Below, one piece after another: positions 1 to 64,000 of a DNA stretch of 64,000 nt. Numbering within the stretch: position 1 is the first letter of the stretch; every line of letters starts with the position of its first letter. Origin of the DNA: Pseudanabaena frigida (GTDB lineage: Bacteria; Cyanobacteriota; Cyanobacteriia; Pseudanabaenales; Pseudanabaenaceae); the NCBI GenBank assembly GCA_003242085.1, contig QBML01000004.1, positions 1-64,000 of the forward strand, given 5' to 3'. The position numbers and the translations under genes were made by a program. The notes beneath the pieces are model-generated. The model saw only the letters and a program-made list of their open reading frames with translations, had not been told where the DNA came from and ran no database searches.

Positions 1-125
1 GCCTTTCACTTATATATTTTAGAAATGGGGATCATTTAGTACGAACTACGGGTTGCAATATCATACTTTGCTGCTAGTATGTGTGCATTAAATTTGAAAA
101 CTTAAAAAGTGAGCTAGCAATAGCC

Positions 126-752
126 GTGACCGTGCAGCTTCCCCCCCTTCCCGAAATTCATCACCCTAAGATTCAGGCGCTTTTCCAGAAGAGCGATCGC
201 GAACTCGTGACGCTATTTCAAAGACATCCTGAAGAGGGTCAGTACTTTGCAGCGATTTTTTGTCGTTATGGACAGGTGCTATATACCTTGATTGGCACTG
301 CTACGCGATCGCCTGTGCAATCAGACTATTTATTTGTCAAAACTTGGGAATATATCTACCACGAAATGCGAGTGCTAGATTTGCGGGTGACCACGCCGCG
401 ACTATCCTTGCAAAGCTGGTTAATTAATATTGCCGCAATGATGATTAATCGTGCTGAAGTGCCACCAGTTGAAGACATTCAATATTCACTTAAGGATACG
501 CCACCCGTATTTTGGTGCTACCTTAATCAAGCCCTAAATCAAATGGCGGGTAACTTGCGTCTGGTACTATTATTGTCTCAAACTTTTCAGTGGAGCCACA
601 CGCGCATCGCTGCCTATTTACATGCTGAAGGCGAAAACATCTCTGCTAGTGATGTTAAACAACTTCTAGTTAAGGCATATCACGCCTTAGAAGATGCTCT
701 TCCTGAAGACATCCGAGACATTTACCTAGCTCAAACCGCCGTTACTGCCTGA
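126..752 (+). CDS. sigma-70-like (ECF-type) RNA polymerase sigma factor family protein
   Basis: About 208 residues. The first half resembles a sigma region 2 helix bundle (LVTLFQRHPEEG, then FAAIFCRYGQVLYTLI), with a WEYIYHEM stretch and SLQSWLINIAA. The second half (RLVLLLSQTF, then TRIAAYLHAEGE) resembles a region 4 helix-turn-helix, ending LPEDIRDIYL. This fits the short sigma-like proteins of cyanobacteria. I infer a role in promoter recognition; DNA binding is not proven. The frame is open from a GTG at 81, but the GTG at 126 gives a more typical N-terminus (MTVQLPPLPE). Neither has a clear ribosome binding site. The next gene starts 10 nt downstream and encodes a one-pass membrane SPOR protein, so the pair may act together, for example as sigma factor and membrane regulator. 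Confidence 0.7.
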   Translation: MTVQLPPLPEIHHPKIQALFQKSDRELVTLFQRHPEEGQYFAAIFCRYGQVLYTLIGTATRSPVQSDYLFVKTWEYIYHEMRVLDLRVTTPRLSLQSWLINIAAMMINRAEVPPVEDIQYSLKDTPPVFWCYLNQALNQMAGNLRLVLLLSQTFQWSHTRIAAYLHAEGENISASDVKQLLVKAYHALEDALPEDIRDIYLAQTAVTA

Positions 753-762
753 GGTAAAGATC

Positions 763-2337
763 ATGCAAACATTGAGTCCCACCATTTCTCCAACGATCTC
801 CCCAACCATCAACCCAAGAGTTGCTAACGCAGAGACTGATTATTTACCTGCGATCGCTCAGTCTTCAGTCTTGCAAACAGCGTTGGCTGGTCTGGATGCG
901 AGCCTCAATGACGAGCTAGATCGCTATCGCCATTGGCAAGCAAACGGTCAAACCATTTCTTATCTCAATCCTTTTAGACCGCGTGCCGTATCGACACAAT
1001 CGATCTGGACTTCGCCAAGCTTGTCTGAAGCTTTGTCCCCGATCGCGCCGCCTACAGAATCTAATAGCGATCGGCGTACGATTCAAATGCCTGTGATGCC
1101 GCCATTGGCTTCAACTCCATCACCTTCGATAAATATTTCTGCGGCAGAATTACATAACTATAGAGGTTTAGAAAATCTCCCTAGTTTAGAGGATATAGGT
1201 AATGGAGGATTTGATGGAACCGCGGCGTATGCTCAAAATTTTAACGGTTACGCTGATGCTGGGACGGATATAACCTCGCCAACAATGGCAAAGGTTCCAG
1301 CGCCCGATGATGACGAGATTTTGCAAAGTTTTGCTAATGATTATGAAAATCACTATGCAGATAACAATCAAGATTCGGTTAATCAAGATGTTCCATTTCC
1401 TAGTGCACCACCAGAGAAGAATGCTTTAAAAAGCTTAATGAATCCCGTCGGAATCATTTCTCTTTTACTTTTGCTCTGCTCTAGTGCAGCGATCGGCTAT
1501 TTGATGGTCGATCCGTCTGGTGTCATGAAACTCTTTAAGCCAGAACAAAAAACTAAAGCCGCTCAAACCGATACTAAGAGCGAAGATTTGGGTAGCGATA
1601 TTAATTTGCAAAATCAACAGAAGTCACTAGATCCGTCATTGTCTTTTGTTCCTTTTGCTGGTGATAAAACGCAGTCTAACCAAACTATAGATAGTTTGAC
1701 CAAAAATAATAAAGCGTTAAATCCAATTGGCGCAAAAAATTCGCTGACCAATTCCACAAAATCATCTACTTTATTTGCTCCAAATAGTGCCTTTGTGCCT
1801 AGTGCGCCGTTGCGAACTGTTCCATCAGTCTCATTCCCAGCAACTTCAGTTGCGCCACTACCATCAGCACTATCGCCTTTGGAAAGTTATATAGCACCTA
1901 CTCGCAGAAGTTCTGAAGCTCCAGCTGCTCCATCTTACAGTCAACCTGCTCGCAGTTCATCCAGTCGCTCCAATAGTTCGGCTAGTCCATCACCATCAGT
2001 GCGTTCAACAACTTCTACAGCTACACCTCGTAATAGCCCATCTCCAGCCCCAACAACTGCTTATGTAGCTCCTAGCGTGCCTGAATCTGCACCGCGTAGT
2101 CCTTCTGTAAAATATGCTGCACCTTTGTCATCTGCACCTGCTAGTGCTGCTTCAAACAGTAGCTATCGTGTAGTCGTCGAAAATAGCTATGCGGCTAGCG
2201 CTCAACAGGTCGAGCGTGATGCGTATGTCCGTCCGAGTGACGGTCAGGTTCAAGTTGGTTCCTATCGCGATCAAAATGCAGCTCAGCAACGAATTGAGCA
2301 ATTGCGTCGTCAGGGTATTCCTGCCAGAATTGAATAA
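763..2337 (+). CDS. Single-pass membrane protein with C-terminal SPOR domain
   Basis: 524 residues. A long polar N-terminal region (about 1-225) contains a THR/PRO/SER-rich start with repeated SPTI units. One transmembrane helix lies near residues 228-250 (GIISLLLLLCSSAAIG). A low-complexity Ser/Pro/Ala-rich linker follows to about residue 470. The last 40 residues match a SPOR domain (VQVGSYRDQNAAQQRIEQL), a fold that in other bacteria binds denuded peptidoglycan glycans. The predicted arrangement is N-terminus in the cytoplasm and SPOR domain in the periplasm, suggesting a cell-wall or septum sensor. It lies 10 nt after the sigma-like gene and is probably cotranscribed with it. Whether it controls that sigma factor is inference. 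There is no catalytic motif. Confidence 0.75.
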   Translation: MQTLSPTISPTISPTINPRVANAETDYLPAIAQSSVLQTALAGLDASLNDELDRYRHWQANGQTISYLNPFRPRAVSTQSIWTSPSLSEALSPIAPPTESNSDRRTIQMPVMPPLASTPSPSINISAAELHNYRGLENLPSLEDIGNGGFDGTAAYAQNFNGYADAGTDITSPTMAKVPAPDDDEILQSFANDYENHYADNNQDSVNQDVPFPSAPPEKNALKSLMNPVGIISLLLLLCSSAAIGYLMVDPSGVMKLFKPEQKTKAAQTDTKSEDLGSDINLQNQQKSLDPSLSFVPFAGDKTQSNQTIDSLTKNNKALNPIGAKNSLTNSTKSSTLFAPNSAFVPSAPLRTVPSVSFPATSVAPLPSALSPLESYIAPTRRSSEAPAAPSYSQPARSSSSRSNSSASPSPSVRSTTSTATPRNSPSPAPTTAYVAPSVPESAPRSPSVKYAAPLSSAPASAASNSSYRVVVENSYAASAQQVERDAYVRPSDGQVQVGSYRDQNAAQQRIEQLRRQGIPARIE

Positions 2338-2399
2338 AGCCTATTGTGTAATGCTCTAAGCGCTGCACAATGACCCATTATTTTTGAAACGCAAAATAT

Positions 2400-2750
2400 A
2401 TGCAACTTATTTACGATGCGATCGCTTGTGGTCTGTTGTCTTCATTGACATGGATGGGACTAGTCTGGATGTCACCCGCTCGCCCGATTACATCTGGTAA
2501 AGGCTGGGTGCAAGGTGTTGGCACTGTCGCGATCGCTAATGCCTTTATTTGGATTTTGCTAACGGTTTCTGGTTTGCGATTGATCCCTCTATGGGCAATT
2601 GTATTTGCGATCGTGAATGCATCGATCGCGCGTTTAGTATTTCCGCTTTATGAAGGGATTAGTATTCCGAATATTTGGGCTTTACTGATTCATCCCTTTG
2701 CGATCTCCGTAATGATTGTTTTACTTGGCGGTGCGGTTGGGTTGTTGTGA
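2400..2750 (+). CDS. Small polytopic membrane protein, function unknown
   Basis: 116 residues, almost entirely hydrophobic, with about three to four predicted membrane helices (residues ~5-25, 40-60, 63-80, 95-115). Charged residues are confined to short loops such as SPARPITSGKGW. I recognise no family. It lies 62 nt after the SPOR gene on the same strand and is closed by a 25-bp perfect hairpin. HIP1-like GCGATCGC sites within it show it is native to the genome. The reading frame and composition look real, but its function is open. Confidence 0.6.
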   Translation: MQLIYDAIACGLLSSLTWMGLVWMSPARPITSGKGWVQGVGTVAIANAFIWILLTVSGLRLIPLWAIVFAIVNASIARLVFPLYEGISIPNIWALLIHPFAISVMIVLLGGAVGLL

Positions 2751-2776
2751 ATTTATAGCTCTTTGTGCTCGAACCC

Positions 2777-2829
2777 AAACCAAAAAAATTAAAAGCCTTG
2801 CAAAGCAAGGCTTTTAATTTTTTTGGTTT
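2777..2829. terminator. Perfect 25-bp palindrome, bidirectional terminator candidate
   Basis: Two 25-nt arms (2777-2801 and 2805-2829) are exact reverse complements around an AAA loop. A GC core (AGCCTTGC) is flanked by A-run and T-run arms, so either strand reads as stem plus U tract. It sits between convergent genes (plus gene ending 2750, minus gene ending 2881). The sequence outside it (TAGCTCTTTGTGCTC) resembles the flank of the 53804-53850 element. Confidence 0.75.
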
Positions 2830-2880
2830 GTTCGATCTGTAATTTCTGTCAACCCCAAAAAGAAAAGTTGGGGTTAAGCT

Positions 2881-3117
2881 CTAGCCCGCTACTTTAGCGG
2901 AAAAGTTTAGGAATATCAGCATGATGCCAAAGGCAAGCATCCCAACGGCAAAAACTGATAATGCATTAGTAAATTGCTCTGAAAATTGCATTACTTCAGC
3001 CGCAATTACTTCTGGAGTCTTGTAGCGATCGGCCCACCAGAAATAGCTGAGCATGAATGCCACTCCTAAAAATAGGATTACAAATAGAGTGAAACCAATC
3101 AAAGGGGTATACACCAT
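2881..3117 (-). CDS. Small two-helix membrane protein, function unknown
   Basis: 78 residues with two hydrophobic segments (about 6-26 and 52-74) joined by a polar loop containing WADRYKTPEVIAAEVMQFSE. A GGAGG ribosome binding site ends 4 nt before the ATG and supports this start. The size and hairpin topology resemble small photosynthetic membrane accessory proteins, but I cannot assign a family. It is convergent with the membrane protein gene upstream, and the two share the hairpin at 2777-2829. Confidence 0.6.
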   Translation of the reverse strand: MVYTPLIGFTLFVILFLGVAFMLSYFWWADRYKTPEVIAAEVMQFSEQFTNALSVFAVGMLAFGIMLIFLNFSAKVAG

Positions 3118-3424
3118 ATATCCTCCAACTCCTTGTTGTAATTTAATCTAACTTCAGTTCGACGATCTTTCACGATTTGAGCGGTGCGAAGCAAGACACA
3201 AACCTCATCGATCCGACTTAAGTTAAGCAAGTCTAAATACCTAGCGGTTTAGATGATTTTAGTCTAAGCAAGGTTAGAGTTTAGATGGTAGCGATCGCTA
3301 CTAGCCCAATTAATTCCCACGATCGTGCTTGAGTCTATCTTTTGTGTTGAGCCATGTTCGGATAATTGTTACATTGGATTACAATTCAAATAAATGTATT
3401 ACGCTCTTTTTAGAAGTAGGAGCT
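3118..3424. other. Intergenic region with no recognised feature
   Basis: About 300 bases upstream of the minus-strand 78-residue membrane gene. It contains a HIP1 site near 3293 and several scattered GTCTAA or TTAGAC words, but I see no ORF, strong hairpin or tRNA. It probably includes the promoter of the membrane gene. Confidence 0.4.
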
Positions 3425-3760
3425 TTAAAAAATCCTTTGTACTCTTTTAACGAGATTACTTGAGGTTTTGTTGTCTGGCCCCGCTACAGCAAAGAAGACA
3501 ACTCCCTTTGTTGCTTCACAGCGTATTGATACACTATAGTTACCATTGACCCCGAAAGCTCCATTAGCCAGTGGTTCAAAGTTTCTATCAAAGCCAGCAT
3601 CTTTGGCAGCTATTTCTGCTCTTCTGATACAGGCATCTTGGCTAATAGAAATATATTTGACATGATTAAAAATAATCGGATATTGAGCAATTGCCATAGC
3701 AGGAAAAGCAAAAACACTCAAGATTGGTAATACTTTTAGATAGTTCATAGTGTTTCTCAA
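3425..3760 (-). CDS. Small secreted protein, function unknown
   Basis: 111 residues. The N-terminus is a clear signal peptide (NYLKVLPILSVFAFPAMAIA, predicted cleavage after AIA). The mature part of about 85 residues contains two cysteines (DACIRRAEIA and SIRCEATKG) that could form one disulfide. The pattern SISQDACIRRAEIAAKDAGF recurs, as I recall, in small cyanobacterial periplasmic proteins of unknown role. ATG codons at 3760 and 3748 are both possible; the second gives a more usual signal peptide. It stands alone, upstream of prmA on the same strand but separated from it by a long palindrome. Confidence 0.6.
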   Translation of the reverse strand: MRNTMNYLKVLPILSVFAFPAMAIAQYPIIFNHVKYISISQDACIRRAEIAAKDAGFDRNFEPLANGAFGVNGNYSVSIRCEATKGVVFFAVAGPDNKTSSNLVKRVQRIF

Positions 3761-3833
3761 TATAGGTTTTTAATGCATCTCCTATTAAAAAGCATATTTC
3801 TAAATTTAGATTTACACTCAAATTTTATTAACG

Positions 3834-3882
3834 AACCAGTTTTTTTGTGGTGCGGCGAAGCCGCACCACAAAAAAACTGGTT
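3834..3882. terminator. Perfect 23-bp palindrome abutting the prmA stop codon
   Basis: Arms 3834-3856 and 3860-3882 are exact reverse complements with loop GAA. The core is GTGCGGC-GAA-GCCGCAC with flanks of seven T and seven A. On the minus strand the stem starts at the base after the prmA TAA. It shares arm sequence with the elements at 21074, 33146 and 61710. Confidence 0.75.
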
Positions 3883-4833
3883 TTAATGACAAACACGATA
3901 GGCGATCGCCATCCATTCCTCAATTTGTTCGCGATCGCATACTGTCAGACCTGCCTCACTCATTGCTGAGGTAATATCTTCTTCGCGATCGCGGGTATAG
4001 CCTGCGGTGATTAAGATGCCTGAATGAGTTGGGGTAGAACGTAAAGCTTTGTAAAATTCGGTAGCGAGAGAAATATGCACTCGCGCAAAGATATTTGCCA
4101 CGATCAGATCGAATTGTCCTTCGGCGGCGATCGCGGGAACTGACTCGGCATGATCGCCGCCCATCCAATGTCCTAATTGGCTAGCGCTGCCGAGGCTACC
4201 ACACATTGTCGTGACTTTTTGCGTGACTTGATTGCGTACTACTGCGTCTTGAGTTGCCGAGACTGCCACAGGGTCGTTATCGATCGCCAAAACCGTTGCA
4301 CCTAGCTTGGCCATAGCGACGCTGAGAATTCCTGAGCCAGAACCAAGATCGAGGGTATTGAGTTCGGGCTTAACATGACGTTCTAGAAGACGCAAACTGA
4401 GAATCGTGGCGGGATGAAGTCCACTCCCAAAGGCGAGACTATTTTGCAATCGTAAGATAATTTCTTGAGGATTTTTAGGCTCATAGGCTGACTCGGAGGA
4501 TAAAATCACAAAGCGATCGCCAATCTTCCTAATTAAAGGGTTCTCTAGATTTTTTTCTATTTTAGGAGGCTTGCAATCAACAATAAAAGTTTGTAATTCG
4601 CTAGTCATACCCGTGCGATGTAGGGGCATAAGGATGTTGGCGATCGCTTCTATCCGTTGATGAATCCGCACATCTTCAGGCAAGTACATTTGAATCGTAA
4701 ACGTCCATTTTGCTTGGCGATCGCCATATTCGCGAATGTGCATATCTTCAGCAGCGATCGCATTGGCGAGTAATGTACATATCCAATCCACAGCTTCATT
4801 GGTAGTATCCAGACTCAGTTCTATCCATGACAT
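3883..4833 (-). CDS. prmA: Ribosomal protein L11 methyltransferase
   Basis: 316 residues, slightly longer than the roughly 300 usual for the family. It transfers methyl groups from S-adenosylmethionine to ribosomal protein L11. The conserved FGSGLHPAT stretch is at about 135-143, the SAM-binding motif I LDLGSGSGIL at 161-170, the acidic IDND at about 184-187, and the DLIVANIFARV motif in the C-terminal half. The N-terminal ~100 residues would be the L11-recognition domain. It is a cytoplasmic housekeeping enzyme. It is closed by the palindrome at 3834-3882 and lies downstream of aguA on the same strand, about 50 nt away with a hairpin between. Confidence 0.92.
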   Translation of the reverse strand: MSWIELSLDTTNEAVDWICTLLANAIAAEDMHIREYGDRQAKWTFTIQMYLPEDVRIHQRIEAIANILMPLHRTGMTSELQTFIVDCKPPKIEKNLENPLIRKIGDRFVILSSESAYEPKNPQEIILRLQNSLAFGSGLHPATILSLRLLERHVKPELNTLDLGSGSGILSVAMAKLGATVLAIDNDPVAVSATQDAVVRNQVTQKVTTMCGSLGSASQLGHWMGGDHAESVPAIAAEGQFDLIVANIFARVHISLATEFYKALRSTPTHSGILITAGYTRDREEDITSAMSEAGLTVCDREQIEEWMAIAYRVCH

Positions 4834-4855
4834 AATTATTGCTCAGTATAAAGAT

Positions 4856-4886
4856 AAAAGATTCAGCGCATAGCGCTGAATCTTTT
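4856..4886. terminator. 14-bp perfect hairpin overlapping the aguA stop
   Basis: Arms 4856-4869 and 4873-4886 (AAAAGATTCAGCGC and its complement) pair around an ATA loop. On the minus strand the stem begins within the TAA of aguA. It is followed by an A/T-rich stretch and separates aguA from prmA. Confidence 0.65.
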
Positions 4887-5898
4887 ATTGGGGTTGATGA
4901 CAGGTGATGCAATGAAATGCACCGCCACCTAGGAGGATATGCTTTGCAGAAAGCCCGATCGCTTTGCGGGTTGGAAAATGCTTGGCGATTTCTTGTACTG
5001 CGAGATCGTCATTTACAGAACCATATATGGGAATGATTACACTGTCATTAGAGATGTAGAAATTTAGATAACTGGCTGGCATAATTTCACCTTCATCATC
5101 AAGGACGAGATTCGGTGATGGGATCTTAATTACATTCAATTTACGACCTTTAGCATCAGTCATCGCTTCTAATTGCAAGGCGATATCATTGAGAACTTGA
5201 TAGTTAGGATCGTCCTCTGAAGTTGGCTGCATACACATGACAGTCTGAGGAGCAATAAAACGGGCGATCGTGTCGATATGACCGTCGGTGTGATCGTTGA
5301 GCAGTCCTTCTTCAATCCAGAGAACTTTCTCGACTCCCAAAGCAGATTTCAAGCCAGACTCGATCGCATCCTGATCCATATGGGGATTACGATTAGGATT
5401 GAGGAGACATTGCTTAGTAGTAAGACAAGTTCCTTCACCATCAACTTCGATCGCACCGCCTTCTAGTACCCAGTCAAATTCAAATCTCGGAATATCAAGG
5501 GTTTGGAGAATATTCCCTGCTACGAGATCGTCGTGTTCGAGCATATATTTGCCGCCCCACCCGTTCCATTGAAAATGCAAAGCTCCTAGCTTTCCATCAG
5601 CATTTTTGACATAGATCGGGGTAATGTCACGCATCCAGATATCGCCAAAGGGAATCTGATGAAAGCGTACTGGTAAATCACCGAGAAGTTCCTTTGCAAG
5701 CTCAGCAGTTTCTTCTAGTACTAAGATTTCTAGCTGTTCGGATGTGGCGATCGCTTTGGCTAGGGCGACGAATTCTGCTTGGACGATATCGAGATATTCT
5801 AACCACAGATCGCGATGGCTGGGGAAGGCTAGCCAACAGGCGGTATGGGGTTGCCATTCGGCTGGCTGAGCGTAGCCCAAGGTTTTTGGGGTTTCCAT
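4885..5898 (-). CDS. aguA: Agmatine deiminase (porphyromonas-type PAD family)
   Basis: 337 residues, normal for the family. It hydrolyses agmatine to N-carbamoylputrescine and ammonia in polyamine synthesis and arginine catabolism. Diagnostic motifs are all visible: WMRDITPIYV (acidic substrate ligand), EGGAIEVDGEGTCL, the HTDGHIDTIARF box, and the C-terminal GGGAFHCITCHQPQ carrying the nucleophilic cysteine at 330. No signal peptide is present, so it is cytoplasmic. A carbamoylputrescine amidase partner is not in the window. It appears monocistronic with its own hairpin. Confidence 0.92.
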   Translation of the reverse strand: METPKTLGYAQPAEWQPHTACWLAFPSHRDLWLEYLDIVQAEFVALAKAIATSEQLEILVLEETAELAKELLGDLPVRFHQIPFGDIWMRDITPIYVKNADGKLGALHFQWNGWGGKYMLEHDDLVAGNILQTLDIPRFEFDWVLEGGAIEVDGEGTCLTTKQCLLNPNRNPHMDQDAIESGLKSALGVEKVLWIEEGLLNDHTDGHIDTIARFIAPQTVMCMQPTSEDDPNYQVLNDIALQLEAMTDAKGRKLNVIKIPSPNLVLDDEGEIMPASYLNFYISNDSVIIPIYGSVNDDLAVQEIAKHFPTRKAIGLSAKHILLGGGAFHCITCHQPQ

Positions 5899-6055
5899 GA
5901 CGTTTGTGGTATTTAGCGACGAAAAGTGTTAAGAATCCATCGAAAATCCTACCCTTATTTGGGACTATTTGGGGGCGATCGCTTCTAGTTGCTTGTTTAC
6001 AGCTTTGTGAGTGGGGTGATCGCTTATGCTCAATACTCTAGACTTTTTAGCCTAT

Positions 6056-6085
6056 TTGACTAATTATATAAAATTTTATATAATT
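6056..6085 (+). promoter_or_regulatory. Consensus sigma-70 promoter with overlapping palindromic operator
   Basis: A -35 box TTGACT (6056-6061), a 17-bp spacer and a perfect -10 TATAAT (6079-6084) lie 22 nt before the antitoxin ATG. A perfect 24-bp AT-only palindrome (6062-6085) covers the spacer and -10. This is the expected arrangement for autorepression by the HTH antitoxin. Operator function is inference. Confidence 0.6.
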
Positions 6086-6106
6086 CAATAAAATTGAGCG
6101 GTAGTT

Positions 6107-6430
6107 ATGGTAATCAAGTTTTACGAAAGTCCGTTTCATGCGATCGAAGAGCCTGAAATCGCTAGTAAATCGGTTTTGAAGGCTGACTTGACGATTATGA
6201 TTCGGGACATAATTGAAAATAGAGGTTGGACTCAGAAAGAGGCAGCTGAAAGGTTGGCGGTTACTCAGCCTCGTGTGTCTGACATTGTGAATGGAAAAAT
6301 TGATAAGTTTACTTTGGATATGCTGTTTTCGATGCTTGATAAGCTGGGATTTAGGACTGAGTTTACTTTTAGCAGTTTAGAAAGTGCTTCTATTAAAATC
6401 CAAACAAGGGATTTAGCTAAAGTTGCTTAA
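6107..6430 (+). CDS. XRE-family helix-turn-helix antitoxin (HigA-like)
   Basis: 107 residues. A Cro/C1-type HTH spans about 42-95: IENRGWTQKEAAERLAVTQP, then SDIVNGKIDKFTLDMLFSML. The N-terminal segment FHAIEEPEIASKSVLKADL is typical of antitoxins paired with RelE/Gp49-type toxins. It should bind its own promoter, and a palindrome overlaps the -10 box. The likely partner toxin lies on the opposite strand, tail to tail and with zero bases between the stop codons (6430/6431). That is unusual because such pairs are normally cotranscribed. The antitoxin has the strong promoter. Confidence 0.8.
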   Translation: MVIKFYESPFHAIEEPEIASKSVLKADLTIMIRDIIENRGWTQKEAAERLAVTQPRVSDIVNGKIDKFTLDMLFSMLDKLGFRTEFTFSSLESASIKIQTRDLAKVA

Positions 6431-6778
6431 TTATTTTTGCTTTTTCATTTGTTCGATTTCAGCTTTTAGTTCCTTATATCTTTTCTCGACAGTTTTCATA
6501 GCTTGTCGATCTACGCTGTTTGTTGTCTTCTCAAATGAGTGTAGAACGACAACGGCATCTAGAAATTTTGCTATGTAGATACACCTAAAGGCTGGACTAC
6601 CATTTATTTTAAGTTCGATTACACCAGCGCCAATACCTTCAAGAGTTTGGATTGGTAAGAATGGCTTTTTGTCGTCTTGGACTGCTCTTAGGCTGGTTCC
6701 AAATTGTTGTTGAATCTTTTTTGGGAAGTCTTTGTATTCTCTTTCGGCAGCATCGTTAACAAAAGCAAAATTTTTCAT
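6431..6778 (-). CDS. RelE-superfamily toxin, phage Gp49/HigB-like
   Basis: 115 residues. The order of elements fits the Gp49-like branch of RelE mRNA interferases: AEREYKDFPKKIQQQFG, then LEGIGAGVIELKI, then FRCIYIAKFLDAVVVLHSFEKTT, and a basic C-terminus (VEKRYKELKAEIEQMKKQK). The fold is expected to cut mRNA on ribosomes. It converges on the XRE antitoxin gene with directly abutting stop codons. Upstream of its ATG I see no consensus promoter and a weak ribosome binding site, in contrast to the antitoxin. Activity is inferred from family. Confidence 0.75.
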   Translation of the reverse strand: MKNFAFVNDAAEREYKDFPKKIQQQFGTSLRAVQDDKKPFLPIQTLEGIGAGVIELKINGSPAFRCIYIAKFLDAVVVLHSFEKTTNSVDRQAMKTVEKRYKELKAEIEQMKKQK

Positions 6779-6925
6779 GATTAGTAAATTTGGAATAATT
6801 GAGCAGCAGTCCCTTCGGGGTTGAGGGTTAATAGAATTTATGGCTAGTTTTTTCTGAGGTCAAACAGAGTACGAACAAAGCCTGCGATCGCCTATTAATC
6901 CCATAAGCGATCGCTAACATATTAG

Positions 6926-7228
6926 CTAGTTGCTTCTGAATAGGTCAGACACAACTTTGACAAATGCTATAGCTAGCGTTGCATTAACTATATACATGGG
7001 GTCAAATTGCATATTCATTGGTATAGGTGGGATAGGCAGATTAGCTGATTGACTGACTGCACTTTGTTTAATGTTCATAGTTGGCGTAACTGTATTGTTC
7101 GTTTGCATGGATGTATCAGTAAGTTTGTTGGTGTCGTTTTGCTGAAAATGGTTAAGCTCCTTGTTAAATGGTGTAGGCGAGGTAGTCAGAGTAATGATTT
7201 GGCTATTTGTATTGATTGGAGTGTCCAT
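6926..7228 (-). CDS. Small protein with polar Asn/Thr-rich head and hydrophobic tail, unknown
   Basis: 100 residues. Residues 1-65 are rich in Asn, Thr and Gln with few charges. Residues ~78-95 (MYIVNATLAIAFVKVVSD) could be a tail anchor. I recognise no family. It is divergent from hsdS and sits at the edge of the HIP1-free stretch, which suggests accessory DNA. The reading frame may be real, but it could also be a degraded or spurious ORF. Confidence 0.35.
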   Translation of the reverse strand: MDTPINTNSQIITLTTSPTPFNKELNHFQQNDTNKLTDTSMQTNNTVTPTMNIKQSAVSQSANLPIPPIPMNMQFDPMYIVNATLAIAFVKVVSDLFRSN

Positions 7229-7386
7229 AAGTTTTTTGTGGATAAGGGGTAATATTTTAGAATTTTTAGCAAACTAAGGTTAGGCTTATACTTGCCAAAA
7301 ATCATGTTAACTAATGTAGCACAGCTTTGCAGTATTGCCATACTTCATTTGAGGTATCTGCATAATATAAGTGGTATCATACATAT

Positions 7387-7992
7387 ATGCTTAATCAAAA
7401 AATTCAATTCGACGACGAACCTTCAAAGCTTGAGAAGCTTGTAAGCATCACTCAGGGCATACAAGTAGTTCGCTATCAAGGTAATGATATGAATTACCGC
7501 CTTGTTAGTCCTCGACATTTAGATGGCTTTTACCTTAAAGCAGATTTAGATGCAGTAGCCCTTTCTAAGGTAGATCTGAAGAAATACCAATTGCACACCA
7601 ATGATATTGTGATGACAATTAAGTACAAGATTGGCAAAGCATCTCTCGTCACGGAAGATATAGAAGGTAGCCTTGCCGATCAGAATTTAGCAATTCTGCA
7701 TTGCATAGATACTTCCAAAGTTTTGCCCCGCTATTTGGTGGCTATCATAAATTCAGAATGGTTTTTTCAGTATCAGTTATCGCCTATCATGGGCTTATCT
7801 ACAGTTACCTCAATCTCTCTATCCCAGCTACGCAATTTAAAAGTTCCTGTACCAGATCAACATACTCAGAAAAAAATTGCTGATTTGTTTTTTACATTGG
7901 AAGAAATAAAAACATCATCCCTGAAAGCTTTAGAAATACGTCAGAAATTAGCAGAGTCAAGTCTATTTGAGTTGTTTGGAGAAAATGTATGA
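7387..7992 (+). CDS. hsdS: Half-length type I restriction specificity subunit (single TRD)
   Basis: 201 residues, about half a normal HsdS. Residues ~10-150 form one target recognition domain (DIVMTIKYKIGKASLV, then LSTVTSISLSQLRNLKVPVP). Residues ~155-201 form the conserved helical spacer (KKIADLFFTLEEIKTSSLKA). Half-S proteins of this kind are known to dimerise and read a palindromic bipartite target. The stop overlaps the hsdM start by 4 nt (ATGA), indicating coupled translation. S preceding M is the reverse of the usual order. No hsdR lies within the window on either side. No HIP1 octamer occurs in the gene, consistent with transfer. Confidence 0.8.
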   Translation: MLNQKIQFDDEPSKLEKLVSITQGIQVVRYQGNDMNYRLVSPRHLDGFYLKADLDAVALSKVDLKKYQLHTNDIVMTIKYKIGKASLVTEDIEGSLADQNLAILHCIDTSKVLPRYLVAIINSEWFFQYQLSPIMGLSTVTSISLSQLRNLKVPVPDQHTQKKIADLFFTLEEIKTSSLKALEIRQKLAESSLFELFGENV

Positions 7993-9416
7993 GTACCAAA
8001 AAAAATTGGAAAGAATTTACGACTGAAATATTTCAACAGAGAGAATGTTCGGGTTTTAGCCATCAAGATTGGCTATCGCATTTTCTGAAATTACTACTAA
8101 TAAAGTACTTATCTGACATAGCAGATACTAAATCTAATGAGATTGCTGAATATTTTAGCCAAATGCCTAGCGAAGTTCACTGGAATAATTTTGTCAAGGC
8201 TAAAAATCTTGGGGAAGCTTTAGATAAAGCTATAAAAGAAATTGGCAATACTAATCCAAAGCTTAAAAGTGTTTTTGGGGAATCTACATTCCATAAAATT
8301 CCAGAAATAAGTTTACTGGCAATGCTGTCCAAGATTAACGAAATCAAACCTGATGAACCTATATTTACTCTGTCATCAAATTATGCTGTCATTGCAGAAG
8401 ATGCTATTGACTTTGCAGCCAACGATGAAAAATATGGAGGAGAATACTTTACTCCCAAAGGAATAAATAAGCTATTGGTAAATTTGCTCTCTCCTAAAGA
8501 AAGAATGACTATCCACGATCCTGTCTGTGGGACAGGAGGGCTATTTATAGAATGCGCTCAACATCTAACTGAGATAAATGAAGATTTTTCAACACTTCAG
8601 TTTTTTGGGCAAGAAATCAATAAACAAGTTTATGAAATTTGTCAAATCAATCTCCTATTACACGGATTAGATAATTTTGAAATTGAAAATGGCGATACAT
8701 TGCGAGATCCAAAATTTATCAAAGAAAATAAGCTAAAGCATTTTGATGGGATAATTGCTAATCCTCCTTTTAATCTGAACGATTGGGGATATGAAGAAGC
8801 GAAGAAGAAAGAAAGATTTGATAGGTTTCGTTATGGTCTACCACCCAAGAAAAATGGTGATTTTGCCTTTATTCAACATATTGTCGCTACACTTGAAGAT
8901 ACTTCTGGTAAAGCAGTGATGATTGTCTCCCCTGGGGTTCTATTTCGTGCAGGTGTAGAACAAGAAATTCGCAAACGCATTGTACAGTCAGACATTATTG
9001 AAGCTGCTATTGGAGTGTCTACAAACGTGCTGTATAACACCAGCATTCCTCCCGCTATTCTTATTTTCAATCGTAAGAAGTCTAAAGAAAGAAAAAATAG
9101 AGTGTTGATTATTGATGCAAGTAAAGAATATCAAAAGCTTGATAGAGGACAAAATGCTCTTGATGATGAGAACATAAAAAATATTGTCTCAATTTATAAA
9201 AACTTTAAAAATGTAGACAATATTGCAAAGGTAGTTACACTTAAAGAAATAGAGGCTAATGACTATCAACTCAATGCAAATAAATTCATTACGCCTCCAA
9301 GAGATAAAATCGATATTCAACAAGAATTTGAACAGTTAAGCCAACTTGAACTACAACGTAGTCAACTAGAAAACAAAATGAATCAGTGTTTGCAAGACTT
9401 AGGAATCAACTTATAA
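7989..9416 (+). CDS. hsdM: Type I restriction-modification DNA methyltransferase subunit (N6-adenine)
   Basis: 475 residues. The HsdM N-terminal helical domain covers about 1-130. The N6-methylase domain follows with EYFTPKGINKLLV, SAM motif I DPVCGTGGLF at 177-186, and catalytic motif IV NPPF at 258-261. The C-terminus (about 440-475) is a helical segment that would contact HsdS. It methylates adenine at a site chosen by the half-S subunit. With no HsdR encoded nearby this is either an orphan methylase acting in regulation or anti-restriction, or a decayed type I system. The gene is AT-rich and lacks HIP1. About 170 nt of non-coding DNA follow before the next TA pair. Confidence 0.88.
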   Translation: MSTKKNWKEFTTEIFQQRECSGFSHQDWLSHFLKLLLIKYLSDIADTKSNEIAEYFSQMPSEVHWNNFVKAKNLGEALDKAIKEIGNTNPKLKSVFGESTFHKIPEISLLAMLSKINEIKPDEPIFTLSSNYAVIAEDAIDFAANDEKYGGEYFTPKGINKLLVNLLSPKERMTIHDPVCGTGGLFIECAQHLTEINEDFSTLQFFGQEINKQVYEICQINLLLHGLDNFEIENGDTLRDPKFIKENKLKHFDGIIANPPFNLNDWGYEEAKKKERFDRFRYGLPPKKNGDFAFIQHIVATLEDTSGKAVMIVSPGVLFRAGVEQEIRKRIVQSDIIEAAIGVSTNVLYNTSIPPAILIFNRKKSKERKNRVLIIDASKEYQKLDRGQNALDDENIKNIVSIYKNFKNVDNIAKVVTLKEIEANDYQLNANKFITPPRDKIDIQQEFEQLSQLELQRSQLENKMNQCLQDLGINL

Positions 9417-9588
9417 AAAACTTGCCATTTGTCTGATTTTTTAGAAGGGCGATTGCCATTGATGTTTTCTCATTAGCCTAAGATAATTGGGAAGAAATAA
9501 GCGTGATGGAGGAAAAGGCGATCGCTTTTACTACTTACGAGATTTACCAAGTTAATATACTTCTAAAAAAATACTAATAGGAGGAGTC

Positions 9589-9810
9589 ATGAACACCGAT
9601 ACTGCTTTATGGCAAGTAGTTATTAACATGCCAGATGCCCTCAAAACAGAGCTTTTGCACTATGCAGAGTATCTACTTATCAAATATCCCAAAGTCATCC
9701 CCATTGATGCGCCAGACGAGCAACAGCATGGCTATGGCAGTTGGGCTGGTCAAATTTTTATGTCAAGCGATTTTGACGAGCCATTGGAAGAACTAGAGGA
9801 ATATATGTAA
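9589..9810 (+). CDS. VapB-type antitoxin, DUF2281 family
   Basis: 73 residues. The N-terminal region is helical (LKTELLHYAEYLLIKYP). The C-terminus has the DUF2281 signature (GSWAGQIFMSSDFDEPLEEL) that wraps the partner PIN toxin. A strong AGGAGGAG ribosome binding site lies 5 nt before the ATG. The stop codon is followed one base later by what would be the toxin start codon, so the two were cotranscribed and coupled. The antitoxin is intact while the toxin start is not. Confidence 0.8.
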   Translation: MNTDTALWQVVINMPDALKTELLHYAEYLLIKYPKVIPIDAPDEQQHGYGSWAGQIFMSSDFDEPLEELEEYM

Positions 9811-9811
9811 T

Positions 9812-10209
9812 ATGAAATACCCCTAGATACTCATGTTGTTTTGTGGTACTTGAGCAAAGATTCTAACTTAAGCCCCAAAGCGAAGGAAATCGTAGACACC
9901 AAGGCAGATATATATTTTAGTATTGTCAGCTTATGGGAAATTGCCATCAAAGTAAATATTGGGAAATTGCAAATAAACCGACCTATCGAAGCATTACCAA
10001 TAGAACTTCAATATATGAATATCCAAGTTTTACCTATTACTATTCGAGACATTGAAATATATTCAAGCCTTCCATTACCCAACACACCTATAAAACATCG
10101 AGATCCATTCGATCGCATACTAATAGCCCAAGCAATAAATCATTCTTTTCATCTAGTAAGTCGAGACAACGCTTTTGACGCTTATCCAATTCCGCGCATG
10201 TGGGAATAA
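9812..10209 (+). pseudogene. VapC-like PIN-domain toxin with a frameshift at its start
   Basis: The PIN body is intact: LDTHVVLWYL (first catalytic Asp), SIVSLWEIAIK (Glu), HRDPFDRILIAQA (Asp) and SRDNAFDAYPIP. However, the ATG at 9812 reads Met-Lys-Tyr-Pro-stop. The toxin frame is open only from 9811, with no ATG, GTG or TTG before the catalytic Asp at 9826-9828; the first candidate start is the TTG at 9841, downstream of that Asp. Adding one C to the four-C run at 9820-9823 would restore MKYPLDTHVVLWYL. I therefore read a 1-nt deletion. Alternatives are slippage at the C run, an ATA start at 9817, or a sequencing error. Confidence 0.6.
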
Positions 10210-10276
10210 AATACAAGGCGATCGCTTTTATTTTTGACTAGACTTATAAAATAGACTTTTTGCCGCTGAGCATAAG

Positions 10277-10897
10277 TTAAGAACGAGAGCGTTTTTTCCA
10301 TAGACGATAGCCAATAAATGAGGCGATCGCAATTAAAACACCGAAAACTACAACCTTAGTAATGACATCGATATAGTCTTCCACTAACTTGTAGTTTTTA
10401 CCTAAGAAATAACCCGCATAGGTTAGTAAAGTTACCCAGCCAATAGTGCCAATTGTAGAATAGAGAAAGAATGGAACTACAGGCATTTTGCTAATACCCG
10501 CAGGAATGGAAATCAAAGTACGGATACCAGGAACCAGACGACCGAATAGTACTGCCTTTGCTCCATGCTTTTGAAACCAATTTACAGACTTCTCAATATC
10601 TTCGCCAGAGATGCCAATCCATTTACCATATCGCCCAGCCAACAATTGCAAACGCTGCTGTCCAAGCAATAATCCTGCATAGTACCAAGGTATTGCTCCC
10701 AAAATCGTGCCAATCACTCCCGCCGCGATCGCAGGAATTACCTGAATTTGCGTATTTGGAAAAGTCGCCGTATATCCCGCGAGGGGCATGATTAGCTCTG
10801 AGGGAATTGGTGGGAACAGATTTTCTAAAAACATTAGTAGCCCAATCCCTAGATACCCTAGGGAATTCATGGTGTTTGTAATCCATTCCTGCATCAT
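10277..10897 (-). CDS. DedA-family membrane protein
   Basis: 206 residues with about five hydrophobic segments. The family hallmarks are FLENLFPPIPSELIMPLAG in the first re-entrant region (residues ~24-42) and FGRLVPGIRTLISIPAG (about 118-134), which contains the conserved Arg and Pro. DedA proteins are inner-membrane transporters or scramblases linked to undecaprenyl phosphate and phospholipid recycling. The C-terminus is basic (RLWKKRSRS). It is monocistronic and divergent from the DUF4278 gene. Confidence 0.85.
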   Translation of the reverse strand: MMQEWITNTMNSLGYLGIGLLMFLENLFPPIPSELIMPLAGYTATFPNTQIQVIPAIAAGVIGTILGAIPWYYAGLLLGQQRLQLLAGRYGKWIGISGEDIEKSVNWFQKHGAKAVLFGRLVPGIRTLISIPAGISKMPVVPFFLYSTIGTIGWVTLLTYAGYFLGKNYKLVEDYIDVITKVVVFGVLIAIASFIGYRLWKKRSRS

Positions 10898-11170
10898 GTC
10901 TACCTAATTACAGCAAATTTGTTTTCATCATATTTAAGATGGTCAGAGCAAAGTCCAAACCATCCTAAATATGATGAAAAATAGTAACGAATATGGCGAT
11001 CGCCTCGACCAATAACTAATATCCTAGTAAAACGCATTATGTCGCTTTGCGCCCTCGCAAAAAACAAATAATTTCTAAAAGGTCTTACTCATCAATACTT
11101 TTCAGGAAATTATTTGTACTTTAATTACTGGAAACTCGCTTTTACCTTAGGCAATTGTGCCTCTTTGCCC
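10898..11170. other. Divergent intergenic region containing an imperfect palindrome
   Basis: Between dedA and the DUF4278 gene. It holds the inverted repeat listed at 10922-10980 and a HIP1 site near 10998. Promoters for both genes must lie here, but I cannot assign boxes confidently. Confidence 0.4.
10922..10980. repeat. Long inverted repeat between divergent genes
   Basis: Arms of about 21 nt (TTTCATCATATTTA, then GATGGT; returning ACCATC, then TAAATATGATGAAA) pair with one mismatch around a ~15-nt loop. It lies 25 nt upstream of the dedA start and is not downstream of any gene, so it is not a simple terminator. Confidence 0.5.
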
Positions 11171-11713
11171 ATGAAAAAGTCTTTTATTAAGCGCACTTTA
11201 CAATTTGCTTCTGCCATAACAGTCTACTCTGCGACATCGGTATGGGCATCAACAAATCATGTAGATATAGTCTCTAACACGATCGCGAATATTAACTCGC
11301 TGTTAGTCATTTTAGCGATCGCCTTTGCGTTGCCATATTTTTGTTTTAAAGTTTTGGGTAAACTCTACACACCGCCAGTATCGCGCAATCCTGACAATGC
11401 GGTGAATAATCCAGAGCTTAACCAAGACGAGCTGGCGATCGCGGACAATGAAGATTTTGCCACAATGCAATATCGAGGATCTCGGTATAGTGCAGAAAAT
11501 TTAACGGTCGAGCCAAGTAATATCAACGTCGAAAAGAATGATCGCCAAGCTAAGCCTGCGATCAAATACCGAGGAGTAAGCATCGCGAATAGCGTCAATA
11601 ATACTGATAGTTCTACTGAAGATGTTACGGATTCTTTCTCATCTGAGAGAAAAGCTCAAAAATCCGCTAAGCCTAAAGAAAGAATGAAATATCGCGGTTC
11701 CTACATCGATTAG
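11171..11713 (+). CDS. DUF4278-type protein with one membrane helix
   Basis: About 180 residues from the ATG at 11171; the frame is open from 11114, but the N-terminus MKKSFIKRTLQFASAITVYS looks like the true start of a signal peptide or membrane segment. A hydrophobic helix follows (SLLVILAIAFALPYFCFKVL). The cytoplasmic or periplasmic tail has three spaced YRG motifs (MQYRGSRY, IKYRGVSI, MKYRGSYID), the signature of the cyanobacterial DUF4278 family of unknown function. The final motif lies at the very C-terminus. It is followed by two strong palindromes. Confidence 0.65.
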   Translation: MKKSFIKRTLQFASAITVYSATSVWASTNHVDIVSNTIANINSLLVILAIAFALPYFCFKVLGKLYTPPVSRNPDNAVNNPELNQDELAIADNEDFATMQYRGSRYSAENLTVEPSNINVEKNDRQAKPAIKYRGVSIANSVNNTDSSTEDVTDSFSSERKAQKSAKPKERMKYRGSYID

Positions 11714-11717
11714 TTAT

Positions 11718-11772
11718 CAAAACACAAAAGCTAAAGGCTTCGCAAAGCGAAGCCTTTAGCTTTCGTGTTTTG
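11718..11772. terminator. 26-bp stem hairpin downstream of the DUF4278 gene
   Basis: Arms 11718-11743 and 11747-11772 pair with one mismatch around an AAA loop; the core is AAGGCTTCGC-AAA-GCGAAGCCTT. The right flank GTTTTGATTTGTC is also found beside the 56680-56734 element. It starts 5 nt after the stop. Confidence 0.7.
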
Positions 11773-11822
11773 ATTTGTCCAAATTTATTTAGCTCTCCTA
11801 GTGCTTTGATGAAAACATTACA

Positions 11823-11875
11823 GGCTTCGGCTTCGCTCAGCCAACAGTCCACGTTGGCTGAGCGAAGCCGAAGCC
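11823..11875. repeat. Perfect 23-bp GC-rich palindrome
   Basis: Arms 11823-11845 and 11853-11875 (GGCTTCGGCTTCGCTCAGCC plus AAC and its complement) are exact, around a 7-nt loop. It has a higher GC content than its surroundings and no long T tract. It belongs to the CTTCGCTCAGCC-type repeats, as does 27945-27999. Confidence 0.65.
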
Positions 11876-11962
11876 ACTTTTTATCATTTAGCGATCGCTA
11901 TAAATTTAGAAAATCATCTCAAAAAATTAGATAGGTTAAAATTGGTTTAGCTCAATTCTTAC

Positions 11963-13879
11963 ATGCATAATTTCATGGTTTTATTGCAACCTTTGACCGC
12001 AGAATCACCCAAAACATTAATTGAATCAGCAGTGACCGCTCAAAAATTTGCTGCGCTGCGATCGCAACTTGCCAAACATAAACTAGATGCCTATTTTGTA
12101 CCTTCCGCCGATGAGCATCTCAATGAATACTTACCTGAAGCGAAGCAACGTCGTCAATGGATTAGTGGATTTACTGGCTCCGCAGGTGATTTTTTGATCG
12201 GTACGGAGCGGGCTTGGGTGTTTGTGGATTCGCGCTATTACGAGCAAGCGGATATGCAAGTGGATGCGAATCTGCAAAAAGTATGCAAGGTGGGATTAGA
12301 AGATCATCAAACCGTAGAAGAAGTTCTCGAAGAACTTGGTCAAAAGGCATCGAAGCAATTACAAACCTTGCGATTAGGTATCGATCCCTTCACGATTACC
12401 GTCGCTCAATATCGCCGCTTTTCCGCACAATTAAGCGAGAGTGGAGTACAGATTGTGCCTATTATCGAGAACCTAGTCGATGCAGTGCGATCGCAAAGTC
12501 CTTGGGCAGAGAACGAACCCATGCCAACCTTTGGCGACCAACCTGTAATTATGCTTCCTGATTCCATTACAGGCGAGAATTTAGCCAAGAAATTAGAGCG
12601 CGTTCGTAAAGCAATGGGTAAAAAGAAAGCCGCCATTTTACCTGTGACTAAGCTCGATCAGATTGCATGGCTCTACAATTTGCGCGGTCGGGATGTGGAT
12701 TGCAATCCCGTATTCATTAGCTATGCGATCGTCACTTTGACCGAGGCCTATCTCTTCACCAATAATGCGCGGATTGATGAAACCGTTCGTCAGGCTCTAG
12801 CGGGTCAGGTGCAGATTCTAGAATATGAGCGATACATTCCCACCTTGCGATCGCTGGTTGCTGATGGTCAGCCCGTCCAAGTGGCGATCGCCCAAACTAC
12901 CTATGGGACTTATCTCCAACTCAAGGAAGCCAGAGCAAAAATCATTGATGCCGAAAACCCTGTCGAAATCTTCAAAGCGCACAAAAATGCTATTGAAATC
13001 TCACAAATGCAGCAAGCCAATCTCAAAGCGAGTTGGGCAAAAACTCTCACGCTCAAATGGATAGAAGAGCAAATCGATGCTGGTAATAGCATCAGCGAAC
13101 GTGACGTTGCCAATAAAATCGAAGGTTTATACAAGCAACAGGAAGGCTTTTACGATCTCAGCTTTCCGACGATTGCAGGAGCTGGCGCGAATGGCTCGAT
13201 CGTCCATTACAGCAATCCTAACCCTACTTGCAAACTGCTCGATGGTGAATTACTGCTATTAGATTCTGGTTCGCAGTTTTATGGTGGGACTACCGACGAT
13301 ACGCGATCAATTAGCATTGGCACGCCGACAGATGAACAACGCGATCGCTATACCGAGGTTCTCAAATCCCATATCAATTGTGCGATGCAGAAATTCCCTA
13401 AAGGCACGACTGGCAGCCAAATCGATGGGATTGCTCGTTCTTCAATGTGGCAAAGTGGTCTAGATTTTGGTCATGGCACTGGGCATGGTGTGGGCGTATT
13501 CCTGAATGTTCATGAGGGACCCAATGGCATCAGCAAGCGCGTAAATCAATCTCTCGATCTCGGCACGATCAACAGCATCGAACCAGGGTATTACAAACCA
13601 AAATGGGGTGGTATTCGGTTGGAGAATCTCTATTTTGTGAAAGGCGTTAAAAAACAGGAGTCAGAGAGTTCTCCAGAGTCAGATCCCAATGCGACACCTT
13701 GGTACGAGTTTGAATCCTTGACCTATATTCCCTTTGACAAGAAGTTAATCGATCGCCACAAGCTTAATCTTCAACAGATCGCATGGCTAGAAAGTTACTA
13801 TGCTGCTGTGGTGGAGAAGTTATCACCGATGTTCTCTGATGCGGAAAGGGCTTGGTTAAAGGAAGCTTGTAGATTTTAA
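11963..13879 (+). CDS. Xaa-Pro aminopeptidase P-like metallopeptidase (M24B)
   Basis: 638 residues, the long (about 600) three-domain form like eukaryotic APP1. Two creatinase-like N-terminal domains (about 30-330) precede a pita-bread M24 catalytic domain. Metal ligands are visible: LLDSGSQFYGGTTDDTRS (two Asp), FGHGTGHGVGVFLNVHEGP (His), and IEPGYYKPKWGG with IRLENL (two Glu). It removes N-terminal residues preceding proline and is cytoplasmic, with no signal peptide. ATG codons at 11963 and 11975 are both possible. A terminator-like hairpin follows directly. Confidence 0.9.
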   Translation: MHNFMVLLQPLTAESPKTLIESAVTAQKFAALRSQLAKHKLDAYFVPSADEHLNEYLPEAKQRRQWISGFTGSAGDFLIGTERAWVFVDSRYYEQADMQVDANLQKVCKVGLEDHQTVEEVLEELGQKASKQLQTLRLGIDPFTITVAQYRRFSAQLSESGVQIVPIIENLVDAVRSQSPWAENEPMPTFGDQPVIMLPDSITGENLAKKLERVRKAMGKKKAAILPVTKLDQIAWLYNLRGRDVDCNPVFISYAIVTLTEAYLFTNNARIDETVRQALAGQVQILEYERYIPTLRSLVADGQPVQVAIAQTTYGTYLQLKEARAKIIDAENPVEIFKAHKNAIEISQMQQANLKASWAKTLTLKWIEEQIDAGNSISERDVANKIEGLYKQQEGFYDLSFPTIAGAGANGSIVHYSNPNPTCKLLDGELLLLDSGSQFYGGTTDDTRSISIGTPTDEQRDRYTEVLKSHINCAMQKFPKGTTGSQIDGIARSSMWQSGLDFGHGTGHGVGVFLNVHEGPNGISKRVNQSLDLGTINSIEPGYYKPKWGGIRLENLYFVKGVKKQESESSPESDPNATPWYEFESLTYIPFDKKLIDRHKLNLQQIAWLESYYAAVVEKLSPMFSDAERAWLKEACRF

Positions 13880-13887
13880 TACGCCAA

Positions 13888-13921
13888 AAGATTAGTGGTG
13901 GCGCAAAGCGCCACTAATCTT
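13888..13921 (+). terminator. Hairpin terminator downstream of the aminopeptidase P gene
   Basis: AAGATTAGTG pairs with CACTAATCTT and the inner GCGC with GCGC around AAA, with a small bulge. It begins 9 nt after the stop codon. Confidence 0.6.
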
Positions 13922-13971
13922 CTAACTATATAGACCAAAAAAATGCTTGGATTTTTAACCGACAAGGCTCA

Positions 13972-14784
13972 ATGAAAACATATCTGATGACTTCTCTTGA
14001 ACTTCTGAACTATTACCGCCAGATCGGTACAGAAGTGTTTACGATAGTCGATCTAGAAACAACTGGAGGAAAGGGAAATAGCGATCGCATTATTGAAATT
14101 TCTGTCCTTCAAGCAACTCTTAAAGATGGAATACAGCAAATATTGACAGACCTAATCAATCCTCAAATTCAGATTCCCGAGCAAATAGTTAGATTTACTG
14201 GGATCGCTCAGGACATGGTCGATCGTGCTTCTAGTAGCGATCGCATTTTGCCAAATTACTTGCCAATGCTACAATCTGGAATTCTTACGGCTCATAATTT
14301 TAAATTTGACTATTCTTTTTTGCAGGCTGAATACCATAGATTAGGTATTGATTTTAATACGCGCTCTCAACTCTGTACTGTGGAATTATCAAGATTGCTA
14401 CTTCCGCATTTACCATCGAGATCGCTACCAAAATTAGTCAAACATTATGGATTTGATGTTGGTAAATCCCATCGTGCGGAATCTGATGCGATCGCTTGTT
14501 GGTTACTGCTAGAAAAACTACTCAAGCAAATACTCCAATCTGATGATGATGAGATTTTAGATCTTTTTGGACGACAATGGCTCTCTGTAAAAGATATTGG
14601 GGAGATCTTTCACATTCCTCTAATTAAAGTGGAATCTCTTTTGGCTGATGCCGCGATCGAATCTCGAATCTCGACATACAGGCAAATAAAACTATATCAA
14701 CGAAAAAGCGTGGAAAATCTGATTGGCAAAATCAAAATAGAGAATCAAAAAGAGATAGCTGAACAGCTTTCGTTTCCTCTTTAG
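13972..14784 (+). CDS. DEDDh 3'-5' exonuclease (DnaQ/epsilon-like) with a C-terminal extension
   Basis: 270 residues. All DEDDh residues are present: D27 and E29 in IVDLETTGG, D113 in HNFKFDYSFL, and H167 and D172 in SHRAESDA. Residues ~190-270 form an extra helical region (SVKDIGEIFHIPLIKVESLL) that resembles a winged or DNA-binding helix pair but is not assigned. It is probably a repair or proofreading-type nuclease, not the replicative epsilon subunit. ATG codons at 13972 and 13987 are both possible starts. The last 53 nt overlap the 3' end of the photolyase gene on the other strand. Confidence 0.8.
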   Translation: MKTYLMTSLELLNYYRQIGTEVFTIVDLETTGGKGNSDRIIEISVLQATLKDGIQQILTDLINPQIQIPEQIVRFTGIAQDMVDRASSSDRILPNYLPMLQSGILTAHNFKFDYSFLQAEYHRLGIDFNTRSQLCTVELSRLLLPHLPSRSLPKLVKHYGFDVGKSHRAESDAIACWLLLEKLLKQILQSDDDEILDLFGRQWLSVKDIGEIFHIPLIKVESLLADAAIESRISTYRQIKLYQRKSVENLIGKIKIENQKEIAEQLSFPL

Positions 14785-16444
14785 GTTTTACTTTTTTGCT
14801 GGAAAATTTTGGGGTGGATTTGTTAGAGGAAACTGCTTTTTTAGGCTGGAGAGAACTAGGTTTGTGAGGTTGAATTTCTACATGAGCAACTAACCATGTC
14901 CTCAGATTAATGGCTTGCTCTGGATCTAAGGTGTCTAAGTTTAGAGCTTCAGGAAATAAAGCAGGATTGCGTTCGGATATCCAATCTGAATATGCATCAA
15001 AAGATTTTAAGGCAAACGGAATTGGAAATTCTGGCATTCTTGCTAAATAGGGTAAGACATTTTTTTGATTCCGAAAAACTGCTCGTTGTCTCTCTAGCTG
15101 TTTGACTCGTTTCTGTCTTGATTGTTTGTAATCAATCATCGGTTCGGGATAGCCATACATTTTTAAGTTCTCTCCCAATTGTGCAACAGGGACATCTGCT
15201 AATTCGGGAAGCCAGCGCTTAATAAATTTACCTTCGGGATCGCATCGAGCGATCGCAACTGCTCCCGGATTATAAATCCTCGTCCAAGATTTATCGACAC
15301 AGTGGGTTACACCTGCTTGCATTGCCCATTGATAATGGTCGATTGCACAGTCAGCGTCAAGCAAATGCTGCATAAAATGTAAAGCTCCATAGCGCCAATC
15401 CATTCCCAAGAGATTGCTAAGAAAACTGGAATAAATCGCTCGGCTGCGAAAGTTTAACTCTTTCCATCCACCTGTTGCCAATAAACATTTTGCCGCCGCA
15501 TCAACTATCGGAAACCCTGTAAGCCCTTGCTGCCATTTCCGATATTGGTCTTGATTGAATTCCCACCCTTCATCATCAAAAACTGTATATAAAGATCGCA
15601 GTTCTAGCTGTGGCATATACCGAAATCTTTGATGGAATCCACTTCCCCACCGCAGTCGTGAAATTAGTTGCTTACTGCTTCGTTGAATGCGAAGATCGCG
15701 ATCTTTAGTAAATACTTTGGCAAATTGTACGCATTCTCGAATCGAAATCGCACCAACTTTGATATACGGACTTAAGCCTGTAGTTGCTTCGGCGCTGGGA
15801 TATGAGAGTTGCCAATAATAGCTTTCGGCTTTGCGATCGAAAAACTCTTTTAGCAGCGATCGCGCAGGTTCAGTGCCTCCTTCTGGAATGAATTTGCAAT
15901 CGGGTTTATGCTCTAATTCTTCTAAAGATGGCAAATTTTCGCTAAAAATGTCATTTGGCACGACTATTCTTTGAGGTGTTGGCGCGATCGCTGCATTCAT
16001 ATCCGCGTACCACTTATTGCGATATTGGGGATAAGGAACTAATTCGTCAATGCTTGCGGGTGGTTCAAACCAACGAACTTTCATTTGCCGTTCGGCTAAA
16101 GTCGCATTAAGCTTGGCATCCCTCACCCTGCTATAAATGCGATCGCAATCCTTGTAGGCATAAATTCCCTCTGCGTGAGTTGCAGCAATTAGATTCGGTA
16201 AAATTTCAACAGGATTTCCGATCCTTAAAATTAATCTCCCACCTAATTTCTGTAAATCTCGATCTAGAGATTTCAAACATTCCAAAACAAACGCAATTTG
16301 AGCAGAACAAGCTTCGGGGTGCAGTAACAGCGATCGCTCAAAAATGTAGATAGGTATAACCTGACCTCTGCGAGCTGCTCGGTGTAGAGGTTCATGGTCG
16401 CAAACTCGTAAATCCTGCCGAAACCATACAACTGTAAGTGGCAT
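14732..16444 (-). CDS. Cryptochrome/photolyase family protein with a clamp-motif-like tail
   Basis: 570 residues, longer than the roughly 480 of a CPD photolyase. The N-terminal antenna-binding alpha/beta domain starts VVWFRQDLRVCDHEPLHRAA. The FAD domain shows TGFPIVDAAAKCLLATGGWK, MDWRYGALHFMQHLLDADCA and DPEGKFIKRWLPEL. The stretch following (IDHYQWAMQAGVTHC) differs from the NNGGWQW box of class I CPD photolyases, so the exact subclass is uncertain. A Lys/Ser-rich tail ends AVQLSLFDSLF, which contains a sliding-clamp-binding pentapeptide consensus QLSLF. It lies 60 nt after clpX and is separated from it by a hairpin. Light-driven DNA repair is likely. Confidence 0.82.
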   Translation of the reverse strand: MPLTVVWFRQDLRVCDHEPLHRAARRGQVIPIYIFERSLLLHPEACSAQIAFVLECLKSLDRDLQKLGGRLILRIGNPVEILPNLIAATHAEGIYAYKDCDRIYSRVRDAKLNATLAERQMKVRWFEPPASIDELVPYPQYRNKWYADMNAAIAPTPQRIVVPNDIFSENLPSLEELEHKPDCKFIPEGGTEPARSLLKEFFDRKAESYYWQLSYPSAEATTGLSPYIKVGAISIRECVQFAKVFTKDRDLRIQRSSKQLISRLRWGSGFHQRFRYMPQLELRSLYTVFDDEGWEFNQDQYRKWQQGLTGFPIVDAAAKCLLATGGWKELNFRSRAIYSSFLSNLLGMDWRYGALHFMQHLLDADCAIDHYQWAMQAGVTHCVDKSWTRIYNPGAVAIARCDPEGKFIKRWLPELADVPVAQLGENLKMYGYPEPMIDYKQSRQKRVKQLERQRAVFRNQKNVLPYLARMPEFPIPFALKSFDAYSDWISERNPALFPEALNLDTLDPEQAINLRTWLVAHVEIQPHKPSSLQPKKAVSSNKSTPKFSSKKVKPKEETKAVQLSLFDSLF

Positions 16445-16461
16445 AGGTTTAGATAAAGCTT

Positions 16462-16499
16462 AAATAAAAAGGCTTGCGGATGCAAGCCTTCTTTTATTT
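16462..16499 (-). terminator. Hairpin terminator downstream of clpX
   Basis: AAGGCTTGC pairs with GCAAGCCTT around GGAT, and the flanks AAATAAAA and TTTTATTT extend the stem. On the minus strand it starts 5 nt after the clpX stop. Confidence 0.7.
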
Positions 16500-16503
16500 T
16501 TTA

Positions 16504-17841
16504 TTATGCCGATTCAGGCTTTGGTAGTGATGCGGGATGCTGCAAAATCTCCGCCGTGGATAATTTCTCGACCATGTCGCGAGTAATTAGACATTTGGTG
16601 ACATCCTTGCGTGATGGCAGCTCATACATCATGTCTAGCATCAACTGCTCGACGATACCGCGTAAAGCTCTCGCCCCAGTTTTACGGCGATAGGCTTCTT
16701 TAGCGATCGCCTGAACTGCATCAGACTGAAACTCAAGCTGGACATTGTCCATTTTCAAGAGCTTCTGATATTGCTTGATCAGAGCGCTACGAGGCTCAGT
16801 CAAAATTGCCATCAGTGCTTTTTCATCAAGAGGATCGAGTACAGCCGTGACGGGTACGCGACCAATAAACTCAGGAATCATCCCAAACTTGACAAGATCG
16901 TCGGGCTGCACGTTCTTGAGGATCTCGGCAGTGCGTTTTTCGCGGGGAATTGACTCACCCTGCTGCACAAAGCCCATTGATTTTTTGCCGATGCGTTGCT
17001 CGATCAGTTTCTCCATGCCTCCAAAAGCACCACCACAGATAAACAAGATATTTTTGGTGTCAATCTGGATGCAATCTTGGTAAGGGTGCTTGCGACCACC
17101 TTGGGGCGGCACGTTAGCGATCGTCCCTTCCAGCATTTTTAGTAATGCTTGCTGTACGCCTTCCCCTGAAACATCACGGGTAATTGAAGTGTTTTCACTC
17201 TTACGGGCAATTTTATCGATTTCATCGATGTAAATAATGCCGCGTTGAGCCTCTTCGACATCGAGATCGGCAACCTGCAATAGCCGCAGTAAAATATTCT
17301 CCACATCTTCGCCGACATAGCCCGCCTCGGTGAGTGTTGTGGCATCAGCAACCGCAAAAGGTACATCCAGCATTTCGGCTAGAGTTTGCGCCAAAAGCGT
17401 CTTGCCACAACCCGTGGGTCCAATCAGCAAAATGTTCGATTTCTGGAGTTCGATCCCGTCTTCATTCTGACCTTTTGCCGTCGATTCGATGAAGCTGAGG
17501 CGTTTATAGTGGTTGTAAACTGCCACAGACAAAACTTTTTTGGCTTCGTCTTGTCCAACTACATTTTCATCGAGATATCGCTTGATATCACGGGGCTTAG
17601 GAATTTGACTGAGATTGAGATTTGCCGCAGTTTTGGTTTTACGCTTTTCGTTGGCAGGATCTTTGCGTTGGGTAGCTTGGGGAGGAGCGCTATTAAACAA
17701 CTCTTCATCGAGGATTTCATTACACAAATCCACACACTCATCACAAATGTATACCCCTGGTCCTGCAATTAGCTTGCGTACCTGCTCCTGCGATTTGCCA
17801 CAGAAGGAACACTTAAGATGAGAGTCATATTTACTGGGCAT
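16504..17841 (-). CDS. clpX: ATP-dependent Clp protease unfoldase subunit ClpX
   Basis: 445 residues. The N-terminal zinc-binding domain has cysteines 11, 14, 33 and 36 (CSFCGKS and CDECVDLC). The AAA+ module has Walker A GPTGCGKT at 141-148, the pore-loop neighbourhood [13 protein letters not shown], Walker [16 protein letters not shown] and the conserved IPEFIGRVP. It unfolds tagged substrates and feeds them to ClpP in the cytoplasm. It lies 17 nt after clpP, forming a clpP-clpX operon, with tig immediately upstream, the classical order. It is complete. Confidence 0.97.
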
Positions 17842-17858
17842 AAGCTATCTCGCTGTGG

Positions 17859-18548
17859 CTAGACTAGGGAGAGGACAGATGGCTGGGGGCTATTAGCATT
17901 GGTTAAAACGCGATCGATTAAACCATATTGTTGCGCTTCAACGGGAGACATAAAGAAATCCCGTTCGGTATCTTGCTCGATCTGTGCAAGGGGCTTGCCT
18001 GTATTTTCGGCTAACATCTCGTTGAGCGATCGCTTAATATACAAGATTTCCCGCGCTTGAATCTCGATATCGACAGCTTGACCCTGAGCACCACCAAGAG
18101 GTTGGTGAATCATAATCCGCGCATTTGGTAAAGACATCCGCTTGCCTTTGGCACCAGCTGCGAGAAGAAATGCGCCCATGCTAGCAGCTAATCCCATACA
18201 AATGGTACAGACGTCGGGACGGACGTGGTTCATTGTGTCGAGGATCGCCATACCAGCATAGACTGAGCCACCTGGGGAGTTGATATAGAGGTAAATATCT
18301 TTTTCTGGGTCTTCAGCTTCTAGGAATAAAAGTTGGGACATGATCAGATTTGAAGTGGTGTCGTCTACTTGCGAACCCAAGAAGACAATCCGCTCTCGTA
18401 GTAAACGAGAGAAGATATCAAATGCTCTCTCGCCTTTACCTGATTGTTCGACGACCATCGGTACGACCTGATTTTGGGTCGAGGCGATCGCGAATTGACT
18501 TGATGCTAATTGACTTGATAAAGGGTACATGCGTTTTGAGTTCACCAT
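17859..18548 (-). CDS. clpP: ATP-dependent Clp protease proteolytic subunit
   Basis: 229 residues. The serine protease triad is visible: Ser123 in GLAASMGAF, His148 in IMIHQPLGG and Asp in the TERDFFMSP segment. The N-terminus is about 30 residues longer than in E. coli ClpP, which may include a cleaved propeptide, or the start may lie downstream. It forms tetradecamers with ClpX or ClpC. As one of several cyanobacterial ClpP paralogues, the copy next to clpX is usually called ClpP2; the number is not assigned here. It lies 17 nt upstream of clpX and 186 nt after tig, with a hairpin between. Confidence 0.96.
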
Positions 18549-18700
18549 GATTTTGATGCATTAGCCCAAAAAGGCTTTCGGTATTTACCATACCTATCCA
18601 AGACCTATTATGCCTCAAAATTTGTAGTGGTATACCGCCATACTATTTTAAGCGATCTGAAACCGTAGCAGTACTTATGACACTTTGCGCTAGCCAAAAC

Positions 18701-18729
18701 AAGAAAGGGGCGCTTCGCGCCCCTTTCTT
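18701..18729 (-). terminator. 13-bp perfect hairpin downstream of tig
   Basis: AAGAAAGGGGCGC pairs exactly with GCGCCCCTTTCTT around TTC. It lies 5 nt after the tig stop on the minus strand, so tig and clpPX are probably separate or attenuated transcripts. Confidence 0.75.
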
Positions 18730-18734
18730 ACTTT

Positions 18735-20162
18735 TTAAGCTTCGACCGATGTTGCCTCGACAGTGACAGTATCAATGTCGCCATCAGTATCGCCATCAGT
18801 CGATGGTGAGATACTTTCGACGGTTTCTGGCTCTGGTTTAAGCGAGCCTTGCTCAACTAATTCAATCTGAGAATGCTCGATCAACCATTCAACTGCGACT
18901 TCAGTCAATATTTCCTCACGAATTAAACTGGTTAATCTCGCAGGATCGATATTGGGATCTTTGAGCGCTTCTAAGGTATTAGCAACTCTTTCATTAAGTG
19001 CTGCTTCATCGACAGAGAGTTTTTCTTTCTTAGCAATCTCATCAAGAGCAACTTTACGTCTGAGGCGATTAACAGCTTCAGGCTGGTTGAGGCGGCGCAT
19101 TTCTTCGACCAATTCCTTGGTAAACAATTGCTTTGCCATCGCTGGATCGATGCGCTCTTGCAAGTAGTTAGCTTGTTGCCTTACCAAAAAGTCTAGTTCT
19201 TGCTGCAAGAGAGTTACAGGTAAATCAACTTCGAGTTCGGCAGTGAGTGCATCAAGCACAGCTCGCTCTTTATTAGCCTTAGTTTTTGACTCAGCTTCAT
19301 CAAGTACACGCTTTTCTAATAGTTCGCGTAATTCGGCAATTGTTTGTTTGTCGCTGATCGACTGGGCAAACTCGTCATCAAGGGCAGGTAGCTCTCTACC
19401 TTTAATTGATTTAACAGTGACGACATATTTGATTTCCTTGCCAACATATTCTTCAGGGTAATATTCTTCAGGGAAAACTGATTCGACTTCAATGACATCG
19501 TCGATCGCTGCACCGACAAGTGCTTTGACAACTTCAGGGATAAACGCTTTTTCATCAACATCTAACTGGAAATCCTCTTCGCCAGCATCAGGCAATTCTT
19601 CACCTGTTTCGCGATCAAGGACTTTGAGATCGACAGTAACCACATCGTTTAGCTCGATAGCACGATCTTCTACGGGTACAAGGGTCGATTTGCGGACTTG
19701 AAATTCGTTTAAGGTGCGATCGACTTCGGTGAGATCGGGCTTAATTTCTTCAGCTTGGACGACAAATCCTTGATATTTGGCAAGAGTTACTTCTGGCTCA
19801 ACATCGATCGCCGCTTTAAAGGATACTTCTTGACCTGGGGTGAAGGTTTGGACAAGAGACTCAATATCTGTAATCAATTGAAAGCCGCCAATGGCTTTAT
19901 CTTTAACTTCTTTATTTTCCGCGAGGGCTTCGGTTAAGGTTTTTTCTAGCAACTCTTCGAGGACATTTGCTTTGAGTCGCTGACTGCCAACTTGTCTCAA
20001 TACAAGTTGAGTAGGCGCTTTACCTTTGCGAAAACCTGGGACTTGCATCGTGCGTGTCAAGTCTTTGACGATGCGATCGTATATTGCTTGAGACTTTGCC
20101 CCTTCTACTTGAATGTCAAAACCAATTTGACTAGCGGGAAGTTTCTCTAGAGTGACCTTCAT
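18735..20162 (-). CDS. tig: Trigger factor (ribosome-associated chaperone and prolyl isomerase)
   Basis: 475 residues. The N-terminal ribosome-docking domain contains the signature GFRKGKAP (about residues 44-51). A PPIase domain (about 160-250) contains LDETGEELPDAGEEDFQLD-like acidic segments, and a long helical C-terminal chaperone domain follows. An acidic Thr/Asp-rich tail (SPSTDGDTDGDIDTVTVE) is longer than in E. coli. It binds nascent chains at the exit tunnel. It stands upstream of clpP and clpX, the common bacterial order, with its own terminator. Confidence 0.95.
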   Translation of the reverse strand: MKVTLEKLPASQIGFDIQVEGAKSQAIYDRIVKDLTRTMQVPGFRKGKAPTQLVLRQVGSQRLKANVLEELLEKTLTEALAENKEVKDKAIGGFQLITDIESLVQTFTPGQEVSFKAAIDVEPEVTLAKYQGFVVQAEEIKPDLTEVDRTLNEFQVRKSTLVPVEDRAIELNDVVTVDLKVLDRETGEELPDAGEEDFQLDVDEKAFIPEVVKALVGAAIDDVIEVESVFPEEYYPEEYVGKEIKYVVTVKSIKGRELPALDDEFAQSISDKQTIAELRELLEKRVLDEAESKTKANKERAVLDALTAELEVDLPVTLLQQELDFLVRQQANYLQERIDPAMAKQLFTKELVEEMRRLNQPEAVNRLRRKVALDEIAKKEKLSVDEAALNERVANTLEALKDPNIDPARLTSLIREEILTEVAVEWLIEHSQIELVEQGSLKPEPETVESISPSTDGDTDGDIDTVTVEATSVEA

Positions 20163-20355
20163 TATTAAATATGCCTAGATTAAATATGCCTAGATTGAAT
20201 ATATCTAGAAATCACAAAACATTTTTTGGCAACACTGTCAGCGATTGTCAAATTATGCCAAGTCTATGATAATACGATATTGGCGATCGCATTAGATCGT
20301 GTCTTTTGAAAACTGCTCAATTTTTAAGAGGTCTGCTCTAGATAGTTACTCAGAT

Positions 20356-20757
20356 TTAGTTGTTCTTTGGCATAAAAGTGGGGCGACTATCGGTTGGCTT
20401 CGTAGGTGCTACAGGTCTATTGTCAGCCTCTCGCACTGAAGGGGTCAGGGATTCCGAGCCATCAAGTAAAATTTGCAGTTTAGGGCCAGTTGCCGCAAGA
20501 CGAATAGTTACGCCATTCACTACCCGTTCTTGGTCAATTTGCCGCTCGTCAATATATGTACCATTTGCACCAATATTTACGACCTCCCAATATAGGCTAT
20601 GACGATGTAGTTCGACATGGTACCGAGAAACTACCGAGCTATATAGGATTACGTCGTTATCACCAGAGCGCCCAATTCGGATCACGGGCTCGGATTCAAA
20701 TTTCCATGTTTGGATAGGTATAGATTCAATAGGATGCAGTAGGTTGAGCGTAATCAC
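20356..20757 (-). CDS. FHA-domain protein
   Basis: 133 residues. Residues ~20-95 are a forkhead-associated phosphothreonine-binding domain with all hallmarks: IRIGRSGDNDVIL, VSRYHVEL and GANGTYIDER. The C-terminal ~35 residues are polar and disordered (VREADNRPVAPTKPTDSRP). There is no membrane helix, so it is a cytoplasmic phosphopeptide reader, with partner unknown. It appears monocistronic. The intergenic region upstream holds two large palindromes. Confidence 0.85.
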   Translation of the reverse strand: MITLNLLHPIESIPIQTWKFESEPVIRIGRSGDNDVILYSSVVSRYHVELHRHSLYWEVVNIGANGTYIDERQIDQERVVNGVTIRLAATGPKLQILLDGSESLTPSVREADNRPVAPTKPTDSRPTFMPKNN

Positions 20758-20908
20758 AGGTTTGATGTAGAAATTTTGCAGAACTAAGAAAACTTTGATC
20801 GCAAATACTACAGGATTTGCACTTATTTCAAAAGTCTAGCACTGAGATTCCAAAATTGTGAATAAGTGCATATCAAACCTTGAAGGTGGCAGCTACACCT
20901 GTTGCTAA

Positions 20909-20961
20909 GAACCCCAAAAGAGAGTTGCGGTGCGAAGTGCCGCAACTCTCTTTTGGGGTTC
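20909..20961. repeat. Perfect 22-bp palindrome with an RNA-level wobble extension
   Basis: Arms 20909-20930 and 20940-20961 (GAACCCCAAAAGAGAGTTGC plus GG and its complement) are exact. The inner TGC-GAA-GTG continues the stem only through G-U pairs, giving a GAA loop as in the sister elements. It lies between divergent genes, so it terminates neither of them. Confidence 0.65.
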
Positions 20962-21073
20962 GATTTTGTTCTAACATGACTAGCAATAGCTATTACCTAA
21001 TAATTCGTCTGCTCTTTGGTGCTATAGGATTTGGATCTCAACTAAACCTTGCTTGGGGACGCGCAGTAAAATA

Positions 21074-21127
21074 AAGAACCGATTTTTTGTGGCGTGGCTT
21101 TGTCGAGCCATAAAAAATCTGGTTCTT
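21074..21127. repeat. Long hairpin element of the GAACC-TTTTTTGTGGC type
   Basis: Left arm AAGAACCGATTTTTTGTGGC and right arm GCCATAAAAAATCTGGTTCTT pair with a few mismatches. It shares its arm sequence with the elements at 3834, 33146 and, more distantly, 61710. It lies 43 nt upstream of the DAO gene start. Confidence 0.55.
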
Positions 21128-21169
21128 CATTAAATCGCTGAACCCTTACTTATTTATTTAGATATATTC

Positions 21170-22252
21170 ATGACAACTGTCACTATTATTGGCTGTGGGG
21201 CGATCGGGGCAATGCTTGCCTATGAATTAAGCAAAACCGAGCTAGATGTGATGGTTATTGAGGCAAGTGCAAAGCCAGCAATGGGGGCAACAAGTGCAGC
21301 GCTGGGTGTGCTGATGGCTGCCTCAAGTTCTAGAGCAAGAGGTGTTTTGGTAAAGCTGCGCTTGGCAAGTTTGAGTAAATACGATCGCCTCATATCTGAA
21401 TTAACTGCCCAGACTCACCGCGATATTCTCTATAACCGCAACGGCATTTTAAATTTGTATCGATCGCCTGATGCTGAAACAAAATCGCGATCGCTGTCTG
21501 AAATTCGCAAAAGACAAGGTTTTGATTTGCAATGGCTCGATCGCGAGCAAATTGCTCAAGATTTCTCGCAATGGAAAACCGATGGCGGCTTATTAAGTCC
21601 ATGCGATCGGGCCGTGCATCCTACACAATTAGTTAATGCTCTCGTCGAAGCCGCAACTCAAAATGGGGTGAAGTTTCTTTGGAATACACCAGTCGAGAAT
21701 TTAGAAAATATATCTAGCGATCGCATCATCGTTACATCAGGTTTAAGTTCTAACGCTTTACTTTCGCCACTTTTAAAAAATCATTCTAAATACGCGGGAC
21801 AAGATCTGATGCAACCTGTTGCTGGTCAAGCGTTGCTGCTGCACATCCCCAACTTAAACCTAAAAAATGTTGTGCATATTGAAAATGAGGATGGTTCGGA
21901 TCTGAATATTGTGCCTTTAGGTGGCGATCGCTATTGGCTCGGTGCAACCTTAGAATTTGAACCAAATAAATTACCCAACGAGGCAAATGTGTCCTTATTG
22001 CTAGAACAGGCGATCGCATGGTGTCCTACTTTTGCCCATGCTGAAGTTTTAGAAACATGGGCAGGCGATCGCCCCAGACCACTTGCCAATCAATCGCCAA
22101 TTTTAGGTTTTGTGCCCGATCATCCTCACATTTTGGTTGCTACAGGTCACTATCGCAATGGTGTATTGATGGCTCCCGTAACGGCTCAAATTACAAAGGA
22201 TTTACTCTTAACTGGTACAAGCGATCTACCTTGGCGACCTTTTACGCTGTAA
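21170..22252 (+). CDS. FAD-dependent amine/amino-acid oxidase (DAO family, glycine-oxidase-like)
   Basis: 360 residues. The N-terminal Rossmann motif is TIIGCGAIGAMLAYELSK, followed by the second FAD contact VIEASAKPAMGATSAALG. The C-terminal GDRPRPLANQSPILGF and HYRNGVLMAPVT segments are typical of ThiO/DadA-like oxidases. It could be the ThiO glycine oxidase of thiamine synthesis, which in many cyanobacteria is fused to ThiG; no ThiG is fused here. The substrate is therefore unassigned. Its 3' end overlaps crtD tail to tail by 27 nt. Confidence 0.78.
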   Translation: MTTVTIIGCGAIGAMLAYELSKTELDVMVIEASAKPAMGATSAALGVLMAASSSRARGVLVKLRLASLSKYDRLISELTAQTHRDILYNRNGILNLYRSPDAETKSRSLSEIRKRQGFDLQWLDREQIAQDFSQWKTDGGLLSPCDRAVHPTQLVNALVEAATQNGVKFLWNTPVENLENISSDRIIVTSGLSSNALLSPLLKNHSKYAGQDLMQPVAGQALLLHIPNLNLKNVVHIENEDGSDLNIVPLGGDRYWLGATLEFEPNKLPNEANVSLLLEQAIAWCPTFAHAEVLETWAGDRPRPLANQSPILGFVPDHPHILVATGHYRNGVLMAPVTAQITKDLLLTGTSDLPWRPFTL

Positions 22253-23740
22253 CTGCTCTATCTGCCGTACTACTGTTAGCGCTGAATAACTAACCCCTGC
22301 GGTTCCTTCTCCTGGGTGAGTGGAGTCGCCGACTAGCCAGATATTTTTGAGAGGGGTGCGATTAGCGAAACCAAAGGGACCAAAGGTAGAAACTCGCATT
22401 CCTACGCCGCCAACGATACCGCGATCGCGTCCTGTATAGCGTTCAAAAGTCTGTGGTGTAGCAGCTTCGATATGAATGATTGTCTGGTCGTTCAGATGAA
22501 AATACGTACTTAATTGCGCGATCGCCCGTTCCGTAAATCTCTTTTTGAGTTCCTGATAATCTTCGCCGCCATACCAAACTTCTGCATCTGTGAACTCAGA
22601 AGCAATAATTGTCGCTTTTCCATCGGGAGCGCGACCATCTCCTTCTTTGCTAACGGAAACAAATAGAGAATGTGGTTTGTTAATTTGGGAATCTTCATAG
22701 GCTTCCAAAAATTGCAAATGCGGCGGACAGTCTTCAGGGATTGCAGCACTATCCACTCCCAAATAAACTACAAAAGCCACTGAAGCAGGCTTAAGGTTTT
22801 TAACCCGATGAGCATAGCTCCTTGGAGCTAAATCTCCCAAAAGCTGCACAAAATTATTCACCGTCACATTCGCCACGATGTGATCGGCGCTATCTTCAAA
22901 AATCTCTTGCGATCGCAGATTTTTTACTTTTACCTTTTTACTTTTACCTTGATCAGCGATCGCTGTAACTTGATGTTGCATTAACACTTTCCCGCCATCT
23001 CTTTCAATGCTCTCAATCAGGCGATCGCTTAATACCTGCATACTTCCCTTGAGATGAAACAGTCCTAAAGGAGTTTGAGAAACTGCCAAAGCTGTTGCTG
23101 CATAAAGTAAAGCTGTCTCTTCAGCATTCGCCTGTGAGTAGAGTTTCAATTGCAAATCGAGAAAGGTACGTAGTCTCTGATCATCGGCTAATCCAAACCC
23201 ACGCAGAGCGTCGCCTACTGTCGAAAAGGTATAGGGAAGTGTGGCTAAAGTATCAATTCTTAAAGCCTTCACTAATTGCCATGCATCCCAAAGATTACGT
23301 GGCGGCAAAATCGGATCTCGGGACTGAAAGCGCCAACTGCGCCAAAATAAATCTTCGAGAAAGTTCCAAAATGGTTCGCTATTGGGAAATTGCTTTTGTC
23401 TTTCTAATTTCCACTTATGGCGATCGCGCCAGACGTTAATCGGTTCACTCTCATTGGGCAAAAACACTGCACAAGCAGGATCGCAATAGGTCGCTTCAGG
23501 AAGTTCTATTTCGAGTTCCTTAAAAATGCGATCGTGAATCCCGCCAGATTCCAATCCCGCCACCTGTGTCGCACCTACATCAAAGATAAAGCCGCGCCGC
23601 TTAAATGTTGATGCACAGCCACCAGCAACAAGAGCCAAATCGTAAACAATGACTTCATAGCCATGCTTTGCCAACAAAGCCGCCGCCGTTAAGCCGCCAA
23701 TTCCCGCTCCGATTACAATAATTTTTTGTTGCACTTTCAT
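22226..23740 (-). CDS. crtD: Carotenoid C-3',4' desaturase (CrtD-type)
   Basis: About 504 residues. The N-terminal FAD motif is VIGAGIGGLTAAALLAKHGY, followed by VAGGCASTFKRRGFIFDVGA. Segments such as QVAGLESGGIHDRIFKELEI and LQLKLYSQANAEETALLYAA match, from memory, the cyanobacterial CrtD of myxol and 2-hydroxymyxol glycoside synthesis, not CrtH (CRTISO). The C-terminal WLVGDSTHPGEGTAGVSYSA is the family FAD-binding box. I place the start at 23740 because its ATG overlaps the TGA of the upstream TOPRIM-like gene (ATGA). The longer 23758 start is possible. The coupling to a defence-like pair is odd for a pigment gene. Confidence 0.82.
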   Translation of the reverse strand: MKVQQKIIVIGAGIGGLTAAALLAKHGYEVIVYDLALVAGGCASTFKRRGFIFDVGATQVAGLESGGIHDRIFKELEIELPEATYCDPACAVFLPNESEPINVWRDRHKWKLERQKQFPNSEPFWNFLEDLFWRSWRFQSRDPILPPRNLWDAWQLVKALRIDTLATLPYTFSTVGDALRGFGLADDQRLRTFLDLQLKLYSQANAEETALLYAATALAVSQTPLGLFHLKGSMQVLSDRLIESIERDGGKVLMQHQVTAIADQGKSKKVKVKNLRSQEIFEDSADHIVANVTVNNFVQLLGDLAPRSYAHRVKNLKPASVAFVVYLGVDSAAIPEDCPPHLQFLEAYEDSQINKPHSLFVSVSKEGDGRAPDGKATIIASEFTDAEVWYGGEDYQELKKRFTERAIAQLSTYFHLNDQTIIHIEAATPQTFERYTGRDRGIVGGVGMRVSTFGPFGFANRTPLKNIWLVGDSTHPGEGTAGVSYSALTVVRQIEQLQRKRSPR

Positions 23741-24339
23741 TGACTCAACTCGCACCATTGGCGAATATTTTTCTCTATTTCTTGAATATCTTCAGGACAG
23801 CGTTGACGAATGCGATCATAACGTTTGGCTGCTTCTTCGGCGAGAATTCCTCTGCCCTGACAACGTGCTTCTAATAGCGATCGCTGTTCTGCAAATTGCA
23901 CGAAATAACCTTTTTTAGATTTTTCTTCTGCACGGATTTCTGACCATTTCCAGCTTTTAGGAAGATCTTCACATCCTGCTAAAACCCATACTTCTAACTC
24001 TTGCCAAGCATTTTCTCCAAGGAATTTTTTCGGGCTTTGGTACTTCTCTGTTAAAAACTTCTGTGCTTTCTTTTCAAGTCCATCAAGCTTTGCACGTCGA
24101 TCTTCATTCCCATCGCGATCAACACATACTAAAAACATATCGGTCATGCCGCCATATCTTTCCAAAATTTCTTGAATCTTTTCCCATCGCAGCGCTTCGG
24201 CATGACCACGGAGACGGGGATTTTTGCATACGGTAACTCTTGCTTTTGGCTTGCCGATCGCTACCATCATCGCTTTTACAATCGGTAGCACCATACTCTC
24301 ATCATTGACAAAATCTTCAAGAATAATCAGAACATTCAT
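23737..24339 (-). CDS. TOPRIM-like DUF4276-type protein, partner of an ABC-type ATPase
   Basis: 200 residues. The acidic pattern resembles the TOPRIM fold of OLD-family nucleases: E8 and E14 in ILEDFVNDES, D74-x-D76 in FLVCVDRDGNED, and E124 near VWVLAGCEDL. The sequence resembles DUF4276, from memory. A catalytic nuclease role is inference. The ATG overlaps the ATPase stop by 4 nt and the stop overlaps the crtD ATG by 4 nt, so all three are translationally coupled. It is the effector candidate of a two-gene ATPase-nuclease module similar in layout to OLD-, Gabija- or PARIS-type defence. Confidence 0.65.
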   Translation of the reverse strand: MNVLIILEDFVNDESMVLPIVKAMMVAIGKPKARVTVCKNPRLRGHAEALRWEKIQEILERYGGMTDMFLVCVDRDGNEDRRAKLDGLEKKAQKFLTEKYQSPKKFLGENAWQELEVWVLAGCEDLPKSWKWSEIRAEEKSKKGYFVQFAEQRSLLEARCQGRGILAEEAAKRYDRIRQRCPEDIQEIEKNIRQWCELSQ

Positions 24340-25658
24340 GCGTTCTGCACCTCTTCATCTTCGAGGAAGTACATCGCATCTTCTAGCCAACCTGAGTCTA
24401 GTAAGCTTGATAATCCATCATTTGCGACAAGTTCCCTAGCATTGGGAATGTCCATGATTTTGGTGATGCGGGACTCGGCGCGATCGCCTATTCGATACAT
24501 CAAAGAGGCATATTCGAGACTAGCAGGGCTTAGGAAATTTAACAAAAGTGGTGAATGGGTGGTAATTACAATTTGCATTGAACCATTTGAGACTTCTTGC
24601 TCCATTAATTGCAGTAGTAAGCTTAAGCGATTGGGATGAATGCCATTTTCTGGTTCTTCAAAAAAGTAAAAGCGCGATCGCTGATTACCTAAAAGCGCCG
24701 CTAGCAATCCTAAAAATCGTAATGTCCCATCCGATGCACTATAAGCAGTCGTTTTTTGTCCGCTAGCCTCTTCGATTCTGAGTAAGACCTTGCCTGTAAA
24801 ATCTTCTGGAAAGTCAAAATCCTTTGCATCCATTGGCGTTAAGGCTTGCAACCAATCCAATAAAATCGCCTTACGAGTTTCATCTCGACAAATATCTAAC
24901 ATCACCGACGACAAATTCTCACCGCGATCGCCTAAAACATTTTGTCCAGCAAAAGTTGGCAGCCTCATTATATCTGGACTAATATCTAGAAACCTCATTT
25001 CAGTTATGGCAGTTAGAGCTATCTCACAAAATTTTCTCGCAGTTGAGTTTGTAAAATTTTCTCTATCACCTTGTCCATATGGCTTAGCTCCTAACGCAAC
25101 TTGAGAAAGGATTGGAATGTAATTAGCTAACTGATCATAATTCTCGAACGTTACAGGATCTACATATTGTGTATAACTTCCCATATAGTCGTAAAAACGA
25201 ACCTTACTAGAATTGAGATAAAGAGGAGAATTAAAATCAAACTTTGATTCAAAGATTGAATATTCTTTTTGCTCACAATATAGAGACTCTTTTCTAATGT
25301 ATGGAACTGGACTACTAGAATCTAGCTTTATCTGAATAAGATAATCCATGTCATATTCTGTGTCGCCATCGTGGACAGAAAAGGAAATAGCGATCGCAAA
25401 GGAATCAGCACCACAATACGTTATTTCTTTAGTTCCACCACGTATGCCACGCCATTGCAGCACGCCACCTTCACCATATTTCTCGCCAATAATTTCAGCA
25501 ATACTATAGCCTCGCGAAATACCATGTAAAAAACGAAATGCATCACGAATATTGCTTTTACCCGAAGCATTAGTCCCTACTAAAACTGTCAAATCTCCGA
25601 GGGAAAGCTCAGCATTTTTAAAGCTTTTAAAATTCTCTAAGCGCAAGCTTTTTAGCAT
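24336..25658 (-). CDS. RecF/OLD-like AAA ATPase
   Basis: 440 residues. The N-terminus LKSLRLENFKSFKNAELSLG precedes Walker A VGTNASGKSN. The C-terminal half has Walker B FYFFEEPENGIHPNRLSLLL and the H-loop IVITTHSPLLLNFLSP. The central ~200 residues form the coiled or lid insert of this SMC-related family. Such ATPases pair with TOPRIM or other nucleases in anti-phage modules. HIP1 octamers occur several times in the gene, so it looks long resident. It overlaps the TOPRIM-like partner by 4 nt. It lies 8 nt after the stop of a 57-residue ORF. Confidence 0.85.
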   Translation of the reverse strand: MLKSLRLENFKSFKNAELSLGDLTVLVGTNASGKSNIRDAFRFLHGISRGYSIAEIIGEKYGEGGVLQWRGIRGGTKEITYCGADSFAIAISFSVHDGDTEYDMDYLIQIKLDSSSPVPYIRKESLYCEQKEYSIFESKFDFNSPLYLNSSKVRFYDYMGSYTQYVDPVTFENYDQLANYIPILSQVALGAKPYGQGDRENFTNSTARKFCEIALTAITEMRFLDISPDIMRLPTFAGQNVLGDRGENLSSVMLDICRDETRKAILLDWLQALTPMDAKDFDFPEDFTGKVLLRIEEASGQKTTAYSASDGTLRFLGLLAALLGNQRSRFYFFEEPENGIHPNRLSLLLQLMEQEVSNGSMQIVITTHSPLLLNFLSPASLEYASLMYRIGDRAESRITKIMDIPNARELVANDGLSSLLDSGWLEDAMYFLEDEEVQNA

Positions 25659-25666
25659 TTAAATAC

Positions 25667-25840
25667 CTAGACACTCTTTTGCTGCAATTGAGATAATAAC
25701 CATGATGTTACTTGACCATGATCGTTTTCTCTTGATAGGCGCAAAGCTTCTTCTAAAAGAGAAATTTCTAAGCCTGTAATAACTTGCGATCGCGTAATCC
25801 TGTAACTAACTTTATGGCTTTCTGGATATGCGATCGCCAA
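25667..25840 (-). CDS. 57-residue ORF between sds and the ATPase gene, unknown
   Basis: Too short for routine calling. It reads from a TTG at 25840 (no clear ribosome binding site) to a TAG at 25667. The C-terminal half (TGLEISLLEEALRLSRENDH, then QVTSWLLSQLQQ) looks like a well-formed amphipathic helix pair, and the frame has no internal stop. It fills the gap between sds and the ATPase almost exactly (7 nt before, 8 nt after). It could be a small third component of the ATPase module, the remnant of a longer gene, or chance. No family is recognised. Confidence 0.4.
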   Translation of the reverse strand: MAIAYPESHKVSYRITRSQVITGLEISLLEEALRLSRENDHGQVTSWLLSQLQQKSV

Positions 25841-25847
25841 TATTAAA

Positions 25848-26831
25848 TTAATACAAGCGATCTAAAACGTAGTTTGTTAAACCGATCAGAGATTGCTTAG
25901 GTGCAGAAGATGGGAGCCACTCGATCGCAGTAAATGCCGACTTAACATGACTCTTTGCGAGTTCACGCGATCGCGAAATCCCCTCACTGTTATGAACCAG
26001 TTCCAGAGCCTTTTCTAAATCTCCCACTTCGCTAAACTCACGCTCGATCAATCCCCGCAACTGAGGATGCTCTTCGAGGGCAAATAAAACGGGTGCAGTT
26101 AAATTACCTTGCTTCAGATCGGAGCCAGCAGGTTTACCTAAAGTCTCAGTTGAACTGGTGAAATCAAGAATGTCATCGACAACTTGAAACGCGATGCCAA
26201 AATGCTTACCAAAATTAAATAACTGCTCGGCTTGTACTTGACTTACACCACTAAGTACACCCGCAGCCTTAGCACTACCTGCCATTAACGAGGCAGTTTT
26301 ATAAAAACTCTTTTCTAGGTAATCTTCCAAAGTCAGGTCACTATCAAAGGCAGTGAGACTCTGGCGAATTTCACCCTCAGCAAAATCGGTAATGACTTTC
26401 GACAAAAGCTTAACAACTTCAAGATGATCCAAGTTGGCTAAATACCAAGATGCTTGGGCAAACAGGAAATCACCCGCAAGTACGGCAATGCGATTGCCAA
26501 AGCTATTATTTACCGTGGGCATACCACGACGGAGATCGGCCGAGTCGATCACATCGTCATGCACCAAACTGGCTGTGTGGATCATCTCCGTGATCTCAGC
26601 AAGACGACGATGGCGTGAGGTGATATCGCGATCGCTCATGGTGGCGCGGGAGACAAGCAACACCAGAGCAGGACGCATACTCTTGCCTTTGGCTTCAAAT
26701 AAATGCTCGGCGGCAGCGTATAAAATTGGGTGTCTTGCGCCTACCAACTGCTTCAAATTATCCGTAAGGGTACGCAAGTCATCTTTGACTGGTGCAAAAA
26801 GTTCGGTGACAGAAGTAGTTGGAAGGCTCAT
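25848..26831 (-). CDS. sds: Long-chain trans-prenyl diphosphate synthase (solanesyl type)
   Basis: 327 residues. Both Asp-rich motifs are present: the first, DDVIDSADLRRG preceded by LVH (about 93-105), and the second, VVDDILDF (about 218-225). GKSMRPALVLL and the KTASLMAGSAKAAG segment are typical of the cyanobacterial enzyme. It makes the side chain of plastoquinone by adding isopentenyl units. No membrane segment is present. It is probably the first gene of a minus-strand run towards crtD, linking two isoprenoid genes on either side of the ATPase module. Confidence 0.9.
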   Translation of the reverse strand: MSLPTTSVTELFAPVKDDLRTLTDNLKQLVGARHPILYAAAEHLFEAKGKSMRPALVLLVSRATMSDRDITSRHRRLAEITEMIHTASLVHDDVIDSADLRRGMPTVNNSFGNRIAVLAGDFLFAQASWYLANLDHLEVVKLLSKVITDFAEGEIRQSLTAFDSDLTLEDYLEKSFYKTASLMAGSAKAAGVLSGVSQVQAEQLFNFGKHFGIAFQVVDDILDFTSSTETLGKPAGSDLKQGNLTAPVLFALEEHPQLRGLIEREFSEVGDLEKALELVHNSEGISRSRELAKSHVKSAFTAIEWLPSSAPKQSLIGLTNYVLDRLY

Positions 26832-27109
26832 GCGAATAAACCAGTTTTAAATCAATTTTTACATATCTTCATATATTGTATGAGAATGTTGTAAGAGTTG
26901 AAGCCATACTCAGTTTGTTTTCTTTATCATCCTATGAAAGATAGCTGTAAATAGCTGATACTCTATACTTACTACTCCTTTAGCCAGAAATTTTTTAGCG
27001 ATCCCATGTAACCTTTGAGAAAACCTTAAAAGCCGTATCTTACAAGGTATGAGTGCTATATATTGCTTAGCAAATCGTATTAATTCTCCCATAGATGGAA
27101 CTTTGACTA

Positions 27110-27853
27110 ATGATGCCTAGGCTGCTCCTGATCGATGATGATCCGATAATCTCTGAAATGGTCACGCTAAACCTCGAACATGCTGGATATCAAGTCAGTC
27201 AAGCAAGCGACGGTATTAAAGGACAAGCACTTGCTATTCAGTTGATGCCAGACATGATCATCCTTGACTTGATGTTGCCAAGAGTGGACGGGTTTACAGT
27301 TTGTCAAAGGTTGCGCCGTGACGAACGTACCAAAGAAATTCCTGTGATGATGCTCACAGCGATGGGGCAAACCCAAGATAAAGTTGAGGGCTTTAACGCT
27401 GGCGCAGACGACTATCTGACTAAGCCCTTTGAGCTTGAAGAAATGCTGGCGCGAGTTCGCGCTTTGCTACGGCGAACTAATCGGATTATCGATACGGCTA
27501 AGCATGGCGAAATATTAATCTTTGGTTCTTTAACGCTCGTACCCGAGCGTTTTGAGGCTATTTGGTTTAATAAGACTGTAAAGCTCACCCATTTGGAGTT
27601 TGAGTTGTTGCATTGCCTGTTGCAACGTCATGGTCAGACTGTATCACCTAGCGAAATTCTCAAAGAAGTTTGGGGCTATGAGCCAGATGACGATATCGAA
27701 ACCATTCGCGTGCATATTCGCCATCTAAGAACTAAACTTGAACCCGATCCTCGTCATCCTAAATATATTAAGACAGTCTACGGTGCAGGTTATTGCTTAG
27801 AGCTTCCTAATGATAACGACAATAATCAGACAGAAGCTGCGATCGCCGAATAA
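27110..27853 (+). CDS. rpaA: OmpR-family response regulator RpaA
   Basis: 247 residues. The receiver domain has acidic pocket LLIDDDP, phospho-acceptor D53 in [16 protein letters not shown], and the switch Lys in DDYLTKPFE. The DNA-binding winged helix has [15 protein letters not shown] and [20 protein letters not shown]. The sequence matches RpaA (not RpaB) by the LIDDDP start, the [18 protein letters not shown] segment and the [16 protein letters not shown] linker. RpaA is the output regulator of the KaiABC clock via SasA and affects phycobilisome energy allocation. ATG codons at 27110 and 27113 are both possible. It is followed by a long hairpin. Confidence 0.92.
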
Positions 27854-27869
27854 CTGGCTGATATTGCAA

Positions 27870-27925
27870 TTAACATCCTAAAAAAGAGATGGTACGCAGT
27901 ACCATCTCTTTTTTTAGGATGTTAA
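27870..27925. terminator. 26-bp stem hairpin downstream of rpaA
   Basis: TTAACATCCTAAAAAAGAGA, then TGGTAC pairs with the reverse arm ending AGGATGTTAA, with a single 1-nt bulge in the A/T run, around GCA. It starts 17 nt after the stop. Confidence 0.75.
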
Positions 27926-27944
27926 CATTGGCGAACGCTGAAAG

Positions 27945-27999
27945 AGACTTCGACTACGCTCAGCCAAAGGTCTGCGATCGCTGAGCGTGGTCGAAGTCT
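27945..27999. repeat. 19-bp inverted repeat around a HIP1-containing loop
   Basis: Arms 27945-27963 and 27981-27999 (AGACTTCGACTACGCTCAG) pair with one G-U wobble around a 17-nt loop containing GCGATCGC overlap. It belongs to the CTTCG-CTCAG class, like 11823-11875. Confidence 0.55.
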
Positions 28000-28134
28000 A
28001 CTGAATTAGGACTGCTACTAAGCTAACCTCATATTGCTATATATCTCAGTGTTGGGCAATACATGGTGTTTGTGGCTGGATCTTTCACAATTAGGACGTG
28101 TGGTTTTTCCTAAGAGTGATGAATAATAAGGACG

Positions 28135-30483
28135 ATGCGTAAAATATCAGTATCCGAGATTGTAAGACCTTGCTATCTATCATTAGCCTTGGTCTGTCTG
28201 AGTATCGGAAGTGTTACCGAAGCGTTTAGCCAGACGAATCCATTTCCGTTAGATGCTCAAATTAGATATAACGGTCGTGGAGCAGGAGTTGATGGCAATA
28301 CTAGTGTTGAATTACGTATTCCACTAAATCAAACTCCAGATAATTTTTTCTATCTCAACCCTCAGGTCAAAATCTTTAACAATGGTCGAATCGGCTCTAA
28401 TCTTATTGTTGGTTATCGATCGCTTAATGATGTCGCTAAATATGTTTTGGGTGGTTACTTTGCCTATGACAATCGCGATAACGGCGTACAGTTTTTTCAG
28501 CAAATTTCTGCGGGGTTAGAATTTTTTGCAGAGTCTTGGGATTTGCGCCTTAATACTTATCTTCCAATTGGTAAAAACAATGTTCTTCTGAGCGAAACTT
28601 TTACGGGAACTGGAACTTTTCAGGGCACTCAACTTTTGATTGATCGCGATCGGCGTTTTGATGCGGCAATGGGAGGTGTGGAACTGGAAGCTGGCAGCAT
28701 TATTACAACGGGCGATTCAGGATATCTGCGTCCCTACGTGGGAACTTACTACTATACTGCTACCAATAGTGTTGGAGCATTGGGAATTAAAGGAGGCTTA
28801 GGCTATTATGGCGATCTGATAAATGCGGGGATATCGGTTCAGAACGATCGAATTTTCGGTACGAGTATTCTTTTCAATATTGGTATAAACCTTTCCAATC
28901 GTCCTGCGCGCACTGCTAATCCGCCAACTCTGTTGGAACGCATGAACGAACCGATTTCACGGAGCAGTTCTGTTATCGTCGAAAACCAAACAGTTCGAGA
29001 TGGACTGGTAGCTATTAATCCAGTGACTGGTCAACCTTACAGTTTCTTTGTCGTTGCCGATAGTACTACTGGACTTGCAGGTGCTCCAAATGTTGTATCC
29101 TCCTCTCAATTTTCCACGGCTCTTGCTAATGCAAGTGCTGCTAGTGGCAATGGTATAGTTTATACCTATACTCCAGCAGGATCGGCAGCTCCAACTTTCA
29201 ATGGATTTACAATTCCTGATGGTACAAAAGTTGTATCTAGTGCACCAAGCGTAATTCCATTGTCATCTCAGGCTGGAGTTGGCGGTGCGACTTTCTCAAA
29301 TCTGCCAATCCCATCGAATACAGGTGTCTATCCAATTGTTAATGGAACAGTTACTTTTGCAGCAGGCTCAAATCAAGCATTGATCGGTTACACCATTAAC
29401 AAAGATGTTGCTACTACAGGTGCAAATGCAGGCGTTATCGGTAATAACAACGTTAATTCAACGATCGCCTATAACAATGTCACAATTACAGCTCCAGCTA
29501 CTACACCAATTGGTAGTTCGGGACGCGGTATTGTGTTGGTAAGCGCGAGTGGTAATACGAACATTACTGCAAATAATGTCAGCAATGCGATCGCTGAAGG
29601 AATTCGACTCGATAATGTCAGTGGTAATGCTTCAATTACTAACAATATAGTTACGAATACAATTCAGCCAAATACTCAAACCAATGTAGAAGCAAGTATT
29701 CTTGTTCGTAATAATACTGGCGATGTCAACCTGACAATTGCGAATAATACAGTTGGCAATAATACTGCTACTGTAGGTGTCAATGAAATAGACGGTATTG
29801 AGTTCAGTCTTTGCCGAGTTTATACTGATTTGCCTGCTTGTAGTGGAACTGCTACTGCCACTGTAAATATTGCTAGTAATGTCATCAAGAATATTACTGG
29901 AGCTACAGATGGGGCAGATGGGATTGATATCAACCTTGGCAATCGTGCTAATGCCACATTGACAATTAGCAACAATACAATTGACAACATTATTAACAAA
30001 GGAATTAGTTTTGGTGCTGTTGATGGTTCTGTAGGTACAACAACAATCGCTAATAATAGTATTAGCAATGTAGGCGGTTCAGGAATTCAGGTACGTGTAG
30101 GAGAAACAAATTCAGGCGGTGAGGCATCTATTCGGGCGGCTGTGCTGAATAATAAACTCACAAATACTCAGACACAGGGTGTGGCAGTGGATGGAGCATC
30201 TTTAAGTATTCGAACTCAAAACGCTGCTACACTCTGTGTCCGTTTTGAGGGCAATACTTTAAATAATCCAGATCCGCTTTCAACTATTGATTATCTGTTC
30301 CGCAGACAAAATACATCATCATTGCAATTGGCAGGTTTAAGTGCTGCGATTGCCACTGGAACTTCCAATGCTACGCTTTTGACCGAACTCTCGGCAAGAG
30401 GTAATACGGGTGGGGCAGTAAGTAAGTATACCGTGCAAAATGGTACGGTTCAAGTTCCAACTGTGGCTTGTACATTTCCCTAA
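28135..30483 (+). CDS. Inverse-autotransporter-like outer membrane protein with beta-helix passenger
   Basis: 782 residues. A signal peptide ends near residue 33 (VTEAFSQ). Residues ~40-265 resemble the intimin/invasin beta-barrel: FNNGRIGSNLIVGYRSLND, then VLGGYFAYDNRDNGVQFFQQ, then LRLNTYLPIGKN and LRPYVGTYYYT. A linker (about 265-400) leads into a beta-helix of short repeats with NNxI/NNxV turns (ITANNVSNAIAEGIRLDN, ITNNIVTN, TIANNSISNVGGSGI) to about 720. Two cysteine pairs occur late. The N-terminal barrel and C-terminal passenger is the type Ve secretion layout. A surface adhesin or enzyme role is inference. Confidence 0.7.
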   Translation: MRKISVSEIVRPCYLSLALVCLSIGSVTEAFSQTNPFPLDAQIRYNGRGAGVDGNTSVELRIPLNQTPDNFFYLNPQVKIFNNGRIGSNLIVGYRSLNDVAKYVLGGYFAYDNRDNGVQFFQQISAGLEFFAESWDLRLNTYLPIGKNNVLLSETFTGTGTFQGTQLLIDRDRRFDAAMGGVELEAGSIITTGDSGYLRPYVGTYYYTATNSVGALGIKGGLGYYGDLINAGISVQNDRIFGTSILFNIGINLSNRPARTANPPTLLERMNEPISRSSSVIVENQTVRDGLVAINPVTGQPYSFFVVADSTTGLAGAPNVVSSSQFSTALANASAASGNGIVYTYTPAGSAAPTFNGFTIPDGTKVVSSAPSVIPLSSQAGVGGATFSNLPIPSNTGVYPIVNGTVTFAAGSNQALIGYTINKDVATTGANAGVIGNNNVNSTIAYNNVTITAPATTPIGSSGRGIVLVSASGNTNITANNVSNAIAEGIRLDNVSGNASITNNIVTNTIQPNTQTNVEASILVRNNTGDVNLTIANNTVGNNTATVGVNEIDGIEFSLCRVYTDLPACSGTATATVNIASNVIKNITGATDGADGIDINLGNRANATLTISNNTIDNIINKGISFGAVDGSVGTTTIANNSISNVGGSGIQVRVGETNSGGEASIRAAVLNNKLTNTQTQGVAVDGASLSIRTQNAATLCVRFEGNTLNNPDPLSTIDYLFRRQNTSSLQLAGLSAAIATGTSNATLLTELSARGNTGGAVSKYTVQNGTVQVPTVACTFP

Positions 30484-30485
30484 CA

Positions 30486-30590
30486 AAAAATAGCTACTTT
30501 AGCGATCGCCCCAACAGCAAAAAACTGCCTACAAAGTGGGGTGTTTTTTGTATAAAGTTTAGTTTTCTAAAAATAGCTACTTTAGCGATC
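30486..30590 (+). repeat. Two 22-bp direct repeats 83 bp apart
   Basis: The sequence AAATAGCTACTTTAGCGATC (plus two 5' A) occurs at 30486-30507 and again at 30569-30590, directly after the autotransporter stop codon. A third, diverged copy (TACTGCTATAGCGATCGC) follows near 30654. Each occurs close to a hairpin. Confidence 0.55.
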
Positions 30591-30595
30591 CAAAC

Positions 30596-30628
30596 AAAAA
30601 AGAAACCCGCTGTGCGGGTTTCTTTTTT
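30596..30628 (+). terminator. 15-bp perfect hairpin
   Basis: AAAAAAGAAACCCGC pairs exactly with GCGGGTTTCTTTTTT around TGT, giving a classical stem plus T tract. It terminates the autotransporter gene. Confidence 0.75.
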
Positions 30629-30724
30629 ATGCACAAAGCGTAGCTTGCTAAAAATTACTGCTATAGCGATCGCTATATGCCTGAAAATAATTAGATAGCC
30701 TGAAATACGAGTACTGATCGACAG

Positions 30725-32101
30725 ATGAAAATTTTATTTGCGGCGGCTGAAGTTGCACCTTTAGCCAAAGTTGGTGGCATGGCAGACGTAGTGGGCGCTC
30801 TTCCCCCTATTCTTCGCAAGATGGGACATGATGTGCGGATTATTATGCCTTACTACGGCGTGATTCCAGATAAGTTAAAGGAAAGCCCTGAATGGATCTG
30901 GAAGGGTCATGCTATGTTTCAGGACTTTGATATTTTTGAAACCGTTTTACCTGGTACAGATGTCCCTTTGTATCTCATGGGGCATGGATCTTTTATTCCT
31001 GCACGCGTTTATGGTGGTGAAGATGAAGATTGGCGCTTCACTATGTTTGCTAATGCCGTTGCAGAGTTTGCTTGGAACTATTGGAAACCTAACATAATTC
31101 ATTGCCATGATTGGCATACAGGGATGATCCCAGTGTGGATGCATCAGGTGTCTGATGTTGGTACGGTATTTACGATTCATAATCTTGCTTATCAAGGCCC
31201 TTGGCGCTGGTATCTAGACAGAATCACATGGACTCCTTGGTACATGGATGCTCATAACACGATGGCGGCTGGCATTAAGTATGCCGATCGCGTTAATACT
31301 GTATCGCCAACCTATGCTCAGCAAATTTGTACGCCAACCTATGGGGAAGGTTTAGAAGGCTTACTCTCATTCCTCAAGCCTTGGGGAATTTTGAACGGTG
31401 TTGATACAGAGCTAGAAAATCCTGAAACCGATTCATCCTTAGTCCAAAACTATTCTATCGATACGCTTGACGATCGCATGGCAAATAAAATTGCGCTGCA
31501 AAAAGAGTTAGGGCTAGTCGTTAATCCCGCCACGTTTTTGATCGGCATGGTGGGGCGTTTAGTGGAGCAAAAAGGGATTGATTTGTTGCTGCAAACGCTG
31601 GAACGCTTTCTTGCCTATACCGACGCTCAGTTTGTGGTGTTAGGAACAGGCGATCGCTATTACGAATCGCAGCTATGGCAAATTGCCTCGCGCTACCCTG
31701 GACGCATGTCAGCGCAAATTTTGTTTAATTCTGCGCTCTCTCATCGTGTTTATGCTGGTTCCGATGCCTTCTTGATGCCAAGTCGGTTTGAACCTTGTGG
31801 CATCAGTCAATTGATTGCTTTACGCTATGGCTGCGTGCCGATCGTGCGTCGTACTGGTGGCTTAGTCGATACGGTATCATTCCACGATCCAATTGGTCAG
31901 ACAGGTACAGGCTTTAGCTTCGATCGCTATGAGCCACTAGATATGTATACCTGCATGGTACGCGCATGGGAAAGTTATCGCTATACCGATGCTTGGCGCT
32001 TATTGCAACAACGCGGCATGAATTGCAACTTCAGTTGGCAAACATCGGCTGAAAAGTATGTCCAGCTATACCGCTCAATTCCGGGACTAGAAAACGCTTA
32101 A
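30725..32101 (+). CDS. glgA: Glycogen synthase (ADP-glucose, GT5)
   Basis: 458 residues. The N-terminal KVGGMADVVGALP carries the KxGG ADP-glucose-binding motif. The middle has HCHDWHTGMIPVW, and the C-terminal GT-B half shows GMVGRLVEQKGIDLLLQTL and the catalytic region PSRFEPCGISQLIALRYG, followed by RTGGLVDTV. It transfers glucose from ADP-glucose to glycogen in the cytoplasm. Cyanobacteria usually have two glgA paralogues; I cannot say which isoform this is. It is monocistronic, with a strong hairpin 4 nt after the stop. Confidence 0.93.
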   Translation: MKILFAAAEVAPLAKVGGMADVVGALPPILRKMGHDVRIIMPYYGVIPDKLKESPEWIWKGHAMFQDFDIFETVLPGTDVPLYLMGHGSFIPARVYGGEDEDWRFTMFANAVAEFAWNYWKPNIIHCHDWHTGMIPVWMHQVSDVGTVFTIHNLAYQGPWRWYLDRITWTPWYMDAHNTMAAGIKYADRVNTVSPTYAQQICTPTYGEGLEGLLSFLKPWGILNGVDTELENPETDSSLVQNYSIDTLDDRMANKIALQKELGLVVNPATFLIGMVGRLVEQKGIDLLLQTLERFLAYTDAQFVVLGTGDRYYESQLWQIASRYPGRMSAQILFNSALSHRVYAGSDAFLMPSRFEPCGISQLIALRYGCVPIVRRTGGLVDTVSFHDPIGQTGTGFSFDRYEPLDMYTCMVRAWESYRYTDAWRLLQQRGMNCNFSWQTSAEKYVQLYRSIPGLENA

Positions 32102-32104
32102 AAT

Positions 32105-32145
32105 TAACAAATAGAGGGGACGCAAAGTGTCCCCTCTATTTGTTA
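32105..32145 (+). terminator. 19-bp hairpin downstream of glgA
   Basis: TAACAAATAGAGGGGACGC pairs with GTGTCCCCTCTATTTGTTA around AAA, including one G-U pair. The stem starts 4 nt after the stop codon. Confidence 0.75.
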
Positions 32146-32222
32146 TAGCTTGCAAATAGTTCAAAGCACTGTAAGAATTACATCAAAAATTATATTTAAT
32201 CGCTTATCTAGGCTATTTATCG

Positions 32223-33128
32223 ATGCGACAGTTCCCCGTTATCCTGATTCCCCCAGAAGTACAGCGAATTGCTCAGTCCAAGCCCGTTGCACCTGAGTTT
32301 AATATTGAATTACCAAGTGTACCTTCTTATCGGCAGCCTAAGCCTATTCACATTCAAGAAGCACTATCTCTGACTATTGGTTTGATTTTAGTCGTGGCTC
32401 TGGTTACTGTGTTCGCTAAAGAGTTAGGAATAATTTTGCTAATTGTGGGAACGGTGGCAATTGTCTTTCGCGTCAGGTATCAGTTCCAGACTTACAATCG
32501 CCGATATCAAAAGCATCAAGATAATTTTCAGCGATATTTATCGAAACTAGAAGCTTATTCTCATCAAGAGATTCAGTACCAGCGAGCTTTAGCGATCGCC
32601 CATGCTCCAGATCGGATACTTGAGCATCGTCATCAACAATTTAAGAGCTTTTTTGCTAAGCTTGCTCCTATTGAAAATGCGATCGCCTTGAGAGATGCCA
32701 GTAATCCTTTTGCTAACACTAAACCGACCGACGATCGCGCGATCGAAGGGGTGATTTACTATTTTGGGATTACACTTCAGCAGCACCTATCGGGAACGCT
32801 TTATCAAGGTGTGAAGTTGTACATTCCTAGTATTGATTATCATTGGTCGCCAGCACTAACTTACGTCGATCCTGAACTTAATTTACATGTGGCGATCGAA
32901 ATTAGTTTGCCTTCAGATAATGCTGCAATTATGATGCGAGATGATCTGGCTGAGCGATTCTTAGTTGATTCAGGCTGGATCATTATCAAGTTTTTTCAAG
33001 AGCAAATTTTACAAAATTCGGCTGAGTGTTGTAAGGAATTTGCTAAGTTACTCGATCGCTTAAGTCTCGATCCGTCAGTGCTACCAAACTTTGCTAATAC
33101 TGCCGATCTATTCCCAGTAAAGCGTTAA
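32223..33128 (+). CDS. Membrane protein with C-terminal region resembling a degenerate nuclease fold
   Basis: 301 residues. Two adjacent membrane helices (about 55-73 and 76-95) follow a proline-rich N-terminus. A coiled-coil stretch (QFQTYNRRYQKHQDNFQRYL) comes next. The C-terminal ~120 residues (LYIPSIDYHW, then LNLHVAIEISLPS, then MRDDLAERFLVDSGWIIIKF) recall the VSR/DUF559 nuclease layout: beta-strand, EI, then a helix with RD and a GW strand. The catalytic Lys is missing, so it is probably not an active nuclease. The assignment is weak and by pattern only. Confidence 0.5.
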   Translation: MRQFPVILIPPEVQRIAQSKPVAPEFNIELPSVPSYRQPKPIHIQEALSLTIGLILVVALVTVFAKELGIILLIVGTVAIVFRVRYQFQTYNRRYQKHQDNFQRYLSKLEAYSHQEIQYQRALAIAHAPDRILEHRHQQFKSFFAKLAPIENAIALRDASNPFANTKPTDDRAIEGVIYYFGITLQQHLSGTLYQGVKLYIPSIDYHWSPALTYVDPELNLHVAIEISLPSDNAAIMMRDDLAERFLVDSGWIIIKFFQEQILQNSAECCKEFAKLLDRLSLDPSVLPNFANTADLFPVKR

Positions 33129-33145
33129 GGGCTTCGCCGTAAAAT

Positions 33146-33203
33146 AAGGAACCGATTTTTGATGGCGCGGCGAAGCAGCTACGCTATCAAAAATCGGTTC
33201 CTT
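33146..33203. terminator. Long imperfect hairpin of the GGAACCGATTTTT type
   Basis: AAGGAACCGATTTTTGAT pairs with ATCAAAAATCGGTTCCTT around a GGCGCGGCGAAG-type core. It lies 17 nt after the stop of the preceding gene and is related to 3834 and 21074. Confidence 0.6.
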
Positions 33204-33328
33204 GGTTGAATGATAACAATCGCTACAGCGATCTCTAGTTAATTTGGTTTATTGTGTGCAAATGCTAGAATTAGCAACCAAAAGCTAGTAAGTCTTTGTT
33301 TTGTAGGTTTTATTTGAGGGTCTTGCTC

Positions 33329-33751
33329 GTGAATGCAGCCGAACAAGCTAGAAATGTCGAAGTAGCGACAAAAATTGCCACGATTGTCAATTTGTTTAAA
33401 GCCATTTACCCTGCTGTACGGTCTGACTTGAAACCTTGGCTGAATAATTCGGATACACGTAGATTGCTTGACCCTGACTCGATTGATGTGGGTTTTCATT
33501 TCCCTGGGGTGAGTTGGCGGCTTAGGGTTCGCAGTATTCTCTTTCAAATTCGACTATATGAAGATCCTGTCGATGGAGATTTGCGGGCGATCGGGATTGA
33601 GGCGAGCGGACATGACTATCGAGGGGAGCGTTGGCGATTTTCGACGGTGGACAATTGGCAGTTTTTTGGGGATACGCTGCCGATGGATGATGGAGCCGAA
33701 AACCTTCGCGAGTTTAGCCGTCAAACCTTAGAAGTCTTCAATCGCAAATAA
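33329..33751 (+). CDS. Conserved cyanobacterial hypothetical protein
   Basis: About 140 residues from GTG at 33329, preceded by a GAGGG box 8 nt upstream. The open frame reaches back to a TTG at 33296. It is a soluble alpha/beta protein with a well-formed pattern (TIVNLFKAIYPAVRSDLKPW, then VGFHFPGVSWRLRVRSILFQ, then GHDYRGERWRFSTVDNW). No catalytic motif or family is recognised. It is convergent with the TPR-CHAT gene with only 5 nt between stop codons and no hairpin. Confidence 0.6.
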   Translation: MNAAEQARNVEVATKIATIVNLFKAIYPAVRSDLKPWLNNSDTRRLLDPDSIDVGFHFPGVSWRLRVRSILFQIRLYEDPVDGDLRAIGIEASGHDYRGERWRFSTVDNWQFFGDTLPMDDGAENLREFSRQTLEVFNRK

Positions 33752-33756
33752 TCCCT

Positions 33757-36700
33757 CTACAATCCATTCCCAATCGCAAAGAACGCCGACCAATATTTAG
33801 GATGTTTGTATTGAGTCGATTTGATTAGAGAAACTTGCGCTCTGCGTAATGCTTCTGCTGCCGTAAGATCGCCTTTTTGGAGTTCGCTATAAAAGGCAGT
33901 CATAAGCGAACTTGTACCCACATCATCTACTTTCCAGAGAGAGGCGATCGCATTTTTTGCTCCTGCTTTTTGAACTTGATAACCAAAGCCTAAAACCTCT
34001 ACCCCATTTCCAAGTGTGCCTGTGCCTGTCTGACAAGCACTTAGGACGATCAAATCTACATTGGGAATTTGCCAATCACTGATTTCATTCAGACGGATTT
34101 TGTCACCGTTACCAAAAATGATGAAAGATTTGTCGGGTACACCAGTATTAAACTCGGCATGGGTAGCTAGATGGAGAATGTTGTGATCTTTAAATTGGGA
34201 TTCTACAGCTTGGCGACTAAAACTTTCCTCGGTGAGGGTAACTGAGTTTTGGAATGAATTGGAGATCGCCTGTACTTCTGTAAGCGTCGCAGGTAATCCA
34301 TCTTGTCCAAACTTTCGCTCTCCTTTTTTACCACCAAATGCTCCTGCGAGGATATTGGGTTGATTTTTTGACTTGACTGAGAAGTCAAAAAGGCTATAGG
34401 AAATTAGATTGCTAATCCGATATTTCTCGATTAGCCATGTTTTGCCATCATAGAGTGCAGCAAGGGGGACATAGCGTAATATTCCATCAGGAGCGTAGAG
34501 GATTGCTTCAACTTTAGCAGCGATAAGTTCAGCTTCAACAGGCTTGATTAGAACATCATAAAGTGCTCTAGAAGATTCTTTAACATCTTCTGAGGTAGAA
34601 TCACGGAGTTCCACTCTGTATGCAAGAATTAATTCTTCTAGTTTTTCTTTGGAGATTTTGACAGTACGGTTGACGGGGAGAGTGTTGGGTGAGAAGAGGA
34701 TGATTTCGAGGCGATCGCCTAAAATTAATGGATAAAGTAGTACTGTTCCCTGTGGGATTTTTTGGAGATAGTCAGGAACTTTATTGATTTCTGTTTTGGG
34801 AAGTTGTTGGATTTGATTAGCAAGTTGGCGATTGAGTTCTGGACTGTTCTCAAAGCTAACTGCTAAAAGCTTATCGCTAACAGCTTTCTCTGGTTCTAAA
34901 AGTTGGACACCCTGTGACGATCTATCACTACCTTTGATATTTTTGAGATAGTCTTCCAGTTCTTGAACTTTGAGCAGATCGAGGACTTGTAGGGCTTCCA
35001 TGATTCGACCTTGCTGAATTAGTAGGTCGGTGAGACGTTTATAGCTGCTAGAGACAGTTTCTAAATAAGATTTTTGGATGTCTTTATCGAGTTTACGGAT
35101 ATCTTTGCGGATCGCTTCGCGGACGTTGATCGATTGTTTGTAAAAGAGAATTGCCAGTTCGGGGCGTTTTGCTTTGGATAATACATTTCCTAAATTTGCG
35201 AGTGCTAAGCCTTCGATATTTCTTTCGCCGATCTCTCTCGTAATAGTCAATGCTTGCTGATAAGAAATCATTGCTTCTCGATCTCGATTTAGTCTTTCGT
35301 AGGCAATGGCTAAATTATTTAGAGTCTTCCCCTCACCGCTAAGGTCTTTGATTCCCCGACTGATCGCTAATACTTGCTGTAGGTACTCGAGTGCTTTGTC
35401 ATATTTGCCGAAATTAAGGTAAGCGAGTCCCAAATTTCCCAGTGAATTTCCCTCACCGAGACGGTCTTTTATTTCCCTCCTGATCGCTAAGCTTTGAAGA
35501 TGGGACTCGATTGATTTGTCATATTTGCCGAGGGAAGAGTAAGCGACTCCCAGATTTCCCAGCGCTTCTCCCTCACCTTGACGGTCTTTGATTTCCCGCG
35601 CAATCGCTAAGCTTTGCAGTTGGTACTCTGTCGCTTTGTCATATTTGCCGAGGGAAGAGTAAGCGACTCCCAGATTCCCCAGCGCATTTCCCTCACCTTG
35701 ACGGTCTTTGATTTCCCGCGCGATCGCTAATCTTTGCAGATAGAACTCGATCGCTTTGTCATATTTGCCGAGCGAATTGTAAGCGTTCCCCAGATTTCCC
35801 AGCGCATTTCCCTCACCGCTACGGTCTTTGATTTCCCGCGCGATCGCTAATCTTTGCAGTTGGTACTCTGTCGCTTTGTCATATTTGCCGAGGGAAAAGT
35901 AAGCGATTCCCAGATTTCCCAGTGACTGTCCCTCACCGAGGCGGTCTTTGATTTCCCGCGTGATCGCTAATCTTTGCAGATGGAACTCGATCGCTTTGTC
36001 GTACTTGCCGATGAAAAAGTAAGCGAGTCCCAGACCTCCCAGCGACTGTCCCTCACCGAGACGGTCTTTGATTTCCCGCGCGATCGCTAATCTTTGCAGA
36101 TGGAACTCGATCGCTTTGTCATATTTGCCGAGGGAAAAGTAAGCGACTCCCAGACCTCCCAGCGAATTCCCCTCACCGAGACGGTCTTTGATTTCCCGCG
36201 CGATCGCTAATCTTTGCAGATGGAACTCGATCGCTTTGTCATATTTGCCGAGGGAAAAGTAAGCGACTCCCAGACCTCCCAGCGAATTCCCCTCACCGAG
36301 ACGGTCTTTGATTTCCCGCGCGATCGCTAATCTTTGCAGATGGAACTCGATCGCTTTGTCATATTTGGCGAGGGAATAGTAAGCGAGCCCCAGATTTCCC
36401 AGCGCATATGCCTCACCGAGACGGTCTTTGATTTCCCGCGCGATCACTAAGCTTTGCAGATAGTACTCAATCGCTTTGTTATATTTGCCGAGGGAAGCGT
36501 AAGCGACTCCCAGATTTCCGAGCGCAATTCCCTCACCGAGACGGTCTTTGATTTCCCTCTTGATTGCTAAGCTTTGCAGTTGGCACTCGATCGCTTTGTC
36601 ATATTTGCCAAGGTTTCGGTAAGCGAGTCCCAGATTTACCAGTGTGGCTCCCTCACCTCGACTGTCTTTGATTTCCCGATAGATTGTTAATGCTTGCTGC

Positions 36701-36888
36701 CATGATTGCAATGCCGCTTCAAACTGGCTAATTTGATATTGCTGATTCCCTTGATTAAACAGTCGATCTGCTTCTGCTTTACGGTCTTGAATTGTTTGCG
36801 CTTGAGCGCTTTCATATATCACAATTGGCATCGGCAAACAAGACAAAAAAGCCAACATCGCGATACCGATTGCCTTATTCATCGCCAC
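33757..36888 (-). CDS. Secreted TPR-repeat protein with C-terminal CHAT caspase-like domain
   Basis: 1043 residues. A signal peptide ends near residue 30 (ESAQAQ). About 13 tetratricopeptide units of 40 residues follow (KYDKAIE-type starts, LGNLG-type ends), to about residue 600. A CHAT peptidase domain covers roughly 770-1040, with His910 in LHLATHAEFN and Cys952 in LIVLSACQTGTG. CHAT domains are cysteine proteases related to caspases and separase. Units 4 and 5 are identical in protein and in DNA. The signal peptide implies periplasmic or extracellular location, unlike cytoplasmic TPR-CHAT defence effectors. A cognate substrate is not evident nearby. Confidence 0.88.
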   Translation of the reverse strand: MAMNKAIGIAMLAFLSCLPMPIVIYESAQAQTIQDRKAEADRLFNQGNQQYQISQFEAALQSWQQALTIYREIKDSRGEGATLVNLGLAYRNLGKYDKAIECQLQSLAIKREIKDRLGEGIALGNLGVAYASLGKYNKAIEYYLQSLVIAREIKDRLGEAYALGNLGLAYYSLAKYDKAIEFHLQRLAIAREIKDRLGEGNSLGGLGVAYFSLGKYDKAIEFHLQRLAIAREIKDRLGEGNSLGGLGVAYFSLGKYDKAIEFHLQRLAIAREIKDRLGEGQSLGGLGLAYFFIGKYDKAIEFHLQRLAITREIKDRLGEGQSLGNLGIAYFSLGKYDKATEYQLQRLAIAREIKDRSGEGNALGNLGNAYNSLGKYDKAIEFYLQRLAIAREIKDRQGEGNALGNLGVAYSSLGKYDKATEYQLQSLAIAREIKDRQGEGEALGNLGVAYSSLGKYDKSIESHLQSLAIRREIKDRLGEGNSLGNLGLAYLNFGKYDKALEYLQQVLAISRGIKDLSGEGKTLNNLAIAYERLNRDREAMISYQQALTITREIGERNIEGLALANLGNVLSKAKRPELAILFYKQSINVREAIRKDIRKLDKDIQKSYLETVSSSYKRLTDLLIQQGRIMEALQVLDLLKVQELEDYLKNIKGSDRSSQGVQLLEPEKAVSDKLLAVSFENSPELNRQLANQIQQLPKTEINKVPDYLQKIPQGTVLLYPLILGDRLEIILFSPNTLPVNRTVKISKEKLEELILAYRVELRDSTSEDVKESSRALYDVLIKPVEAELIAAKVEAILYAPDGILRYVPLAALYDGKTWLIEKYRISNLISYSLFDFSVKSKNQPNILAGAFGGKKGERKFGQDGLPATLTEVQAISNSFQNSVTLTEESFSRQAVESQFKDHNILHLATHAEFNTGVPDKSFIIFGNGDKIRLNEISDWQIPNVDLIVLSACQTGTGTLGNGVEVLGFGYQVQKAGAKNAIASLWKVDDVGTSSLMTAFYSELQKGDLTAAEALRRAQVSLIKSTQYKHPKYWSAFFAIGNGL
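35400..36620 (-). repeat. Tandem 120-bp repeats encoding TPR units
   Basis: About ten consecutive 120-bp units with few differences, inside the TPR-CHAT gene. The units at 36121-36240 and 36241-36360 are identical base for base. Many units contain the HIP1 octamer GCGATCGC. Confidence 0.85.
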
Positions 36889-37004
36889 ATCCTCACATTT
36901 ACATCAAAGCCTGTATTTTCCTACCAGCAAGCATAAAGCGATATTTCCAAAAATTTGTAGCAATGGAAGATATATCTAGGACAAAGCAAAACTTTTATTG
37001 CTAT

Positions 37005-37054
37005 ATCTCCTAAAAAAAAGCACCGCCCTCAGGCAGTGCTTTTTTTTAGGAGAT
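37005..37054 (-). terminator. 23-bp hairpin containing the end of the FKBP gene
   Basis: Arms 37005-37027 and 37032-37054 pair with one mismatch around CTCA; the core is AAAGCACCGCC. On the minus strand the stem begins inside the last codons (ATC TCC TAA) of the FKBP gene, so part of the stem is coding. Confidence 0.7.
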
Positions 37055-37582
37055 GCGTAAAAGTTCGACATCAAAAATTAATGTGGCATTCGGAGGAATG
37101 ACTCCACCTGCTCCACGAGCGCCATAACCGAGATCTGGTGGAATAATCAAGGTGTAGCGATCGCCAACACGCATAATCGATAAACCCTCATCCCAACCCT
37201 TAATCACTTGACCAACGCCAAGCTTGAAGGAAAAAGGACTATTGCGATCGCGAGAACTATCGAACTTCGTACCATCTTCGAGCGTGCCAGTGTAATGCAC
37301 GATCACGGTATCGCCCTTCTTAGGAGTTGCACCTGTACCAGCAGTGATCACTTTGTATTTGAGACCAGTGCCAGTTTCTTTGATTTCGGAATCACTCATA
37401 CTATTTAAAGGTGCTTCTGCTATTTTTACTTCTGTTTGATTTGGTGCGCCTGTAGACGGTACACCACTGCTAGCGACTGCTTCCTGTCCACCTGTAATTT
37501 GAGCAACTACAATGACCAGTACAGCAACTGCCATAATGCCAAAGCTAATCAAAATTCCTTTCAAGGCTATATCTCCAATCAA
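37046..37582 (-). CDS. FKBP-type peptidyl-prolyl isomerase, membrane-anchored or secreted
   Basis: 178 residues. An N-terminal hydrophobic helix ([19 protein letters not shown]) serves as signal or anchor. A disordered linker leads to one FKBP domain (about 68-178) with [40 protein letters not shown] and [20 protein letters not shown]. It catalyses proline isomerisation, probably in the periplasm or thylakoid lumen. Its stop codon lies within the stem of a long hairpin. It sits upstream of the TPR-CHAT gene on the same strand, but the two are separated by that hairpin. Confidence 0.9.
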
Positions 37583-37661
37583 TTACGTTATGACTAAGCT
37601 TTTGGGATCTTATACCAATTAAGTGAAGTGTGACTATACCTGACTTAGTCAGCTAGTTCTT

Positions 37662-37704
37662 TTAAACAAAAAAGAGTTCGCTTAGCGAACTCTTTTTTGT
37701 TTAA
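37662..37704 (-). terminator. Perfect 20-bp hairpin downstream of tRNA-Phe
   Basis: Arms 37662-37681 and 37685-37704 are exact complements around TTA, with a core GAGTTCGC and A6/T6 flanks. It begins 2 nt past the 3' end of the tRNA on the minus strand. Confidence 0.8.
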
Positions 37705-37706
37705 CA

Positions 37707-37779
37707 TGCCAGGAACGAGATTTGAACTCGTGACACGTGGATTTTCAGTCCACTGCTCTACCAACTGAGCTATCCCGGC
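37707..37779 (-). tRNA. trnF: tRNA-Phe (anticodon GAA)
   Basis: 73 nt. The acceptor stem GCCGGGA pairs with TTCCTGGC, including one G-U. The D arm is GCTCAGTTGGTAGAGC, the anticodon loop CTGAAAA gives GAA, and the T arm has GAGTTCAAATCTC. The 3' CCA is not encoded, so it is added enzymatically. It is monocistronic, with a perfect hairpin just downstream. No intron. Confidence 0.95.
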
Positions 37780-37927
37780 TTGGTGCGTTTTTTTGCGCTT
37801 TACTAAGATAACACTGTCTTGGATTTTCAATCAACAAATTTTTAAAAATTTATGGCGATCGCCATAAGGCATTGCTAAAAGACTCAGAATATATAGCAAT
37901 AAAAGTTTTGCTTAGAACATAAAACCC

Positions 37928-37968
37928 AAATAAATAGAGGCGGCGCGAAGCGCCACCTCTATTTATTT
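37928..37968. repeat. 19-bp inverted repeat element with family flank
   Basis: AAATAAATAGAGGCGGCGC pairs with GCGCCACCTCTATTTATTT around GAA, with one mismatch. Upstream TATAGCAATAAAAGTTTTGC is shared with the reverse complement at 36977-37005 and, diverged, with 56651. It is not adjacent to a gene end on its left. Confidence 0.6.
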
Positions 37969-37973
37969 CTGCT

Positions 37974-38030
37974 ATAAAGCTTAAAGACTAAAAGCGGAGC
38001 TTTGCTCCGCTTTTAGTCTTTAAGCTTTAT
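37974..38030 (-). terminator. Perfect 27-bp hairpin spanning the YdcF-like stop codon
   Basis: Arms 37974-38000 and 38004-38030 are exact over 27 bp around TTT; the core is AAAAGCGGAGC. On the minus strand the stem begins one base before the TAA of the YdcF-like gene. It is one of the longest perfect stems in the window. Confidence 0.75.
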
Positions 38031-38635
38031 GAGCCTGTGACTAACCAAAAAACCGATCGCAGTCCATCACGCAAAGTTTTCGCAGGATTTTCTGATTGGA
38101 TTTTTGATGGGATGGCAATCGGATGCATCTCAATACCACGACTGCCCAAAACAATTTTGCCAATGATCATCGCACGGGGCATATGAAAATCAGAGGTAAT
38201 TACATATACATCCGTAATCTTACGTTTCTCGAACTCCGTCACCATAATCGTAAAGTTAGTAACCGTATCGACTGCTCGATAATCTAAATGAATACGACTA
38301 CGCGACACTCCTGCGCTATCAAACACATACTGAGCGTATTCCTCTGGACTTCCTGACGATACAAAAATCGGTAGGTGAGGATGCTGTAAAGCAAACTGAG
38401 CAGCAAATTTTTCGCGGGTCGGTGATCCGCCTAAGACTAGGATCGCCTGAGGTTCGCTAGTAGGTAGTTTAGATGGGCTAGCATCGCTTGGGGGCAAACA
38501 TGGTACTCCAAATATCACGCACCCAGAAGCAATTAACCCAGATAAAGCTGTCATAGAAATCCTGCTAGGAAATGGGTCAATCATCATCATTCTTTTGTTG
38601 CAAACCAGCAAAATACTATCTGGACAATGGAACAA
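38027..38635 (-). CDS. YdcF/ElyC-like DUF218 protein
   Basis: 202 residues at most. An N-terminal hydrophobic stretch (MTALSGLIASGCVIFGVPC) is a signal or anchor. The DUF218 Rossmann-like core contains AILVLGGSPTREKFAAQFAL, the SSGSPEEYA loop, the AVDTVTNFTIMV segment and VITSDFHMPRAMII. Family members act in envelope carbon or undecaprenyl metabolism, or vancomycin resistance, but the reaction is unclear. ATG codons at 38635 and at several later positions (Met16-18) are possible; the true start is uncertain. It lies 24 nt after recR. Confidence 0.75.
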   Translation of the reverse strand: MFHCPDSILLVCNKRMMMIDPFPSRISMTALSGLIASGCVIFGVPCLPPSDASPSKLPTSEPQAILVLGGSPTREKFAAQFALQHPHLPIFVSSGSPEEYAQYVFDSAGVSRSRIHLDYRAVDTVTNFTIMVTEFEKRKITDVYVITSDFHMPRAMIIGKIVLGSRGIEMHPIAIPSKIQSENPAKTLRDGLRSVFWLVTGS

Positions 38636-38659
38636 TGTGCAACATGATATTTGCGGATT

Positions 38660-39256
38660 TCATAGGTCTATTTCGCGTCTACCCTCGATCGCTTTGGCGA
38701 GTGTTACCTCATCTGCATATTCTAAGTCACCTCCCATCGGAATACCAAAGGCAATTCGCGTAACTTTTGTAAATGGTTTTAGTAATCCGCCCACATATAG
38801 AGTCGTAGTTTCGCCTTCAACACTGGGAGCGATCGCCATGATCACCTCGGCGACTTTATTACCACTGACACGGCGGACTAGGCTCTGGATATTTAGCTGA
38901 TCGGGGCTAATCCCATCCATTGGCGAAATTAGCCCACCAAGAACATGATATTTACCACGATATTCGCGTGTTTTTTCGAGAGCAATGAGGTCACGGGAGT
39001 CAGCAACTACGCAAATAATCGCGTTATCACGACTGGGATGAGCGCAAATTTCGCATATCGGCTCTGCGGATAGATGACCGCATACGGTGCAGCTACCAAC
39101 TAGTTGCTTGGCTTGAATTAATGCTTGAGCTAAGGCTTCGATCTCTTCGGTGGGGCGTTTGATGATATGAAGCGATAGGCGTTGGGCTGTTTTTGCCCCA
39201 ACACCTGGTAGGCGCTGCAATTGTTCGATGAGATTGGCTAGAGGTCGAGTGTACAA
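38660..39256 (-). CDS. recR: Recombination mediator protein RecR
   Basis: 198 residues, the usual length. The helix-hairpin-helix [20 protein letters not shown] is followed by a four-Cys zinc finger (CTVCGH, then CEICAHP). The TOPRIM domain has [14 protein letters not shown] and [12 protein letters not shown], ending in the Walker-like [11 protein letters not shown]. RecR acts with RecO and RecF in gap repair and loads RecA onto SSB-coated DNA. It lies upstream of the YdcF-like gene with 24 nt between. Confidence 0.95.
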
Positions 39257-39351
39257 GACAGCGAAGGCATGAAGTAACCTAACAATTTTAACGTTACTTC
39301 GGCTAACTATGTTGGCTGAACAAAGCGATGCACTGAGCTTGCTGTCGAAGC

Positions 39352-39942
39352 CTAATCTATGGGATTGACTTTAACAAATCGATGTTGCAGATCGTAAGCT
39401 TCCTTCTCCATAAGATTATTTTCATATTTTTGCTTGGCTCGTTTATACTCCACAAAATATCTATAGCCAAACTGATCTAAGCCTCCATTCTGAGCGCATT
39501 GACGGACATGCACCATTTCATGGGATAAAACCGCTAATTGCTTGAGATCTTCGGGATTGTAGGGGGCGCGGAGATAAATGCGATCGCAATAGGTTTGGGC
39601 GATCGAATCAACTTTGCCAAAATGTACCGCAACATTGCCAAGCACCCATCGATCCATCATTTGGGCGTTGTAGATGACGGTGACGCGATCGATATAGTCA
39701 ATAAAATATCGGCGGAGATAACGCTTCTGCACGTTATCTAGAGGTACACCTTCGCCATTTTTAGAGTGCATCGTTTTTGCAGCTGCTTGATAGGCGATCG
39801 AGCCAGCCTGTCCCCAAGCTTCTTCGACTAGACTTGATTTGGCTTCAGAGTTGGCAAAAAAATTTGTGTCTGAAAGACCTATTGCGGTCACTATTGCTAG
39901 GGTAACCAAAATTAAAAAGCTGATTCTACGAAGAATATTCAT
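39352..39942 (-). CDS. Secreted zincin-type metallopeptidase (HExxH, DUF4157-like)
   Basis: 196 residues. A signal peptide ([18 protein letters not shown]) is followed by a helical region. The zinc motif [10 protein letters not shown] (HExxH) sits at about residues 141-145, preceded by [15 protein letters not shown]. The downstream [11 protein letters not shown] segment may supply a third ligand. It resembles the DUF4157 family of metallopeptidases with an HExxHxxQ-like site. It is probably periplasmic. It is not near any contractile injection genes. The peptidase activity is inferred. Confidence 0.65.
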
Positions 39943-40008
39943 TGAGCTTGACAGCGCTCCAAGTTATAGCTAAATCCAAATAACTTTTCAAAATTATTTG
40001 TAATTCTC

Positions 40009-40049
40009 AAGCTTAAAAAGAGTTGGTATGGAAAACTCTTTTTAAGCTT
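40009..40049 (-). terminator. 16-bp perfect hairpin overlapping the PP2C stop
   Basis: AAGCTTAAAAAGAGTT pairs exactly with AACTCTTTTTAAGCTT around 9 nt. On the minus strand the stem starts within the TAA of the phosphatase gene. Confidence 0.65.
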
Positions 40050-40833
40050 AACTATTCTGATTTAATTCGTTAGAAACAATTACCACAGTAATGTTGTCCC
40101 GACCGCCTCTTAACTTAGCTGACTCGATTAAAGATTGAGCAGCTTGTTGACCGTTGCGGATGCTCTTGAGCTGATGGGCTATGCGATCGTCGCTTAGTTC
40201 TTCGGTTAAACCATCGCTACAAATCAAGAAGCGATCGCCTGGTTGCCATTCGATTTCCCGCGCAGTGATGGACTTCAGATCTTCACGCCCCAAACATTGC
40301 AATAACATATGTCGCCAAGGATGACTTTTTGCCTCATCGGGATTTACCACTCCAGTTTGGATCGCACGAGCAATCCATGTGTGGTCATCGCTAATTTGGT
40401 CGAGCTTAGCTCCATGCAAGCGATATAAACGTGAATCACCAATATGGCAATACCAAGGCTGTTCGTCGCGGAATAACAATATGACGATGGTTGTACCCAT
40501 GTCCGATCGCACAGGATTAGCTGCTTGATCGTTAATAATCGCTTGGTTTGCTTTGTCGATCGCATCTTGCATCAACTTTTGGGGATCGGTCTCGACATCC
40601 CAGAGTGCATCTAGACAATCACGAATTGAATCGACAGCAATTTGACTGGCTACTTCGCCACCTGCATGTCCTCCCATGCCATCAGCAACTACAAAAAATC
40701 GCCCATCAGGATCGATGTAGTAAGAATCTTGGTTGGCTGATCTGACACAGCCTGTATCGGTTGCTCCCGCAAATAGACGCTTCATGTTAGGTGGTTCGGC
40801 TCGACGTATTGAATTGACCAGTTCTGCTAGCAA
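40048..40833 (-). CDS. PP2C-family serine/threonine protein phosphatase
   Basis: 261 residues, the minimal bacterial PP2C (Stp1/PrpC-like, as PphA). The catalytic metal motifs are RSANQDSYYI, VVADGMGGHAGGEVAS, ICSDGLTEEL and GGRDNITVVIV. It dephosphorylates Ser/Thr residues in the cytoplasm. In cyanobacteria PphA dephosphorylates PII; I cannot say whether this copy does. No membrane helix. ATG codons at 40833 and at Met18 (40782) are possible; the second aligns better with typical starts (MKRLFAGATD). Confidence 0.9.
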   Translation of the reverse strand: MLAELVNSIRRAEPPNMKRLFAGATDTGCVRSANQDSYYIDPDGRFFVVADGMGGHAGGEVASQIAVDSIRDCLDALWDVETDPQKLMQDAIDKANQAIINDQAANPVRSDMGTTIVILLFRDEQPWYCHIGDSRLYRLHGAKLDQISDDHTWIARAIQTGVVNPDEAKSHPWRHMLLQCLGREDLKSITAREIEWQPGDRFLICSDGLTEELSDDRIAHQLKSIRNGQQAAQSLIESAKLRGGRDNITVVIVSNELNQNS

Positions 40834-41024
40834 TCTTTAGTTTAGCCTCCATAGGCAAAAACTACAGTAATTCTTATTATGAAAATTAGGTTTGATAAAA
40901 GTCCGTCAATGGTGGACTTTTGCCATGAATTTTATTAGCAAATGCGATGCTAATGTACCAGTTTAGCTAAAGGAGGCGTAAATTAACTTCTTTAGCTAGT
41001 CTGTCTATGGCTATCAATCCAAAA

Positions 41025-42716
41025 TCAACGTTCTGGACGATCTATCCGCGATAACAATCGTAATAAAACTGATATAAAGATTACCGCAACGATCGCAGCA
41101 AAGCTTGCAGGAATATTCCAGCCATTCACAAATAACAGGGTGGCACATAGTAAACATGTGGCACTTAATAAAGCATAAATTGCGCCGATTCCGACGTTGC
41201 TAAGCCGCCTTAACATGCGATCGGTTTCTTGAGATTTAATCCTGACGCGGATATCGCCGCGATCGAGTTTGGATAATGTTTCATCAATGCGACGGGGCAA
41301 GGCGATCGCGGTATTGCTGACCTGTGCGGCTTGCCTACCTAGTTCTCCGAGAAAAGCAGTCGATAAATTTCCTGACTCCTTAGCGCTGCCATTTTCCATA
41401 AGATTAGTTGCGTAGGGTTTTGCGACTTCCATAAAGTTAAAGCTGGGATCGAGTCCTTTGCCCAGACCCTCAAGGGTTGAGAGCGCTCTGATTACAAAGG
41501 TAAATGTTGCGGGAAAGCGAAATGGTTGGTCATAAGCAATATCGTACAAATCATCGCTGATAGAGGCAACCGACTGTTTTTCCATCGGTTGTCCCATAAA
41601 GTTATCGAGCATATATTGAACCGATCGTCTAATCGGCCCAATATCGCCACTTATTTCTAATGCACCAAGCTCGATTAAGGAATTAACGACAGCATCCGCA
41701 TCTTTTTGGGCGATTCCAAAAAAAGTTCGTAATAATTTCTCGCGGGTGATGGACTGGATCTGTCCCATCATCCCAAAGTCATAGAAAATTAATTCGCCTT
41801 TGCCAGTTACCGCTAAATTTCCAGGATGGGGGTCGGCGTGGAAAAAACCATGATTTAGTAGCTGCTCTAGATATGCCTCTGCGCCAATGCGGGCGATAAC
41901 TTGGCGATCGATCCCTGCGGCTTCGAGGGCTTCATAGTTGCTGACTTTGATACCAGGTAAATACTCTAAAGTCAGCACTCGCCTAGATGCGTAGCGCCAA
42001 TAAACTCGCGGAACCATAATACGGCGATCGCCCCGAAAGTTACGGCGAAAGGTATCCGCATTGCGTCCTTCGTTCAAATAATCTGCTTCTTGGTAAAGTA
42101 TTTTGCGGCATTCTTCATAAATACCCACCCAGTCACGCCCGCGACCATATTTGGGATGATTTTGAAAATATTGAGCAATTCGCTTGAGAATGCCTAAATC
42201 GATCGCAAATAATTTTAGTAAGCCTGGCCGCTGTACCTTGACGACGATTTCTTCGCCTGTATGTAATTGCGCCTTATGTACTTGCCCTAAACTCGCCGCC
42301 GCTAAAGGAATTGGATCGAAATAACCAAACATTTCATTAACGGGCTTGCCTAAATCTGCTTCAATAATTTGGATCGCCCTTGCTGCTGTAAATGCAGGAA
42401 CCTCATCTTGAAGCTTTGATAGCTCTTCTACTGACTCAGTTGGCAAGATATCGGCGCGGGTAGACAGCAATTGTCCGACCTTGATAAAGGTGGGACCTAG
42501 TTGCAACATCGACTCGCGCAACCAAATTGCCCGTTTACGAGTACGTTTTTTGACTTTGGCTTCAGTTTTGCCGCCGATATAGCTCCATTTTTTGCCGTCG
42601 CTCCAAACCATCCAAGAGAATATTAAAACTGTGCGCCAAATATCTATGGTGCGAGCGAGTTCAGAGTAGTTGTCACGACTCCAGCGATAATTGGGTTCAG
42701 AGGATAAAACTGACAC
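41025..42716 (-). CDS. AarF/UbiB (ABC1) family kinase-like protein
   Basis: 563 residues. The ABC1 core has the N-terminal KVGQLLSTRADILPTE extension, ALASLGQVHKAQL-like Ala-rich loop (here AAASLGQVHKAQL), HADPHPGNLAV and the FYDFGMMGQI metal-binding DFG. Two C-terminal hydrophobic segments (about 505-555) anchor it to the membrane. Family members support ubiquinone or plastoquinone and lipid metabolism as ATPases. It is single, divergent from the zinc-ribbon and comEC genes, and the intergenic region holds a large palindrome. Confidence 0.9.
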   Translation of the reverse strand: MSVLSSEPNYRWSRDNYSELARTIDIWRTVLIFSWMVWSDGKKWSYIGGKTEAKVKKRTRKRAIWLRESMLQLGPTFIKVGQLLSTRADILPTESVEELSKLQDEVPAFTAARAIQIIEADLGKPVNEMFGYFDPIPLAAASLGQVHKAQLHTGEEIVVKVQRPGLLKLFAIDLGILKRIAQYFQNHPKYGRGRDWVGIYEECRKILYQEADYLNEGRNADTFRRNFRGDRRIMVPRVYWRYASRRVLTLEYLPGIKVSNYEALEAAGIDRQVIARIGAEAYLEQLLNHGFFHADPHPGNLAVTGKGELIFYDFGMMGQIQSITREKLLRTFFGIAQKDADAVVNSLIELGALEISGDIGPIRRSVQYMLDNFMGQPMEKQSVASISDDLYDIAYDQPFRFPATFTFVIRALSTLEGLGKGLDPSFNFMEVAKPYATNLMENGSAKESGNLSTAFLGELGRQAAQVSNTAIALPRRIDETLSKLDRGDIRVRIKSQETDRMLRRLSNVGIGAIYALLSATCLLCATLLFVNGWNIPASFAAIVAVIFISVLLRLLSRIDRPER

Positions 42717-42800
42717 GGCTCACTAACGATGGAAGGACTATTAAAAATCTGTAACAAACCTTTACATCTTAACCCGATTATTTCTACTCTGTAACACATC

Positions 42801-42859
42801 AAAAAGCCTAAAAAGCTGTGGCGCACACTGCGCGTGCACCACAGCTTTTTAGGCTTTTT
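42801..42859. repeat. Perfect 21-bp outer-stem palindrome between divergent genes
   Basis: Arms 42801-42821 and 42839-42859 (AAAAAGCCTAAAAAGCTGTG plus G) are exact around a 17-nt GC-rich loop with inner GCAC/GTGC. It lies between the starts of the AarF and the zinc-ribbon gene, so it terminates neither. Confidence 0.65.
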
Positions 42860-42972
42860 ACATCAAGATTGAGCAGGATCAGACATTTGCTGGTAATCTT
42901 GCGGTAACTTAATGCAAGATTGGAAATATTGATCGCAAAGTCGCGTTACCTGCCAACTTTTTACAAATTTTT

Positions 42973-43248
42973 ATGGAAGCTTTTAATCCAGTTCCTCCAG
43001 AGTGGGTCGAAAAGGCGACACATGCCAATGGGTTTTGTTGTCCTAGCTGTGGACAGCCACCAAGTAAAGCTGAAGCTGTGTGGGTTAATCGCCGATCGCC
43101 TGTTTATACCGAAAACCATCAGCGCAAATGGCAAGAGTTTTATCGCTGTGATTGCCAATCAGTATGGTGGGCTTGGAGCAACGATCGCCCACCTTCAGAG
43201 TTTAGCGATCGGGCGATTCGGAATAATTATGATGACGATGTAATTTAA
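42973..43248 (+). CDS. Small Cys-rich (zinc ribbon-like) cyanobacterial protein
   Basis: 91 residues. Two cysteine pairs, CCPSCGQ (about 22-28) and CDC (about 59-61), suggest a zinc ribbon. The rest is polar with WVNRRSPVYTENHQRKWQEF and a Trp-rich segment (VWWAWSNDRPP). It looks like a conserved small protein of unknown function. It starts at the ATG at 42973 and ends 4 nt before comEC, so the two are probably cotranscribed. Another frame (42920-43243) overlaps but has no such pattern. Confidence 0.7.
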   Translation: MEAFNPVPPEWVEKATHANGFCCPSCGQPPSKAEAVWVNRRSPVYTENHQRKWQEFYRCDCQSVWWAWSNDRPPSEFSDRAIRNNYDDDVI

Positions 43249-43252
43249 GTAG

Positions 43253-45601
43253 ATGAAATCTCAAGTTGCATTAGTTCTAGCTTTGGCATTTGTCGCTGGT
43301 GCATATGCCAGTTTTTTACCAGATTGGACGGGTATTTATGCAGTTTTGGGGATTGGCTTTGGCTTGTCGTTGATATTTCCTGTGGTTTGGCGTCTGGGAC
43401 CAAAGCGTTGGGTTTATCTGTTAGCAATCTTGATCGCAGTGTTTGCTTGCTGTTATGTAAAGATGCGTACGCCCCAACCCCAAGCTGAAGATATATCTAA
43501 ATATGCGCCGCTATCGAATGCGATCGTTCGAGGTCAGGTGATTGAGGCACCTAGCGTAACTCGCAGCGAAAGGGCAAAATTTTTGCTGGAGGTGAAGGAG
43601 CTAAATCCTTCTGGCAAATTAAATATTAATGACTTAAATCAAACTCCTAACGCGGCTACAACGACAGACATTGCTAGCACTAATGAAGCTGACAAAAAGT
43701 TTCGGGCTGTATCTGGCAAGTTATATGTGACCGTACCATTGATTGAGGTAACGGGTTTACGCGCAGGGCAAGCGATCGAATTGTCGGGTCGGCTTTATTT
43801 GCCTAACCGTGCGGATAATTTTGGGGCATTTGATTTTAAATCTTATCTCGCCCGTCAGGGTGTATTTGCAGGTATGAATGGGCGATCGCTAGTCATTCAA
43901 GGCGATCCACCGAATTTTGGCGAATGGTGGTTTGTGAGTCGGATTGTACGCGCTCATGTGATGGGGGCGGGGGTACCTGAGGGTTCGCTCCTTAGCTCAT
44001 TAGTGTTGGGTAGCCGCGCTGTAGATCTGCCGAGCGATCTTAAGGATGCTTTTATTCAGGCTGGGTTGGCGGCGGTGTTGGCGGCATCAGGATTTCAGGT
44101 GACGTTAGTGCTAGGGGCAGCGATCGCTTTGAGTCGTAATGGTTCGCTAAAGCTGCAATTTTTAGTTGGCAGTCTTTGTTTGGGTGGATATTTATTCCTG
44201 ACAGGTGGTAGTCCATCGATTTTGCGAGCGGTGGTCATGGGCTTTGGTAGTCTGATTGGGTTAGTCGTGCAGCGTCGTAGTCGCCCAGTAATTGGCTTAT
44301 TAATTACAGCCGTATTGTTATTGCTCTATCAACCTCTCTGGATTTGGGATTTAGGTTTTCAATTTAGTTTTCTAGCAACATTCGGGTTGCTCACCACTTC
44401 TAGCTCGATCTCTAAACGTTTAGAATGGCTGCCACCTACGATCGCCGAATTAATCGCCATCCCGATCGCTGCCTATATCTGGACATTACCATTACAACTA
44501 TTTGTATTTGGCAAAATTGCTGTCTATAGTTTGCTTGCCAATGTGTTTACCACACCATTAGTGGCAATCTCGACCTATGGCGGAATTATAAGCGGTTTAT
44601 TGGGAATTATCTTCGTGCCGCTTGGTGCAGCGATCGCTTGGCTGCTCTATCCTTTGTTGCATTGGACAATAGATATTGCTCAATGGATTAATAGTTTGCC
44701 CAATGCCAATACTAATGTCGGGGCGATTTCCCTGTGGCAAATGATATTGGCTTATGCGCTATTTATGGCAATTTGGCTAGTAAATTGGTTTGGCAAAATG
44801 CAACGTTGGCTGATTGCCTTTGTCCTTGCTTGCATGTTGCTATTTGTCCCGAACGCGATCGCCCAAAGTAGCGTTTTTCAAGTAACCTTGCCATCATTTA
44901 ATGATGTGCCAATAATGCTAATCAAAAATCAGAATCAAACGGTATTGATTAATAGCGGCGATCGACAATTTGCTAGCTTTACTTTGGTTCCATTTTTACA
45001 AAAGCTTGGTATTAATCGCATTGATTGGGGGATTGCAACCGATACGCAACCCGATGTGAGCGATGGGTGGAACGTCCTGATGTCTAGCTCCGTCGCAATC
45101 TCCCAGTTTCGTGATATCAGTCTGGGTGTCACCCCAAAAACTTATCAAAATCTGCAACAAGCCCTTGCAAATACCAAAACCCCACTTGCTTCCCTTAAAG
45201 CTGGCGAAACCCTCACTATCAATAGCGAAGTGGCAATTCAACTGCTCAATCAATCTCCAGATGTCTTGAAAGTCAAAACGGGTGAAATGTCTTGGTTATT
45301 GATTGCTAACGCCGATCAAAAAGCTCAGCAGTTGATTGCAGCAAACAAGAACTTGCTTCCGCAACTATCTGCCACTATTCTCTGGTGGACTGGCGGACAA
45401 ATTGAGCCAGCGATCTTGCAAGCAATAAATCCTAAGATCGCGATCGCCTCAGCCACGAGTGTTGCTGAAGAAGTTGTCAATCAACTGTACGAAGCCAAAG
45501 TCAGGGTGTTTTGGACGGGTAGAGATGGGGCGATCGAATGGAGTCCCGACAAAGATTTTAATACTTTACGCGATCACCAAGATTCGCGATCGCCTATATG
45601 A
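43253..45601 (+). CDS. comEC: ComEC/Rec2-family DNA uptake channel protein
   Basis: 782 residues. A DUF4131-like N-terminal domain with two helices (about 1-200) precedes the competence core with many membrane helices (about 240-560; VLAASGFQVTLVLGAAIALS and GGSPSILRAVVMGFGSLIGL match the family). The C-terminal metallo-beta-lactamase-like domain (about 565-780) starts FQVTLPSFNDVPIMLIKN and keeps LINSG. It lacks the HxHxDH motif; the site reads TDTQPDVSDG. It forms the inner-membrane channel for transformation. The nuclease activity of the domain is probably absent. It lies 4 nt after the zinc-ribbon gene. Confidence 0.88.
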   Translation: MKSQVALVLALAFVAGAYASFLPDWTGIYAVLGIGFGLSLIFPVVWRLGPKRWVYLLAILIAVFACCYVKMRTPQPQAEDISKYAPLSNAIVRGQVIEAPSVTRSERAKFLLEVKELNPSGKLNINDLNQTPNAATTTDIASTNEADKKFRAVSGKLYVTVPLIEVTGLRAGQAIELSGRLYLPNRADNFGAFDFKSYLARQGVFAGMNGRSLVIQGDPPNFGEWWFVSRIVRAHVMGAGVPEGSLLSSLVLGSRAVDLPSDLKDAFIQAGLAAVLAASGFQVTLVLGAAIALSRNGSLKLQFLVGSLCLGGYLFLTGGSPSILRAVVMGFGSLIGLVVQRRSRPVIGLLITAVLLLLYQPLWIWDLGFQFSFLATFGLLTTSSSISKRLEWLPPTIAELIAIPIAAYIWTLPLQLFVFGKIAVYSLLANVFTTPLVAISTYGGIISGLLGIIFVPLGAAIAWLLYPLLHWTIDIAQWINSLPNANTNVGAISLWQMILAYALFMAIWLVNWFGKMQRWLIAFVLACMLLFVPNAIAQSSVFQVTLPSFNDVPIMLIKNQNQTVLINSGDRQFASFTLVPFLQKLGINRIDWGIATDTQPDVSDGWNVLMSSSVAISQFRDISLGVTPKTYQNLQQALANTKTPLASLKAGETLTINSEVAIQLLNQSPDVLKVKTGEMSWLLIANADQKAQQLIAANKNLLPQLSATILWWTGGQIEPAILQAINPKIAIASATSVAEEVVNQLYEAKVRVFWTGRDGAIEWSPDKDFNTLRDHQDSRSPI

Positions 45602-45680
45602 TTACTTCAATTTTTAGAGTATTAGACAGGAATTATTACCAATCCTAAAATCACTGTTCGCGACTAGATGCAGAATTATT

Positions 45681-46547
45681 ATGGAATTGCAACTACAACA
45701 AGTTAAAAAAATTCTACGCCATAAATCTTTCTGGGTATTAGCAACTCTTACTTGCTTGGGGATTCTGCATCTTTATTATATCTGGAAGGTCGCTGCTAAA
45801 TTGCCATCACTACTTGATGGTTTAGGATGGCTGAGCATCGGTTTTTTATTATGGAAAAATCAATCCAAAATTAAGTTTAGAGGTAGCTTATTTTCTTCTT
45901 TGGTTGGACTATTACTAATTATTTGGATGCTGATTAGGCACAGCTTTCGGCAGTTTAGTTCTTCAGTCGATATCTTATCTTACTTTTTTCCTGTCATCAC
46001 TTTTACAGGTTTACTGCTGATTGTCTCAGGATTTAGAAAACTAAAAAATTATCATTCTGAAATCCTGATTGCAACACTTATATCTTTGCCATTTGCTTCT
46101 ATATATAACTGGTTAAAACCAATTGTAAATATTGATGCTCAACTGCTTAATTTTATCTTGCACTATCTAGGCTTTGATTCTATTAGAGAAGGTGCAGTAG
46201 TATCACTTCCTAATGGTTCAGTTGAAGTGATGCCTAGCTGTTCTAGTGTTGGACCGATACTAACAATGTTGCCTCTTATAGTTGTTCTACTAAGTATTTA
46301 TCCTACTAGTAAATCCAAGCAATTCTTTGTTTATTTAAGTACAATTGGATCTATCTTTTTGATTAATGGAATTCGGCTTTCATTGCTAGCGATACTTTTA
46401 AATAAAGGTGATATTGCTAACTTTGAGTATTGGCATACGGGTGGAGGATCGGGTATTTTTTCAAATTTGATTGTTTTTTTGATTGGAGGAGTATCTTATC
46501 AGATACTAAATAGTTCTTCTAAGCCTATTCAGGAAGTCTTAACTTGA
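45681..46547 (+). CDS. Cyanoexosortase (exosortase/archaeosortase family)
   Basis: 288 residues with about eight membrane helices. The catalytic triad of the family is visible: Cys in EVMPSCSSVGPILTML, Arg in NGIRLSLLAILL, and His in YWHTGGGSGIFSNL. It is a transpeptidase-like enzyme that cleaves short C-terminal sorting signals at the membrane and attaches the protein to an envelope glycan or lipid. The following two genes (associated protein and HpsJ-like) match the cyanoexosortase A cluster. No matching sorting-signal substrate was seen in this window. Confidence 0.85.
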   Translation: MELQLQQVKKILRHKSFWVLATLTCLGILHLYYIWKVAAKLPSLLDGLGWLSIGFLLWKNQSKIKFRGSLFSSLVGLLLIIWMLIRHSFRQFSSSVDILSYFFPVITFTGLLLIVSGFRKLKNYHSEILIATLISLPFASIYNWLKPIVNIDAQLLNFILHYLGFDSIREGAVVSLPNGSVEVMPSCSSVGPILTMLPLIVVLLSIYPTSKSKQFFVYLSTIGSIFLINGIRLSLLAILLNKGDIANFEYWHTGGGSGIFSNLIVFLIGGVSYQILNSSSKPIQEVLT

Positions 46548-46581
46548 ATCATTGATTCAATATGTAAAATATGTAATTTTT

Positions 46582-47304
46582 ATGTCACAAAAATATAAAG
46601 ATAAAATATATAAAGATAAAAAATCAAGAATTAAAGCATTTAAACTATTTAAAATTTCTTGTTTGATTACTGTTTTTACATCAACCTGTATTGCAATTAG
46701 TATTTCTCTGTTTACGCCAAACTTTAAGTCTCGTTCGTTGCAATTCCCAAATCAAGTATCTTTATCAGAATGGAAGTTTCTGTCTAGTAATAACCTCGAA
46801 CATGCATCAACAAATGGAGCGATCGCTTCTAGACAGTATTTCTATGTTTCACCTACACAGGAAGATTTGCGGATTGATGCAATGTATGTGAATGGGGTTG
46901 CTTCAATTCCAGAAGCTCTGGGATTGTTGGGATTAAACTATTCCAGTAATAACCTAAGTATTCGTTATATCGAAACAATAGGTTATTATGCGTTATTTGC
47001 CGACCGAGAGAGGGCATACTTATCTTCGTGCATAAATCCTTATGGTTTGACAACATTTACTAAAGAGCAGTTTATAAATAACCGTAATACCTATGACATT
47101 ACCCTCGAACGCATAATTACTTACGCTATCGGCTTTACTGATTTTCGTGATGAGCGCTGCTTATTTACAACAATATCAGTCCCATTAATCAATCAAAAGT
47201 CTGTTAATCAAAGAACTGATTCATTAAGTGAAATTCATCAAAAACTAGAAAAAATATGGATCAATTGGTATCAAAATTGGAAATATGATTTCCCTAAAAG
47301 TTAA
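46582..47304 (+). CDS. Cyanoexosortase-associated EpsI-like protein
   Basis: 240 residues from the ATG at 46582; the frame is open from a TTG at 46552, 4 nt after the exosortase stop. One N-terminal membrane helix (ISCLITVFTSTCIAISISLF) is followed by an extracytoplasmic domain (QVSLSEWKFLSS, then RQYFYVSPTQEDLRIDAMYV, then LTTFTKEQFINNRNTYDI). This is the EpsI-like partner of exosortases. Its mechanism is unknown. It is AT-rich with one HIP1 site. It shares an operon with the exosortase and probably HpsJ. Confidence 0.7.
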   Translation: MSQKYKDKIYKDKKSRIKAFKLFKISCLITVFTSTCIAISISLFTPNFKSRSLQFPNQVSLSEWKFLSSNNLEHASTNGAIASRQYFYVSPTQEDLRIDAMYVNGVASIPEALGLLGLNYSSNNLSIRYIETIGYYALFADRERAYLSSCINPYGLTTFTKEQFINNRNTYDITLERIITYAIGFTDFRDERCLFTTISVPLINQKSVNQRTDSLSEIHQKLEKIWINWYQNWKYDFPKS

Positions 47305-47354
47305 GTAATTTTTTGTGCAAATAAATTAAGTCAATAAATAAATCGGAGCTATTT

Positions 47355-48062
47355 ATGCAGGACATTCAAGTCCCAGCTATGGGCAGACAGACATTCTTAC
47401 TAATCAGGATTTTAGGATATTCATCATTATCTTTATTCCTATTAGATTTATTGACGATTGTAATCCCCCTAAAATTTACTGATGCGGTATGGGAATTAAA
47501 TACCTATGGGCAAATTGTTGAACGAGTTCCGCTTTTATTGCTGTCTTTCCCATTAATTCTTTTTGGTGAATATAGTGCGCGAATGAAATGGGAACAAATC
47601 ACCACAAAAATTATTTCTTGGATGACTTTGGTCATGGCAATACTTTTTTTCTTAGGAGTTCCTTTAGCCATTGTCAACACCTTTCGCGTGCAAAATATTC
47701 GCCAAGCTGAGGTAATTACTAAAACCGCACAGCAAAATGGTCCCGTACAAGAAATTGCCGAACGCTTAAATAAAGCTTCAACTGATAGCGAAATTCGGAA
47801 TGTTTTGAGGTCTCTTAATCCTCAACAACAGGCTCTGGTTGCAAAAATTCCTAAGCCGCAAGAAGTAAAGAAAAAACTATTAACTGAAATTTCTAGTTCT
47901 ATTAATCAAATTCAAACTCAATCAGAAGATTTAAAGCGTCGGATTAGTTCAGCGCTTTGGAAAGAATCTATAAAGTGGGCGATCGCAGCAACAATATCTG
48001 GTTTGTTTCTTGTATATGTGTGGATCCAGTCAAAATGGGCGAGGGTAGGAATTAATTATTAA
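47355..48062 (+). CDS. HpsJ-like membrane protein
   Basis: 235 residues. Three to four membrane helices: about 16-36, 55-72, 84-105 and 210-228. The middle ~100 residues are soluble and helical (AEVITKTAQQNGPVQEIAER, then EIRNVLRSLNPQQQALVAKI). The pattern matches, from memory, the HpsJ family linked to hormogonium polysaccharide and to cyanoexosortase A. An RBS-like CGGAGC precedes the ATG. It lies 50 nt after the EpsI-like gene. Confidence 0.65.
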   Translation: MQDIQVPAMGRQTFLLIRILGYSSLSLFLLDLLTIVIPLKFTDAVWELNTYGQIVERVPLLLLSFPLILFGEYSARMKWEQITTKIISWMTLVMAILFFLGVPLAIVNTFRVQNIRQAEVITKTAQQNGPVQEIAERLNKASTDSEIRNVLRSLNPQQQALVAKIPKPQEVKKKLLTEISSSINQIQTQSEDLKRRISSALWKESIKWAIAATISGLFLVYVWIQSKWARVGINY

Positions 48063-48112
48063 GTATCGCGATCGCTATACTTATTAGAGGTTGTTATTTT
48101 GCATATACATCA

Positions 48113-50092
48113 ATGAATAAGCGATCGCTATTCTTCCCCATTATCTTTGCTAGCCTTGCTTTAGCAGCTTTACCTGCGGCAGCTCAATATTCAGGTTTAG
48201 GGAAAGATAGCCTCGATCCTGCCATTCTCAAACGTTACGCACCTACGGCGCTACCGCCTGCGGTGACGCGACCAATTGAGTCAATTTTAGATGTGCGATC
48301 GCCGGGGTTGGGAATAGTCACTCCTGATGGTAAAAGCTTGTTTTTTACATGGGGAATCTCAGGCACAGTGCAAGTATGGCGACTTGATGGGGCGCTAAAA
48401 TTCCCCGTGCAGGTGACAGGAGGGCAGGATGCCACCACGATCGCAGGTATTACTCCCGATGGTAAATATTTGTTACTATCGCGCGATCGTCAAGGTGAAG
48501 AAAATCCTGGCTTATATTTGCAATCGACCAATGGCGGAGCCTTGGAGGTTATTCAACATACAGCCAAAGTCCAAACATCGCTGCAATATATCAGTAACGA
48601 CTCGCGCATAATTTATTTCAGCGCCAATGATATTAAGCCCGACTCCTACGTAATTTATCGCTACGATTTGCAGACTAAGCAGAAAGTGCAAATCTCAGGT
48701 GGTGACGGAATTTGGTGGATTGCTGATGTGTTTGTTAATCCCCAAACAGGCGATCGCGAAAAATTTCTCTTTGCCAAAGCGACAGGTAGTCAATCGCGAG
48801 AATATTACGAATACGATGTAAAAACCAGAAAAACTACACCCCTGCTCGGACAGAATGAGCAGGAAGAATACAGCGTTCAGTATGGTGTCAATGCCGATGA
48901 ATATCTTGTCCTGACACCGAAATTTGGTGAATTTCGTCGCCTTTATCACTACAAGGGCAATAAATTCACGCCAATTACGCCAGAACTAAAAGCTGATGTT
49001 GAAAAATTCGATATTGACGATCTCCGTCAGCGTATTCTCTATTCGATTAATGACGGTGGTTACACTCGCCTCAAGGCGATCGCTGCTGACACATTAGAGG
49101 CGATCGATCTGCCCCAATTTGCTAATGCCGATCATGTTTACGCAGGCTCAACTACGCGCAACGGAAGGTTTACCACAATTGGTGTAGAAACTGCCAAAGC
49201 ACCGCGCCTTAGCTATGTTTACGATTGGCAAACTAAAAAACTCACTCAATGGGTATTGCCTAGCACACCTGAAATCGACACTAGTAAATTTACGGCAGCG
49301 AAGCTCGAAAGTTACACAACACGAGATGGGACTTCGATTCCCATGTTTGTGTATCGATCGCCGCAATGTGAAAACACAGCCCAGAATCCCCTCGAAAAGC
49401 CCTGTCCAGTAATCGTACATTTTCATGGCGGGCCTGAAGGACAAAGTACACCTGGATTCAATCGTTATGCACAATTGTTTGTGAATGCAGGCTTTATATT
49501 TGCTGAGCCAAATGTGCGAGGTAGCGAGGGCTATGGCAAAACTTGGTTGAATGCTGACAATGGACGCGATCGCCTCAAAGTAATTACCGACATCGAAGAT
49601 GCATCTGTATACATTCGCAAAAACTGGCAAATTAACGGTATTGCACCCAAAATCGGCATCATTGGCGGCAGCTATGGCGGCTATGCTGCCCTCATGGGAA
49701 TGTCTAAATTTGCTGGTAGCTATGATGCGGGAGTATCTAGCGTTGGTATTAGCAATCTGCTCACTTTTCTAAATAACACCGCCCCCTATCGCCGTATCCT
49801 TCGTATTAGTGAATATGGCGATCCCGTCAAAGATCGTCAAGCCTTGATCGATCTATCGCCTGTAACCTATAGCGATCGCATCAAAGCGCCATTACTCATC
49901 ATCCAAGGTGCAAACGATCCCCGTGTTCCTGTTGGTGAAGCGCTCCAAATCCAAAAAATTCTAGAACAGAAAAAAATCCCCTCGCAACTCGTTATCTTCC
50001 CCGATGAAGGTCACGGCTCCAGCAAACGCAGTAACCAAGTCCTAGAAATTGGCTACACTCTAGACTTCTTCAAAAAACATTTACAGAACTAG
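48113..50092 (+). CDS. Secreted S9-family prolyl oligopeptidase
   Basis: 659 residues. The signal peptide ends near residue 24 (LAALPAAAQ). A beta-propeller (about 55-390) carries DGKYLLLSRDRQGEE-type blade motifs. The alpha/beta hydrolase domain (about 400-655) has the oxyanion region IVHFHGGPEGQ, nucleophile Ser in GIIGGSYGGYAALMG, Asp in QGANDPRVPVGEA and His in FPDEGHGSSK. It cleaves short peptides, probably in the periplasm. Monocistronic; ends next to a bidirectional hairpin. Confidence 0.9.
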   Translation: MNKRSLFFPIIFASLALAALPAAAQYSGLGKDSLDPAILKRYAPTALPPAVTRPIESILDVRSPGLGIVTPDGKSLFFTWGISGTVQVWRLDGALKFPVQVTGGQDATTIAGITPDGKYLLLSRDRQGEENPGLYLQSTNGGALEVIQHTAKVQTSLQYISNDSRIIYFSANDIKPDSYVIYRYDLQTKQKVQISGGDGIWWIADVFVNPQTGDREKFLFAKATGSQSREYYEYDVKTRKTTPLLGQNEQEEYSVQYGVNADEYLVLTPKFGEFRRLYHYKGNKFTPITPELKADVEKFDIDDLRQRILYSINDGGYTRLKAIAADTLEAIDLPQFANADHVYAGSTTRNGRFTTIGVETAKAPRLSYVYDWQTKKLTQWVLPSTPEIDTSKFTAAKLESYTTRDGTSIPMFVYRSPQCENTAQNPLEKPCPVIVHFHGGPEGQSTPGFNRYAQLFVNAGFIFAEPNVRGSEGYGKTWLNADNGRDRLKVITDIEDASVYIRKNWQINGIAPKIGIIGGSYGGYAALMGMSKFAGSYDAGVSSVGISNLLTFLNNTAPYRRILRISEYGDPVKDRQALIDLSPVTYSDRIKAPLLIIQGANDPRVPVGEALQIQKILEQKKIPSQLVIFPDEGHGSSKRSNQVLEIGYTLDFFKKHLQN

Positions 50093-50096
50093 TTTG

Positions 50097-50137
50097 AAAA
50101 AATGAGAGGCGATACAAAGTATCACCTCTCATTTTTT
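50097..50137. terminator. 19-bp hairpin shared by two convergent genes
   Basis: AAAAAATGAGAGGCGATAC pairs with GTATCACCTCTCATTTTTT around AAA, with one mismatch. It starts 4 nt after the S9 stop and its far arm ends inside the stop codon of the minus-strand nuclease gene. Confidence 0.7.
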
Positions 50138-50732
50138 ATATACAAATTTTTTCGTTATGTTCAAACAAGGGAACTTCAACTTCATCATAAAAAGCGATCG
50201 CTAGATCTGTCCACCCCTTGTCTCCTCTTGGATAAGTTTCAGGTGTACAAACGTATGCCTCTAATCTCAAATCGTTATAGTTTCTATTTAACTTGCGATC
50301 GAATAAAGCGATCGTATTTTTGAGTTGGTTGATCGCTTTTTTACGATTTTTACGAATTGCTCTTTCTTCTAAAATAGTTGCATTCAATTTAAACTCAACA
50401 AAAAAAAAGTCATTATCATCAAATATCACAAAATCACAATAAGAGTCACCAAATCCTAAAAGCCCCTTTTTTCCATCAATCGGAATAAATGCAACAGTTT
50501 TAGCATTTATGATATTGAATAGTTTTGTGTCATCAAAATCAGATGCAACTGTATCTTTACCATTTACTCTAATTGTAAAAGTATTATCTTTAATATTGAT
50601 AGCCAAAACAATAAACGATTGACCTTTATGATCGATTATAGAAAAACTTTCTCGTAGCTCTACTTCTAATACATCATTTAAATTATCAAAGTTATTTGAT
50701 AAATGATCTTTCATCTCCTCAAACTTGCTCAT
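50136..50732 (-). CDS. PD-(D/E)XK nuclease-like effector of an ATPase module
   Basis: 198 residues. The core YCDFVIFDDNDFFFVEFKLN gives a D100-x12-E113-x-K115 arrangement, the PD-(D/E)XK nuclease signature, followed by a helix with RKKAINQLKNTIALF. The C-terminal YVCTPETYPRGDKGW may form the last strand. The N-terminal ~80 residues are a separate small beta domain. The start ATG overlaps the ATPase stop by 4 nt (ATGA). The gene forms a two-gene system with an ABC-type ATPase. DNA cutting is inferred from motif. Confidence 0.7.
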   Translation of the reverse strand: MSKFEEMKDHLSNNFDNLNDVLEVELRESFSIIDHKGQSFIVLAINIKDNTFTIRVNGKDTVASDFDDTKLFNIINAKTVAFIPIDGKKGLLGFGDSYCDFVIFDDNDFFFVEFKLNATILEERAIRKNRKKAINQLKNTIALFDRKLNRNYNDLRLEAYVCTPETYPRGDKGWTDLAIAFYDEVEVPLFEHNEKICI

Positions 50733-52153
50733 CTTCTTCTAGAATTTTTAGTATAAACACTATACAAAGAATTAAAATCACCGCCTAACATTTCAGATAC
50801 TGCGTCTAAATAATTTTGCTTAATAGCACCTGTTTGCTGATTAAAAATAGATTCACAATACTTAGGTTCTTCCTCAATAGAAGAATTTCCTAACGAATAG
50901 GCAGAAAAGTCTTTAGCCTTTAGCCAAAATTCTTTTGGTATTAGTTCAGATATTTCAGCATTAGCCGATGGATTTTTATCTACAACTCTTTGAGCAAATA
51001 ATAAATTGTTAAATACTGAAAGTATATAAGGACTATGGGTTGTAATGATTAACTGATTATCATCATCTTGATTAACCATTAAAGCTAATAACTCAATTAA
51101 GCTTTTTTGAGCAACAGGAAATAAATGTGCTTCTGGCTCTTCAACTATTCTAAATACTTTTGATTGTTTAAGTATGACAAAGAGAATATCTTGTAAAATC
51201 CTTACAGATTCCTGCTGTCCTGATGAAGCATGGCGGAGAAATATAGATTCTTTATCACTAAGTATAATTTTTTCTTCGTGGTTACCATCAATGGTATATT
51301 CACCCTTTAAAATCTCAGAATTTTTTTTCTCTACTAGATGTATTATCTTTTTAATCCTTTCTTTATCATTTTCAGGAGATTGGTAGCGGGAGGTTATGTC
51401 TTTAAAACTTCCATAAACACCAAGAACATCTTTAATAAATAAAACTCTCTTAATAAATTGTGACATTAAAAATTCATCAACAGATTGTTCTTTAAATTGA
51501 GATTTTATGTTGGTATTTTTTTCTAATATTTTTTCAATACTGGCAAAAAAGTGCTGTTCAAAAAATTCAGAGTAACGAACTGTTATATTTCTACCAGCGA
51601 CTATAAATAGTAGTTCTACTTGTCGATGGTTAAATAAATTATTTAATTCATTTATTAATCTATCAGTATATTCAGATTTTTTTTGTTCATATATTAACTG
51701 GTCAATATTATTTGCGGTTGACCTTTCTTGAAGAAACTGCTTAATTCTACCTATCGTAATTGAAGAACTAGAGAAGAAATCATCACTAAAATTTACTGAT
51801 AGTTTTCTATTGTCGCGATAATCTGAGTACATACTAAGATTTACATATCTATCTGCTTCAATATCATAATAAAATTTGATATTGAAATCAGGCAAATTAT
51901 CTGGCAATCCAAAAAAATCATGAAACTTTTCCGTCAATGGAATAACTACATTATTATATTGAGCGAAGTTACTTGCTACCTTGTCTTGATAGATTGATTT
52001 AAATACATCATCTCTTAGAGTTTTAAAGAAGTAAATAAGCTTAGCAATAGTGCTTTTACCGCTAGCTTGTTCACCTATTAAAACTAAAACCTTCTTTATT
52101 TCGATTTCGGCGTATTTGATCGCACCAAAGTTTTTGATAATAATTTTTTGCAT
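50729..52153 (-). CDS. AAA-type ATPase (ABC/RecF-like) of a candidate defence module
   Basis: 474 residues. The N-terminus IIIKNFGAIKYAEIEIKK precedes Walker A GEQASGKSTIAKL. The C-terminal part has the signature ASSGQQESVRIL, Walker B FRIVEEPEAHLFPVAQKSL and the H-loop IITTHSPYILSVFNNLL. The insert of about 200 residues is helical. The gene is AT-rich and contains no HIP1 octamer, unlike nearby housekeeping genes, suggesting recent acquisition. The ATPase precedes the nuclease, with coupled translation. Confidence 0.85.
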   Translation of the reverse strand: MQKIIIKNFGAIKYAEIEIKKVLVLIGEQASGKSTIAKLIYFFKTLRDDVFKSIYQDKVASNFAQYNNVVIPLTEKFHDFFGLPDNLPDFNIKFYYDIEADRYVNLSMYSDYRDNRKLSVNFSDDFFSSSSITIGRIKQFLQERSTANNIDQLIYEQKKSEYTDRLINELNNLFNHRQVELLFIVAGRNITVRYSEFFEQHFFASIEKILEKNTNIKSQFKEQSVDEFLMSQFIKRVLFIKDVLGVYGSFKDITSRYQSPENDKERIKKIIHLVEKKNSEILKGEYTIDGNHEEKIILSDKESIFLRHASSGQQESVRILQDILFVILKQSKVFRIVEEPEAHLFPVAQKSLIELLALMVNQDDDNQLIITTHSPYILSVFNNLLFAQRVVDKNPSANAEISELIPKEFWLKAKDFSAYSLGNSSIEEEPKYCESIFNQQTGAIKQNYLDAVSEMLGGDFNSLYSVYTKNSRRR

Positions 52154-52217
52154 ATAGTTTAGATACTTAGTTAGGTGATTTGGTCTTAAAACTAGTTATA
52201 GCTTATATTTCATTAAA

Positions 52218-52258
52218 TAAAAAAGGAGGTCTTAAATTAATAAGACACTCCTTTTTTA
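52218..52258 (-). terminator. Hairpin downstream of psbO
   Basis: TAAAAAAGGAGGTCTTA pairs with TAAGACACTCCTTTTTTA with a 1-nt bulge around about six bases. It lies about 18 nt after the psbO stop on the minus strand. Confidence 0.65.
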
Positions 52259-52275
52259 AAAGCTTTGCTTAAAAA

Positions 52276-53118
52276 TTAAGCGTTAACTTTGCCGTAAAAT
52301 ACGCCACGAATGATTACTTCCTTGGGTTCTACGCCGCCAAGGTCGTTATCGGAAGTTTGCTCGGTCTCGAAAGTACCAGCGATTTCGCCTGTGTCAGCAT
52401 TGAGCTTAGCGATTTGCAGTGACATAGTACCTTTGGAGGTGGAGTCATCCTTGACGCTTCTGTTATCAAAAGAGTTACGCTTTGCAGGCAATGCTTCAGC
52501 AGAGTCATAACCGATCGCTAGACCACGACCCTTAGGATCGATGAATCCAGAACCACGATAGGTAGGCACATCGGTTGAACCAACAAAGTCAACAGATGTA
52601 GTAATGCCATTTACACCAGGAGTCGTGGTGGCTTTAAAACCTTTAATAGTAAATAAAATTGCGACTAGCTCACCACCAGGCATTTTGACGGTGATTGGTT
52701 GATAGTCTAGACCATCAGTTTCAACCAAGCTCAGACTACCATCACTGTTACCAGTCACAGTTGCCTTTACAAAGTCAAGACTAGAAGTTGAGCGAGTCAT
52801 TAACTTGCTAGCTACAAAATCAGGCTTTTTGCGCTTGTTGTTGGATTCTTCTTTCACAAAGAATGAAGTTGGCTCTAAGCAAAGGTCGGTAATTTCGACA
52901 GACTTACCTGAACCAACGGGAATAAAGTTACGTCCACCGCGAGAAGCTCCCAAAATGTCACCACATTTGTTAGCTAAGCCAGTATTTACAATTTGGTCGT
53001 AGGTCAATCCTGGTGGAACAGCAGCGATCGCAGTGCTAGTAAATACACCACTTGCTACTAACATACATAAACTGATACACAATGTAAAAATTGCTTTCGT
53101 AAAACTACGAAATTTCAT
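52276..53118 (-). CDS. psbO: Photosystem II manganese-stabilising protein PsbO
   Basis: 280 residues. A lumenal signal peptide ends near residue 32 (STAIAAV). The mature protein begins LTYDQIVNTGLANKCGD. The two conserved cysteines (KCGD and LCLEPTSF) would form the disulfide. Other family stretches are GRDFIP-type (here GGRNFIPVGSG), KGFKATTTPGVNGITTSVDF, DVPTYRGSGFIDPKGRG and a final EVIIRGVFYGKVNA. It stabilises the Mn4CaO5 cluster on the lumenal face of photosystem II. The gene is monocistronic. Confidence 0.97.
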   Translation of the reverse strand: MKFRSFTKAIFTLCISLCMLVASGVFTSTAIAAVPPGLTYDQIVNTGLANKCGDILGASRGGRNFIPVGSGKSVEITDLCLEPTSFFVKEESNNKRKKPDFVASKLMTRSTSSLDFVKATVTGNSDGSLSLVETDGLDYQPITVKMPGGELVAILFTIKGFKATTTPGVNGITTSVDFVGSTDVPTYRGSGFIDPKGRGLAIGYDSAEALPAKRNSFDNRSVKDDSTSKGTMSLQIAKLNADTGEIAGTFETEQTSDNDLGGVEPKEVIIRGVFYGKVNA

Positions 53119-53340
53119 AAATAACCTCTTCTTATTTTAATGGTTAGTATTTCAGGGATAGAAAAAACGGTGATTTTTGCCGTGTATCCTAACTCTGCTA
53201 AAAATACGATCTAGTTGGGATTTTAAATTGAGATCGTTAAGGAGTTTGTGGTGCTTTAGACTAGCCTTATAAGTAAGCTTGCTAAAGACTTAAACTGTAA
53301 AATTCCAATCACCATATTATCGCGCACGAGGGTACTTAGC
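53119..53340. other. psbO upstream region
   Basis: About 220 nt between the divergent psbO and the 110-residue gene. It must contain the psbO promoter; I cannot identify the boxes with confidence. No ORF. Confidence 0.35.
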
Positions 53341-53673
53341 TTGGCACAAACAGAAATCCAATCACAGAACCAATCGCAACAGGGGCAAACTGCTGATTTA
53401 TCTGAGCTTGAGGCGATCGCCGATCGCCTTTGGCAAATTGCTCAAGATCGGCAGGGCGATTCGACTAATCTTTTGCAAATTTTACGGGTTTTAGAAGCTA
53501 TCCATAAACGGATTCGAGACGATCTGTTTCAGCCAGCTTTGCCAACTAGTCGACATGAGCTGTTTAATCTTCTTCGCGACATCGAGACTAATGGTGGATG
53601 GCCGCATATTTATCGCATGAAAATCAATGAAATTTGCCGATATTTAGAGCAGTCAGAAGATGTAGAACAATAA
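53341..53673 (+). CDS. Conserved cyanobacterial hypothetical protein
   Basis: 110 residues from a TTG at 53341. The N-terminal 15 residues are Gln-rich (QIQSQNQSQQGQ-like). The rest is helical (LSELEAIADRLWQIAQDRQG, then ILRVLEAIHKRIRDDLFQPA, then LFNLLRDIETNGGWPHIYRM). No family named. A consistent gene of the kind often found in cyanobacteria. The stop codon TAA is the first base of the stem of the hairpin at 53671-53709. Confidence 0.55.
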   Translation: MAQTEIQSQNQSQQGQTADLSELEAIADRLWQIAQDRQGDSTNLLQILRVLEAIHKRIRDDLFQPALPTSRHELFNLLRDIETNGGWPHIYRMKINEICRYLEQSEDVEQ

Positions 53674-53709
53674 ACAGAAAGGGTCAGCTAAACGCGCTCT
53701 TTCTGTTTA
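53671..53709 (+). terminator. Hairpin starting at the stop codon
   Basis: TAAACAGAAAGGGTC pairs imperfectly with GCTCTTTCTGTTTA around about ten bases. The left arm starts exactly at the TAA of the 110-residue gene. Confidence 0.55.
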
Positions 53710-53729
53710 AAAAACAAACCCAGTCTTGT

Positions 53730-53782
53730 TATAGCAAAAAGCAGAAGTCTCAAAATGTGACTTCTGCTTTTTTGCTTTTATA
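53730..53782. repeat. Hairpin element with TATAGC ends
   Basis: TATAGCAAAAAGCAGAAGTC pairs with GACTTCTGCTTTTTTGCTTT around a 9-nt loop. Both ends carry the TATAGC word seen beside several other palindromes. It lies between two other hairpins. Confidence 0.5.
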
Positions 53783-53803
53783 GCGATTACAGAACGAACT
53801 ACG

Positions 53804-53850
53804 AGAAAAACTTTAAAAGCGTTGCAAAGCAACGCTTTTAAAGTTTTTCT
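53804..53850 (-). terminator. Perfect 22-bp palindrome downstream of petG
   Basis: Arms 53804-53825 and 53829-53850 are exact around AAA; the core is AAAAGCGTTGC. It lies downstream of petG on the minus strand. The flanking sequence GGTTTGAGTTTGAGAGCAAA is the reverse complement of a flank of the 2777-2829 element. Confidence 0.7.
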
Positions 53851-53887
53851 TGGTTTGAGTTTGAGAGCAAAGCGCTGTAAGTTGATA

Positions 53888-53986
53888 CTAAACTCTGCGA
53901 TATTGCTGATAAGCCGCAAAAAATAGTCCACCAAGGGTAATGAAAATAAGACCGAGGCAAATGCCTGACAAAATTGGTTCTACCAT
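53888..53986 (-). CDS. petG: Cytochrome b6f complex subunit PetG (subunit V)
   Basis: 32 residues, missed by ordinary ORF cut-offs. It begins [20 protein letters not shown] and continues [11 protein letters not shown], the family hallmark (usual MVEPLLSGIVLGLIPVTLAG). A single membrane helix anchors it in the thylakoid, where it is needed for assembly and stability of the cytochrome b6f complex. Typical PetG is 37 residues; this one is shorter at the C-terminus. It is monocistronic, with a perfect palindrome downstream. Confidence 0.85.
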
Positions 53987-54097
53987 AAAGATTTATTAAA
54001 CTCAATAACTAAATAGTCTACTCCAGCAGTCATCATTTATCCAAAAAACAATAACTTAGAGCCAACTTAGAGCAATTTTTACGAAAATTGCTCTAAG

Positions 54098-55573
54098 TTA
54101 CTGACCTTGAACTCGTTTCAACGTTTCCGAAAGACTTGCAGGAGAAGGCGATGTGGTTGTTGGTTCTGGAGTAGTTGGCTGAGGAGGTGTTAATGGCTGG
54201 GGTGGTGCCAATGGTTGTTGGGGTGGAGTTTCACTATTTGGGGTATTTGCAGCAGGTTGGACTGAAAATAAGCGCTCAATATTTTCATATAATTTTTGCG
54301 CCAATATATCGTTAGATGCTTCTGTAAGGTGAATTGGATCGATAAAGGCTTGTTGTTTGGTGTCTTGAAATAGCTGATAAAAATTTATAAATTTTGTGCT
54401 TGTCAGACCAGCACTAAGTGTTTTATCCGCAAGACTGTAAGCATTACTTATGCGATCGCTATAATCGCTGCCCAAAGATTTGAGTATGCCTTCTTCTTCT
54501 TTGGTTAAAGACTTTTGTTTACCTGTGATCTCTGGCTGAAGCACTATTAAGGTTGGTATGTCAGCAGCTAATCTATTCATTTGCTGAGCATTGTAGAGAT
54601 AGCGGTCTACTCTTTTTTGAATTTCTTTGGGTTCTTTGCTGAGCTGTTCAGCATTAAAAACTTGATATTCAGAGCTAAACGTATCAATGTTGGCAGGGAC
54701 TACCCATTTTTGCCATGCTTTCACTAAATATAAAGAATTTGACCAGTTATTAAACTGTTGAGTTTGATGCTGGCGATATTGTGCGATTGGATCGCGTAAC
54801 AATTGTTCGATATTGCCGATCTCGCGAGCAGGTTGACTACTAGGCGAGCGCAAATCCTCATAGCCATCGAGGACGATCAGGGCATTGGGGCTATAGGCGA
54901 GCACTTTATGAGCTAGCAGTGCTAGTTCATTGCCAGAGCTATATCCTGGGACTGCGGCGGCAATGACCCGATAGCTACCATCACGAATACGTGGTGGTAA
55001 GGCTCTTGCGGCTTCGATTTGATCGGCAAAATAGGGGATTTCTTTGGGCTTAAACTTTTCGGGGCTACTATTTTGAGCGCGGACGCGATCGCTGAGTAGT
55101 TTTTCAATTTTAAAAGCTAGGGCCTTTTGATTTTTATCCGCCATATTAGTAAAGGCAGTGGAATTACCCATTAAAAATATGCGGATCTCTCCAGCAGGTT
55201 TATTAGCTGGAACGGCTGAATCTTGGCGAAAGCTTTGTTCGTTTATTTGCCAATAGTCGCTACTCTGGCTTGGTATTAATTCATATCCCAATAGCGGACT
55301 GCGGCGTACTTGAAGGCGACCCGCATCTGGCAAGCCGGGGTAGCTATTGCCGTTTGCATCCTGCAATTTAAATGCATAGGACTGGGCGATCGCCACGTTT
55401 TTATTGGGTAGGAGTTGAGTTGTACTGCCTGTAGCCAAAACTGCACCGCGCGCGATCAGTTCTGCCAGTACTAATAGCAAAGGCAAACCAATCAGAATTA
55501 GAAGTAAAGTATTTCGCAACCAAGATGATTTGCGCTTGGATTGCCAAGAAGAGGTATATCGGGGTCTACGCAT
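54098..55573 (-). CDS. Membrane-anchored SGNH/GDSL hydrolase-like protein
   Basis: 491 residues. One N-terminal membrane helix (NTLLLILIGLPLLLVLAELI) follows an Arg/Ser-rich cytoplasmic start. The extracytoplasmic domain has block I-like FLMGNSTAFTNMA, then AAAVPGYSSGNELALLAH and NALIVLDGYEDLRSP, and the block V-like DPIHLTEASNDILAQKLY with the catalytic Asp-His. A proline-rich tail follows (about 455-480; QPLTPPQPTTPEPTTTSP). It may acetylate or deacetylate an envelope glycan. The catalytic Ser identity is inferred. Confidence 0.7.
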   Translation of the reverse strand: MRRPRYTSSWQSKRKSSWLRNTLLLILIGLPLLLVLAELIARGAVLATGSTTQLLPNKNVAIAQSYAFKLQDANGNSYPGLPDAGRLQVRRSPLLGYELIPSQSSDYWQINEQSFRQDSAVPANKPAGEIRIFLMGNSTAFTNMADKNQKALAFKIEKLLSDRVRAQNSSPEKFKPKEIPYFADQIEAARALPPRIRDGSYRVIAAAVPGYSSGNELALLAHKVLAYSPNALIVLDGYEDLRSPSSQPAREIGNIEQLLRDPIAQYRQHQTQQFNNWSNSLYLVKAWQKWVVPANIDTFSSEYQVFNAEQLSKEPKEIQKRVDRYLYNAQQMNRLAADIPTLIVLQPEITGKQKSLTKEEEGILKSLGSDYSDRISNAYSLADKTLSAGLTSTKFINFYQLFQDTKQQAFIDPIHLTEASNDILAQKLYENIERLFSVQPAANTPNSETPPQQPLAPPQPLTPPQPTTPEPTTTSPSPASLSETLKRVQGQ

Positions 55574-55610
55574 GACTGGGCTACTGGTGTGCAGCTTTTT
55601 AGCTTACAAC

Positions 55611-55645
55611 AATTAGGAGAAGGCGCATCGCGCCTTCTCCTAATT
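55611..55645. terminator. Perfect 16-bp hairpin
   Basis: AATTAGGAGAAGGCGC pairs exactly with GCGCCTTCTCCTAATT around ATC. It lies upstream of the SGNH gene start and downstream of gloA on the minus strand. Confidence 0.6.
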
Positions 55646-55717
55646 TTATTCAACTACGAGGGTAAATACCCTACCGCTCTGCGGTGTAAGTACATTCTAG
55701 TCAAAAAGAATTTGATA

Positions 55718-55741
55718 CCCCGTCCGCTTGCGGCGGGGTTA
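55718..55741 (-). terminator. GC-rich hairpin downstream of gloA
   Basis: ACCCCGTCCGC pairs with GCGGCGGGGTT around TT. It lies immediately after the gloA stop on the minus strand. Confidence 0.6.
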
Positions 55742-55742
55742 T

Positions 55743-56126
55743 TCATTTGAGTTGGATCAATTCGATTTTGTAACCATCGGGATCTTCAACGAAGGCAATC
55801 TCGGTGGTGCCATGCTTCATTGGTCCTGGTTCGCGGGTAATCTTGCCGCCTTTTTCGCGAATTGCTTCGCAGGCAGTATAGATATTTTCCATGCCAAGGG
55901 CAATGTGACCATAGCCAGTACCAATTTCATAGGCATTGGTATCCCAATTATGGGTTAGTTCGATAACAGCGTTGCTAGATTCGTCGCCGTAGCCGACAAA
56001 AGCTAGTGTAAAGCGACCATCGGGATAGTCTTTACGGCGTAATATTTTCATACCGAGGACGGTGCTATAAAAATCGAGCGATCGCTCTAAATCGCCAACC
56101 CGAATCATTGTATGTAAAAGGCGCAT
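55743..56126 (-). CDS. gloA: Lactoylglutathione lyase (glyoxalase I)
   Basis: 127 residues, a single VOC-fold unit. [20 protein letters not shown] is the family start, with HTMIRV carrying the metal-binding His, and [11 protein letters not shown] and [12 protein letters not shown] at the C-terminus supplying the other ligands (His, Glu). It converts the hemithioacetal of methylglyoxal and glutathione to lactoylglutathione. Metal (Ni/Co type) is inferred from length. It is cytoplasmic and stands between the DUF3531 gene and the SGNH gene. Confidence 0.93.
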
Positions 56127-56184
56127 TTTTAGTTTCCTCTATAAGCTAGATTTAAGTGACCGCACTTTAAGCGCTTACTTAAAT

Positions 56185-56640
56185 CTAGCGATCGTAATCT
56201 TCATCGTCTAGACTCTTTTGCTCAACCATCCAGTCAGAATTTTGACCGCCGATAATTACTTCCTCGATCGCCACATATTCTTTAGAAAACTGACGTAAAG
56301 CATTTACTAAGGTGTCGATCGCGATCGCATCGGTAGTTCCTAGATCTACCCAACATCGACCCCATTCGCTTTCATACTCCAGATCGGTCATGTTGTGCAT
56401 AACTGACATCATCTCATCATCGGCAGCTTGATTGTCATAGTCAAAGTAGCTAACATCCACACCAGATTCTAGAACCTGCATATTGCAAGCATTAAAACCG
56501 CCTAACTTTCCTAGTAAAAACCAAGAATTGAATACTTCATCTAACAGTTGTTTCTCAGACTGAGAAGGTACTTCGCTAAATTTTATCCAGATCCATAAGT
56601 CGAACCAATCACATTCTCGAAATCTAACTTCCATAATCAA
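56185..56640 (-). CDS. DUF3531-type cyanobacterial protein
   Basis: 151 residues. It starts MEVRFRECDWFDLWIWIKFS, continues with LLDEVFNSWFLLGKLGGFNA, and has the acidic YDNQAADDEMMSVMHNMTDL and the conserved WGRCWVDLGTTDAIAIDTLV. This matches, from memory, the DUF3531 family found in cyanobacteria and plastids. The function is unknown. It lies upstream of gloA on the same strand (58 nt). Confidence 0.7.
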   Translation of the reverse strand: MIMEVRFRECDWFDLWIWIKFSEVPSQSEKQLLDEVFNSWFLLGKLGGFNACNMQVLESGVDVSYFDYDNQAADDEMMSVMHNMTDLEYESEWGRCWVDLGTTDAIAIDTLVNALRQFSKEYVAIEEVIIGGQNSDWMVEQKSLDDEDYDR

Positions 56641-56835
56641 CTTGTAAATCTATAGCAATGCCAGTTTAGCTTAGGGCATAAAACCCAAATAAAGAAAGGC
56701 GGCGCTTCGCGCCGCCTTTCTTTATTTGGGTTTTGATTTGTCATCTGTCGTCTCTTTTTTGTGTTTTGGTATAACACCAGTTATTCATGCTAAAAGTGTG
56801 ATTAAAGACATTGTTGAGCATTAGTAAGTCTAGAT
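56641..56835. other. Divergent intergenic region with palindrome and family flank
   Basis: Between the divergent DUF3531 and ABM genes. The palindrome at 56680-56734 fills its centre. The stretch at 56651-56679 (TATAGCAATGCC, then AGTTTAGCTTAGGGC) is a diverged copy of flanks near 37903 and 36977. Confidence 0.5.
56680..56734. repeat. Perfect 26-bp palindrome between divergent genes
   Basis: Arms 56680-56705 and 56709-56734 are exact (AAAACCCAAATAAAGAAAGG, then CGGCGC) around TTC. It is not downstream of any gene, so it is a repeat element and not a terminator in this position. Confidence 0.7.
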
Positions 56836-57411
56836 ATGCTTAATTCGACGGAAATGATTGATATAGATCGAGAAAATATTCCTGTTACCGCGATTATCAC
56901 TCATATTGTCCGAAAAGGTCGTGAACAGGGATATGAAGAATGGTTTCATGGTATTGCTACTGCCGCCAGTATGTTTCATGGACATCAAGGAGTAAGTGCC
57001 ATTTGTCCTCAAGATCGGTTTCATCCTGAGTATGTGGTAATTCTTAAGTTTGATCGGTATCGCAACCTCAAAAACTGGCTAGAGTCGGACGTAAGAAGGG
57101 AATGGATCGAGCGGTTACAACCTTTGATCGAACAACCTGAAAACATTAAAACCCTCACAGGGCTGGAGACTTGGTTTGCTTTACCTAATCAAAAGACTCC
57201 ACCACCCCGTTACAAAATGGCGATCGTGACTTGGTTAGCTGTATTTTCAGTAATTTCTATTGTTAGCCCTTTACTTGCTCCCCTTCTCACCAAGTTACCT
57301 CCCATTCTCACCCAACTTATTACCACAGGAATAGTCGTTCTTATTCTCACTTATCTGGTTATGCCTTACCTGACAAAGCTACTCAAAGGATGGCTTTATC
57401 CTAAAAAATAA
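56836..57411 (+). CDS. Antibiotic-biosynthesis-monooxygenase-domain protein with C-terminal helices
   Basis: 191 residues. The ABM fold covers about 15-105 (VTAIITHIVRKGREQGYEEW, then ILKFDRYRNLKNWLESDVRR). Two C-terminal hydrophobic segments (about 130-150 and 155-180) anchor it in the membrane. ABM domains are small oxygenases or heme-binding folds; no substrate is implied here. GTG and ATG starts nearby are possible. It lies 68 nt upstream of the M50 gene, possibly cotranscribed. Confidence 0.7.
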   Translation: MLNSTEMIDIDRENIPVTAIITHIVRKGREQGYEEWFHGIATAASMFHGHQGVSAICPQDRFHPEYVVILKFDRYRNLKNWLESDVRREWIERLQPLIEQPENIKTLTGLETWFALPNQKTPPPRYKMAIVTWLAVFSVISIVSPLLAPLLTKLPPILTQLITTGIVVLILTYLVMPYLTKLLKGWLYPKK

Positions 57412-57479
57412 GGCTCTGGAAAGTAATTAGTGATGCTATTTTCAACTTGTTTTGAGGCGATTTTTGATAGGTAGCAACT

Positions 57480-59864
57480 ATGAACTCTTGGATCTACGCA
57501 ATTCTGGCAGCCCTGTTTATTGCAGCACTACCTTTTTTCCTGCTGTGCAGGAATTTTATAAACCTCAAATTTCGGGCGTTTCGCCGCGTAGCTCCTGCGA
57601 TCGCTGAACCGCCTGAATATGTTCGAGATACATTGCAAGCAGCGATCGCCGAATTGGAGGCGATTGAGTTTAAGTTTTTAGACTACTACCAGATTGAAAG
57701 ACCAAATGTCACAGAAGAAGTCTCAGATTGGGGCGTGCTTCTCTATCACGAAGTACAGAAAGTATATGCTGGGGTCGCCATCTCGCAACATTCGGGTAAA
57801 TTGATTCCCCCCATTAATGTCGGATTAAGTAGTTTTTTTGCTGATGGTGGTTATTTTTCCTCCCTCAACCTTAAACCCACGCGGTTTTATAGCCTTCCCC
57901 GTCCTGAAATTGCATTTGTTCAAAATCTAGGGTTCATCACGATTGGTGAACTGTGGCAAGCACATCAAGCTAAGCTTCAAGAATTTTGTCTGAGCCGCCA
58001 GCCTCTCGATCTTTCTCCTGAAGAGTATGTAGAGACGACAGCGCGGAATTCGGCGATCGACATGAAGCGGCTAATTGGCAATGGAGAAATAGTCTGGGTA
58101 GAGCCAGATCGAATTTATCGTCCTAGTTTGCTAGTTGCCATGCGTTGGGCTTTAATTACTACGCCTTTAGCTTGGTCTGGATTTTGGTCGGGTATTTTGT
58201 CTAAGCCCATCGGAATTGAACAAGTGGTAGCCAATCACTTAGAGCTAGAAATTGCCAAATTTCAAGAGCAATTGGAAAAACCGCCACAAAAAATCTCACC
58301 TAAACTCCAACGCTGGTTGCTACTAGGAACTTTAGCGATTTTTGTGGCGGTGTATGCCACTAGGTTCCCATTGCAAGGGTTATTTATTTTTGTGGGTGTG
58401 TTGCTACTCCACGAGGGCGGTCACGTATTAGCAATGAAATTGTTTGGCTATCGTGATGTGACCATGCTGTTTATCCCCTTTCTGGGGGCATTGGCAACTG
58501 CAAAAAAAGAAGATGCTTCTCTAACTGAAAAAGTTTTGATATCTCTGGCAGGCCCTTTGCCAGGACTAATTTTAGGGATCGGGTTAGCGATCGCCTTTAA
58601 TAATGTTGAAGTCATGCCTCAAGGGAATGCTGCCAATCAATCATGGTTAATCCCTTTGGCTTGGACATTAATTGGTCTAAACCTATTTAACTTGCTACCG
58701 ATTTATCCCCTTGATGGCGGACAGGTCGCCGATCTACTGCTATTTTCCCACAATCCCTATCTTGGCGTATTGTTTAAGAGCATTGGTGTAGGAATCTTGA
58801 TTTTAATTGGTTGGCAGCAGCCCTTATTTTTGCTTTTTGCCTTTTTAATTGCTTTGTCCATTCCCCATAGCTTTCAAGTTGCAAAGTTGCAGCGACAATT
58901 GCAAAAGAATTTGCGCCAAAATCCACCGAGCGATCGCCACGACTTGATTCGCCGTATTTTTGAAAGTCTGCAACAGCCACCTTATAACAAGTTTATCTTT
59001 ACCCAAAAAGCTACGATTGCCAAAAGCATCCTTGATATTCAAAAAGAAAAATCAGCATCTTGGCGTACCAGATCGATCTTAAGCGCAATCTATATCATCA
59101 GTCTTGTAGGAGGTGCGATCGGTGGGCTATACGCGATCGTTCCTAATCCCAAAGTTTGGGCATCAATGGTGCAATCTCTGCGATATATCGGTAAAGATCC
59201 CAGAGTGGCTATGCAAGATCGGATGCAAGAAAAGATCCAAGAAGCAAGTCGTCAGTTACAAGCTAATCCCCAAGATGTCAAGGCATACCTAGATCGAGGT
59301 AGGGCTTATATTTATCTCCAAAAATTCCCGCAAGCTCTTGCCGACGCTGACCAAGCCATTAAGCTAGCTCCAAAATCTGCGGATGGCTATTCGTTAAGAG
59401 CACAGGTACGGCGAGTTCAGAATGATATCGCAGGCTCAGAGGCAGATTCTAAAATGGCTCAAACCATCTCCAATCAAAATCTTGTCACTTTAGCCACCGA
59501 TAAACTGACCGCAAAGCCCAAAGATGTTGGCTTATATTTAATGCGCGCTAGTGCTTACGGTCAGTTAGGTGATTCGGCGAAAGCTTTGGCAGATTTTGAT
59601 AAAGCATTGAAGTTAGAACCCCAAAATCCCCAAATATTCTTAGCGCGTGGGCAGTTCTATCTTGAGATTAAAAAATATCAGCAAGCGATCGATGATGCAA
59701 ATCAGGTACTTCGCTTCGATCCCAAATTTAGCAGTGCATATTTCTTAAGAAGTGAAGCATACCGACAGCTTGGTGATACTAGTAAAGCTAATGCTGATGC
59801 AAAAAATGCTAGAGACTTAGAGTCCCTCGAAGAAAACCGCGATCGCGAATTAGATAACTTGTGA
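57480..59864 (+). CDS. Site-2-type M50 metalloprotease fused to TPR repeats
   Basis: 794 residues. A signal anchor starts the protein. The catalytic HEGGH lies at 311-315 in a membrane helix, and LDGGQ at 411-415 completes the site (ligand Asp). Several further helices follow. The C-terminal ~190 residues (about 600-790) are TPR-type units (YLDRGRAYIYLQKFPQALAD, then LMRASAYGQLGDSAKALADF, then FLARGQFYLEIKKYQQAIDD). Chloroplast EGY proteins are the closest S2P analogues in layout. The TPR arm may recruit substrates. Regulated intramembrane cleavage is inferred. Confidence 0.85.
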   Translation: MNSWIYAILAALFIAALPFFLLCRNFINLKFRAFRRVAPAIAEPPEYVRDTLQAAIAELEAIEFKFLDYYQIERPNVTEEVSDWGVLLYHEVQKVYAGVAISQHSGKLIPPINVGLSSFFADGGYFSSLNLKPTRFYSLPRPEIAFVQNLGFITIGELWQAHQAKLQEFCLSRQPLDLSPEEYVETTARNSAIDMKRLIGNGEIVWVEPDRIYRPSLLVAMRWALITTPLAWSGFWSGILSKPIGIEQVVANHLELEIAKFQEQLEKPPQKISPKLQRWLLLGTLAIFVAVYATRFPLQGLFIFVGVLLLHEGGHVLAMKLFGYRDVTMLFIPFLGALATAKKEDASLTEKVLISLAGPLPGLILGIGLAIAFNNVEVMPQGNAANQSWLIPLAWTLIGLNLFNLLPIYPLDGGQVADLLLFSHNPYLGVLFKSIGVGILILIGWQQPLFLLFAFLIALSIPHSFQVAKLQRQLQKNLRQNPPSDRHDLIRRIFESLQQPPYNKFIFTQKATIAKSILDIQKEKSASWRTRSILSAIYIISLVGGAIGGLYAIVPNPKVWASMVQSLRYIGKDPRVAMQDRMQEKIQEASRQLQANPQDVKAYLDRGRAYIYLQKFPQALADADQAIKLAPKSADGYSLRAQVRRVQNDIAGSEADSKMAQTISNQNLVTLATDKLTAKPKDVGLYLMRASAYGQLGDSAKALADFDKALKLEPQNPQIFLARGQFYLEIKKYQQAIDDANQVLRFDPKFSSAYFLRSEAYRQLGDTSKANADAKNARDLESLEENRDRELDNL

Positions 59865-60223
59865 TGTTTAAAGTGTCAGAATTAGTCCAGCAAGATTTTG
59901 CAAATATGTAGTATTATCCATCCACATAATCGGGTTTTAGAGTAAAAGTTAACAAACTAATATTTAGTTATTTGCCGCCGCAAGCGTAAAAATATGCAAA
60001 ATTAGTTTGTTGGGGTGATGTATTGTAACGATAAATTACAATACAATGCTAAGACTAAATTCAATTTAGTCTAATTAGTCTAAAGCCTTAGAGAGTTCTG
60101 CTTACAATCTCTAAGCTAGGTTGAAAAGTCTCTCAAAATTCAAAAATGTGTTGAGCCCCATCCTTGCTCATAGGTGGGCGATCGCTGAAGCAAATATTCA
60201 GTCGTGAGGAGTATTTCCTACCT
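59865..60223. other. Intergenic region with three consecutive dyads
   Basis: About 350 nt between the M50 and LCP genes with no ORF. It holds three inverted repeats: 59951-60011, 60019-60045 and 60052-60072 (listed separately). This could be a regulatory or leader region of the LCP gene. Confidence 0.5.
59951..60072 (+). promoter_or_regulatory. Cluster of three inverted repeats upstream of the LCP gene
   Basis: First, AACAAACTAAT (59951-59961) with ATTAGTTTGTT (60001-60011), an 11-bp stem with a 39-nt interior. Second, TGTATTGTAA (60019-60028) with TTACAATACA (60036-60045), 10 bp. Third, AGACTAAAT (60052-60060) with ATTTAGTCT (60064-60072), 9 bp. None has a U tract. They could be operators or an RNA leader. 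Confidence 0.5.
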
Positions 60224-61672
60224 GTGGCAACAAATCCCATCAATCTAGGTCAAAAGTCAGATTTGTCAAACCAGTCACCGAAGCCAAAAAAAGCTTTTTT
60301 TAACCATAAGTGGACAATTTTTACAGTCCTATTTGTGGCTCTTCTATCAGGGGGACTAGGTGCTGGTTTGGCATTTGTATTGAGTAGCCGACCCTTTCAA
60401 CAGCGCCAACTCACGGCTGATGAAGCGGCAGTGTTTAATCGTAATTCCGATAGCATGACTTCCGCGATCGCGGGCGTACCGACCCTAACAAGACCTGTGA
60501 ATATCTTGGTGTTAGGGACGATTATCCTCACCTCTGATTTACCTGATGCTCAGTCAAAACCAAAGGGGAAATATCTAGCTGAAGTTGATGACAACCTTAA
60601 CGGCATGAGTGATGCAATGTTACTCATTCGGTTCGACCCCGCCACTAAAAAGGTTGCTGTTCTGTCGATTCCTCGTGATAGCCGCGTGAATATCCAAGGC
60701 GTAGGTAAAACTAAGATTAATTTTGCCAACTATGCGGGTGGTGCTTCACTCTCGGCTCAAACTGTCAGTCAAGTATTAGGGGATATCCCGATCGATCGAT
60801 ATATCCGCTTCAATGTCAACGGATTTGGCAAACTAGTCGATGCCCTTGGTGGTATTGATGTGTATGTGCCGAAAAAGATGAAATATCAGGATGATAGCCA
60901 ACATCTATATATCAATCTCAACGCGGGGCAGCAAAAACTTAATGGTAGCAAAGCAATTCAGTATATGCGCTACCGTCACGACGATCTAGGGGATATTGGT
61001 CGCGTTCAGCGTCAGCAAGCTTTTTTCCGCGCTTTTATTGAGCAGAAACTCAAGCCCGAAACTATCACTAAATTTCCTGAAGTCTTAGCGATTATTAAAG
61101 ATAATATCGACACGAATCTGTCTGTCGAAGAAGTTCTTGCCCTTGCTAGCTATACCTCAAAAATTGATCGTAAAAGCATCCAGATGCATATGGCTCCAGG
61201 GCGGTTTAGCAATCCAGGAGAGTTTGATAACCTCAGCTATTGGATCTTAGATAATCGATTACTTTCTAAAATCATGAGCCAAAATTTTGGGGTAGTGATG
61301 AAGCAAGCAGATGCCAGCCTCGTGGAAAACACGATCCAGACTCTGAGAATTGCGGTTCAAGATAGTATGTCTCAGCCTGAGGGCTCTAAGAAAGCGACCA
61401 CCATTCTTTCAAAAGCTGGATATGCTCAGGTCTTTCCTGCTAGCGATCGCTGGACTAAACCACTTGCCAAGACTCAAATTATCGCTCAAAACGGCGATCG
61501 GACTGCTGCTGAAAATCTGCGCGAAGCTCTGGGACTTGGCGAAGTGTTAGTCGAATCAACAGGTGATATTGAGTCAGACATTACAGTCAGAGTTGGCAAA
61601 GATTGGCTAGAAACAAATAACATTCCCCTTAAGCCGACTAAACCAACGCAAGCAAAAATATCTACTAATTAA
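60224..61672 (+). CDS. LytR-CpsA-Psr (LCP) family transferase
   Basis: About 482 residues from the GTG at 60224; a GAGGAG ribosome binding site lies 12 nt upstream. The frame is open from a TTG at 60164. A membrane helix (FTVLFVALLSGGLGAGLAFV) follows a basic cytoplasmic tail. The LCP domain has SDAMLLIRFDPATKKVAVLS, SIPRDSRVNIQGVGKTKINF and MRYRHDDLGDIGRVQRQQAF, with the conserved Arg and Asp residues. C-terminal ~110 residues resemble a LytR_C domain. It attaches anionic glycopolymers to the peptidoglycan. It is followed by two palindromes. Confidence 0.88.
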   Translation: MATNPINLGQKSDLSNQSPKPKKAFFNHKWTIFTVLFVALLSGGLGAGLAFVLSSRPFQQRQLTADEAAVFNRNSDSMTSAIAGVPTLTRPVNILVLGTIILTSDLPDAQSKPKGKYLAEVDDNLNGMSDAMLLIRFDPATKKVAVLSIPRDSRVNIQGVGKTKINFANYAGGASLSAQTVSQVLGDIPIDRYIRFNVNGFGKLVDALGGIDVYVPKKMKYQDDSQHLYINLNAGQQKLNGSKAIQYMRYRHDDLGDIGRVQRQQAFFRAFIEQKLKPETITKFPEVLAIIKDNIDTNLSVEEVLALASYTSKIDRKSIQMHMAPGRFSNPGEFDNLSYWILDNRLLSKIMSQNFGVVMKQADASLVENTIQTLRIAVQDSMSQPEGSKKATTILSKAGYAQVFPASDRWTKPLAKTQIIAQNGDRTAAENLREALGLGEVLVESTGDIESDITVRVGKDWLETNNIPLKPTKPTQAKISTN

Positions 61673-61709
61673 TTCACATTAGATACCCAAAAACAGCCAT
61701 TCTCCTTAT

Positions 61710-61766
61710 AAAACCAATTTTGTTATTTTCAGCGCCTACAGCGCTGAAAATAACAAAATTGGTTTT
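61710..61766. terminator. Perfect 26-bp palindrome after the LCP gene
   Basis: Arms 61710-61735 and 61741-61766 (AAAACCAATTTTGTTATTTT, then CAGCGC) are exact around CTACA. It relates to the AACCA-TTTTTTG class elements at 3834, 21074 and 33146. Confidence 0.75.
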
Positions 61767-61775
61767 TACTGACAA

Positions 61776-61814
61776 AAAAGCAGAGAGGAGCGCATTGCGC
61801 TCCTCTCTGCTTTT
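61776..61814 (-). terminator. Perfect 18-bp hairpin at the SDR gene end
   Basis: AAAAGCAGAGAGGAGCGC pairs exactly with GCGCTCCTCTCTGCTTTT around ATT. On the minus strand it lies at the 3' end of the SDR gene, one base after its stop codon. It is convergent with the LCP gene. Confidence 0.75.
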
Positions 61815-62642
61815 CTAGACGTTTGTGCTTTGACGAACAATCTTTGTGAATAGAAAATCAGGCAAAAGCTTGCGTAAAAATAATAATTGCTTAGCAAGTG
61901 GATCGGTAGGATAGCGCAATTTCCATGAGTTATCAGTGCTAGCACCATAAATAGTTTTTGCGACTACTTCAGCAGGCGAACCAGTTGTACCGATTTTATT
62001 CATCTTCGTTAATACGCGATCGCTAAAATCGTCATATTCTGGGAAATCGGGATTGCTGCTGCGGTCAGCCGATCGCTCGTAAAAGTCAGTTTTAATTGGA
62101 CCTGGCTCGATGATTTTGACGCGAATATTGAAGGCTAGCAGTTCGTGCTGCAAAGATTCGGAAAAACCTTCTATAGCCCATTTGGTCGCGTGATAAAGGC
62201 TATAGAGCGGGAAGGCAACGCGACCACCGATCGAGGCAACATTAACTACTACTCCACATTTTCGCTCTCGGAAATGTGGCAGTATAGCGCGAGTAGTTTC
62301 CATCAAACCAAAAACATTTGTATTAAATTGGCGTTGGATTTGCTCAGACGTAGAAGCTTCAAAAGCACCTAACATGCCATAGCCTGCGTTATTCACCAAA
62401 ACATCGATCGCACCAAATCGGGTAATGGTTTCTGTAACTGCTTCAGCGATTGTGCTGGGATCGGTGACATCTAGTTTTAAGAGAATTACTCGATCGAGAT
62501 TTGCCAAGCCGTTGGCTTTACTGATTTCCCGATCGGGCGATCGCATTGTTGCCGCCACATTCCAGCCCTGTTTTTGGAAATATAAAGCCGTTGCTCGACC
62601 AATCCCAGACGATGCACCAGTGATTAATACAGTTTTAGTCAT
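61815..62642 (-). CDS. Classical short-chain dehydrogenase/reductase
   Basis: 275 residues. NAD(P)-binding motif LITGASSGIGRATALYFQKQ, NNAGYGMLGA, and catalytic Ser-Tyr-Lys (NVASIGGR, then YSLYHATKWAIEGFSE). The central segment resembles members acting on large hydrophobic substrates. The substrate is not identifiable. It lies 8 nt after the NmrA-like gene end on the same strand, so both belong to one operon. Confidence 0.9.
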   Translation of the reverse strand: MTKTVLITGASSGIGRATALYFQKQGWNVAATMRSPDREISKANGLANLDRVILLKLDVTDPSTIAEAVTETITRFGAIDVLVNNAGYGMLGAFEASTSEQIQRQFNTNVFGLMETTRAILPHFRERKCGVVVNVASIGGRVAFPLYSLYHATKWAIEGFSESLQHELLAFNIRVKIIEPGPIKTDFYERSADRSSNPDFPEYDDFSDRVLTKMNKIGTTGSPAEVVAKTIYGASTDNSWKLRYPTDPLAKQLLFLRKLLPDFLFTKIVRQSTNV

Positions 62643-62650
62643 ATTTCTAT

Positions 62651-63310
62651 TTAAGCAACTTTGGCGAACAATTCGGCAATCGGGCGATCTGGTGTATCGG
62701 CTTTGGTCACGATTTCGACTAGTTTATTTTTGGCAGTATCTTCAAATAAAGCCTCTACCGTCACTTGAGCAACTTTAGTACGGGGAATACTACCCTCAAA
62801 TAAAGTGTCAGCCCCAGACATTGCCAAGCCACCTTGTTTTTCATGGTTGAGCAGCCCTCCAGGGCGGACGATCGTATAAGTCAAACCACTATTTTGTAAA
62901 TATTGCTCGGCTTGTTTTTTCCAGAAAAGCACTAGCCAAAAGAGATTTAAAGGATGAAACAACTTAGAGACACAGAGGGAAGAGACGATCGCCAAATGCT
63001 GAATATTTTTTACCTTGGCGGCATTTACTAAATTCTTCGTGCCGATGTAATCGACTAAATATGGCTCTAAGGCATTTAAGCTGGGTTTCGCCCCTGTTGC
63101 ACATACAACAACATCACAATCAGCGATCGCCTCAGTTAACGTATCAGCAAAAAGGACATTTCCCTTTACTAATTCCACTTCAGAGGGCAAGATTTGTCTG
63201 GCAAGTTCTAAGTTGCGGACTAAGGCTCTCACAGAAATATTCCGCTTAACTAATTCGGTGACAATATGCCGCCCAGTTTGCCCTGTGGCTCCTGCTACAA
63301 ATGCTTTCAT
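62651..63310 (-). CDS. NmrA/atypical SDR NAD(P)-binding protein
   Basis: 219 residues. It has the atypical GATGQTGRHIVTELVKRNIS glycine motif and VCATGAKPSLNALEPYLVDY. The lysine-tyrosine pair of classical SDRs is not conserved in the usual spacing. Similar to Ycf39/HCF173-type proteins and to plant Tic62. It may act as a chaperone or redox sensor instead of an enzyme. It is divergent from hemB and 8 nt upstream of the SDR gene. Confidence 0.8.
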   Translation of the reverse strand: MKAFVAGATGQTGRHIVTELVKRNISVRALVRNLELARQILPSEVELVKGNVLFADTLTEAIADCDVVVCATGAKPSLNALEPYLVDYIGTKNLVNAAKVKNIQHLAIVSSLCVSKLFHPLNLFWLVLFWKKQAEQYLQNSGLTYTIVRPGGLLNHEKQGGLAMSGADTLFEGSIPRTKVAQVTVEALFEDTAKNKLVEIVTKADTPDRPIAELFAKVA

Positions 63311-63337
63311 ATTTGCACTGATTTTTAACTATTTACC

Positions 63338-63372
63338 TTAGTATAGGCGGCACGAAGTGCTGCCTATACTAA
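63338..63372. repeat. 16-bp hairpin between divergent genes
   Basis: TTAGTATAGGCGGCAC pairs with GTGCTGCCTATACTAA around GAA, with one G-U pair. It lies 28 nt upstream of the NmrA-like gene start, so it is not a terminator of an adjacent gene. Confidence 0.6.
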
Positions 63373-63481
63373 TTCAGCGGATCATTTCGGTGCTAGTTAC
63401 TCTGGTATAATCCATAACTAAAAATATATGTTTTGAAAATGCTTTTATAGCAAATCAATTAAGAAAAGTTAAGAAACATCA

Positions 63482-64000
63482 ATGCACCTCACCCACCGCC
63501 CTCGCCGTCTACGCCGTAATCCTTCTGTACGGAGTCTTGTCAGAGAAGCACATCTGTCCGTAGATGATTTTATCTATCCAATGTTTGTAATGGAAGGAGA
63601 GAATAATCGCGTTGAGATTCCTTCCATGCCTGAGGCATATCGCTTTACCCTCGATTTACTAGTTAAAGAAGTAGAAGAGATTTATGCGTTAGGAATTAAA
63701 GCGATCGCCCTTTTCCCTGCTGTACCTGAAGAGAAAAAAGACCTCACTGGTAGCGAAAGTTTTAATCCAGAAGGTTTAGCCCAACGAGCAGTGCGGGCTA
63801 TTAAAGCGGCAGTTCCCGATGTGATTATTTTTACTGATGTTGCCCTCGATCCGTTCACCACTCATGGACATGATGGCATCATTGATGACAATGGCGTGAT
63901 TCTCAACGATGAGACCGTAGAAGTTCTTGTCAAGATGTCCATTTCCCAAGCGGCTGCTGGTACGGATTTTGTTTCACCTTCTGACATGATGGATGGTCGC
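63482..64000 (+). CDS. hemB: Porphobilinogen synthase (delta-aminolevulinic acid dehydratase), partial
   Basis: The first 173 codons, cut off by the window edge. It begins MHLTHRPRRLRRNPSVRSLV and contains FIYPMFVMEGEN, IKAIALFPAVPEEKKDL, the TDVALDPFTTHGHDG region (metal-allosteric site of the Mg type) and PSDMMDGR. It condenses two 5-aminolevulinate molecules into porphobilinogen in tetrapyrrole synthesis, feeding chlorophyll, heme and phycobilins. The start codon ATG at 63482 lacks a clear ribosome binding site. Promoter in the 170 nt shared with the NmrA-like gene. Confidence 0.95.
   Translation, partial: MHLTHRPRRLRRNPSVRSLVREAHLSVDDFIYPMFVMEGENNRVEIPSMPEAYRFTLDLLVKEVEEIYALGIKAIALFPAVPEEKKDLTGSESFNPEGLAQRAVRAIKAAVPDVIIFTDVALDPFTTHGHDGIIDDNGVILNDETVEVLVKMSISQAAAGTDFVSPSDMMDGR

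Follow-up and report, generated by a model that had tools for sequence, protein, structure and literature searches.

The window analysed here is a 64-kb stretch of DNA (64,000 nucleotides) from Pseudanabaena frigida. Near its beginning two genes run towards each other until their stop codons abut. The initial annotation had described them as a tail-to-tail toxin-antitoxin pair with zero spacing, an XRE antitoxin on the plus strand and a RelE/Gp49-like toxin on the minus strand, and this was confirmed by the open reading frames, the abutting stops and the Pfam matches. The features of the locus are listed below.

6053-6778, no strand: conserved DNA unit, consisting of the antitoxin promoter/operator, the antitoxin and the toxin, with its edge at the toxin ATG
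6056-6061, plus strand: -35 box TTGACT of the antitoxin promoter, where the region first annotated starts
6062-6085, no strand: perfect 24-bp palindrome AATTATATAAAATTTTATATAATT, filling the spacer and the -10 box; putative antitoxin operator
6079-6084, plus strand: -10 box TATAAT of the antitoxin promoter, within the palindrome
6107-6430, plus strand: antitoxin gene, 107 aa, XRE/HTH_37 open reading frame
6428-6433, no strand: stop-codon junction TAA|TTA, with 0 bp between the genes and no hairpin or terminator
6431-6778, minus strand: toxin gene, 115 aa, Gp49/DUF891, RelE/HigB fold on a modest model
6779-6925, minus strand: toxin upstream region, in which conservation is gone within about 20-40 bp, with a weak promoter candidate at 6863-6835

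The antitoxin matches HTH_37 (PF13744, E=9.7e-19) and the toxin matches Gp49/DUF891 (PF05973, E=6e-17), both above the gathering score, so the two domains expected of a type II Gp49/HTH_37 pair (Tad-Ata / HigBA-like) are both present. As far as the sequence can tell, the promoter from which the antitoxin is transcribed also lies under a palindromic operator, as is expected of type II systems. However, the genes of such pairs normally lie co-directionally in one operon, and those of the window converge with 0 bp between them. As this arrangement is kept in the relatives, we rank the pair as a variant and not as an ordinary Gp49/HTH_37 member. Both proteins scored below the curated cut-offs of more specific models, the antitoxin against the HigA equivalog TIGR02607 (19.3 vs 47.7 bits) and the toxin against the HI1419 toxin model TIGR02683 (18.3 vs 62.85 bits). 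The predicted antitoxin structure contains an HTH core with pLDDT of about 90. The predicted toxin structure is a modest model (pLDDT 63), and on this model the toxin appears to have the RelE/HigB fold: among solved folds, M. tuberculosis HigB1 was the best match (Z 10.3 over 111 residues), and V. cholerae HigB2 (Z 8.4) and RelE (Z 7.6) matched as well. A sequence search against solved structures gave no match for the toxin. In the RNA-family search of the window, only one tRNA was detected.

Other genes of the window include type I restriction-modification genes at 7387-9416, where the specificity protein has only 201 aa and one recognition domain, which is half size. Near this locus, a DUF2281 protein followed by a PIN-domain protein at 9589-10209 probably represents a second, ordinary co-directional toxin-antitoxin pair.

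The antitoxin promoter TTGACT-17-TATAAT has 11 of 12 consensus bases and is the top-scoring site in 5800-7400. The perfect 24-bp palindrome over this promoter, as proposed earlier, is present at 6062-6085 and is the longest perfect one in the 64-kb window. None of 60 simulated 64-kb windows contained a 24-bp palindrome, the mean longest being 16. When the antitoxin loci were aligned, the -35 box and the palindrome were the most conserved non-coding bases 5' of the antitoxin, and TTGAC was found at unchanged spacing in nearly all of the 15 loci. The 20-bp operator core TTATATAAAATTTTATATAA recurs upstream of the antitoxin with 0-3 mismatches from cyanobacteria to Gammaproteobacteria, namely in the clade-1 Pseudanabaena loci (see below), G350, the Bathymodiolus symbiont, MAG207, Methylobacter, Pleionea, Brenneria, Aeromonas hydrophila and several viral contigs. 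The 20-bp consensus has no significant match in more divergent members (Rhizobium, E. coli, Klebsiella, Xanthomonas). Part of the palindrome conservation may be promoter conservation, because the -10 box forms part of the palindrome. Nevertheless, both arms change in step, to TTATCTAAAATATTAGATAA in Brenneria, TTATCTTAAATTTTAGATAA in L158 and TTATACAAAATTTTGTATAA in L161, and these matched changes are easier to reconcile with the operator of a dimer than with a simple -10 box, though the right arm includes the -10.

On the toxin side, the picture is different. The operator core was scanned for upstream of every toxin in the convergent loci and nothing with fewer than 5 mismatches was found; an operator on the toxin side was therefore rejected as a candidate. 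A locus-specific toxin promoter could still bind the antitoxin via a diverged site. The statement that the toxin has no obvious strong promoter also holds. The best candidate, TTGACC-17-TAAATT on the minus strand (6863-6835), has 9 of 12 consensus bases, which is at chance level, and 4 promoter-like sites were found across the region compared with 4.4 expected from shuffles.

The extent of conservation was mapped with a 2.5-kb segment of the window, which was aligned to 26 genomes from the same genus. In G011:C5, G011:C6, G016 and G014 the match ran from query position 1174 to 1899 or 1900, which corresponds to 6053 to 6778 or 6779. In others it continued 11-50 bp further beyond the toxin ATG, and in G012 it also included about 64 bp extra on the promoter side. 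Similarity 5' of the toxin falls to background within 20-40 bp. Since the conserved unit runs from the -35 box of the antitoxin to the toxin ATG, it is a module with an antitoxin promoter and without a conserved toxin promoter.

The initial annotation had suggested surveying Gp49/XRE pairs for the convergent layout. Among relatives of the window toxin, such a survey showed that convergence is conserved in a large clade and has at least two origins. The survey with profile models gave 86 toxin-first rows, 39 convergent rows and 2 unpaired rows, with no divergent or antitoxin-first pairs among them. These counts are not prevalence figures, since the relatives were retrieved by similarity to the window toxin or to an alignment of its relatives, which favours clade 1; the proteobacterial sample consisted of plasmids, viral contigs and one scan of genome contigs. 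A few entries are artefacts of the choice of open reading frame, namely L153 (gap -114) and L140 (record cut, antitoxin missing), and in L155, the sister of L140, an HTH gene is convergent to the toxin. Within the genus, all intact orthologues are convergent, mostly with a gap of exactly 0 bp, and Pseudanabaena galeata CCNP1313 carries such pairs on two plasmids. Convergent relatives with 53-74% toxin identity occur in Pleionea, Methylobacter, the Bathymodiolus symbiont, Brenneria, Yersinia, Vibrio, Aeromonas and Rhizobium, and those with about 34-50% identity in Mesorhizobium, Sinorhizobium, Xanthomonas, Pseudomonas fragi and small E. coli and Klebsiella plasmids. The gaps of the convergent pairs range from -11 to +21. 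Among complete E. coli genomes, 6 of 5426 contain the convergent form, on small plasmids. One E. coli plasmid of 2757 bp (AP027773, L148) has the convergent pair as its only two annotated genes and is a minimal natural test case. In the subclade of E. coli, Klebsiella, Xanthomonas and Pseudomonas, a short open reading frame (about 23-32 codons), in many cases with a good ribosome site, lies over the toxin start in another frame (L139:1913-1993, L141:1034-1132, L142:1404-1475, L149:1404-1475, L143:331-420 and L153:1380-1457); it might encode a leader peptide for translational coupling of the toxin.

In the maximum-likelihood toxin tree of 84 rows, these convergent pairs form one clade (clade 1, support 99/92) with hosts in Pseudanabaena, Gamma- and Alphaproteobacteria and small enterobacterial plasmids. 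The layout changes 3 times on the tree, compared with about 28 per label when the labels were shuffled. Chance adjacency of the two genes was excluded by the conserved layout and the co-inheritance of the partners. The exceptions in clade 1 among the sampled relatives are four marine plasmids (Shewanella, Alteromonas, Pseudoalteromonas and Vibrio), in which toxin and antitoxin lie in tandem about 70 bp apart. The gap between these tandem genes holds a palindromic repeat, which suggests that the marine antitoxin also has its own promoter. Sampled relatives outside the convergent clades are toxin-first.

A second group of convergent pairs, clade 2, was found in Pseudanabaena only and includes a paralogue in the window's own genome (C55, locus L002); a third paralogue there (C28, L003) is an ordinary operon. 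Clade 2 is independent of clade 1, since it is nested among cyanobacterial toxin-first operons, and its palindrome TATGCCAAATAAGGTATA is different from the clade 1 operator. In the operonic sisters (L044, L048, L050, L051) TATGCCAAATAAGGTATA lies about 10-22 bp upstream of the toxin, and in the convergent loci (L002, L021, L022, L024, L041) 28-35 bp upstream of the antitoxin. The same operator thus stands 5' of the toxin in operons and 5' of the antitoxin when the genes converge, which implies that the rearrangement freed the toxin from operator control. Clade 2 is in this respect a natural experiment, with operonic and convergent sisters sharing one operator. In the convergent loci, the toxin start overlaps the 3' end of a DUF2726 gene (L002:944-1797) and the upstream sequence is the same in all five. 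On these grounds, the clade 2 toxin is probably translated as the last gene of a different operon, which would be an example of read-in feeding the toxin.

The layout might also be a neutral accident, that is, an inversion fixed by drift with regulation otherwise like that of toxin-first operons. Type II antitoxins are usually trans-acting proteins, so the orientation may be irrelevant to them, and the toxin tree contains at least three layout changes. On the other hand, the toxin ended outside a conserved operator in both clades and the layout is held down to about 40% toxin identity. We regard drift as a rather improbable explanation, and the junction between the genes provides a further argument against it. 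Of the 39 non-redundant convergent loci, 11 have a perfect hairpin with the stop codon of the antitoxin at its centre; none of the 85 operonic loci has one.

This hairpin depends on the gap class: it occurs in 10 of 18 loci with a gap of 1-30 bp, in 0 of 9 with zero gap, and in 1 of 12 with overlapping genes. Its stems are of unrelated sequence in different lineages, and it may be a common terminator or a barrier at the transcript ends. The window pair is one of the nine zero-gap loci. A terminator at its junction was excluded, as none was found in the region scan, which detected no terminator-like site between 6107 and 6778 on either strand, or in the junction-hairpin survey; its two transcripts should therefore overlap. 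This bears on the idea, raised in the initial annotation, that convergence is itself the control. The toxin would then be held down by transcription from the opposite side or by 3'-3' antisense pairing (RNase III decay), much as in type I systems or in M. tuberculosis relBE2/asRelE2. A zero or negative gap without a terminator is present in the window pair and many relatives, and convergent RNA acting on a type II toxin has been published for relBE2 (PMC9325379). Antisense pairing is thus possible at the zero-gap loci, including the window junction. As a common principle of convergent pairs it is unlikely, because the hairpin in the majority of the 1-30 bp loci is expected to hinder read-through and reduce the overlap, and the four marine members are tandem instead of convergent. 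Overall, we consider control by convergence an unlikely account of the system.

Selection and gene loss bear on whether the pair works at all. Both genes are under purifying selection, with a median dN/dS of 0.07 for the toxin and about 0.09 for the antitoxin. A toxin pseudogene in the window was excluded by the toxin value and the full-length open reading frame, unlike in some relatives whose toxin gene is broken or deleted. A type I system was also excluded, as the gene that faces the toxin codes for a conserved HTH protein, and the toxin itself is a Gp49-family protein of 115 aa. The toxin and antitoxin distance matrices are correlated (rho 0.73), with 0 of 5000 permutations as high. In about six cases the antitoxin was kept and the toxin broken or lost, and the reverse was never seen. 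Antitoxin-only loci exist in G021, G024, G012 and G011 (two copies), a 26-codon toxin remnant is left in G029, and a stop interrupts toxin codon 23 in G017. In G021 and G029 the antitoxin lies close to the same neighbour gene as in the window (matches 1-1127 and 1-1119), which is why the toxin was probably lost in place. The two copies in G011 (G011:C1:3481226-3485720; L134 and L135) are about 4 kb apart and both keep the operator; given their similar downstream DNA, the region looks duplicated. The window's own genome also contains a degenerate piece of this antitoxin gene that carries stops (G000:C22:201793-201927, L008). That several genomes hold the antitoxin and its operator without the toxin would agree with another role for the antitoxin, and hence with a non-working pair, made up of an inactive toxin or of an antitoxin that is just a regulator, the two being neighbours by hitch-hiking. 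We consider this very unlikely, as both genes are under purifying selection, they are inherited jointly across phyla, and the search of 38 genomes gave no intact clade-1 toxin that lacked an antitoxin.

The protein families themselves are known; it is the wiring that is new. Tad-Ata (COG4679/DUF891 toxin with an HTH antitoxin) belongs to the same families as the window pair, Gp49/DUF891 and XRE-type, and A. baumannii HigBA2 likewise combines a RelE-superfamily toxin with an XRE antitoxin. Both are co-directional toxin-first operons with one promoter for both genes (PMC2701414, PMC3832669, PMC5906591), whereas the genes of the window converge and the operator is at the antitoxin only. The passenger pairs of Tn3-family transposons share the two Pfam families Gp49/HTH_37 and are mobile, but all seven listed are toxin-first operons (PMC7157771). 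One convergent member, in Xanthomonas citri (L142), adjoins a Tn3-family transposase. The 'type IIb' system relBE2-asRelE2 of M. tuberculosis (PMC9325379) likewise has a RelE-fold toxin with convergent transcription across the toxin gene. It consists of an antitoxin-toxin bicistron plus a separate antisense RNA, while in the window the antitoxin gene itself is convergent. The type I systems par/fst and bsrG/SR4 (PMC3874152) are also convergent units with a 3' overlap, but their antitoxin is an RNA and that of the window is, by family, a DNA-binding protein. Type II systems are described as bicistrons (PMC9325379), and the influential genome survey of Makarova et al. mapped only co-directed neighbours in its neighbour-based search (PMC2701414), so convergent pairs were outside that search. 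No convergent type II pair was found in the open papers searched, so its absence from the literature is provisional.

We consider it likely that the window contains a type II Gp49/HTH_37 pair in which the antitoxin represses nothing but itself, while the toxin lies outside the operator and is driven by its surroundings. From the sequences we infer toxicity, neutralisation, operator binding and feedback, which would operate as follows. The antitoxin, most likely as a dimer, would bind the palindrome over its own promoter and repress only itself, and toxin transcription would depend on the sequence or genes that lie upstream wherever the pair has inserted. Toxin in excess would draw the antitoxin away from the operator, antitoxin synthesis would rise, and the toxin would be neutralised. 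As the toxin load would free the operator, antitoxin output would follow toxin input although the two genes share no transcript. Where the gap is zero, as in the window pair, the overlapping 3' ends may in addition dampen both genes through antisense pairing. The direction in which the toxin acts stays provisional here, since in HigBA2, where the antitoxin autorepresses its operon, the toxin acts as a co-repressor (PMC5906591). The conserved principle appears to be that the operator stays with its own antitoxin and the toxin lies beyond it. A more far-reaching reading is possible, although we hold it to be doubtful: a distinct type II class whose toxin escapes antitoxin control and is expressed by read-in from the DNA next to it, while the autoregulated antitoxin is a thermostat answering toxin load. 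The junction (zero gap or hairpin) would then determine how toxin and antitoxin are balanced at the RNA level, and the toxin would act as a reporter of how the host locus or plasmid is transcribed.

A wiring in which only the antidote is under a conserved, presumably self-regulated promoter is not covered by textbook models of type II toxin-antitoxin systems, and the small E. coli plasmids with the convergent form make it testable in laboratory strains. Co-transcription and operator control of the toxin are central to the usual autoregulation model, and a conserved class with independent origins suggests that both are dispensable.
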